Position numbers and translations under genes: made by a program. Positions 1 through 32,140 of a DNA stretch of 32,140 nucleotides are shown piece by piece. The notes under the pieces were generated by a model, which saw only the letters and a list, made by a program, of their open reading frames with translations, searched no databases and was not told the origin of the DNA. Position 1 is the first letter of the stretch, and each line of letters opens with the position of its first letter. This DNA is from Chitinivibrionales bacterium (GTDB lineage Bacteria; Fibrobacterota; Chitinivibrionia; Chitinivibrionales; WJKA01): contig WJLZ01000207.1 of the NCBI GenBank assembly GCA_014728215.1, forward strand, positions 1 to 32,140, in the 5' to 3' direction.

Positions 1-126
1 AAAATGGAGACTGCACCCATATTTTATATAAATATTATTATACGATCAAGAAATTTCCAATGTTTAAACGCTTATAAACTTTCGGGTGTGATGCTGAAAA
101 ACGATGGTATACATAGACATTTCCTT

Positions 127-3100
127 ATGAAGACAATAGCAAAAGCTGCAGAATTATTTCTGGTAACGGGATTACTTTCCGGAGTATCAGAGGCCATAAC
201 ACTTGATGCATCGAGCAACTCAGGTGCACAGACAAATGTTAGCCAGATCTCCTGGAACCACACGATCGGCAGCGGCAACAACAAATCGCTGATTGTCAGC
301 ACATTTGCATGGGACAATATCGGACACGATTTAATAGTCGACAGCATAAAATATGCCGGTCTCAAATGCGCCAGAGCAGCGTCGGAATCAGCGAGCGATG
401 AAGGTGATACCAGCGCTGTTTCGATGTGGTATTTACTGGATGCAAACCTGCTTTCGGCGGGGACGTACGAAGTGAGGATATATTTCCGTGGGATCATCGG
501 AAGCGGATGTGCCTCTGCAATATCGCTGAATAACGTCTTGCAGGCCGCGCCCCAAGATGTAGATTCCACAATTCAGGCAGGAATGCTTTTGAGTGCTATC
601 ACAACCTATTCCACTCCGCTGACCGACCGCGCCTGGTGTATCGATGCACTGGTCACCCAGTGCGTAACGGCGCTGAATGCTGCCCCGCCGCAGACTGAGC
701 GTGCTGAGGTATCCTTTGCAAATGGAACGGGAGGGATGAGCACACTTGAAGTCAGCCCGGCAGCGCAAACCGGCATCGGGTGGAGCTATGGAGTAAATTG
801 CGCGTAGCAGGCGCATATTGTTTGTGCCTTTGCGCCCACACCGGTTACTGTCAATTATCGCTCGATTGGTACCAGCACGAATACTCTTTATTCAACCGGT
901 ACCATTCAAATTCCGGAAGGTACCGACAGCCTTAAATACGGCAACGGCGCGAGCTTGCCCGACAATGTCGGCGCCGGCGATCTTGTTCGCTGGACTGATG
1001 GCGAAGGCTATGATACGGTATATATCAAAAAGAAGATTAATTCGACAACCGCAGTCATTCATAGTATCCATGGGGGAACCTCCGGCTCATTTGCCTTTGC
1101 AATAAATCACTCTTACAACAAGTTTGCAGGCCTGGGAAAACGCTCGCAACGGCAATCTTGTCAATGATAACCGCCGCGAGATCGGTATCTGCTATAATGA
1201 CGGGCCCTTTGGTTCTGGAATTATTATTGAAGGGGGAACAAGCAACGATTCCTGCTATATGCATCTGACAGTTGCCGAAGGGCATCGGCATAACGGCACG
1301 CGGGATACCGGTGTCGTGATCGATCTTACTACCGATGGTGTTGCCGTTGAGATCGGTGATGATTATACGCGGATCGAATGGCTCCGGATCACCGACTGGA
1401 GCGAAAGTGGAGATGATGGATTACGAATTACAGGCGTCAGTACGATCCTGAATCCTCTTGTCCAGTATGTTATCATGCATGACAATCCCGGCGCGGGGAA
1501 TGCCATAAATGCAGATGGCGGAACAGGAACACGAACGCCGACGTTTCGTAATTGCATTATTCATGATGTCGGCGGTGACGGGATTATCGCATTCGGCTCT
1601 GGAACCAGCATGAAAATTCATAATTTCACGATCCATAATCCGGGGCTTTTCGGTGTTCATATCCGTGACGGCAATACCAGTGAAGTACGAAATGTTATCG
1701 TTACCGGCAGTGACAGCACATGTTTTTATACCCATAACAGCTCAAACTATTCTCCTGCATCCAATAATATCAGCTCCGACCAGTCCGCCCCGGGAACCGA
1801 TTCTCTCCGGAATGCATCACCTATCCAAATTTATGTTGATCCTTCACGTGGAGACCTGCGCCTTGCTCCCGGATCGCCGGCTATCGATAGGGGAGCTTCA
1901 GTTGCGGGTGTAATTGATGACATCGATGGCGACTCCAGACCTTTGGGGGGGACGTGGGATGTTGGCGCAGATGAATATAACGTGTCCAAAGTTCCTCCGG
2001 CAAATGCGGTTATCACGCCGGGAGACACAGCGATTTCCGAAGGCGCCTCGATTACCTTTACAGCATCTGCCGACGGGGTGGTAACCACGTATCAATGGCT
2101 GCATAATGGTTCTCCTGTTGGATCGAACCAGTCAACCTATGCGATAATGAATGCCGGTTCATCGCACGCCGGAGTCTACAGGGTGGCAGTTTCCAATGCA
2201 AACGGTACGGATACGGCGGAAGCCGTGACACTGACAGTGGTGAGTCCGGTTACCGTCACTTTGCACCCATCACCCCCCGATACCACACTCGACCATAACG
2301 CCGGACATTTCATCACCTATTCCGTTTCAGTGACCGGTGGCGGGGGAACACTGGGCTATCACTGGCTCAAAGACGGCGTCCCGATGTCAGGAAAAACTTC
2401 GTCGAGTCTTACGCTTACCAATGTGCAGTACTCTGATTCAGGCTCCTATTCCTGCCGGGTATATTTCGGGGGCGATACGGTGGAGTCATCAGCGGCACGG
2501 CTCCGGGTGGGATTTGCGCCTGCTATTACGGCCGATCCGGTTGCACAGACAGTCCAGGAATATCAACCCGCTTCGTTTTATGTGACCGTTTCGGGAACAG
2601 CACCTTTTACATGGCAATGGTACAAAAACGGCGATTCGATAAGTACCAGCACAAATCCAACCGCCGATGATTCGGTGTTGTCATTGCCCATATCCTCGTT
2701 GACCGATTCGGGCTATTACAGTGTCAAGGTTAGCAATGAAAAGGGAAATGACTCTTCTGCGGCTGCGAAGCTGACCGTAACGCACCGTCCCCCGGTAATC
2801 AACCTTCAGCCAAAAGATACAACGGTCGCACAGGATGCACCGGTCTCTTTTTCATGCGATGCCGCAGGCTCTGCGCAACTGACATTTACCTGGATCCGGT
2901 ATGATGGGGGAATCGATACCGCTGGAACCGGAAAAACACTCACCATTCCTGCCGCGGCACATGCCGACAGCGGGGATTTCTTTTTCTGCGTGGTCTCCAA
3001 TGCTGCGGGCGTGGATACCAGCGATACCGTGCATTTTCATGTTGTGCCCCCGGTAAATGCATTTTTTAAAGTAAGCGATTCGATTGGTCCGTCACCCTTT

Positions 3101-3265
3101 AAATTGACACTGACCGACAGCTCAACCGGAAACAACAGCATGACATGGTATCCCGGATTTGATTCACCGATGGCGGCAGGGATGTATATTTTGCAGATAA
3201 AGGCTTTTGATACAAGGGGTAAACTGACAGGGAAGTATAAGACCCGACTGACATCTGTAAGGTGA
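127..3265 (+). pseudogene. Secreted beta-helix/Ig-domain protein, broken by a nonsense codon and a frameshift
   Basis: One long secreted protein is spread over three reading blocks. Block one (127-807) starts with a signal peptide (MKTIAKAAELFLVTG...) and a beta-rich domain and ends at an in-frame TAG (805-807). The same frame stays open through 808-1119 with sensible protein sequence (PVTVNYRSIGTSTNT...). At about 1120 one extra A moves the reading frame; deleting it joins SYN directly to SLQAWENARNGN in the frame that runs to 3265. The last block holds a right-handed parallel beta-helix (about 1180-1980, ending DDIDGDSRP...DVGADEY), four Ig-like domains (about 1990-2240, 2250-2505, 2520-2785, 2790-3045) and a sorting-like tail GMYILQIKAFDTRGK. 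An ATG at position 4 also exists, but the signal peptide favours 127. No good ribosome site was seen. Adhesion or polysaccharide binding is plausible but unproven. Sequencing error could explain both lesions. Confidence 0.75.
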
Positions 3266-3282
3266 AAATGATTTTCTCGTGA

Positions 3283-4122
3283 CTATCCACCAAACCGTTT
3301 TGTGGGTTTGAACCGTCGATCCTGCTTTTCCCACTTCTGGCTGTCGGGCAAATTAAATTCCGGATATCGTTCGATCATCTGTTTGTGGTTTTCCCGTATG
3401 AAATACTTATCAAGATCGCCTTTTGGATCGAGATTCAGGTAGCGATTTGACCACACCATCGCCGATTCGGGAATTTCTTTGTAAAATCGATAGAGTACAT
3501 AGAGATTTTTTGCAGCCACCGGATTGTCGGGATCCAGAGAAAAGACCGTTTTCAGCTCCTTTTCGGCCAGGTCGTAGTTGCCGGTTTTGACATACAGTGC
3601 CGAAAGATCGATATGAGCGGGAATATATTCATTTTCCAGTCGAAGGACTTCAAAGTATTCCGATTCAGCTCTGGAAAACCATCCTTTTTCGAGGTAAAGA
3701 CGGGCTGTGTAATATCGGGCTTCTCTGTTGTCGGGGTCGGCTTGAACAGCTTTTTTCAGGTAATGTTCGGCTTTATCTGCTTCCGGGCATGAAAGCCAGT
3801 CGTCAACATTTGCGCCATAATTTTTCCAGTTTTCTTTTTCTTGCCGTTCCCAGGCTCTGGCCAGCCATATCTTTCCATATAAGGTGTAGAGCTCACTCAT
3901 ATTATTGCTTTTCGGCTCGATTTTGCTTATCACCGCAAGTGCTTCATCATACTTCATTTCTTTAAAGAGTCGCTCGGAATTTGCAAGGCTCGGAGACCAC
4001 CGCCCCAAAATAAATTTAATGGAGAAAAAGGCTACTATACTGAACAGGGCACAAATAAGACCGATAAGAATAATAGCCGGAGACGATATCCCTTTTTGTG
4101 ATGGTATTGTTGACTTGGACAT
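3283..4122 (-). CDS. Membrane-anchored TPR protein
   Basis: A 279-residue protein with one N-terminal membrane segment (about residues 14-36, AIILIGLICALFSIVAFF) followed by a soluble domain of tetratricopeptide repeats. Recognisable repeats include AEHYLKKAVQADPDNREARYY, LYLEKGWFSRAESEYFEVLR and LAEKELKTVFSLDPDNPVAAK. TPRs are protein-protein interaction scaffolds, so this is probably an assembly or adaptor protein facing the periplasm. The start MSKSTIPSQKG lies 4 bases after the preceding gene's stop; a GTG/ATG start 33 bases upstream would overlap that gene. No strong Shine-Dalgarno is visible, which fits translational coupling. It is last in the operon and ends 17 bases from the convergent broken gene. 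The partner is unknown. Confidence 0.85.
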   Translation of the reverse strand: MSKSTIPSQKGISSPAIILIGLICALFSIVAFFSIKFILGRWSPSLANSERLFKEMKYDEALAVISKIEPKSNNMSELYTLYGKIWLARAWERQEKENWKNYGANVDDWLSCPEADKAEHYLKKAVQADPDNREARYYTARLYLEKGWFSRAESEYFEVLRLENEYIPAHIDLSALYVKTGNYDLAEKELKTVFSLDPDNPVAAKNLYVLYRFYKEIPESAMVWSNRYLNLDPKGDLDKYFIRENHKQMIERYPEFNLPDSQKWEKQDRRFKPTKRFGG

Positions 4123-4126
4123 TTTT

Positions 4127-4558
4127 TTATTCGACAATAATTTTAGCAACATCACTCAACGATATTCTGAAAACACCGTCTTTTGTTTTACCCGCAATAC
4201 TTGGTACTACACAGATATAGGCCTTTGGTTCCGAAAGACCAGGCTTCGGCCTGGTCGATGATTCGAACGCTTCACCCGATTTCAGGTTGATTTTTGTAAG
4301 AAGATAATAGAGTTGACGTTCAAATTGAACCATTTCCGAAGGATCGATCTGAATCTCTTCGACCTCTTTGAGCTTGATATATCGTATTGTTTCATGCTGA
4401 AGGATCTTTAGGTTTTTGCCCTCGGCAAGCCCCATACGTTTGACCTCAACATTGAAATCGGCGTGATTGAATATTGTTCCTTCAATACCGCATCCGGATA
4501 AAAGAAATGCGGAAACCGAAAAAAATATAAACAATAAAGAATGCATGCGATGTATCAT
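4127..4558 (-). CDS. Small lipoprotein
   Basis: A 143-residue protein with a short hydrophobic leader and a lipobox LLSGC (Cys23), so it is probably lipid-anchored in the envelope. The mature part is mixed alpha/beta (VEVKRMGLAEGKNLKILQHE, IRYIKLKEVEEIQIDP) and I recognise no family. Residues around IRYIKLKEVEEIQID read like a periplasmic domain that senses or reports a value, but that is only an impression. Its ATG overlaps the stop of the STAS gene by ATGA, a strong sign of coupled translation, and the TPR gene follows at 4 bases. The context suggests one functional unit with the STAS and TPR proteins. Confidence 0.8.
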   Translation of the reverse strand: MIHRMHSLLFIFFSVSAFLLSGCGIEGTIFNHADFNVEVKRMGLAEGKNLKILQHETIRYIKLKEVEEIQIDPSEMVQFERQLYYLLTKINLKSGEAFESSTRPKPGLSEPKAYICVVPSIAGKTKDGVFRISLSDVAKIIVE

Positions 4559-4902
4559 GCGGGTATTCCCTTGTCCTTTAAAAACTCTTCTTCGGATTTA
4601 TAGGTTTTAATCAGACGGGTAATTCCTACCATCTCGAGGACCGTGCGCACCTGGTTTTCTTCGGCAATTATATAAATAGATCCATTATTCTCCTGAACAT
4701 CGCAGAGACAGTGAATGAAAATACTGATACCGGCGCTGTCGAGATATGTGGTCCGTTCCAGATTAAAAACGAAATGATGAGTCCCTTCACTAATCAGCCC
4801 GGATATTTCATTATCGAGCTCTTTGGTGCTTACTTCGGTATCGATATTCCCGATAATATGGACCATTTTGAATTTACCCTTGTCTTCTAATTCATACTGC
4901 AT
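4555..4902 (-). CDS. STAS-domain protein, anti-sigma-factor-antagonist-like
   Basis: A 115-residue single-domain STAS protein. The fold signature is clear: beta strands VHIIGNID and HFVFNLERTTYLDSAGISIF. YLDSAGI holds the serine (Ser56) that is phosphorylated in SpoIIAA/RsbV-type antagonists. In that family the dephosphorylated form binds an anti-sigma kinase and releases a sigma factor; some STAS proteins act on other kinases instead. No anti-sigma kinase (RsbW-like) or PP2C phosphatase is in the window, so the partner is elsewhere. The start is fixed by a strong AAGGAGG about 6 bases upstream. It overlaps the downstream lipoprotein gene by 4 bases. Confidence 0.9.
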   Translation of the reverse strand: MQYELEDKGKFKMVHIIGNIDTEVSTKELDNEISGLISEGTHHFVFNLERTTYLDSAGISIFIHCLCDVQENNGSIYIIAEENQVRTVLEMVGITRLIKTYKSEEEFLKDKGIPA

Positions 4903-4917
4903 GCAATACCTCCTTGT

Positions 4918-5106
4918 TTATTGATTATACATTATTTCACGTTCAAAAAATAAGTGAATGTAACCAAGACTTTCTTCAAAAAAATTTTCAGTAAGTACCC
5001 ATCCCTCCCGCTGCATTCTTGCAGTTACCGACTCAACTTCATCAAAAATTCTCTTCGGGCTGCGTCTGAAACCGACACGGATCTTTCGTTCGGCTGTTTC
5101 TTTCAT
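4918..5106 (-). CDS. Small protein of unknown function (62 aa)
   Basis: A 62-residue protein: charged N-terminus, one amphipathic helix (FDEVESVTARMQREGWVL), then beta-like segments ending HLFFEREIMYNQ. The pattern of a helix followed by G-W-x-L recalls short DUF4177-like proteins, a loose resemblance that I cannot confirm. It sits between the STAS gene (16 bases away) and the upstream lipoprotein (41 bases away) in the same direction, so it is probably in the same operon. No clear Shine-Dalgarno precedes the ATG. Its position and good amino-acid composition argue for a real gene. Confidence 0.6.
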   Translation of the reverse strand: MKETAERKIRVGFRRSPKRIFDEVESVTARMQREGWVLTENFFEESLGYIHLFFEREIMYNQ

Positions 5107-5147
5107 AGCGTAAGGATGAGGTTAAGGTTGAGTATTGGTTATGTTCG

Positions 5148-5810
5148 TTACCAGTTTTCTTCGTTTAATGCCGGACGAAACGCCGGAATTGAGTTATAGG
5201 CTTCCTGTAAGGCACCCCAGATAAATTCGGCGTCTCCCTCTGTTCCATTCAGGATGTTACCAACCGTTGAGATTCGCCATACGACTTCTGTGTTTTCGAT
5301 GTCCCATAATTCTGTTTCACATCGCAATGTTTTCTTGATATTGCGTTCGAAGTCTCGAATGGTAGCACTGTTTTTTATACTCGTTACCAGAAGATAATCG
5401 GCTTTCATATGTGCCCAAACCGAATCGCTGGTCTGGGCGGCGAGAACATCTCCTTCAAAAAGAGCCCCATAGAAGCTGTTGAGAGCCGCTTTGTCATGAG
5501 CAGAATAATAGGTGGATTCAAAGTGATTTCTAAAAACAAATTTCAGGTCGGGGCGCCGTTTCAAAAGCCACTGGGCTTGCCTTGAGGGGGAAAGCATGCC
5601 TGTCGTATCGAAACCATTTTCCAGGGTAACCGGGAGCAGTAGGATTGTCCGGTGAGAAAAATCGGCCCCATCAAAGTCGTCCGATTGGTACAGTAATTTC
5701 GTGGCATAGCCTGCTCGAGACGCACAGCCTGTCATTACCGCAACAGCCACAATTATTCCTATGTATCGATACAGCCTGATTTTACCCGGATTCCCGTTTG
5801 TGTTTATCAC
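5148..5810 (-). CDS. Lipoprotein, first gene of the STAS/TPR operon
   Basis: A 220-residue protein with an N-terminal hydrophobic segment and lipobox AVMTGC (Cys29). The mature part starts by describing a beta strand TILLLPVTLENGFDTTG and later VWAHMKADYLLVTSI and ETELWDIENTEVVWRI. This pattern of an 'ILLLPV' strand, then 'ADYLLVTSI', then 'WDIENTEVVW' recalls periplasmic lipoproteins of the LpoB/GNA1162/CsgG-like fold, which are often assembly factors; the assignment is tentative. The start is GTG, with GAGG about 10 bases upstream and a promoter at 5849-5877. It heads the operon that continues to 3283. Confidence 0.8.
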   Translation of the reverse strand: MINTNGNPGKIRLYRYIGIIVAVAVMTGCASRAGYATKLLYQSDDFDGADFSHRTILLLPVTLENGFDTTGMLSPSRQAQWLLKRRPDLKFVFRNHFESTYYSAHDKAALNSFYGALFEGDVLAAQTSDSVWAHMKADYLLVTSIKNSATIRDFERNIKKTLRCETELWDIENTEVVWRISTVGNILNGTEGDAEFIWGALQEAYNSIPAFRPALNEENW

Positions 5811-5848
5811 CTGATTTTGCCTCGTATCTCCAACCCCGTCAGCTATTA

Positions 5849-5877
5849 ATTATATAACCAATTGCCAATAAAATCAA
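5849..5877 (-). promoter_or_regulatory. Sigma70-type promoter for the 5810-3283 operon
   Basis: Read on the minus strand, TTGATT (complement of 5872-5877) is followed after exactly 17 bases by TATAAT (complement of 5849-5854). Transcription would start near 5842, giving a leader of about 32 bases before the GTG start at 5810. The -35 box lies just downstream of the corA stop codon, so the operon can be transcribed independently of corA-mscS. Confidence 0.65.
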
Positions 5878-5883
5878 AGGTTT

Positions 5884-6975
5884 TCAGAATTTCTTGATCT
5901 TGAAATAGAGGATCATTGTCAGGGCTGTGGCAGCCATGAGACCCAGGGCTCCGAAATAACCCCAGCGAAGTTCAAGTTCGGGCATATACTTAAAATTCAT
6001 ACCGTAAACGCCGGCAATAAATGACAGGGGGATAAAAATGGTGGCAATTATTGTGAGAACTTTCATGACTTCATTCATTCGATTACTCATGATGGTGATG
6101 TACATGTCAAGTAGTCCCGCGAGTACTTCTCTGAATGTTTCGAGGGTTTCGATCACCTGGATGGTATGATCGTAGAGATCGCGAAGAAAGGGGACAGTAG
6201 TTTCATTGATAAAATTTGATTCATGACGCATGAGTGAATTGACGACCTCCCGCAGGGGCCAGATCGATCGTCGCAAAAGAATAACTTTCCGTCGAATTGC
6301 ATGAATTTTAGCCGAGGTTTCGGATGAAAAGTCGCTGATAACTTCGTTTTCCAGTATTTCAATCTCTTCTGCAAGATTTGCCATCACATTGAAATAATTA
6401 TCCACAATAGCATCCATGAGCGCATAGGCCAGATAATCGGCACCCATTTTCCTAATTCTTCCACCGCTTTTTCTGATCCTCTCCCTGATTATATCAAAGA
6501 CATCACCATGATGTTCCTGAAAGGAGAGAACAGTGTTTTTATTCAGTATCAGACTGACCTGTTCGCTCTGGATATGACTATTGCCCGGTACCTGGTAGAT
6601 CATTTTAAGGACAAAGAATAGATAATCGTCATGTTCTTCCATTTTAGGACGCTGGTTGATATTACAGATATCCTCGAGTACCAGGTCGTGCAAAGAAAAG
6701 GTATCGCCAACAGATTGCATCAGGGAAATATCACCCAGACCATCGATATTGAGCCAGACTATTGAATCATTCTTTTTGCATTCTGAGAAATCTCTTTGGG
6801 TTATCTCCTTTTCCTGCATCTGATCCGGATTATAGCGGAACATACCAATACGAACCGACTGCGATTTGAGCTCTTCTTCCGGAACAAGTGTTCCTGGTGG
6901 AAGACCTATGTTTTTGTCATACCATCGAAAGAGACGCAATCCGGATTTAATCATCGGCTCCAGTGGATTCATCAC
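5884..6975 (-). CDS. corA: Magnesium/cobalt transporter CorA
   Basis: A 363-residue inner-membrane divalent-cation channel of the CorA family. The N-terminal two thirds form the cytoplasmic alpha/beta funnel (WLNIDGLGD, SLHDLVLEDI, HDDYLFFVLKMIY). Two transmembrane helices lie at the C-terminus, about residues 298-322 and 338-358. The pore signature YGMNF follows TM1 (residues 324-328), and the short C-terminus is basic (KIKKF) as is usual. Length is near the family norm. It is the second gene of a pair: its ATG overlaps the stop of the mscS gene by ATGA, so the two are translationally coupled. Both regulate ion content of the cytoplasm. Confidence 0.95.
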   Translation of the reverse strand: MMNPLEPMIKSGLRLFRWYDKNIGLPPGTLVPEEELKSQSVRIGMFRYNPDQMQEKEITQRDFSECKKNDSIVWLNIDGLGDISLMQSVGDTFSLHDLVLEDICNINQRPKMEEHDDYLFFVLKMIYQVPGNSHIQSEQVSLILNKNTVLSFQEHHGDVFDIIRERIRKSGGRIRKMGADYLAYALMDAIVDNYFNVMANLAEEIEILENEVISDFSSETSAKIHAIRRKVILLRRSIWPLREVVNSLMRHESNFINETTVPFLRDLYDHTIQVIETLETFREVLAGLLDMYITIMSNRMNEVMKVLTIIATIFIPLSFIAGVYGMNFKYMPELELRWGYFGALGLMAATALTMILYFKIKKF

Positions 6976-7916
6976 TCGGTCCCCTTCAGGGATTCGGTAT
7001 TCTGATTTTCCTGATTTTTTACCATCAGGGGATTAATTTCTTCTCCCCAGTAGATCGTGCGATGGGGGAATGGTATTTCGATACCCCGTTCGTCAAAAAT
7101 CTTTTTGAGTCTCCGGCGATATTCCCGTCCGACAGCCCATTGCATGATCGGTTTGGTTTTCAGCCGTGCTTTGACTACCACCGCACTGTCGCTGAAAGAA
7201 TCGACGCCGAAAATTTCAATCGGCGCGATTATTTTATCTTTATATTCGGGATCTTCTTTCATTTCATCGGCTATTTCGATCATGATATTTGTTACAATAT
7301 CGGTATCTTCCTTGTAGGCAACACCGATATCAAATACCATGGCCGACCATTCCTTTGTCATATTGGAAAGACTGTTGATTTTACCATTTTGAAAGACATG
7401 GACCACGCCGGAGAGGTCACGAAGGACCGTGGTGCGTAAACCGACATTTTCCACCAGGCCGCCTGTGCCGTTAAGAATGGCAACATCACCGGTCCTGATC
7501 TGATTTTCGAGAAGCATGAAAAAACCTGAAATGATATCCCGGACAAGTTCCTGAGCACCGAAACCGACTGCTAATCCCGCTATTCCCGCACCAGCGATAA
7601 GGGGCGCGATATCGATTCCAAGCTTCTTGAGTAAAAGCATAAGTATCATTGCCCAGATAACTATTCTCAAACTCGTGCCAAGAATACCGATCAGGGTGTC
7701 GGTCCGTTTTTGGGATTCAACAACATCGATATTATTGCTTTTCTCAATGCGGAGATACATCAACTTTTTAATTCGAACAAGCGAAAATTTCAGGGCTTTC
7801 AATGCAGCAACGGCAACAACACAGATGATAATAAATGAGGGAGCTGCTATGATGATACGCTCTATAATATCCTGGCCGACCGACTGCCAGAATTCGGATG
7901 TAAGCCATTCTTCCAT
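6972..7916 (-). CDS. mscS: MscS-family mechanosensitive channel
   Basis: A 314-residue inner-membrane channel that opens under membrane tension and releases solutes after osmotic downshock. Membrane segments are near residues 20-43 and 80-105, followed by the pore-lining helix rich in Gly and Ala (IAGAGIAGLAVGFGAQELV) and the conserved stretch RDIISGFFMLLENQIRTGD. The cytoplasmic vestibule follows (beta domain GTGGLVENVGLRTTVLRDLSG, then the alpha/beta domain to GIEIPFPHRTIYW). The start has a weakly spaced AAAGGA. It lies upstream of and overlaps corA by 4 bases. The gap above it holds a possible but poorly spaced -10 box. Confidence 0.93.
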   Translation of the reverse strand: MEEWLTSEFWQSVGQDIIERIIIAAPSFIIICVVAVAALKALKFSLVRIKKLMYLRIEKSNNIDVVESQKRTDTLIGILGTSLRIVIWAMILMLLLKKLGIDIAPLIAGAGIAGLAVGFGAQELVRDIISGFFMLLENQIRTGDVAILNGTGGLVENVGLRTTVLRDLSGVVHVFQNGKINSLSNMTKEWSAMVFDIGVAYKEDTDIVTNIMIEIADEMKEDPEYKDKIIAPIEIFGVDSFSDSAVVVKARLKTKPIMQWAVGREYRRRLKKIFDERGIEIPFPHRTIYWGEEINPLMVKNQENQNTESLKGTE

Positions 7917-8393
7917 AATACCGGAATCCTTTCATCGAATTTCATTCCCCCGGGATAAGATGGGGAAAACCGGGTACAATTATAATTGTTTAGTGAATCA
8001 AAATAGTTATGTGCAGGGTTTTTATTCATTTTTTGGAAAATATAAAACAGAATAGTTCGGCAAAGGGTGGGACTCATTTATTTTATCGGCAAATCGACGA
8101 CAATAAAAGGGTGGAAGGTTCGGAGTTACAGAGCACGAAAAGAAAAGCAGATATCGGCGGTTTTTCAAATCATTTCCAATTAAATTGCAAAACAGCACCA
8201 AGTGTGTTTGCAGATTTCTTTCGGGCTTTTCTGCTAATCAGTAAAGGTGCTGTTGTTTTATGGCATGGAAATAATATTTTATAGCCCTTCGGTCGATTGC
8301 CACATTGAGGGAGTAGCGACCGGCATGCAGTGTGTTGCATGTTTAAACAGGTAATGTATGTATTAATTCATATAATCACGAAAGGGCACTACC
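7917..8393. other. Gene-free gap with several inverted repeats upstream of galM
   Basis: No convincing gene lies between the divergent mscS and galM genes; the open frame at 8009-8284 has no ribosome site and ordinary-looking random composition. The gap contains a 9-base inverted repeat AACAGCACC/GGTGCTGTT (8191-8199, 8246-8254) enclosing a second stem GCAGA/TCTGC (8210-8214, 8230-8234), then GGTCG/CGACC (8291-8295, 8317-8321) and CATGCA/TGCATG (8324-8329, 8336-8341). These could form a structured galM leader or be operators. A TATAAT at 8371-8376 lies very close to the start codon and lacks a matching -35 box. Confidence 0.35.
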
Positions 8394-9461
8394 ATGAGTA
8401 TTTCCGAAAAAAGTTGCGGCTTTCAGCACGGCGGTAAGGATGTTAAACTCTACACATTAACAAACAAAAAGGGCATGGTTGCAGAAATCAGCAACTATGG
8501 CGGTATTGTGACCCGTCTCCTGGCCCCCGATAAGTCGGGGACTATGGCCGATATTGTCCTTGGCTATAACGACATCCAGGACTATATCAAGGCAACACCC
8601 TATTTCGGCTGTCTTGTCGGACGGTACGGCAACCGTATCGGGGGAGGCACATTTGAGCTGAATGGAGAAACATACTCACTGGCGCTCAACGAAGGCGGTA
8701 TCCGACACCTCCATGGGGGAGAGAAAGGTTTCGATAAGGTGGTCTGGGATGCAGAGCCGGTCGAAAGAGAAAATGAAAATGTTCTGCGATTGACCTATGT
8801 CAGCCCCGATGGTGAAGAGGGGTATCCCGGAACGCTTTCGGTGCAGGTCGATTATCGCTTGACCGACAACAACGAGCTTGCAATCGATTATACCGCCACA
8901 ACCGATAAGGACACGGTTGTCAACCTGACTCATCATTCTTATTTCAACCTTGCCGGTGACGGCTCCGGAGATATCCTCGATCATATCGTTCAGGTCAATG
9001 CGACAAAATATACGCCGGTCGATTCGAATCTTATCCCTACTGGAGAAATCGTGCCGGTTGCAGGAACTCCGCTGGATTTTACCACGACACGAAAAATCCG
9101 TAACCAGATCGGACATGATTTTGAACAATTGAAATTTGTCGGCGGCGGCATCGATCATAATTATGTGCTCGATAAAAAGAATAACGAAATGTTGCTCGCG
9201 GCCAAAATAAAAGAACCCACCACCGGACGCCTCCTTGAGGTCTATACCACCGAGCCGGGCATGCAGTTTTATACAGGAAATATGCTTGATGGTACCTTGA
9301 GGGGGAAAACCGGAAAGATCTACGAAAAACATGCAGGATTTTGCATGGAAACTCAGCATTTCCCCGATTCTCCCAATAAACCAGAGTTCCCATCAACCGA
9401 GCTGAAATCCGGGGAGACCTATCGGCACAACACTGTCTATCGATTCGGAGTGGAGCAATAA
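8394..9461 (+). CDS. galM: Aldose 1-epimerase (mutarotase)
   Basis: A 355-residue cytoplasmic enzyme that interconverts alpha and beta anomers of aldoses, feeding hexoses into glycolysis and the Leloir pathway. The beta-sandwich family signatures are present: GRYGNRIGGGTFELNG, RHLHGG (His107), NLTHHSYFNL (His181, the proposed catalytic acid), GGIDHNYVLD (Asp260), MQFYTGN, and FCMETQHFPDSPN, where Glu319 is the expected catalytic base. Length matches the family. It has no signal peptide. The ATG is preceded by AAAGGG at a normal distance. It appears to be transcribed alone, with no galactokinase or transferase beside it, and a stem with TTTT/AAAA arms follows at 9484. Confidence 0.96.
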   Translation: MSISEKSCGFQHGGKDVKLYTLTNKKGMVAEISNYGGIVTRLLAPDKSGTMADIVLGYNDIQDYIKATPYFGCLVGRYGNRIGGGTFELNGETYSLALNEGGIRHLHGGEKGFDKVVWDAEPVERENENVLRLTYVSPDGEEGYPGTLSVQVDYRLTDNNELAIDYTATTDKDTVVNLTHHSYFNLAGDGSGDILDHIVQVNATKYTPVDSNLIPTGEIVPVAGTPLDFTTTRKIRNQIGHDFEQLKFVGGGIDHNYVLDKKNNEMLLAAKIKEPTTGRLLEVYTTEPGMQFYTGNMLDGTLRGKTGKIYEKHAGFCMETQHFPDSPNKPEFPSTELKSGETYRHNTVYRFGVEQ

Positions 9462-9483
9462 GGCGCTGAAATCGTTTCTGCCC

Positions 9484-9507
9484 CCGGTTTTCAGTATTCA
9501 AAACCGG
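9484..9507. terminator. Inverted repeat after galM, possible terminator
   Basis: CCGGTTTT (9484-9491) and AAAACCGG (9500-9507) form a perfect 8-base stem with an 8-base loop, 22 bases after the galM stop. No T-run follows on either strand, so termination by this stem alone is uncertain. Confidence 0.4.
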
Positions 9508-9876
9508 TACTCATAAATTCGCTTGTTTAATCCATTCTTCAGGAGAAGTCGCCATATGCTATCCTTTCTTCGGTAATAAAGTATAATAGTTTTTTAATTC
9601 CAACACTTTTCATTTTATAAACCGAATATTATTTTGTTGGTGGATATCATTCATTAAAAAAGGCTGGAAGGAGTGATATCTCACCAATTTTATACAAGTG
9701 TAAACACATTTGTATTAAAGTAAGGCTTAATGGAAAGTGCTGCAATACATTTAAAGCAGACAACTAACACAGGCTCTGCGCCTCCTTTACACGTTGTAGT
9801 TAAAATTTAAATCGGAAATGCTCTTTCCGCATTCTTATAGTGTATGACGGTATAATCAGGTATAGGGGACGACAAA
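9508..9876. other. Gene-free AT-rich gap before a small lipoprotein
   Basis: I see no coding region here. The gap contains an imperfect dyad (9693-9714, arms TACAA...TTGTA around GTGTAAACAC), a perfect small hairpin CGGAAA/TTTCCG (9813-9818, 9824-9829), and a -10-like TATAAT (9851-9856) upstream of the small lipoprotein with no well-spaced -35 box. These are candidate control elements for the gene at 9877. Confidence 0.3.
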
Positions 9877-10050
9877 ATGCATAGGTATATTAAAAGAAGT
9901 TTATCTTTTTTGTTTATAGTTCTGATTTTGATTTCAGGATTAAATTCTTGCACTGCGTACAATAATCATCTTGAAGTATCTAATCTTGAAAAAATTAACG
10001 AGTTCCATCGGGAACAGGCAACAGATTCACTCCAGGCAAAGGCGGAATAA
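9877..10050 (+). CDS. Very small lipoprotein (57 aa)
   Basis: An open frame of 57 codons below the usual gene-caller cutoff. It starts MHRYIKRSLS, continues with a hydrophobic core FLFIVLILIS, and has a lipobox-like LNSC (Cys25; Asn at -2 is unusual). The mature part is only about 33 residues and is charged and helical (NLEKINEFHREQ). AGGGGA lies 8 bases upstream of the ATG. It resembles entericidin-like or Lpp-like small envelope peptides only in size and layout. The leader-plus-lipobox organisation makes chance unlikely, but the function is unknown. Confidence 0.55.
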   Translation: MHRYIKRSLSFLFIVLILISGLNSCTAYNNHLEVSNLEKINEFHREQATDSLQAKAE

Positions 10051-10177
10051 TCTGCTGATATTATCACTGAATTCCCCGACAAGATCAGTAGATTATATTG
10101 ATTGAGGGGGAACGCGGGGAAAAGGAACTATTTTATTAATCCAGCATCCAGTATCCGATAACCGGCGTCTATCACTT

Positions 10178-10597
10178 ATGGAACATCGCTACGACCCTTT
10201 CAGAGATGAAAAGTACGATTTTTCCGAAGATTCAGATTCTCTTCGGGTAAAATCGGTGGGGGAGAGTTATTTCCTGCAGAATAACCAGCATGTGTCGGCG
10301 CGGAGGGCCCGGAATCGGCTCCATCATCACTACAATCTCAAAAAAGAACCTAAAGATTATTTCGGTACCATGAAAAAGGCTGCCGATGAGACAAATAAAA
10401 ATCTCGAAAAAAATGATTCGCCCTTTCGAATTGCTATCTATCAGGAAAACGATGATGTCATTATCGATCTGATACAGCTCGATAAAGGGGGGCATATTGT
10501 TAAGGAAACCCACAAAAATATTACCCACGAAGATTTCTCTGTCTGGATCGATGATATCGTAAAGGCTGAAGGGCTGTTCTTTGACGGTACCGCGTAA
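10178..10597 (+). CDS. Small FlaG-like protein of unknown function
   Basis: A 139-residue soluble protein. The N-terminal half is polar and basic (SARRARNRLHHHYNLKK) and probably disordered. The C-terminal half has the layout of a FlaG-type domain: a helix ADETNKNLEKND, then strands FRIAIYQENDDVIIDLIQLDKGGHIVKE, then THEDFSVWIDDIV. In FlaG proteins the comparable stretch reads along the lines of 'N..L....L.F...E.....V.V.D..T.EVIR.IP.E', so the match is distant and lacks the I-P motif. No flagellar gene is nearby. No Shine-Dalgarno is evident before the ATG. It sits in the same direction as the transaldolase, 166 bases upstream of it. Confidence 0.65.
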   Translation: MEHRYDPFRDEKYDFSEDSDSLRVKSVGESYFLQNNQHVSARRARNRLHHHYNLKKEPKDYFGTMKKAADETNKNLEKNDSPFRIAIYQENDDVIIDLIQLDKGGHIVKETHKNITHEDFSVWIDDIVKAEGLFFDGTA

Positions 10598-10673
10598 GCT
10601 AAATGAACTCCGAAATTTTTGTCTTTATATACATTTCTGTTTTCGGTTGAATACCGTTCCCCCCGATAATGCT

Positions 10674-10703
10674 CATCCGGCATATATGCCACCATCCGGC
10701 ATA
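10674..10703. promoter_or_regulatory. Two CATCCGGCATA direct repeats, candidate operator
   Basis: The 11-base word CATCCGGCATA occurs at 10674-10684 and again at 10693-10703, a 19-base period, about two helical turns. The first copy overlaps a perfect palindrome GGCATATATGCC (10679-10690). The pair ends 60 bases upstream of the transaldolase start, where a regulator could act on its promoter. Confidence 0.4.
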
Positions 10704-10763
10704 ATAGTTGCTTCTTTTTTGTTTCCATTTATTGTTGAAATCTAAACCTATAAGGAGGCGGAA

Positions 10764-12026
10764 ATGCTTAATACTATTGACGCGGTAGCTGTGCCCGATC
10801 AGAACATTATCGATGAAAGTGAAGATTTCCTTAAAAACAGTGTTGATTTAAATGTACCTCCCAAAGAGTATCCTGATGATCAGTTTTGGGCCGGTTTGCG
10901 TGCTGTGGGAAGTGAATTGTGGCTGGATACCGGCGATATGGAGGGCGCCGCACAACTATGGAATAAAGAATTTTCGGCTCTTACGACTAACAATACGCTT
11001 CTTAATAAAGAAATCCAGAAGGGGATTTATGATGATATTATTCTTGAGGCCAATAAGCTGGTTAAGGGCCTCGATGAACTGCAGCGGATTGTTGAGATAG
11101 CCTTCATCCTCAATGCTCATCATGCATTACGCCTGGTGCAAAGATTTGGGGCACAGGTAAGCGTGGAACTTCATACCGCACTCGCTCATGATCCCGAGGC
11201 AACAGTTCTCTATGCGCAGCGTTTTCACCGGATTTGTCCCTCGAACTTTATCATAAAAATCCCCCACACACCATCAGGCCTTCTTTCGACCCGAAAAGTT
11301 CGCGATCTTGGCATTCCAGTCAATTATACCCTCGGATTCAGTGCCCGTCAGAACTATATCGCAACAGCGATGGCTCATCCGAGCTATGTAAATGTTTTTC
11401 TGGGGCGGCTCAATTCCTTTGTTGCAGACAACAGCCTTGGAACGGGCGATATGGTGGGAGAAAAAACAACGCTGGCAAGCCAGGAGGGGGTACAAAAAGT
11501 ATCTCAACAGAACAGGGGATCAACCCGTCAGATAGCTGCAAGCATGCGTGCTGCTTCTCAGGTAGCCGATCTTGCCGGTGTCGATGTCTATACCATGCCG
11601 GTCACTGTAGCTTCAGCAGCTAAGAAAGAGCTTGACGGTCATTGGGAATCAAAACGTCATGAGGAATACAACGTAGCATTAAATCCCGATGTACCGGCAG
11701 GAGAACTTCACCTTGAAAAGCTCTGGGAAATCAGCGAAAAAGAGGAAAATTTTGTTCGTGATATCAGAGAAAATATGCCTGCTGATGAGCGGGAATTGCT
11801 TCAACAGCTCAAAGATGCCGGTATCCATGATTTCTTTCCGGAAATGAGTGGTGAAGAATCGGCAACGATCATTGCAGACGGAAAAATACCTCAGTATACA
11901 AAATGGCGGGGCCGGATAAAAGAGGAAAATCTCTCCGTTGATTCCCTGATAAATATGGCCGGCCTCGGTTCCTTTACGACCGATCAGGCTTCCCTGGATA
12001 ACCGTATCAGGAAGCTTATTTCGTAA
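10764..12026 (+). CDS. Transaldolase-family protein, long divergent form
   Basis: A 420-residue (beta/alpha)8 enzyme of the transaldolase family, which transfers a dihydroxyacetone unit between sugar phosphates in the non-oxidative pentose phosphate pathway. Signatures visible are LWLDTGD (residues 52-58), FSALTTNNTLLNKEI (70-84, matching the TTNP region with N replacing P), NFIIKIPHTPSG (Lys165, the Schiff-base lysine) and VNYTLGFSARQNYIA with VNVFLGRL. It is about 80-200 residues longer than typical transaldolases, with an extra C-terminal region (about 330-420) ending in a transaldolase-like acidic helix. A strong AAGGAGG precedes the ATG. The substrate may differ from the classical one. 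Confidence 0.85.
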   Translation: MLNTIDAVAVPDQNIIDESEDFLKNSVDLNVPPKEYPDDQFWAGLRAVGSELWLDTGDMEGAAQLWNKEFSALTTNNTLLNKEIQKGIYDDIILEANKLVKGLDELQRIVEIAFILNAHHALRLVQRFGAQVSVELHTALAHDPEATVLYAQRFHRICPSNFIIKIPHTPSGLLSTRKVRDLGIPVNYTLGFSARQNYIATAMAHPSYVNVFLGRLNSFVADNSLGTGDMVGEKTTLASQEGVQKVSQQNRGSTRQIAASMRAASQVADLAGVDVYTMPVTVASAAKKELDGHWESKRHEEYNVALNPDVPAGELHLEKLWEISEKEENFVRDIRENMPADERELLQQLKDAGIHDFFPEMSGEESATIIADGKIPQYTKWRGRIKEENLSVDSLINMAGLGSFTTDQASLDNRIRKLIS

Positions 12027-12075
12027 TTCGATTGGATCGAGAATCGTGGGAACCGGGACATTGCGCAGGCTGCTT

Positions 12076-12984
12076 TCAGCGGGTAGTTACTCCCAGCTTT
12101 TGTCGCAGGTACAGGTGCTCGTTTCCATTTTGACGCCAATATGGTTCGCGGTGTGATTCCATTAGCCGACCCGTGGAACCATCGGATTTTATCCAGGAAA
12201 GTATCCGGTGGGGGTATGATGCTTCAACCCATACCAACGTATTTTGATCTCCATATTTCCACCGGAAGGGAACGGCTGCAGTATTTCCCGAGGGGGAAGG
12301 ATGTACCGCCTTTTTCCCCTTTGTGAGTATCGCATCCACTATGGCATGTAATTTATGATTTTTCCGGCGTTTCCAGGCTGAAGGGATAAGTTTGAGTGAT
12401 TTCTTTTCTCCCCTTTTCAGGTACGGCCCCTGCAGCTCACGGATTTTAATCCAGAGATTCTCTTCTGTTTCGACAGTATCGTGGTGAGGTATGGAAAGCG
12501 CTCGTTCTCCTTCCGATTCAAAATAGGAATAGAGTGCAATGTCATAGGTGCGATCGTTTCGTATGGCTCTTTCAAATACCGTCCCGCACCATTCCTGGCT
12601 GGTAAAGGAGACTTTCATTGTGGCTCCCCGGGCAATATCCCTTTTCTTTTCCACAGAAGAAAAAACCGATGTCATAACACTGTAATTATATATTCCCGTA
12701 GGAAAACGAAGGATATCGTTTAATTTCAGTACTCTGATTTTTTTGTTTTCAGGAAGTTTTTCATCGGGTTTAATATATGTTGCAAGCCGCATCGGTTCGG
12801 TCACAAAAACCATCACCCGGACCCCTTTGCGAAGTTCACCATACCGTTCTTCAGAGATGGAATAGGTCGATATTTCAGCATTGCCGTCATACCAGAGATC
12901 GGTAAAAGGGCCCGAAAAGAGAGTAGTGGACAGAAAAAGAGAAAAAAGTGAAATTTTATGAGAAGTTCTTGATATAGTCATCAT
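12076..12984 (-). CDS. Conserved exported protein of unknown function
   Basis: A 302-residue protein with a signal peptide (LFSLFLSTTLFSG). The mature start LWYDGNAEISTYSISEERYGELRKGVRVMVFVTEPM and the later YNYSVMTSVF and SFTSQEWCGTVFERA match a family I know from Bacteroidota genomes, where members are sometimes wrongly labelled 'septum formation inhibitor Maf'. It is not related to true Maf. The family has no established function; the protein should lie in the periplasm or outer membrane. It overlaps the upstream DUF255 gene by 4 bases (ATGA), so the two are coupled. Convergent with the transaldolase gene, 49 bases away. Confidence 0.8.
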   Translation of the reverse strand: MMTISRTSHKISLFSLFLSTTLFSGPFTDLWYDGNAEISTYSISEERYGELRKGVRVMVFVTEPMRLATYIKPDEKLPENKKIRVLKLNDILRFPTGIYNYSVMTSVFSSVEKKRDIARGATMKVSFTSQEWCGTVFERAIRNDRTYDIALYSYFESEGERALSIPHHDTVETEENLWIKIRELQGPYLKRGEKKSLKLIPSAWKRRKNHKLHAIVDAILTKGKKAVHPSPSGNTAAVPFRWKYGDQNTLVWVEASYPHRILSWIKSDGSTGRLMESHREPYWRQNGNEHLYLRQKLGVTTR

Positions 12985-15092
12985 TCTCCTTCTGAAGAGG
13001 TTAACTGTTCTATTAATCCTTCGCTTGTAGTAACCGGATTTTTACAACTAAAATTGCTGCACACATACGCGGTAGTCCGGTCGGAAATCATTGGCTTCGC
13101 CTTAAGCAGGGGTATTTTTGATACTATATCAAAAGCTGATTGACTTTGAGGGTCAACAAAGGCGATCACTTTGTTGGGAATAAACTGAGAATGAATGGTC
13201 CTCAGCATGGCACAGGTATCCGGTGATTCTGCATTTCCGATAAGGGCTATTTCTCTGGGAGGGTTGAGGTAGAAATCTTCTGCAGTAAGAAGGGTCGCGC
13301 TGATGAGCGGTGATGTGGTGACCTGCCCGGAGAAACGGACCAGTAGTTCTTCTGCTTTTTTGAAATATTCCTTATTATCGAATAGTTTGGCGCATCGAAG
13401 AAGAACCTGTGCTGCAATCGCATTACCGGATGGGAGTGCTGCATCACTGACGGATTTCGACCGGCTGACAGGATTATCATGACAGGTTGCCGTAAAGTAA
13501 AAACCATGGCCCTGGGGATCGTAAAAATCTCTGATCATGCTATCGGCAATTACCCGCGCCCGGTGTAACCAGTCAGTCTCGAATGACGATTCATATAGAT
13601 CGATGAGTGCAGAACAGAAATAGGCATAATCATCGAGGAAACCGGCCTGTTTGACGGTGCCGTTTCGGTAGATGCGGTAGAGTGTGTTTTCGCGGAAAAG
13701 GGTAGAAGAAATAAAATTTGCCGCTTTCACCGCTGCATCAAGATACTGTTTCTCTTCAAGTATGCAGTATCCATGGGTCAATGATGATATCATCAGGCTG
13801 TTCCATGAGGTAATAAGCTTGTCATCTTTACCGGGAGGTGCTCGTTTGCTGCGATGGGCATAAAGTTTTGTATGTGATTCATTTATTACCTTTTCCAATT
13901 CATGTATGGGTATCGAATGTTTCTTTGCAATCGCTTCTTTACTTTTTGTTATATGAGGTATATTCTTACCTTCCAGATGAGGTTCTCGAGCATCGAAATT
14001 TCCCTGTGAAAGGATGGAATAGTAGTCTGCTGCAATACTGCCTTTTTCTTCACCTAAGAGATCAACAAATTCATTGTAATCCCATACATAGAATGCACCT
14101 TCTTTACCTTCACTGTCGGCATCCTGGCTCGAATGAAATCCCCCGGTGCTGTTGGTCATGTCCCGAAGGACATAATTGAGTGTGTCGACGGCAATTTCTT
14201 TGTAGAGCGGCTTTTTTGTTGCCTGAAATGCATGAAGATAAATGCTACTGAGAAGAGCGTTGTCATAGAGCATTTTTTCGAAATGGGGGACCAGCCATTT
14301 CCTGTCGGTTGCATATCGATGGAATCCGCCGCCGATATGATCATAGATGCCGCCCATTGCCATGTTTTTGAGGGTGAGCTCGGTCATGGTAAGGTAAGCG
14401 CTTTCTTTTTTCGAACTATACTGGCCTAAAAGAAATGACAGGACAGGTGCCTGGGGGAATTTCGGGGCAGTGCCAAACCCTCCGAACTGGTTGTCAAACA
14501 GTTCTTCAATCTTTTCAAGTGCATTTTTGAGCATGGAATGGGTGGGCATTTGGCCGGGCACGGTTTCATCTGTTTCCGATTTCCTGATCGAGTCGAGAAC
14601 CATTTCGGAGTTTTTTATCATACTGTCTTTCATTTCTTTCCAGGCCTTTGCAATGCGAAGGAGAAGGGTTTTAAACCCGATAAGTCCATAGGCATCGGTT
14701 GGAGGAAAATAGGTGCCGCCAAAAAACGGTTTAAGGTCGGGAGTCAAAAACACAGTCAGGGGCCATCCTCCCTGGCCGGTCATGTGCTGGACCGCTGTCA
14801 TATAAGTAGAATCAAGGTCGGGGTTCTCTTCCCTGTCTACTTTAATAGAGATGAAATTTTGATTGAGGATGGAGGCTGTTTCTTCGTCCTCAAAAGATTC
14901 CTTCTCCATAACATGACACCAGTGACAGGCACTGTAGCCGATCGAAAGAAATATCGGCATATCTTCTTTCCTAGAAAGCCCCAGCGACCTATCATTCCAG
15001 GAATACCAGTCTACCGGATTGTGTGCATGCTGAAGAAGGTAGGGGCTTGTTTCGTGGATCAGTTGATTTGTATGGACCTGCGTTTCATTCAT
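12981..15092 (-). CDS. DUF255 (YyaL/SSP411-type) thioredoxin-fold protein
   Basis: A 703-residue cytoplasmic protein. The N-terminal thioredoxin-like domain (about 1-170) has the family hallmark ETSPYLLQHAHNPVDWY and a CxxC site SACHWCHVMEKESFED (Cys56, Cys59), plus GGWPLTVFLTPDLKPFFGGTYFPP. The rest is an (alpha/alpha)-barrel like those of N-acylglucosamine 2-epimerases (GGIYDHIGGGFHRYATD, SWNSLMISSLTHGY, FLDDYAYF). The biochemical role of this widespread family is not settled. The start MNETQVHTNQ is supported by AAAGGG upstream; a start 7 codons earlier lacks support. It overlaps the following gene by 4 bases. Confidence 0.94.
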   Translation of the reverse strand: MNETQVHTNQLIHETSPYLLQHAHNPVDWYSWNDRSLGLSRKEDMPIFLSIGYSACHWCHVMEKESFEDEETASILNQNFISIKVDREENPDLDSTYMTAVQHMTGQGGWPLTVFLTPDLKPFFGGTYFPPTDAYGLIGFKTLLLRIAKAWKEMKDSMIKNSEMVLDSIRKSETDETVPGQMPTHSMLKNALEKIEELFDNQFGGFGTAPKFPQAPVLSFLLGQYSSKKESAYLTMTELTLKNMAMGGIYDHIGGGFHRYATDRKWLVPHFEKMLYDNALLSSIYLHAFQATKKPLYKEIAVDTLNYVLRDMTNSTGGFHSSQDADSEGKEGAFYVWDYNEFVDLLGEEKGSIAADYYSILSQGNFDAREPHLEGKNIPHITKSKEAIAKKHSIPIHELEKVINESHTKLYAHRSKRAPPGKDDKLITSWNSLMISSLTHGYCILEEKQYLDAAVKAANFISSTLFRENTLYRIYRNGTVKQAGFLDDYAYFCSALIDLYESSFETDWLHRARVIADSMIRDFYDPQGHGFYFTATCHDNPVSRSKSVSDAALPSGNAIAAQVLLRCAKLFDNKEYFKKAEELLVRFSGQVTTSPLISATLLTAEDFYLNPPREIALIGNAESPDTCAMLRTIHSQFIPNKVIAFVDPQSQSAFDIVSKIPLLKAKPMISDRTTAYVCSNFSCKNPVTTSEGLIEQLTSSEGE

Positions 15093-15128
15093 TTTGCACC
15101 CTTTGAATAACAATGATTTGTGATGCTC

Positions 15129-15157
15129 TTATTATATAAAAGCGAATACCATGCCAA
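15129..15157 (-). promoter_or_regulatory. Possible promoter for the DUF255 operon
   Basis: On the minus strand TTGGCA (complement of 15152-15157) precedes an AT-rich -10 region: TATAAT at 15 bases spacing (complement of 15131-15136) or TAATAA at 17 bases (complement of 15129-15134). It lies about 40 bases upstream of the chosen start. Confidence 0.4.
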
Positions 15158-15219
15158 TAATATGGAATATTTTATTTTATTTTCAGTTCTTTTAATAATA
15201 TTTCAGAGGGGAAGTATTT

Positions 15220-15927
15220 ATGAGAGTTTTCGTTTTTAGTTACCTTCTATGGCTTGGCAGTGTATGTACGGTCCATTCGGCGCCGGAAATTTCATTTGAG
15301 AAGACCGATTACCACTACGGCACGTTCAAAGAACGGGCCCATGAGCGCATTTCTTATTCAATTGCCGTAGGGAACAAAGGCACTGAAACAATGAAAATTA
15401 ATGATGTTCGCAAGAGCTGCGGATGCACCGATGTGACGTATGATACACTGATTAAGCCTGGAAAGACAGGCCATATCAAGCCGGTGATCGATTTGAAAGG
15501 TATTCGGGGCATGATGACCAAAAGTGTGACGGTGCTGTCCAACGATCCTGAAAAACCGTCGCAAAAAATTCATTTAAAAGCATACATAATTCCTTTTGTA
15601 CATATTCAGTCTCGGTATATCCGACTTGTAGTCGGCAATAATCCGAAAAAGGTGGACGTGTTCATCAAAGCGGATATAAAAGATTTCAAGGTTACCGATA
15701 TGTACCTTTACAATATGAATAAGGGTGAAGATAAGGGGCGACCGATTTCCATACCTTTCAAGCTGTCTTCTCTCAACAAAAAAGATAAACATGGAACGCA
15801 TCAATACCGTCTCTCCCTGCCCCCACCGTCGTTGAATGATTCGGTTTACGGCATCTTTGTGCTTAAAACAAATCACCCGAAACGACCTGAAATACGCGTA
15901 CAGGGGGCGGTAGAGGTAGTGAGGTAA
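15220..15927 (+). CDS. Exported DUF1573-domain protein
   Basis: A 235-residue protein with a signal peptide (MRVFVFSYLLWLGSVCTVHS, cleavage near residue 20). The mature N-terminal domain is DUF1573, an Ig-like fold common in Bacteroidota and Planctomycetota: FEKTDYHYGTFKE, then VRKSCGCTDVTYDTLIKPGKTG with the paired cysteines (Cys67, Cys69), then the VTVLSNDPEKPSQKIHLKA strand. The C-terminal 110 residues are beta-rich and unassigned. The function of DUF1573 proteins is not established; they act in the periplasm or on the surface. AGAGGGGA gives a good ribosome site. Its 3' end is overlapped by a convergent ORF on the other strand. Confidence 0.9.
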   Translation: MRVFVFSYLLWLGSVCTVHSAPEISFEKTDYHYGTFKERAHERISYSIAVGNKGTETMKINDVRKSCGCTDVTYDTLIKPGKTGHIKPVIDLKGIRGMMTKSVTVLSNDPEKPSQKIHLKAYIIPFVHIQSRYIRLVVGNNPKKVDVFIKADIKDFKVTDMYLYNMNKGEDKGRPISIPFKLSSLNKKDKHGTHQYRLSLPPPSLNDSVYGIFVLKTNHPKRPEIRVQGAVEVVR

Positions 15928-16270
15928 GCGAGGACATCCAAGAATCTGAGTGTTTTCCTACATTGAGCAGTGATAACGCTTTGTTCCTGTCAAGGTGAAA
16001 TATGTTATACAAACTTTTTATTGCCGGTTCGGACAGGGGCATAATCCCTGCATCGCCTACGGAAATTGAAAGAGGACCGTCGATTGTGGATATTTTGGCA
16101 TCGTCGAAAGGTTCATAATCCTGGACTTTGATATACCCTCCACCACCGGATGCACGTGACATGAGAATATGGCCGTCGGGAGCAGGTATTGTCTTGATAC
16201 AACCGAAGAATAAAAACAACATGATAAAAATGGATTTACTGAATAACAAAATTACCTGTTTCATATTCAT
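15863..16270 (-). CDS. Possible small lipoprotein, convergent with DUF1573 gene
   Basis: A 135-residue open frame with an N-terminal hydrophobic leader (KSIFIMLFLFFGC) and lipobox-like FFGC (Cys24). The mature part has ordered-looking sequence (DGHILMSRASGGGGYIKVQDYEPFDDAK, GPLSISVGDAGIMPLSEPAIKSLYNIF). The last 65 bases overlap the 3' end of the DUF1573 gene on the other strand, and no Shine-Dalgarno precedes either of the two candidate ATGs (MNMK or MKQV). The leader and composition favour a real gene, and the overlap and missing ribosome site argue against. No family recognised. Confidence 0.45.
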   Translation of the reverse strand: MNMKQVILLFSKSIFIMLFLFFGCIKTIPAPDGHILMSRASGGGGYIKVQDYEPFDDAKISTIDGPLSISVGDAGIMPLSEPAIKSLYNIFHLDRNKALSLLNVGKHSDSWMSSLTSLPLPPPVRVFQVVSGDLF

Positions 16271-16556
16271 TGCGGCACTGCTTTTTTTGTGATATGATGG
16301 AGAAAGGGTATCTGGAATTGTTTCAACAGAGGTAATGGAAAGGTGCTTTTTGCCTTTTTTGTGCCTTCAGGTACTCTTGTCAATATATCAGTTTGTGGCG
16401 AACAGATCAACAGAAAACTTTCACATTCTGTTGTGTCCGGGCATTGCAATTCTTTGCAAAACAACGCGGGACCTGCCGGTAATTCTTTGTTTTCTTTTGG
16501 TTCAGCAACTATTTTGTCTTGGGAGTCAACCAGGAGAATATGAGGTGCGAGTAAGA
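16271..16556. other. Gap of uncertain content
   Basis: Open frames exist on both strands here (minus 16267-16590; plus frames starting 16335 and 16343) but none has a ribosome site, a domain signature or a convincing signal sequence. The plus frame from 16335 is simply an upstream extension of the lipoprotein at 16557. I cannot assign a gene. Confidence 0.3.
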
Positions 16557-17036
16557 ATGAAATTGATATGTATGTTTGCTGTGGGTACACTTTTACTCCT
16601 ATCCTGCGGTATTGTAGGACCGGCTGAAGATCAACCGGTAGATTTTGAGAAAGTTAATATCTATTATGAAGACTCCACGGGAAGCGTGCATTATACCTCC
16701 GACTCGGAAGATGATGCATCGCTCGAGGCAACCTCGATTGCCTCTGATGACAGTCTTACCGAAAATGATTCTCTCGTATTGCATGAACGGGCCGATACAC
16801 TTATTGTCGAGCATATTGTTTATGCATTGAAACTTGGTTACAGCCAAACCGATGAAAAACAGCTTCGAAGCTGCTTATGGGACGAATTTAATATTGCCGA
16901 AAAAACAGAAAAGGAATTTGCCAAAACAACAAAATCCGATACCATATCAGGAACGGTAACCGCACAGATAACCCTCTCAAAAGAAAATCTCACCGATATT
17001 CTGGAGTGTAACGCCAACACCGCGTCAAATAATTGA
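16557..17036 (+). CDS. Small lipoprotein with acidic, Ser/Asp-rich linker
   Basis: A 159-residue protein beginning MKLICMFAVGTLLLLSC, a classical lipoprotein leader with lipobox LLSC (Cys17). After the anchor comes a long, acidic, probably disordered stretch (about residues 40-75, SDSEDDASLEATSIASDDSLTENDS) and then a helical region. The ATG is chosen because it begins the leader and has GAGGTG upstream at a workable distance; upstream open frame to 16335 adds no plausible sequence. No family recognised. A hairpin with a T-rich tail follows at 17108. Confidence 0.75.
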   Translation: MKLICMFAVGTLLLLSCGIVGPAEDQPVDFEKVNIYYEDSTGSVHYTSDSEDDASLEATSIASDDSLTENDSLVLHERADTLIVEHIVYALKLGYSQTDEKQLRSCLWDEFNIAEKTEKEFAKTTKSDTISGTVTAQITLSKENLTDILECNANTASNN

Positions 17037-17107
17037 CCGTTATATTTCAAGAAAATTTTACCTTAAAATTGCCGTTTAAAGCCAAAGAGGGCCGATTTAT
17101 ACAAATC

Positions 17108-17131
17108 GGACATTGATGTCCTTTGTTTTTT
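17108..17131 (+). terminator. Likely terminator after the lipoprotein gene
   Basis: GGACAT and ATGTCC (17108-17113, 17116-17121) form a short stem followed directly by a T-rich run TTTGTTTTTTG, 71 bases beyond the lipoprotein stop. The tight loop (2 to 4 bases) makes it a weak to moderate terminator. Confidence 0.5.
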
Positions 17132-17188
17132 GTTGATTTCATCATATTTTTTAATCGAAGTTACAGAAAAGAAAAAACAAGGATAATT

Positions 17189-17290
17189 ATGAATAACGCA
17201 GAAGTACTGATACATTTTCTTGCCATGATCACAACTCCTTTCAGTCGCCTTAGCATTTTGAGTAGTGACTTACCTTCTTCCCTAGCCTAG
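17189..17290 (+). CDS. Possible 33-residue peptide upstream of an RNA stem
   Basis: ATG at 17189 has AAGGAT 6 bases upstream and opens 33 codons ending in TAG at 17288-17290. The peptide has a central hydrophobic stretch (VLIHFLAMITTPF) and a Ser/Leu-rich end. The stop comes 3 bases before a GU-containing stem and 43 bases before a strong terminator. The layout resembles a leader peptide with an attenuator, but no gene follows in this direction, so an independent small transcript is more likely. Chance cannot be excluded. Confidence 0.35.
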   Translation: MNNAEVLIHFLAMITTPFSRLSILSSDLPSSLA

Positions 17291-17293
17291 CAG

Positions 17294-17362
17294 CATGTAG
17301 TGCCTCAGAAAAAGACGTAGGTGCTATATGTAGAAAAGGAGCGAATCCTCTCGCTCCTTTTT
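17294..17362 (+). ncRNA. Candidate small RNA: GU-rich stem plus terminator
   Basis: CATGTAGTGCC (17294-17304) pairs along its full 11 bases with GGTGCTATATG (17320-17330), loop 15 bases. Three of the pairs are G-U wobbles that become A-C mismatches on the opposite strand, so the structure favours a plus-strand RNA. A strong terminator hairpin follows after 3 bases. No promoter is clear, and no known RNA family is recognised. Confidence 0.35.
17334..17362. terminator. Strong rho-independent terminator, probably bidirectional
   Basis: AAAAGGAGCGA (17334-17344) and TCGCTCCTTTT (17351-17361) form a perfect 11-base stem with a 6-base loop, followed by a T-rich tail to 17370 on the plus strand. 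On the minus strand the stem ends in TTTT, about 80 bases past the stop of the gene at 17442, so it can end transcription from both sides. Confidence 0.85.
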
Positions 17363-17441
17363 CTTTTTTCAAAAAACGTGTTGCATAGAAAACTTCAGTA
17401 AGCCGGGGCACTAAGTCTTTTAGGCATTATTATAAGGCGTT

Positions 17442-18467
17442 TTACTGAATACTTGAAATAAAATTCATTGTTCCTTTCATTTCACGAATAGCATAAGCTC
17501 CGGAGGAGAATTTTTTCAGCTGTTCCCGGCACTCGGGCGTTCCGCCTTCTATTTTACCGATAAGCCTGCCTTGCAGGGAATAGATAAGAAAGACTCGGTC
17601 GGATTTTGTGTGAGTCAGATGGTATTGCAGGGGGCGTGATGAGGTGGCGCTGGCAGATAGGTCGTGTATCTGCTCTACCGCACCGCCGTCACCCCGGCAG
17701 ATCAAGGTCAGTTCCATAGGGTTTTCAACTCCTGTGGGAACCGTAAATTCGATTTCATTTCCCGATCCGATTGCTATTTCACTAAGATTATCGGAATTGG
17801 CGTCATAGGCCCAGGAGATATTGTCGCCTTCAGCCTTGAGCGTAATGGTGCTTCCCATAGCAAGTACCTGCGATTGATCCGGTTCTATGATCGATGTTGG
17901 TGTTGCATTGGGATTGGTTGGAGCGTCGGGCCGCGAGGAACCGTCGAGATATATGGCAAAACAATCGATTTTTACCCCCTTGGACCGTCCGGCGATCGAC
18001 AGGGTATGACTGCCTGCGCTGAGCTGCAGTTCATGTTTGATAACCCCATGCTGCGGCTCCCACCTGTTATTCCAGATCCAGGTATCCCAGGAGCCCTTGA
18101 CCATTGTTTTTGACCAGCTGTCGTTATCCATTTTTGTCCAGATATCATTACACTGATCATAGGCTTCACCCTCACACACGCCTTCATGGTCTCGGCGACC
18201 GCGAAAGTCGATAATATATTTGCCTGCTGAAGATAGCGAAAAGGTGTACTCCAGGATGCCTTGTTTATCTCGCGTAATGGTACTGGTTTCAGTCCAGTTG
18301 AAATAGCCGGTTCCACTGAAATCGGACTTATCGGTGGAAAGCTCCCAGGGTGCCACCGCGGGAATCGATTCAACTTCGATATAGTGGCTGGTCTGTGAAT
18401 AGGCATTGTGCGCAGTACAGAGAACTGCAACAAGAACCGGCAACAGTACCGTGTAAGATAATCTCAT
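17442..18467 (-). CDS. Secreted carbohydrate-binding-like protein with sorting tail
   Basis: A 341-residue secreted protein with signal peptide (MRLSYTVLLPVLVAVLCTAHNAYS). Residues about 27-170 look like a CBM6/GH115-C-type beta-sandwich: HYIEVESIPAVAPWELSTD, SGTGYFNWTE, KYIIDFRGRRDHEG, and ELQLSAGSHTLSIAGRSKGVKIDCFAIY. An Ig-like domain follows (about 185-270) and then a C-terminal tail (VFLIYSLQGRLIGKIEGG...FSSGAYAIREMKG) with the layout of sorting/anchoring domains. No catalytic module is present, so binding to a glycan or cell surface is the likely role. A strong AAAGGAGGGG precedes the ATG. It is divergent from the gene at 18870. Confidence 0.85.
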   Translation of the reverse strand: MRLSYTVLLPVLVAVLCTAHNAYSQTSHYIEVESIPAVAPWELSTDKSDFSGTGYFNWTETSTITRDKQGILEYTFSLSSAGKYIIDFRGRRDHEGVCEGEAYDQCNDIWTKMDNDSWSKTMVKGSWDTWIWNNRWEPQHGVIKHELQLSAGSHTLSIAGRSKGVKIDCFAIYLDGSSRPDAPTNPNATPTSIIEPDQSQVLAMGSTITLKAEGDNISWAYDANSDNLSEIAIGSGNEIEFTVPTGVENPMELTLICRGDGGAVEQIHDLSASATSSRPLQYHLTHTKSDRVFLIYSLQGRLIGKIEGGTPECREQLKKFSSGAYAIREMKGTMNFISSIQ

Positions 18468-18869
18468 TTCCCCTCCTTTTGAAGATGATACTTAACGGGA
18501 TTGCTGATTGATGATAAAAACCATTAGTAAGATTCCTTTTTATTTATGCATTTAATCGTATTGACTCTCCCCGGTGGTTTGAAAACGCTGTTATTAAAAT
18601 ATAAGAAAAAACATTCTGTATTGCATAATAATTTTTACAATTATTTTATGAAATATCATTTTATGAATCCATTAAAGCTTAATAACTTATTTAAAATTAA
18701 TGATTTAACTGGGTTTAAAAAATTTACAATATAAATGTTGACAATGCAATTTTTTTTCCTTATCTTATTATACAAGATTATCGGAGAAGCTATGAAATGC
18801 TCATTTTTGGCTATACAAAGAAATTTTAAGCGGTTTAATATATCAAAGAATAAACAGGAGGAGAGGAGC
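18468..18869. other. AT-rich divergent intergenic region
   Basis: About 400 bases between two divergent secreted-protein genes. It is strongly AT-rich from about 18590 to 18730, with many A and T runs. I find no gene or strong repeat in it; the open frames at 18546-18734 and on the opposite strand are low-complexity. It must carry the promoters for both neighbours; only the one at 18738 is recognisable. Confidence 0.4.
18738..18766 (+). promoter_or_regulatory. Probable sigma70-type promoter for the gene at 18870
   Basis: A perfect -35 box TTGACA (18738-18743) is followed after 17 bases by TATCTT (18761-18766), a 4-of-6 match to the -10 consensus; a better -10 TATTAT lies at 22 bases, too far. 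The leader would be about 100 bases and ends in AGGAGGAG just before the ATG at 18870. Confidence 0.55.
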
Positions 18870-20009
18870 ATGAAGAAGGTATTTTTATTTGCAGTTGCGG
18901 TAATTACCGGTGGAGTATGCGTTGTTCAGGGAAGTGACAGCGATCTTGAGAGTATTATGATGGGTGCGCGGCTTCTGTATCAGCAGAATAGGAAAGCGTA
19001 TTATATGGAAGTGGGTGAGTGGCAAAGGAAGCATATCTGTGATAATGTCGATAATAAAGATGCTTTGAAATGGGCCGGAACCGGCGACCGGGTGCTGATT
19101 GCAACAGGTTCATCGGTAAAGGTTGTCGATATTGAAACAAAGGATATTCTCTATGAGAGAGATAATCTGAATATTAATAGAAGCACCAATGCAAATACGG
19201 CTGCGGAAATATCATACGACGCCAAAACAATTTATTTTGTTCAGGGGAATAATATTAATGCGATAGACATTGGAGGCAATAACATTTGGACTATTTTTAC
19301 AACATCCAGCAGCAATAAAATCCGGGAGGGTGAATTCTGCGTTTCATCCGACGGCAATCGCTTTGTGGGACGATATTCCAACAATCGGGCTGTGTATATC
19401 GATATTGCCAAAGACCTCCAGGGGGATTTTGCCGATGAGTGTTCGCCTGCCATTTCTCCGAGTGGGACAAGGCTTGCCGTCAATCAAGGAGGGCACCGGG
19501 AGATCGCCACCTATAAATGGGAACTCGACGACAATGAGCCTTCATACTGGCGAAATGTAACATCGAGCGTTGGTCAATGGGACAATCATACCTGGTCGAA
19601 CCATGAAGACTACTATCTTGGAAGAGGCGATCCCGGCGATGCCAAGATTGTCAATATCCGAACACAGGATAGTTATTCATTCGGTCACAGCACAAACAGC
19701 AATTATCCCGACCTCTGGATACCGGCTTCCGCCGGCGGGGTGGTTCCGCAGCAAACGTTTTCAGTTTCAAAGCATATCTCGTCGGGCCCCTCCCGTTCAC
19801 ATTCTCGCACTACACACAAAATAACACCGCTTAGCACGAGCAATATCACCGTCAATCCGGGGGTGATCTGTATCCAGGTTCTCAGCCTGACAGGAAAGAT
19901 TGTTTATTCTGCAAATATCAGCCAGACTCATAGCGAACGGATAATCCAGTTACCGGCGCGTCTTACCAATGGAGCTTTTATTCTTGTTCAGGAAAGAATG
20001 AAGAAATAG
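18870..20009 (+). CDS. Secreted TolB-like propeller protein with sorting tail
   Basis: A 379-residue exported protein. The start is set by a signal peptide (MKKVFLFAVAVITGG) preceded by AGGAGGAG; an open frame extends further upstream without support. The mature region contains repeated blade-like motifs of a TolB/WD40-type beta-propeller (VLIATGSSVKVVDIETKDILYE, AAEISYDAKTIYFVQGNNINAIDI, CSPAISPSGTRLAVNQGG). The C-terminal about 50 residues (ICIQVLSLTGKIVYSAN...LTNGAFILVQE) are a sorting-like tail related to the one in the divergent neighbour. It is probably displayed at the surface or released. Ligand unknown. Confidence 0.85.
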   Translation: MKKVFLFAVAVITGGVCVVQGSDSDLESIMMGARLLYQQNRKAYYMEVGEWQRKHICDNVDNKDALKWAGTGDRVLIATGSSVKVVDIETKDILYERDNLNINRSTNANTAAEISYDAKTIYFVQGNNINAIDIGGNNIWTIFTTSSSNKIREGEFCVSSDGNRFVGRYSNNRAVYIDIAKDLQGDFADECSPAISPSGTRLAVNQGGHREIATYKWELDDNEPSYWRNVTSSVGQWDNHTWSNHEDYYLGRGDPGDAKIVNIRTQDSYSFGHSTNSNYPDLWIPASAGGVVPQQTFSVSKHISSGPSRSHSRTTHKITPLSTSNITVNPGVICIQVLSLTGKIVYSANISQTHSERIIQLPARLTNGAFILVQERMKK

Positions 20010-20146
20010 GTATTCCTATGCGCAGAGACAAGCATCATGGAGCATCGGTAAAAATAATCATTTCGCTGCCGAATTCAACACCGATGACGGCATCGGGGGT
20101 GAATGGATTCGCTTTGGAGCTGGAAGTAAAATTCGGGGGGTTTTGA

Positions 20147-21055
20147 TTACTCTCCCGGCTGTATCCTGAACATCAAACCCGAACCGAACTGGACCGGTTC
20201 CCGGTAACCGGTGTAGTCGGTTTTGAAGGGGAATGCTACATAGGAGTTTAAGTAAACGTACCGCAAAAAAACCAAACTCATTCCGGTATAAAGCGAAAAA
20301 CAGTTTTCGAACAAGATGTCTCTTTTAGTCATATCGATTGACCGGAGGCTATAGGGCTGCCGTTTCTGCTGGGCGCCTAAAAATATCCCCAGCGGCTCGA
20401 TTATCTGAAACCGCCCCACCAGCATGGTCCTTTCCGTGAAACCGATTTCGTGAATTGATGCCCCGGTGAGCAGCAGCGAATCGGCAACCACTCTCGATTC
20501 ACCGTTAAGGGTAAAAAGCATTATCTCCGGCCTGATTGCAATCGAAAATCTTCCAATTCCTGCAGATAAGCGGAAAAACCATCCAAATTCAAAAATATTC
20601 TTATTGAGTATCGACTGGCCGGGTACACTGCTTGATACATCGCCGGTAGAGATATCGATCAGCAGTCCGGTGGTCAAAAAATCGAGGGGTGAAATGGCTG
20701 CAGATATATTCATAGTATGGCGAGTCAGATAGGATTTTGAAATACTCCGAATTGACAGCGTAGTAAAATCATCACTCACATAGGATGATTCTTTAAATGA
20801 TCGCACTCCAGGATACTGCAGTGCATATTGATAGTTAAAACTCGCGGAAATTTCACCCTTTTCGGCTTTTTTACCATCGTCGACAGAACTGATATGGGGG
20901 ATTCGGCGAATATCAAGATATTCATCCCGCATGAAATGTTTTGGAGCAGGCTGGCTGCATGCAATAATGAGCAAAAGACCGACAGGCATAATCAAGCTCA
21001 AGACCGATCTAAGGGCACTATTGTATGGATAAGTATCCCGGCGTCTATTCAGCAT
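20147..21055 (-). CDS. Lipoprotein with beta-barrel-like region
   Basis: A 302-residue protein with lipoprotein leader and lipobox LLIIAC (Cys33). The remainder alternates hydrophobic and polar residues in strand-length segments rich in Tyr/Phe, each followed by a polar turn (HTMNISAAISPLDFLTTGLLIDI, GWFFRLSAGIGRFSIAIRPEIMLF, LGIFLGAQ, NSYVAFPF) and it ends in SGLMFRIQPGE, consistent with an outer-membrane beta-barrel or plug-type lipoprotein. MLNRRR is chosen because GAAGGAG precedes it; a start 6 codons earlier would put that site inside the gene. No family recognised. Confidence 0.8.
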   Translation of the reverse strand: MLNRRRDTYPYNSALRSVLSLIMPVGLLLIIACSQPAPKHFMRDEYLDIRRIPHISSVDDGKKAEKGEISASFNYQYALQYPGVRSFKESSYVSDDFTTLSIRSISKSYLTRHTMNISAAISPLDFLTTGLLIDISTGDVSSSVPGQSILNKNIFEFGWFFRLSAGIGRFSIAIRPEIMLFTLNGESRVVADSLLLTGASIHEIGFTERTMLVGRFQIIEPLGIFLGAQQKRQPYSLRSIDMTKRDILFENCFSLYTGMSLVFLRYVYLNSYVAFPFKTDYTGYREPVQFGSGLMFRIQPGE

Positions 21056-21210
21056 AATTTCTCCTTCGACCATCAGGAAGGGGGGGTAATCGTTTCATTC
21101 CAAAAATAGGAATCCCGACTGGAAAAAAACAAGAAAATTCGTCACAAAGGACATTGAGGTCCGTTTGTTAGCCGTAAAGTTGTAACTAAAAAAAAATAAA
21201 TGACATTTTT

Positions 21211-21225
21211 ATGTACTTCATACAT
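21211..21225. promoter_or_regulatory. Small palindrome upstream of the PHP gene
   Basis: ATGTA, 5 bases, TACAT form a perfect inverted repeat (21211-21215, 21221-21225; the flanking bases extend it to TATGTA/TACATA). It lies about 76 bases upstream of the PHP gene start and could be an operator. Confidence 0.3.
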
Positions 21226-21300
21226 ACCACTTCAATAAATATCAGTAAGATATACAATGGTAAACCGCTTAAATGTCTTTGGTTTCTGAAAGGATAAAAT

Positions 21301-22317
21301 ATGGTCAAAAAGCATGCGCCGTGCGTCATGTTGGTGTTTTTATGTATTGTAACGCTCTCCTATGCAAACAAAATGATTGTACTGAATCCCTACGAGAATG
21401 TTGATTGGTCACGATGTGGCCGGTATAAAGCGAATCTTCATACCCATACGACCGAAAGTGACGGCCGCATGGCGCTGTCGGAGGTCATTGACGAATACTG
21501 TAAACGGGGATATTCAATCCTTTCGATTACCGACCACGATGAATTTACCTGGCCCTGGACCTGGTGGGGCTGTGATCCCGACTCGGTGGGGCTGATCGAT
21601 ATTCCCGGCACTGAAGCTTCGAGCCATCACCATATAAACAGTTTCTTCTGCGATTACAACGGTTCTTCGGGCGATATTGAAACCTCACTTTCGATTATCG
21701 AGCAAAAGGGGGGACTCGCTCAGATCAATCATCCCGGAAGATATTTTTTCAAGTCGATTTCGTGGTATAAACGTCTCTACGATACATACGATATCCTTGT
21801 GGCTATGGAGGTATTTAACCAGGGCAATCGGTATCCTTATGACAGAGAAACATGGGATAAGCTGCTAGCCCGAACCATGCCTGAACGTCCGGTTTGGGCG
21901 ACATCGGGTGATGACATGCATAAAAGGGAGCATCTCGGAAAAAACTGGCAGGTCATGTTGACCGAAAATGGTGTGCTCGACAGCAGCAACGTTCGCAGTG
22001 CTTTTAAAAATGGACAGTTCTATATATGCTACGATAAATCCGGGACCGGAGAGAATAGTGTCAATATCGATTCGATTATCGTTGAAAATGGTTCAATTAA
22101 AGTGTATGCCGAATGTGCAGATGAGGATATTCGGTGGATCAGTGAGGGGCGTGAGGTTCATCGGGGGGGAATCCTTTCTCTGGATGACGCCGGGACGCTG
22201 GGAGTCTATGTGCGGGCCGAAATTCATGGGCCCAACGACGCCCGAACGCTTACGCAGCCCTTTGGACTCGATGAAAAAATAGAGCATAGTGTCAGTTCTG
22301 CACGCAATATCCGGTAA
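21301..22317 (+). CDS. Exported PHP-domain phosphoesterase
   Basis: A 338-residue protein with a signal peptide (VMLVFLCIVTLSYA) and a PHP (polymerase and histidinol phosphatase) metallo-domain. Metal-binding motifs are visible: NLHTHTTESDG (His47, His49, Asp54), SITDHDE (Asp78, His79), GTEASSHHH (Glu105, His109-111), QINHPGR (His144), and the later SGDDMH. PHP enzymes hydrolyse phosphate esters using two or three metal ions; members of this group also act on nucleotides or sugar phosphates. Export is unusual for the family and suggests a periplasmic substrate. An AAAGGATAAAAT site precedes the ATG. The C-terminal 100 residues are an extra Ig-like domain. Stem ATCCGG/CCGGAT spans its stop codon. 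Confidence 0.9.
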   Translation: MVKKHAPCVMLVFLCIVTLSYANKMIVLNPYENVDWSRCGRYKANLHTHTTESDGRMALSEVIDEYCKRGYSILSITDHDEFTWPWTWWGCDPDSVGLIDIPGTEASSHHHINSFFCDYNGSSGDIETSLSIIEQKGGLAQINHPGRYFFKSISWYKRLYDTYDILVAMEVFNQGNRYPYDRETWDKLLARTMPERPVWATSGDDMHKREHLGKNWQVMLTENGVLDSSNVRSAFKNGQFYICYDKSGTGENSVNIDSIIVENGSIKVYAECADEDIRWISEGREVHRGGILSLDDAGTLGVYVRAEIHGPNDARTLTQPFGLDEKIEHSVSSARNIR

Positions 22318-22435
22318 CGCCGGATCAGAAAAATAAAGATTCTCTCAAATCTCGTATAATGAGTAGCTGTTCAAAAAAGCCTTCTCGAACAGATGCCGGA
22401 ATAATTCTTTCCATCGGGCTGTTTTCTTTGCATGG

Positions 22436-22464
22436 TTGACATTCTTCCCTATATTGGGTATAAT
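22436..22464 (+). promoter_or_regulatory. Consensus sigma70 promoter for the signalling operon
   Basis: TTGACA (22436-22441) and TATAAT (22459-22464) are both perfect consensus hexamers separated by exactly 17 bases. Transcription would start near 22471, giving a leader of about 78 bases before the ATG at 22549. It is the strongest promoter I can identify in the window. Confidence 0.85.
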
Positions 22465-22548
22465 ATACATATGACAGGAAATGCAGGTTAGGCATCTTAG
22501 GCAACTTGCGACCTTCATGGAATTTGAGGAGAAAAAGGGGAGGACCGG

Positions 22549-22923
22549 ATGAATTGTAAGAATGAGTCGAAGGAGATTCTGGTTGTTGATGACTGTCCTG
22601 AGATGCGAGCGGTGATGATTGATGTGCTCAAGGAGGAGGGGTATATCGTTATCGGGGCAGAGAGTGGTGATGATGCAATGAAATTGTTGCGCGATTTGAC
22701 ATTCAAAGTATTGGTGACCGATGTCGATATGCCGGGCATGAATGGATTGGAGCTTGCCCGGTATGTTAAAAAGGAGTATCCGGATACTGAAATTCTGATA
22801 GTTACCGGAAGTCATGAATTGTGTGTGGCAGAAACCGTTAAGGAGGTTGGCGCCGAATTCATGCAGAAGCCGTTTTGTCTATCGGCACTCATTGAAACAG
22901 TTCGGATGTTAATAGGAAAGTAG
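22549..22923 (+). CDS. CheY-like single-domain response regulator
   Basis: A 124-residue receiver domain and nothing else. Key residues are all present: acidic pair Asp14-Asp15 (VVDDC), phospho-acceptor Asp58 in VTDVDMPGMNG, Thr86 in LIVTGSHE and Lys107 in MQKPF. With no output domain it can act by protein contact (as CheY at a motor switch or in a phosphorelay) or as a phosphate sink for the histidine kinase encoded at 24978. It is first behind the consensus promoter, and GGGGAGG precedes the ATG. Confidence 0.95.
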   Translation: MNCKNESKEILVVDDCPEMRAVMIDVLKEEGYIVIGAESGDDAMKLLRDLTFKVLVTDVDMPGMNGLELARYVKKEYPDTEILIVTGSHELCVAETVKEVGAEFMQKPFCLSALIETVRMLIGK

Positions 22924-23022
22924 TCGATAATTGCATTTCGGGGAGCGCTACAGCTATGTTTTTATAGCGAACAAAGGCCCATATTCGATTAAAATATTTT
23001 CTCAAACAGGAGTTGAAGGCAA

Positions 23023-23595
23023 ATGGCGCAGAAACGGACATTAACATCCGGAGAGGTCGCCCGTTTTTGTGAAGTGAATTTTCGTACCGTTCTTCGCTGG
23101 ATCGAGAAGGGGATGCTCAGATCATACCGTCTTCCCGGAACCAGGAAAGATCATCGTATCAAAGTTGAAGATCTTGTGGTATTTTTAAAGGAGAACAATA
23201 TGCCCATACCGGAAGATCTTGGGCCGGTTGTACCTCGCGTTCTCATTGTTGATGATGATAAAAGCATGGCAAAATCGATCCGTCGTTCGTTGATCGAGCA
23301 GGATTATGATACCGAGATCGCCTTTGATGGATTCAGTGCCGGTACGTTGATGCAGAGATTTATGCCGTCTGTCGTGACGCTTGATTTAGCCATGCCGGGC
23401 ATGGGAGGGGTGGATGTGATCAAATTTATCCGGAGCAGGCCGGAGTTTGCCCACGTGAAAGTTCTGGTTGTTTCTGCCCGGCCAAGGGAAGAGTTGGAGG
23501 CTGCTTGTAAAGCTGGCGCCGATGATATGCTCGAAAAACCCTTTGAAAATCCTGTACTTTTAGAAAAAATTACTTCCCTTATGAAGAGAAATTGA
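23023..23595 (+). CDS. MerR/excisionase-type HTH fused to a receiver domain
   Basis: A 190-residue protein. Residues about 5-60 form a winged-helix HTH of the MerR/excisionase (BldC-like) type: LTSGEVARFCEVNFRTVLRWIEKGMLRSYRLPGTRKDHRIKVEDLVVFL. Residues about 71-188 form a receiver domain with Asp77-Asp78 (VDDDK), phospho-acceptor Asp121 in LDLAMPGMGG, Ser151 in VVSARP and Lys172 in LEKPF. This HTH-first order is uncommon; most response regulators put the receiver first. DNA binding would be gated by phosphorylation, presumably by the kinase at 24978. A perfect 14-base palindrome lies 7 bases after its stop. Confidence 0.93.
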   Translation: MAQKRTLTSGEVARFCEVNFRTVLRWIEKGMLRSYRLPGTRKDHRIKVEDLVVFLKENNMPIPEDLGPVVPRVLIVDDDKSMAKSIRRSLIEQDYDTEIAFDGFSAGTLMQRFMPSVVTLDLAMPGMGGVDVIKFIRSRPEFAHVKVLVVSARPREELEAACKAGADDMLEKPFENPVLLEKITSLMKRN

Positions 23596-23601
23596 TAACC
23601 G

Positions 23602-23615
23602 CACATTGCAATGTG
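23602..23615. promoter_or_regulatory. Perfect 14-base palindrome after the HTH-receiver gene
   Basis: CACATTGCAATGTG (23602-23615) is a perfect palindrome; with one unpaired base the flanks CCG and CGG extend it. It lies in the 135-base gap before the gene at 23731. It is not followed by a T-run, so an operator is more likely than a terminator. The adjacent HTH protein is an obvious candidate binder, but this is inference. Confidence 0.5.
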
Positions 23616-23730
23616 TCGGATTATAATTAAAAGAATCTTGCCAAAATCTGCCCGCTTTGTTATCATTGAAATTGACTTCGCTTTTGCCCCTTAGTGTTCA
23701 ATAAAAGAAATATCAGGGTACAAACAAGAT

Positions 23731-24078
23731 ATGGTTCGTCTACGCACTGCAGCGCTTAAAGAAGGTATGATTACTGCCGCTCCGGTTATTGCGCAGGGAC
23801 GCACCTTGCTTGCCGCGGGAGTTACAGTCACCCGGAAACACATGCGAATTTTCAAGACCTGGGGTGTCACTCATGTTATGGTTGAAGGAGATGCTCCGGA
23901 TTATGAGGGGGAAAATACCCTTGATATGAATTCAAGGGAGGTCCGGACAATAAAAACTGAAATCGAGAAACGGTTTTCCAGAAATGACGAGGGTAATGAA
24001 ATTATTGCTTGTTTAAAAGAAATCGCTTTCAAAAAAGCAATCGAGGAGTCTATGCAGAATATTTCCGGTTCTGTTTAG
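23731..24078 (+). CDS. Short HD-GYP-associated N-terminal-type protein
   Basis: A 115-residue protein. The first half (VRLRTAALKEGMITAAPVIAQGRTLLAAGVTVTRKHMRIFKTWGVTHVMVEG) matches the short domain that often precedes HD-GYP phosphodiesterase domains, where it reads '...G..L...V.d..G..LL..G..L....I..L...GI..V.V...'. Here it stands alone with a short helical tail. Its neighbour 13 bases downstream encodes an HDOD protein, so it may be a regulatory subunit of that protein. No clear Shine-Dalgarno; AAACAAG is the nearest purine run. Confidence 0.8.
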   Translation: MVRLRTAALKEGMITAAPVIAQGRTLLAAGVTVTRKHMRIFKTWGVTHVMVEGDAPDYEGENTLDMNSREVRTIKTEIEKRFSRNDEGNEIIACLKEIAFKKAIEESMQNISGSV

Positions 24079-24091
24079 GGGTAGGGTTACT

Positions 24092-24973
24092 ATGGAATCG
24101 GCATTGCGCACCCGTATGGAAAAAATTATCGGCCGGATCGATCAGTTGCCGACACTTCCTTTAGTTTGTCGGCGCCTTCAGGCCATGCTTACTGATCCCA
24201 CTGTTTCTGCCCGAGATGTTGGGGCGGTGATCGAACAGGATCAGGCTCTGGCTGCCAAACTGCTTAAAGTTGTTAATTCGTCCTATTATCATTTCCCCAA
24301 AAAGATTTCTACCATAAGCCACAGCGTTGTTATTCTGGGATTCAACGAAATAAAACACATGGCCCTTTCGGTTTCACTCCTTAAGATGTTTGGAAGGAAA
24401 ACAGGCAAAAACGCATTTAGTCAGTCGGAGTTGTGGAAACATTCCCTTGGTGTTGCTGTCTGCGCGGGAGCTATCGGCCGGAAAGTCGGACAGAGCAAAT
24501 GTCCCAGTCATGAGGAGGCTTTTGCCGCCGGTCTGCTGCATGATATTGGTAAGATTATCGAAGACCAGTTTCTTCATGACGACTTTGTCAGGGTATTAAC
24601 GACCAGGCAAAATGAGAAACTTCGTCTTGTGGAAGCAGAAAAAAGCGTGCTCCGGTTCACTCACCAGGATATTGGCGCATTTCTTGCCGAACAGTGGCGA
24701 ATTCCACCGGTCCTCGTATCTGCAATCGGATTTCACCATGACCCGATAATGTGTCGAAACAGCGAATCGATATTTACCATAACATCGATTGTTCATTGTG
24801 CAAATGTCATTGTACGCTCGATAGCACTTGGCTCCGGCGGCGATCCTTTTGTACCGCACTTTGTTCCTGAATCCTGGTATTCACTCGGTATGACGATCGA
24901 ACATGTGCAGGAAATAGTCGATGAAACCTGTTTACTTTACGATGACATGTCGAATCTTCTCTTAGGGGAATAA
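24092..24973 (+). CDS. HDOD-domain signalling protein
   Basis: A 293-residue HDOD protein. The N-terminal signature LPTLPLVCRRLQAMLTDP...VGAVIEQDQALAAKLLKVVNSSYY and SHSVVILGFNEIKHMALS are typical. It keeps HD-type residues LWKHSLG (His117), LLHDIGKI (His150-Asp151) and THQDIGAFLAEQW (His191), which HDOD proteins often retain only in part. HDOD proteins are linked to chemotaxis, c-di-GMP and stress signalling, usually without proven enzyme activity. GTAGGG lies upstream of the ATG. Together with the short protein before it, it may replace an HD-GYP enzyme. Confidence 0.93.
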   Translation: MESALRTRMEKIIGRIDQLPTLPLVCRRLQAMLTDPTVSARDVGAVIEQDQALAAKLLKVVNSSYYHFPKKISTISHSVVILGFNEIKHMALSVSLLKMFGRKTGKNAFSQSELWKHSLGVAVCAGAIGRKVGQSKCPSHEEAFAAGLLHDIGKIIEDQFLHDDFVRVLTTRQNEKLRLVEAEKSVLRFTHQDIGAFLAEQWRIPPVLVSAIGFHHDPIMCRNSESIFTITSIVHCANVIVRSIALGSGGDPFVPHFVPESWYSLGMTIEHVQEIVDETCLLYDDMSNLLLGE

Positions 24974-24977
24974 ATCC

Positions 24978-26300
24978 TTGGAAAAAGAACGGCAGCCTGT
25001 AATGCGTAACGAAAGCATTCACGACAGATATGAATTGCTTGAGTATTTTGTTGGGAAGCTCCACAGCAGAAATACGCCGGTTGAAATCTATACATTTCTC
25101 CTCGATTTTCTTCAGGCAATACTCAGCGACCGCAAAGAATCGGTTTCAGGATGTGTTTTTGTTGTTAATGATGAAACTGCTGAATTCGAACCTTTGATTA
25201 TCAAAGGGGACTCTCCTGTCGAATTCTATGAAAGTGAATGCGACTATCAAGTCGATACGGGTATTGTACCCTGGTGTATTACCAACAAACGTATGGCTTT
25301 TACCGAAGCAAAATCTCTTGCGTGCGGAAAATTTTGTGTTATTATTCCTCTGTTCACGGTTACCCGGACGCTGGGATTGGCATTTCTTCACACCGGTAAA
25401 AGCGAGTCGGACATTTCGCGGGCCACATTCAAGATACTCAGTCTTGCATGCCTTCAGGCAAGTCTCTATGCGGATATTGTAGAGATGTACGCCCGATTAC
25501 AAAAAACTCAGGCGCATCTTGTACAATCCGAAAAACTTGCCGGTATCGGACAGCTTGCCGCCGGTATTGCCCATGAAATCAACAATCCCGTCGGATTCGT
25601 GACAAATAACTCGTCGACCCTGGCCGGGTATGTGAAAAAAATGAAATCGGTACTGGAATTATATCGGAAACAGCAGGCAAGTCCGGAGATTAGGAGCAGG
25701 GAGAGGGAATTGAAAATCGATATGGTTCTGGATGATATCGATGAACTGATGAAAGAAAACATTGACGGTTTAAATAAGATTACAGAGATTGTGCGCGCAA
25801 TCAGGAATTTTGCCGGAAATGTTGAGCAGAAAGTCCATACACTGGCGGATATCAATGAAGGGCTGAAAAGCGCCTGTGTTATGGCGCGCAATGAAATAAA
25901 ATATCATGCCGATATCGAAACCGATTTCGGAAATATTCCACCGGTCGAATGTGCAATTGGAGAATTGAATCAGGTATTTCTCAATCTTCTTGTTAATGCT
26001 GCTCAGTCAATCAGAGAACAGGAGGGCGTTGCAAGAGGCAAAATCCGAATCAGCACCCGTTTGAAAAACAATTTTGTTTATATCGAGATCACGGATAATG
26101 GTCCTGGAATCGGTGATATGATATTACCGAAGATATTCGATCCTTTTTTTACCACCAAACCGGCAGGAAGCGGAACCGGATTGGGATTAAGCATTTCCTA
26201 TGATATTATTGTTAATAAACACAATGGAGAAATTGATATAAAAACCGCACCAGGTGAAGGTACTACTTTTATTCTAAAACTCGCGGTATCCTCACGATAA
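24978..26300 (+). CDS. GAF-type sensor histidine kinase
   Basis: A 440-residue cytoplasmic kinase without membrane segments. A GAF-like sensor domain covers about residues 25-165 ([49 protein letters not shown]). A linker helix leads to the dimerisation/phosphotransfer domain [24 protein letters not shown] with His199. The ATP-binding domain has an N box ([16 protein letters not shown]), G1 ([10 protein letters not shown]), F box (FDPFFTTKP) and G2 (GTGLGLS). The start is TTG, 4 bases after the HDOD stop, with TTAGGGGAA upstream; an ATG at 25002 has no such site. The two receivers in the operon are the probable partners. Confidence 0.93.
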
Positions 26301-26492
26301 ATTATCCCACACAAAATTCATTTAAACTTCATTCAGGCTGCACAGTGGAGTAATTACCCGGGAATTTAACTGTTTACCTTTTGCAGTTATTTCAGGTGGT
26401 ATGGTATATTGTATTTGGGCCTTGTAAAAATTCCTGAAATTATTTTAGTTATTATTCCGAATCTATGGTTTATACTAAAGGAGGTTTTCCAC

Positions 26493-26630
26493 ATGTCCTA
26501 CACCTATCAGGATCTCAAAAACAAGAACCTGACAGAGCTTAAAGACATCGCAAAGGATTCATCATTTAAAACGAAAAATGTATCAGGCAACAGTATAAAA
26601 ATAGGGCGAAATAGCCTGGCATTTTTCTGA
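26493..26630 (+). CDS. Truncated Rho-N-like small protein (45 aa)
   Basis: A 45-residue frame with an excellent ribosome site (AAAGGAGG, 8 bases upstream). The first 22 residues, MSYTYQDLKNKNLTELKDIAKD, match the start of a family of about 100-residue bacterial proteins with a Rho N-terminal/SAP-like fold ('YTYEDLKKKTVAELREIAK...'), normally followed by GYTQ.NKE.LL.AIC. Here the sequence departs after residue 22 and stops early, and no continuation is visible in any frame downstream. It may be a broken copy or a real short form. A weak promoter (TTGCAG 26381, TATATT 26405) lies upstream. Confidence 0.6.
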   Translation: MSYTYQDLKNKNLTELKDIAKDSSFKTKNVSGNSIKIGRNSLAFF

Positions 26631-26763
26631 TTTTCCTGTTTTACTTTATTTATGATTAATAATCGTGAAGCATGCGTGAGTCGGTGCATGTTCACCATCG
26701 TTTCGGCCTGAATTTTCAGCACGTAGTGATTTCGGGTGCAAATATTAACAAAAGGATAATATT

Positions 26764-27498
26764 ATGAGAGCTCAGCGAGTTAATATAGCCCAATGTTTGG
26801 TATCGTTTCTATTCATAATTGTAATGGCTGCCGCAGCACAGTCATCATTTAAAATCGAAAACCTCGATAAACTTCCTTCCTATGAACGGTATGAAATGGT
26901 AGAGAAGGGGAGTTCCTCCGGGAATGTTCCGGTCGTGATCGAGTATCGGGTTAAAAACCGGGGAAAATCGAATGCTTGCTGGAAAGTGAATGGAACGATA
27001 CAATTGCCCGGCATGCTTATTGAAGAAGAATATGAAATTGTTCATGATCAACTCAAAATACGGGAGTTTAAGAGAAAACAGACTACCCGGCGCGGTACGG
27101 TGGATGCAAAAACAAAGATTGATATGGACGTATACACAAGCGATCCTGATGAATTTATCATTACCGCTATTCCCGGAATTATGTATATTTTGCGGACCTT
27201 TCCCTTTCATTCCGGCAAGAAAATGGTCCGTGTTCGTATTCCTCAGCAAAACAAGAAAATCTCCAATTTCAAGGTAGTAAACAAAGGAAAGAAGCGGCTT
27301 GCAACAAAGCACTACGGCACCATTGAGGTATATCAGCTCGAAGTTTCGATAATGATGCCGGTTGTCGGTATGATAGCACCTAAGCTCAACTTCTATTTTC
27401 TTAACGATCCGCAAAAAACACTTGTTGCGATCGAGGGTACCACACTTGCAAGTGGAAAAGATCTGAATGTAGAACTGAAATCTTATACTCTTAAATAA
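26764..27498 (+). CDS. Exported DUF3108-like protein
   Basis: A 244-residue protein with an N-terminal signal segment (LVSFLFIIVMAAAAQS). The mature sequence is all beta (ERYEMVEKGSSSGNVPVVIEYRVKNRGKS, CWKVNGTIQLPGMLIEEEYEIVHDQLKIREFKR), ending in MIAPKLNFYFLNDPQKTLVAIEG, which fits the DUF3108 layout where a lipocalin-like beta-barrel ends with a charged strand describing 'W.s.D....lv..e'. The match is moderate. AAAAGGATAATATT provides the ribosome site. It is probably periplasmic. Neighbours are two more exported proteins in the same direction, with 128-163-base gaps. Confidence 0.8.
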   Translation: MRAQRVNIAQCLVSFLFIIVMAAAAQSSFKIENLDKLPSYERYEMVEKGSSSGNVPVVIEYRVKNRGKSNACWKVNGTIQLPGMLIEEEYEIVHDQLKIREFKRKQTTRRGTVDAKTKIDMDVYTSDPDEFIITAIPGIMYILRTFPFHSGKKMVRVRIPQQNKKISNFKVVNKGKKRLATKHYGTIEVYQLEVSIMMPVVGMIAPKLNFYFLNDPQKTLVAIEGTTLASGKDLNVELKSYTLK

Positions 27499-27590
27499 AT
27501 TCTTTTCAGATTTTACTTTCTGTCGCATAATTCTGATGTTATATTCTTTATAGAAGCATATTCGGGCTTTTGATGGTATATCGATCAGCT

Positions 27591-27606
27591 CTATATATCT
27601 ATATAG
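27591..27606. promoter_or_regulatory. AT palindrome next to a ribosome binding site
   Basis: CTATATA, 2 bases, TATATAG form a perfect inverted repeat (27591-27597, 27600-27606) only 3 bases before the strong Shine-Dalgarno AAAGGAGGGAGG of the gene at 27627. It could be an operator or an RNA element affecting ribosome access, or simply an AT-rich promoter region. Confidence 0.3.
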
Positions 27607-27626
27607 AAAAAGGAGGGAGGTCGGTT

Positions 27627-28058
27627 ATGAAAATACTGCCGATTACGGTAATTATACTTGTTTGTGTAATACAGATTTTTGCGCAATCCGATTCAATACG
27701 TTCATCAATCGATACTCTACCGGAAGATGTTTCTCCGTATCCCTTTAAATGTGCAATCCTCGATACCACTCCATCAAATTCACGGGTGACTGTCGATGGT
27801 GACAGCATTTTTTTCAGACTTTTCTATGTCGATATGGCATGTTCAGAATTTTCTTATAACCTCAACACAGATGAGCACCTTCTCATTATCAGACGAAGCT
27901 CCGATGATGAGCTTACCTGTGATGAAGAAGAGCAATCCGTATACGGTATCCAAGGGCATATAAAAGATGTCCCCAAAGGTAAATATATCCTCCAACTGGA
28001 GAGCGTCTTCAGTGGAGCAAAAGGTATATTGTTCAGGGAAGCGATTGTGGTTGACTGA
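27627..28058 (+). CDS. Small exported protein of unknown function
   Basis: A 143-residue protein with a signal peptide (MKILPITVIILVCVIQIFAQ). The ATG is chosen from that and the Shine-Dalgarno AAAGGAGGGAGG 6-8 bases upstream; the open frame begins 19 codons earlier without support. The mature part is beta-rich (FKCAILDTTPSNSRVTVDGDSIFFRLFYVDMACS, HLLIIRRSSDD, GKYILQLESVFSGAKG) with two cysteines that may pair (ACSEF and LTCDEEE). It looks like an Ig-like or C2-like periplasmic domain. No family recognised. Confidence 0.75.
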   Translation: MKILPITVIILVCVIQIFAQSDSIRSSIDTLPEDVSPYPFKCAILDTTPSNSRVTVDGDSIFFRLFYVDMACSEFSYNLNTDEHLLIIRRSSDDELTCDEEEQSVYGIQGHIKDVPKGKYILQLESVFSGAKGILFREAIVVD

Positions 28059-28221
28059 GGATGAGGTGGACTCAATGAGTTCGGTAAATATAAAGATGTG
28101 AGACAAACGACCTGCCCCGAAGTACTATCGGAAGAGACACAACGATATGAGAGGAAAAATAATCCCCTTTCTTAACCTTCGAACTTTAACTTTCAACTCA
28201 TCTTCACCAGAAAGGATTTCC

Positions 28222-28557
28222 ATGAAAAGTCTGGCTTTAATTTTCTGCGGGATACTGCTTTTAGGCTGTGCCGGGAGCGGTGGTAAAATCGATTTTTCGA
28301 AGTATGATACGAATAATGTGATGTCGGATTTTGAGCGGGAACGGGCAACGGCAAATATTTTTATCACCACTCAGCCTCCGGGTGCGAAAATATTCATGGA
28401 TGACAAATATGTTGGTGAAGCCAATCAGGAAGTGGTTAATGTTTTGCCGGGCAAACGGGTTATAACGCTTATCAAAGGCGACTACTACTATCAGGATACG
28501 CTCTATTTCCAGCCGGGAAGCAATGGGCCGCGGGAGATCACGCTAAAAAAGAAATAA
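28222..28557 (+). CDS. PEGA-domain lipoprotein
   Basis: A 111-residue lipoprotein (lipobox LLLGC, Cys16). The ATG has AAAGGA upstream and starts the leader; the longer frame to 28147 has no support. The C-terminal half is a PEGA domain (IFITTQPPGAKIFMDDKYVGEANQEVVNVLPGKRVITLIKGDYYYQDTLYF), a beta fold found in many surface proteins of Gram-negative bacteria and often tied to binding of glycan or envelope partners. The N-terminal half is a flexible tether. It ends the run of exported proteins. Confidence 0.85.
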   Translation: MKSLALIFCGILLLGCAGSGGKIDFSKYDTNNVMSDFERERATANIFITTQPPGAKIFMDDKYVGEANQEVVNVLPGKRVITLIKGDYYYQDTLYFQPGSNGPREITLKKK

Positions 28558-28620
28558 CCGCATTAAGAAGGGTGGTGAAAACATTTTCCCCCATACTCCA
28601 CCCCTCCATTTCATAATAAA

Positions 28621-28647
28621 AGCCCGCCTGTTCAGCTCAGGCGGGCT
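28621..28647 (-). terminator. Rho-independent terminator for the sugar isomerase gene
   Basis: AGCCCGCCTG (28621-28630) and CAGGCGGGCT (28638-28647) form a perfect 10-base GC-rich stem with a 7-base loop. On the minus strand the stem is followed by TTTTATT, so it terminates the gene at 28710, 63 bases past its stop. On the plus strand no T-run follows. Confidence 0.85.
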
Positions 28648-28709
28648 CGAAAACCAATTCCCACAGTGGAAATTCAGTAAAAAGGGAATTCTCTTTGTGC
28701 CTGCACGGT

Positions 28710-29702
28710 TTATCGGGGTGCTGCAAGCAGATTATCTCGAATAAATTCACTGGTGGCGATTGGATCCCGCTCCTTAATCAGTGATTCTACCGCCGGTGTT
28801 CCGACCTTTTCTAATATGGCTTCCATCCGTTGAACAAAGAGCACACTGCTCCGGATAGCACCGTAACCATCCTCACGATAGGGATACTGATCCATGGAGG
28901 TCCATCCCTGATAACAGGTCTTTTTAAGCCAGTAGAGAATTTCGAGATATTCAACAAGTCGGATGGAGCCTACAATCATGTCGTCATCCCAGGAACTGTA
29001 ATTATCGTTGAAATGCATGTGGAATAGTTTATCACCGGCCATCTTACACAAAGCGATCGATTCGCCGACATTTTCGTAGGCCATGAACGCATGACCGGTA
29101 TCGATACAGATACCTACGTTATCCATGTTGATCGTGTTGACCACAAAAATCGTATCGGCAACCCGGGCAAGATAGGAATGGGTTCGCGGTTCCTTTATTT
29201 TATACTCCAGCGCAAGTTTCACGCCTTTCTCTTTTGCATATTTTGCGCACTCGACAACTCCATCGATAAACCATTGGCGCTCTTCGAGGTAATCGGCGCA
29301 TAAAGGATAGTCGTAGCCGTCCTGACCCGGCCAGATATTGAGCAGGTCGCAGTTCATTTCAACCGCTATATCGACAGTCGTTTTTATCTCTTTTACGATC
29401 GCCTCGCGAATAGATTTATCGGGAGCGCTGAACGACCCCTTACCCCAGCGCTTCTGACTGAATTGGTCGGGGATTATTGATGCACACTGAAGATTGTTGT
29501 CACCGAGCATGCTTTTCATCTCTTTAACATTGGATTCATCGATATCCCAGGTGCCCACAAGCTCGATTCCGGTAACCCGGTCGATACTTGCAGCCTGCTT
29601 GAGCATTGTGGCCTTATCAAGCTGTTCTTTGTAACCCGATGATAGGAAACGGTCGCAGGTGTTGCCCAAATTGCCTAAAATCACCGAATATTTAAATGAC
29701 AT
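28710..29702 (-). CDS. Sugar isomerase/epimerase (xylose-isomerase-like TIM barrel)
   Basis: A 330-residue cytoplasmic TIM-barrel protein of the AP-endonuclease-2/sugar-phosphate-isomerase superfamily. Metal-binding motifs of the fold are recognisable: LALEYKIKEPRTHSYLARVADTI (Glu), VGICIDTGHAF (Asp, His), LFHMHFNDNY (His-x-His) and an Asp late in the chain (MDQYPYREDG). NIWPGQDGYDYPL is like segments of the rhamnose/tagatose isomerase-type group. The substrate cannot be told from sequence. A GGAGG site precedes the ATG, and a divergent AraC-type regulator starts 265 bases away, a typical arrangement for sugar catabolism. Confidence 0.88.
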   Translation of the reverse strand: MSFKYSVILGNLGNTCDRFLSSGYKEQLDKATMLKQAASIDRVTGIELVGTWDIDESNVKEMKSMLGDNNLQCASIIPDQFSQKRWGKGSFSAPDKSIREAIVKEIKTTVDIAVEMNCDLLNIWPGQDGYDYPLCADYLEERQWFIDGVVECAKYAKEKGVKLALEYKIKEPRTHSYLARVADTIFVVNTINMDNVGICIDTGHAFMAYENVGESIALCKMAGDKLFHMHFNDNYSSWDDDMIVGSIRLVEYLEILYWLKKTCYQGWTSMDQYPYREDGYGAIRSSVLFVQRMEAILEKVGTPAVESLIKERDPIATSEFIRDNLLAAPR

Positions 29703-29967
29703 ATAAAACCTCCAACCGTTGTGAATGCATTATCATTTATACTAAGATAGCACAATACTGCATTGAAAGGAACCGGACGAACTGACGCAAAGGAGGAGAA
29801 GTTTGACATTTTCGGGATAAAAAGAAACATCAGGGCGGAAGATGAGAGGCAAAGAATGGATCTTTTTTTACCCTTAATCTCATTCGGTTCTTCTTTCTAT
29901 TATATGTTCCAATTATATTTTATAATATTCCATTAACGAGCAAAGCAGCGTGAAAGGCCCAGGTATC
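29703..29967. promoter_or_regulatory. Divergent regulatory region of isomerase and AraC genes
   Basis: This 265-base gap must drive both genes. TATAAT at 29921-29926 is a -10 candidate for the regulator with no good -35 box; the region around 29815-29880 is purine-rich. On the minus strand an AT-rich TATAAATGATAATG near 29734-29745 could serve as the isomerase -10 region. No clear repeated operator half-sites were found. A poorly placed TTGACA (29812-29817) lacks a -10 partner at 16-18 bases. Confidence 0.4.
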
Positions 29968-30747
29968 ATGCAAATTCCTCCACCATCCTTTATTGCAGAG
30001 ATAATCCCTGTAAAATACGGAATAGCTGTCTGTGCGCCTGAATGGGAAGTTGACGAAAAACAGGGAAGAGCGACCCACCGGCTGTATTATGTCTATAGGG
30101 GAGACGTTACCTATGTCGATAGTGAGAGCCATATCCGGTTGAACAAAGATACCCTCTATATTTTTCCCACCAATGTGCCCTATACAATCACTCATAATCC
30201 ACACGATCCTTTGTGTTGTTTGTGGATAGTATTCGACTCCCGCCCTGATTTTTTCAATAAAACAATCGAATATCAGATCAACCATGGATCGCTCGAATAT
30301 TTTATCATCAAATCGATTGAACAATTTGTTAAAGATCAGCGGACTGGAAGTCGTTTTACGGCATTACAACTTCAGCAGCTATTTTTCTTTATCAGCGAAA
30401 GAGTCGAATTCTCCTTTATTCTCGACCGTCGTATAATGGACACCCTCACCTATGTAAACAGAAATCTCGACAAGGAAATCTCGGTCTATGATATGGCCAG
30501 GGCCAGAAACCTCGATGCGTCCTATTTCTCCCGTCTTTTTAAAAAGGTTATCGGCTATTCTCCGCAACACTACATTCTGGATACGAAAATCAATCGGGCT
30601 ACCGATCTATTAATTCAGGGGTATTCGGTGAAAGAGAGTGCCTTTAAAGTCGGATTCACCGATCAAAAGGAATTTTCGAGGATTTTCAAGAAATACAAAG
30701 GCATCCCGCCGTCGCAGTTCAAGAAATTCCAGCAAGACCTGCCTTAA
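29968..30747 (+). CDS. AraC-family transcriptional regulator
   Basis: A 259-residue activator-type regulator. The N-terminal region is a cupin-like sugar-sensing domain (YYVYRGDVTYVDSESHIRLNKDTLYIFPTNVPYTI, with IVFDSRPDFF). The C-terminal about 100 residues are the AraC double helix-turn-helix: RRIMDTLTYVNRNLDKEISVYDMARARNLDASYFSRLFKKVIGYSPQHYILDTKINRATDLLIQGYSVKESAFKVGFTDQKEFSRIFKKYKGIPPSQFK. The ATG at 29968 has GAAAGG about 10 bases upstream and is preferred; an in-frame GTG at 29950 would add 6 residues. It is divergent from the sugar isomerase, which it probably controls. Confidence 0.92.
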   Translation: MQIPPPSFIAEIIPVKYGIAVCAPEWEVDEKQGRATHRLYYVYRGDVTYVDSESHIRLNKDTLYIFPTNVPYTITHNPHDPLCCLWIVFDSRPDFFNKTIEYQINHGSLEYFIIKSIEQFVKDQRTGSRFTALQLQQLFFFISERVEFSFILDRRIMDTLTYVNRNLDKEISVYDMARARNLDASYFSRLFKKVIGYSPQHYILDTKINRATDLLIQGYSVKESAFKVGFTDQKEFSRIFKKYKGIPPSQFKKFQQDLP

Positions 30748-30758
30748 AAAGACATCTT

Positions 30759-30770
30759 TGGGGTCGGACC
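30759..30770. repeat. 12-base repeat, copy 1 (TGGGGTCGGACC)
   Basis: TGGGGTCGGACC occurs here and identically at 31799-31810. Its core GGTCGGACC is a near-palindrome. The two copies flank the toxin-antitoxin region. Short words of this form often mark REP-type palindromes spread by IS200/IS605-like transposases, but no such gene is in the window. Confidence 0.45.
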
Positions 30771-30798
30771 TCGGCGGGGATAATTATTGTCAGTTGTT

Positions 30799-30826
30799 GG
30801 CCGGTTTTGCCGGCTATTTTCCGGCC
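30799..30826. other. GC-rich alternating inverted repeats
   Basis: GGCCGG (30799-30804), GCCGGC (30809-30814) and CCGGCC (30821-30826) can pair in several competing ways. A run of seven Ts occurs at 30844-30850, too far for a classical terminator. It may still terminate the AraC transcript or be part of a REP-like unit starting at 30759. Confidence 0.35.
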
Positions 30827-31024
30827 GGGTCTGGCGATTACTGTTTTTTTGTTGGACTTCTCAGGCATGGTTAATCACTATATACAATTTAGCAATAAAT
30901 GAATCTCAAAATAATATTGGTAAAGTTTAATCCGGTAGAAGACGGCTGAAATATGATAAACAAATAATGGTTGGGATTGGAAGCGCGGTTTTGTGTGGCC
31001 CGGCCCGATAGGGCATACTAAAGT

Positions 31025-31306
31025 TTAGTAAACCTCATCATGCGTTCCGATAGTTTCAAGCAGAATAGCTTCTTTATCTTTTTCTTTTACAAAACTGAAT
31101 ACAATACGCAAATCATATCCGGCGCTGCAGGCCCAGGAACCAGCGAGATTGCCTGTCAGCTTGTGAGTTTTAAGGTATGGATGATAGGCGTCTTGTTCGA
31201 GCTTTTCAAGGGCTTCTTTTATATCAGAGACTAAAAGGGGCTTTTTTCGCAACATCTTTTTTGCGGCGCGGATAAATGCCGTGGACCGAATAAGCGGACG
31301 TTTCAT
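31025..31306 (-). CDS. RelE/YafQ-like toxin
   Basis: A 93-residue type II toxin of the RelE/ParE superfamily. It has the typical order: helix TAFIRAAKKMLRKKP, second helix DIKEALEKLEQDAYHPYLKTHKLTG, then strands WACSAGYDLRIVFSF and AILLETIGTHDEVY. The Arg in DLRIVF and the His in IGTHDEVY are at positions used for mRNA cleavage in YafQ-type toxins. Such toxins cleave mRNA at the ribosome and are neutralised by the partner antitoxin. It lies downstream of the antitoxin and overlaps it by 4 bases (ATGA), so it is made only with its partner. Confidence 0.88.
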   Translation of the reverse strand: MKRPLIRSTAFIRAAKKMLRKKPLLVSDIKEALEKLEQDAYHPYLKTHKLTGNLAGSWACSAGYDLRIVFSFVKEKDKEAILLETIGTHDEVY

Positions 31307-31515
31307 GATACTATTTCATTAATAATGTCATCAGGGCCGGCGATTTTGCATTTCTTTTTCCTGTATTCGGTTCGTGCATCTTTAATATCTTTTGCAAGCC
31401 CGCTTCTGCGTTCCGCTATTGTTCGTTTATGCAGGATCTCAACGAGTTCTTCCCGTGCATCAATTGGAAGATGGCTGGCGGCTTCCAATACATCATCGAA
31501 ACGTGGGTTTTTCAT
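31303..31515 (-). CDS. Antitoxin of the RelE-like pair
   Basis: A 70-residue acidic-to-basic helical protein: FDDVLEAASHLPIDAREELVEILHKRTIAERRSGLAKDIKDARTEYRKKKCKIAGPDDIINEIVS. This is the layout of short antitoxins next to RelE-like toxins in Cyanobacteria and other phyla, with an N-terminal part (EAASHLPIDAREELVEIL) that probably dimerises and a C-terminal tail that wraps the toxin. The ATG is set by GAGGAGAG upstream; a longer frame from 31569 would add 18 residues without a ribosome site. No DNA-binding motif is obvious. Confidence 0.82.
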   Translation of the reverse strand: MKNPRFDDVLEAASHLPIDAREELVEILHKRTIAERRSGLAKDIKDARTEYRKKKCKIAGPDDIINEIVS

Positions 31516-31590
31516 ATTTTCTCTCCTCAGGTTTCTTTTAAAATACCATTTTTGCGCTGGTCTTGCCATAAAAATTACCTGTGATAATTT

Positions 31591-31753
31591 AGAGTCCCTA
31601 ACAAAATGAAGTCCAGCTCTGGCCGGCTGCTAAAACCCATTGGCTTCGTTTGGCTGCATCGCCATATCTCAGCGGATATGCCTGCTTCGCCTGCCTCGCC
31701 ACTGGGTCTTCTCGCTCAGCCATCGTTACGAACCTCATTTTGTTAGGGGCTCT
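31591..31753. mobile_element. MITE-like element with 19-base terminal inverted repeats
   Basis: AGAGTCCCTAACAAAATGA (31591-31609) and TCATTTTGTTAGGGGCTCT (31735-31753) are inverted repeats matching at 18 of 19 positions. The 163-base unit also has nested inner stems CCCATTGG/CCACTGGG (1 mismatch) and CATATC/GATATG (perfect). No transposase is present, so it would move in trans. A 46-codon minus-strand frame (31598-31738) runs from a start codon in one terminal repeat to a stop in the other; I do not count it as a gene. No target-site duplication is obvious. Confidence 0.6.
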
Positions 31754-31920
31754 TAGGGAGAATTACCGCACAAACACTGCCTGATGGTTGGTCGAGTCTG
31801 GGGTCGGACCAGAGCAAATGCCCCTCATCCTCCAAAATCGCCAATTTCAACGAAAAACAACCAATATTTCAGCCCTTAGCGCTCGATCCGGAGCCCCCAA
31901 ATCGCATTCTAAGCGCTGTT
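31754..31920. other. Gap between the repeat element and the edge gene
   Basis: No gene seen. It holds the second 12-base repeat at 31799 and otherwise nothing recognisable; the plus frame at 31788-31997 overlaps the edge gene and lacks a ribosome site. Confidence 0.3.
31799..31810. repeat. 12-base repeat, copy 2 (TGGGGTCGGACC)
   Basis: Identical to the word at 30759-30770, about 1,040 bases away and in the same orientation. The toxin-antitoxin pair and the MITE-like element lie between the copies. Confidence 0.45.
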
Positions 31921-32140
31921 TTACTCCCCGAACTCCCGCTTCAGTCCCTCAAGTTCCCACTTATACAAGCCCATACCATCACTCACAACAAAACTGAGCG
32001 GCCTGGTAATCCACGCAGTGGATGTCGGGCGGGCACTCTCTCGCATTACCCGGCCAAGCACCTTCGGCTTGCCCAGAGGAACCGAATAATCGCCGTCAAC
32101 CGGCATGGCGATAAATGTGGGGTTCGGCGCCCGCTGAATA
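31921..32140 (-). CDS. C-terminal end of an unidentified protein (cut by window edge)
   Basis: The minus-strand frame is open from the window end to a TAA at 31921-31923, at least 72 residues. The sequence reads through the first internal Met without a break (IQRAPNPTFIAMPVDGDYSV), so that Met is probably not the start. The stretch VLGRVMRESARPTSTAWITRPLSFVVSDGMGLYKWELEGLKREFGE is well composed and ends in a charged helix. I cannot name the family from this fragment. It may be part of a secreted or sugar-active enzyme, which is only a guess. Confidence 0.65.
   Translation of the reverse strand, partial: IQRAPNPTFIAMPVDGDYSVPLGKPKVLGRVMRESARPTSTAWITRPLSFVVSDGMGLYKWELEGLKREFGE

Follow-up and report, generated by a model that had tools for sequence, protein, structure and literature searches.

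A candidate antisense RNA opposite the start of a 21-residue hydrophobic frame in a Chitinivibrionales bacterium

Introduction

The closest described counterpart of the locus reported here is the Ibs/Sib system of Escherichia coli, in which the antisense RNA Sib spans both the ribosome site and the entire frame of the 19-residue peptide Ibs (PMC4147584, PMC8309996). Pairing of Sib on ibs is described as blocking translation (PMC4147584). In the SymE/SymR system of the same species, an antisense RNA likewise lies across the start codon and ribosome site, and SymE is characterised in that account as not particularly hydrophobic, with an endonuclease-like action (PMC4147584). In Microcystis, msoT1/msoA1 and other loci have been predicted from the combination of a small toxin-like frame with a promoter and terminator on the opposite strand, and part of these were tested by experiment (PMC12390103). 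According to the same source, type I pairs were known before 2025 only in Proteobacteria, Firmicutes and Tenericutes, and then also in Cyanobacteria.

Here we describe an intergenic locus in a Chitinivibrionales bacterium, for which a preliminary description had suggested a small transcript on the plus strand. Comparison with Ibs/Sib shows a peptide of similar size and hydrophobic character (21 residues), and a proposed RNA on the opposite strand over the ribosome site and start. The locus differs in being single copy, whereas Sib is reported to derive from a roughly 140-nt repeat, and in that the proposed RNA spans only about the first half of the frame. No sequence relation to Ibs/Sib was found, and the locus is known from sequence alone. 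With SymE/SymR it shares the position of the antisense RNA, and with the Microcystis loci, which belong to another phylum, the way in which it was predicted.

Results

The source genome comprises 5.0 Mb in 229 contigs; no 16S rRNA match was found in the assembly, despite its completeness rating of 96%. The window, which is the whole stretch of 32,140 nucleotides that was analysed, contains the locus between two convergent genes (Table 1). Genes were called with a home-made caller. A 50-residue minus-strand frame that it called at 17063-17215 was taken out by hand before the survey counts given below; had it stayed, the upstream neighbour of the strong terminator would have been a gene on the opposite strand. 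The letters, the minus-strand ribosome site, the hydrophobic frame, the terminator and the folds are direct readings of this DNA. Elsewhere in the window, the minus-strand frame at 31025-31306 matches YafQ_toxin (PF15738, E 4.4e-8, over the cut-off), and the upstream frame that overlaps it (31303-31569, minus) has no Pfam match; together they are likely a type II toxin-antitoxin pair.

Table 1. Positions in the window of the genes and features at the locus
Feature	Position	Strand	Remarks
Upstream gene	16557-17036	+	Lipoprotein-like; N-terminus judged by eye
Probable terminator of upstream gene	17092-17131	+	Two short stems, then TTTGTTTTTT
Promoter-like site, GTTACA-16-GATAAT	17160-17187	+	9/12; 1 found vs 1.1 expected in shuffles
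Hydrophobic frame of 21 residues, MARKCISTSALFIIILVFSFL and stop	17161-17226 (ATG 17226-17224, stop 17163-17161)	-	
Frame of 33 codons, MNNAEVLIHFLAMITTPFSRLSILSSDLPSSLA and stop	17189-17290	+	AAGGAT upstream of ATG; probably not coding
Proposed small antisense RNA	17194-17368	+	About 170-175 nt; inferred from promoter-like site and terminator
Ribosome site AAAGGAG	17235-17241	-	8 nt before minus ATG
Small hairpin	17243-17270	+	10-11 pairs with bulge, two or three G-U; moderate probability
Stem	17293-17331 (17293-17305 with 17319-17331)	+	13 pairs including four G-U, 13-nt loop; fold
Strong intrinsic terminator	17333-17362, tract to 17368	+	12 pairs including one G-U, then U tract CTTTTTTC
Convergent gene	17442-18467	-	341 aa; relatives present in 4 of the 40 further genomes searched

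The most telling feature of the locus is the minus-strand start region with its hydrophobic frame. The best 13-residue hydropathy of the 21-residue peptide is 2.9, which makes the frame the most hydrophobic of 19 that are led by an SD and encode 15-60 residues, in a set of 266 intergenic regions totalling 73,456 bases. Only two frames in these regions, this one among them, combine a seven-base SD with a hydropathy of at least 2.0, and the mean over ten shuffles of all 266 regions was 0.1 such frames. In 4000 shuffles of the region itself, counting either strand, an SD run of at least 6 together with a hydropathy of at least 2.0 arose 18 times, and a run of at least 7 five times; the frame was found post hoc, in a target scan of the plus strand, and the shuffle thresholds were chosen after it had been seen. 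The minus SD alone is not significant, since runs of at least 7 occur at 9 of 2315 intergenic ATGs against 6.1 expected (68 of 553 at gene starts). In minus-strand folds the SD is for the most part base-paired (18-54% unpaired), which was counted as neutral, because many toxin mRNAs hide their SD. At 21 residues, and judged by hydropathy alone, the frame matches the description of a type I toxin as a hydrophobic frame of under about 60 residues that contains a TM segment. Another small hydrophobic frame led by an SD lies at 9693-9770 of the window (minus strand, 26 residues, GTG start, 11-nt spacing), with no Pfam match.

No minus promoter-like site of at least 8/12 was found in 17227-17441, by a consensus that may not suit the phylum. 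A minus transcript could possibly arise by read-through from the convergent gene, and would need to do so should the minus frame lack a promoter of its own.

The 21-residue frame could also be the decayed start of a gene for an exported protein, cut off by a premature stop after its signal peptide. In its start region and opening codons it is similar to a large gene at C26:14274 (VARQCTINRVIISLSIFILFPVTVWAQ); however, when the 21 residues were searched against the translated genome, only the query itself was returned at E up to 10, and just 124 bases separate the minus stop from the next gene, with no continuation recognised by eye. We consider decay quite unlikely.

Three features of the plus strand stand out, and no others: the terminator itself, where it lies, and the fold immediately 5' of it. 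A strong terminator directly after a stem had been claimed in the preliminary description, and this is confirmed: the terminator starts one base after the stem. It is one of two strong intrinsic terminators in the window, the only other one lying at 28620-28648 on the minus strand, 64 nt past a same-strand gene. In the terminator survey, 71 matches were obtained, of which 42 fell within called genes and 29 were intergenic; all counts are from this survey, since a looser scan (197 matches) was too noisy and was dropped. Of the terminators surveyed, 23 follow a same-strand gene, and among these the one studied here is the farthest from the gene end, 302 nt past the nearest plus stop compared with 1-160 nt for the other 22, so that the usual gene-end distance is not matched on the plus side. 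A weaker terminator-like site (17108-17131, plus) lies between the upstream gene and the strong terminator. The remaining 6 of the 29 intergenic terminators have an opposite-strand gene upstream, and the terminator is thus not alone in having no near same-strand gene. The earlier statement that no gene follows on the plus strand also stands, the next plus gene beginning at 18735 and the next gene of all being the convergent one on the minus strand.

The same survey bears on whether the locus is ordinary convergent intergenic space, in which the hairpin at 17333-17362 would terminate in both directions, or serve as a backup, for the genes at 16557-17036 (plus) and 17442-18467 (minus), and the frames and the G-U stem would be there by chance. 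Such an arrangement is common, with 13 of the 23 terminators sitting between convergent genes, and the hairpin folds on the minus strand too, some 80 nt downstream of the minus stop, within the range of the others. It would also fit the plus frame and the stem, each near chance, and the lack of conservation of any part. It does not account for the 302-nt distance with a terminator-like site in between, or for a long T tract on the plus side where the minus side has the weaker TTTTCTAC, and it makes a coincidence of the minus SD and the hydrophobic frame. We regard ordinary convergent space as a serious possibility, although a somewhat unlikely one.

The stem before the terminator had been described as 11 pairs with three G-U pairs from 17294; it is present, and counting its ends it comprises 13 pairs, four of them G-U. 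The proposal that its wobble pairs favour a plus-strand RNA agrees with the folds, in which the stem reaches -15.2 kcal/mol on the plus strand and -7.4 for the complement. By itself the stem is near chance, or marginal: a hairpin of at least 13 pairs arose in 92 of 3000 shuffles, and of 208 real intergenic strands 10 had one, a single strand combining it with a long SD-led frame. The entire 193-nt fold has a z of -2.26, but for the 139-nt body, from which the terminator is excluded, z is about 0, not more structured than shuffles. Stability is concentrated in the 50 nt preceding the terminator (z -2.55, rank second of 29).

The 33-codon plus frame with its ribosome site is present as described, ending 3 bases before the stem as then delimited (stop to 17290, stem from 17294). 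Its start codon, the AAGGAT upstream and the open frame are what could speak for a plus-strand peptide or a dual-function RNA, as had been suggested. Its codon score is -0.17 bits per codon compared with 0.17 (sd 0.14) for real pieces, lower than that of 99.2% of 251 real 32-codon pieces. An SD run of 5, as found here, is equalled or beaten at 134 of the 2315 intergenic ATGs. A frame at least as long with an SD appeared in 3% of 2000 shuffles of the same intergenic region and, in the real sequence, on 25 of the 208 intergenic strands. No homolog of the peptide was found in 41 genomes, the best weak match (E 0.062) being out of frame within a 195-residue gene and the rest having E of at least 0.28. 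Because of the non-coding-like codon use, the ordinary ribosome site and the absence of a homolog, the plus peptide is probably due to chance. As a gene it was rejected on the codon score, the commonness of such frames and SDs, and the missing homolog; a coding or dual-function role of the plus strand is very improbable.

One promoter-like site, the sole one on the plus strand for the proposed RNA, precedes the start of the latter, and at the frequency expected in shuffles (Table 1) it is no evidence by itself. Its -10 box sits on the plus ribosome site, which further weakens the peptide and dual-function ideas: promoter and peptide would be mutually exclusive, and a transcript from this site would begin after the plus ATG. 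A 12/12 match to a sigma-70-type promoter with 17-nt spacing lies elsewhere in the window, at 22436-22464 (plus), upstream of the plus gene at 22549, which we take to be response-regulator-like.

The plus-strand segment 17217-17243 was scanned against 701 gene starts. Its mean pairing energy was -12.01, compared with -10.71 (sd 0.39) for shuffles, and its best was -30.7, compared with -29.1 for the lowest of 30 shuffles; it pairs well with several gene starts. Such values could point to a plus small RNA that acts on distant messages, with the minus frame there by chance, and the evidence from the terminator would serve this reading as it does an antisense one. When the segment was compared with 40 reverse-complemented real gene starts, however, its mean was ordinary (4 were as low or lower), and its best energy was equalled by 1 of the 40. 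The segment pairs well with gene starts because its complement is the minus start region (AAAGGAG, 8 nt, ATG), and such pairing is to be expected of the complement of a real start region, which speaks for the antisense reading. Nor does the genome hold an Hfq over the family cut-off, the one match below it lying inside a 762-residue frame. The locus resembles trans-acting intergenic small RNAs in its intergenic position, hairpins and U-tailed terminator, but is not conserved, and its target signal is no more than the complement of a start region would give. Action on distant messages therefore appears unlikely.

Two further readings were rejected. A trans target for 17271-17293 or for the loop 17305-17320 was discarded, as pairing was no better than for shuffles. 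Mimicry of the 16S tail, for which the locus was top of the 208 intergenic strands (12 compared with 11 for the next three), was discarded because the minus start region accounts for the score.

The preliminary description named a lack of conservation of the stem and the plus frame as a result that would refute it, and this is what was seen as far as the genomes allowed: no relative of either was found. Searched in 60 genomes, the DNA of the locus gave only short weak matches outside its own one. The 21-residue peptide, searched in 40 genomes of the order, its own among them, matched itself and one further sequence at E 0.738; it has no relative in phages, plasmids or viral contigs, and no match in Pfam or NCBIfam. 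Rfam gave 0 matches at the gathering score in the window and, at the locus, only sub-threshold ones, and a known Rfam family was rejected, as no score passed any family cut-off. Two covariance models, R1 and R2, each built from a single sequence entered twice, weakly matched 4 and 8 of 41 genomes, respectively (own included in each count), at E values of up to 0.5; the printed alignments score mainly at the terminator, and an RNA family in relatives was likewise rejected.

A repeat or mobile element was discarded as well, there being no second copy in the genome, no tandem repeats and no sizeable phage or plasmid match. A conserved neighbourhood was also rejected, as the sole genome of the same genus has part of the convergent gene followed by a different gene, with no counterpart of the locus. 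The upstream gene, too, has no homolog among the 41 genomes searched, so the stretch may be recent; with one genus-mate, 77% complete, missing conservation is weak evidence either way. A literature search found no report on small RNAs of the order Chitinivibrionales in the sources that it covered.

Discussion

We tentatively propose that the plus strand produces an antisense RNA over the start of a gene for a 21-residue membrane peptide on the minus strand, a reading that may be right, though we would stop short of calling it probable. It is the simplest single account of the distant terminator, the plus-biased stem and the minus start region. An independent plus-strand small RNA is also the best-fitting part of the preliminary description: the distant terminator, the intervening terminator-like site and the stem favouring the plus strand argue for it, and the ideas of a peptide or a dual function fall away.

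Under the antisense proposal, the plus strand would give a short RNA, some 170 nt long and untranslated, that starts near 17194 and ends at the terminator. This RNA would lie opposite the minus ribosome site, the start codon and about eleven codons of the 21-residue frame; by position, its complementarity to the minus start region is exact. Pairing with the minus message would block translation, and the RNA duplex could be open to RNase III. The resulting layout would match either a type I toxin-antitoxin pair resembling Ibs/Sib or a small membrane protein under antisense control. Both transcripts, the plus start site, pairing in cells and any toxicity of the peptide are what we infer from the arrangement of the locus.

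We describe the locus as one that may work like a type I pair and do not file it as one, since no minus promoter was recognised, no family was matched and toxicity is only presumed. That it represents a type I-like toxin-antitoxin pair in Chitinivibrionales (Fibrobacterota), outside the reported phyla and with no relative in the genomes searched, seems to us rather doubtful. If the antisense proposal is false, the locus is ordinary convergent intergenic space. If it is true, the range of antisense-controlled tiny membrane peptides would extend to a mostly uncultured phylum, and such pairs could be found opposite terminators that lie unusually distant from gene ends.
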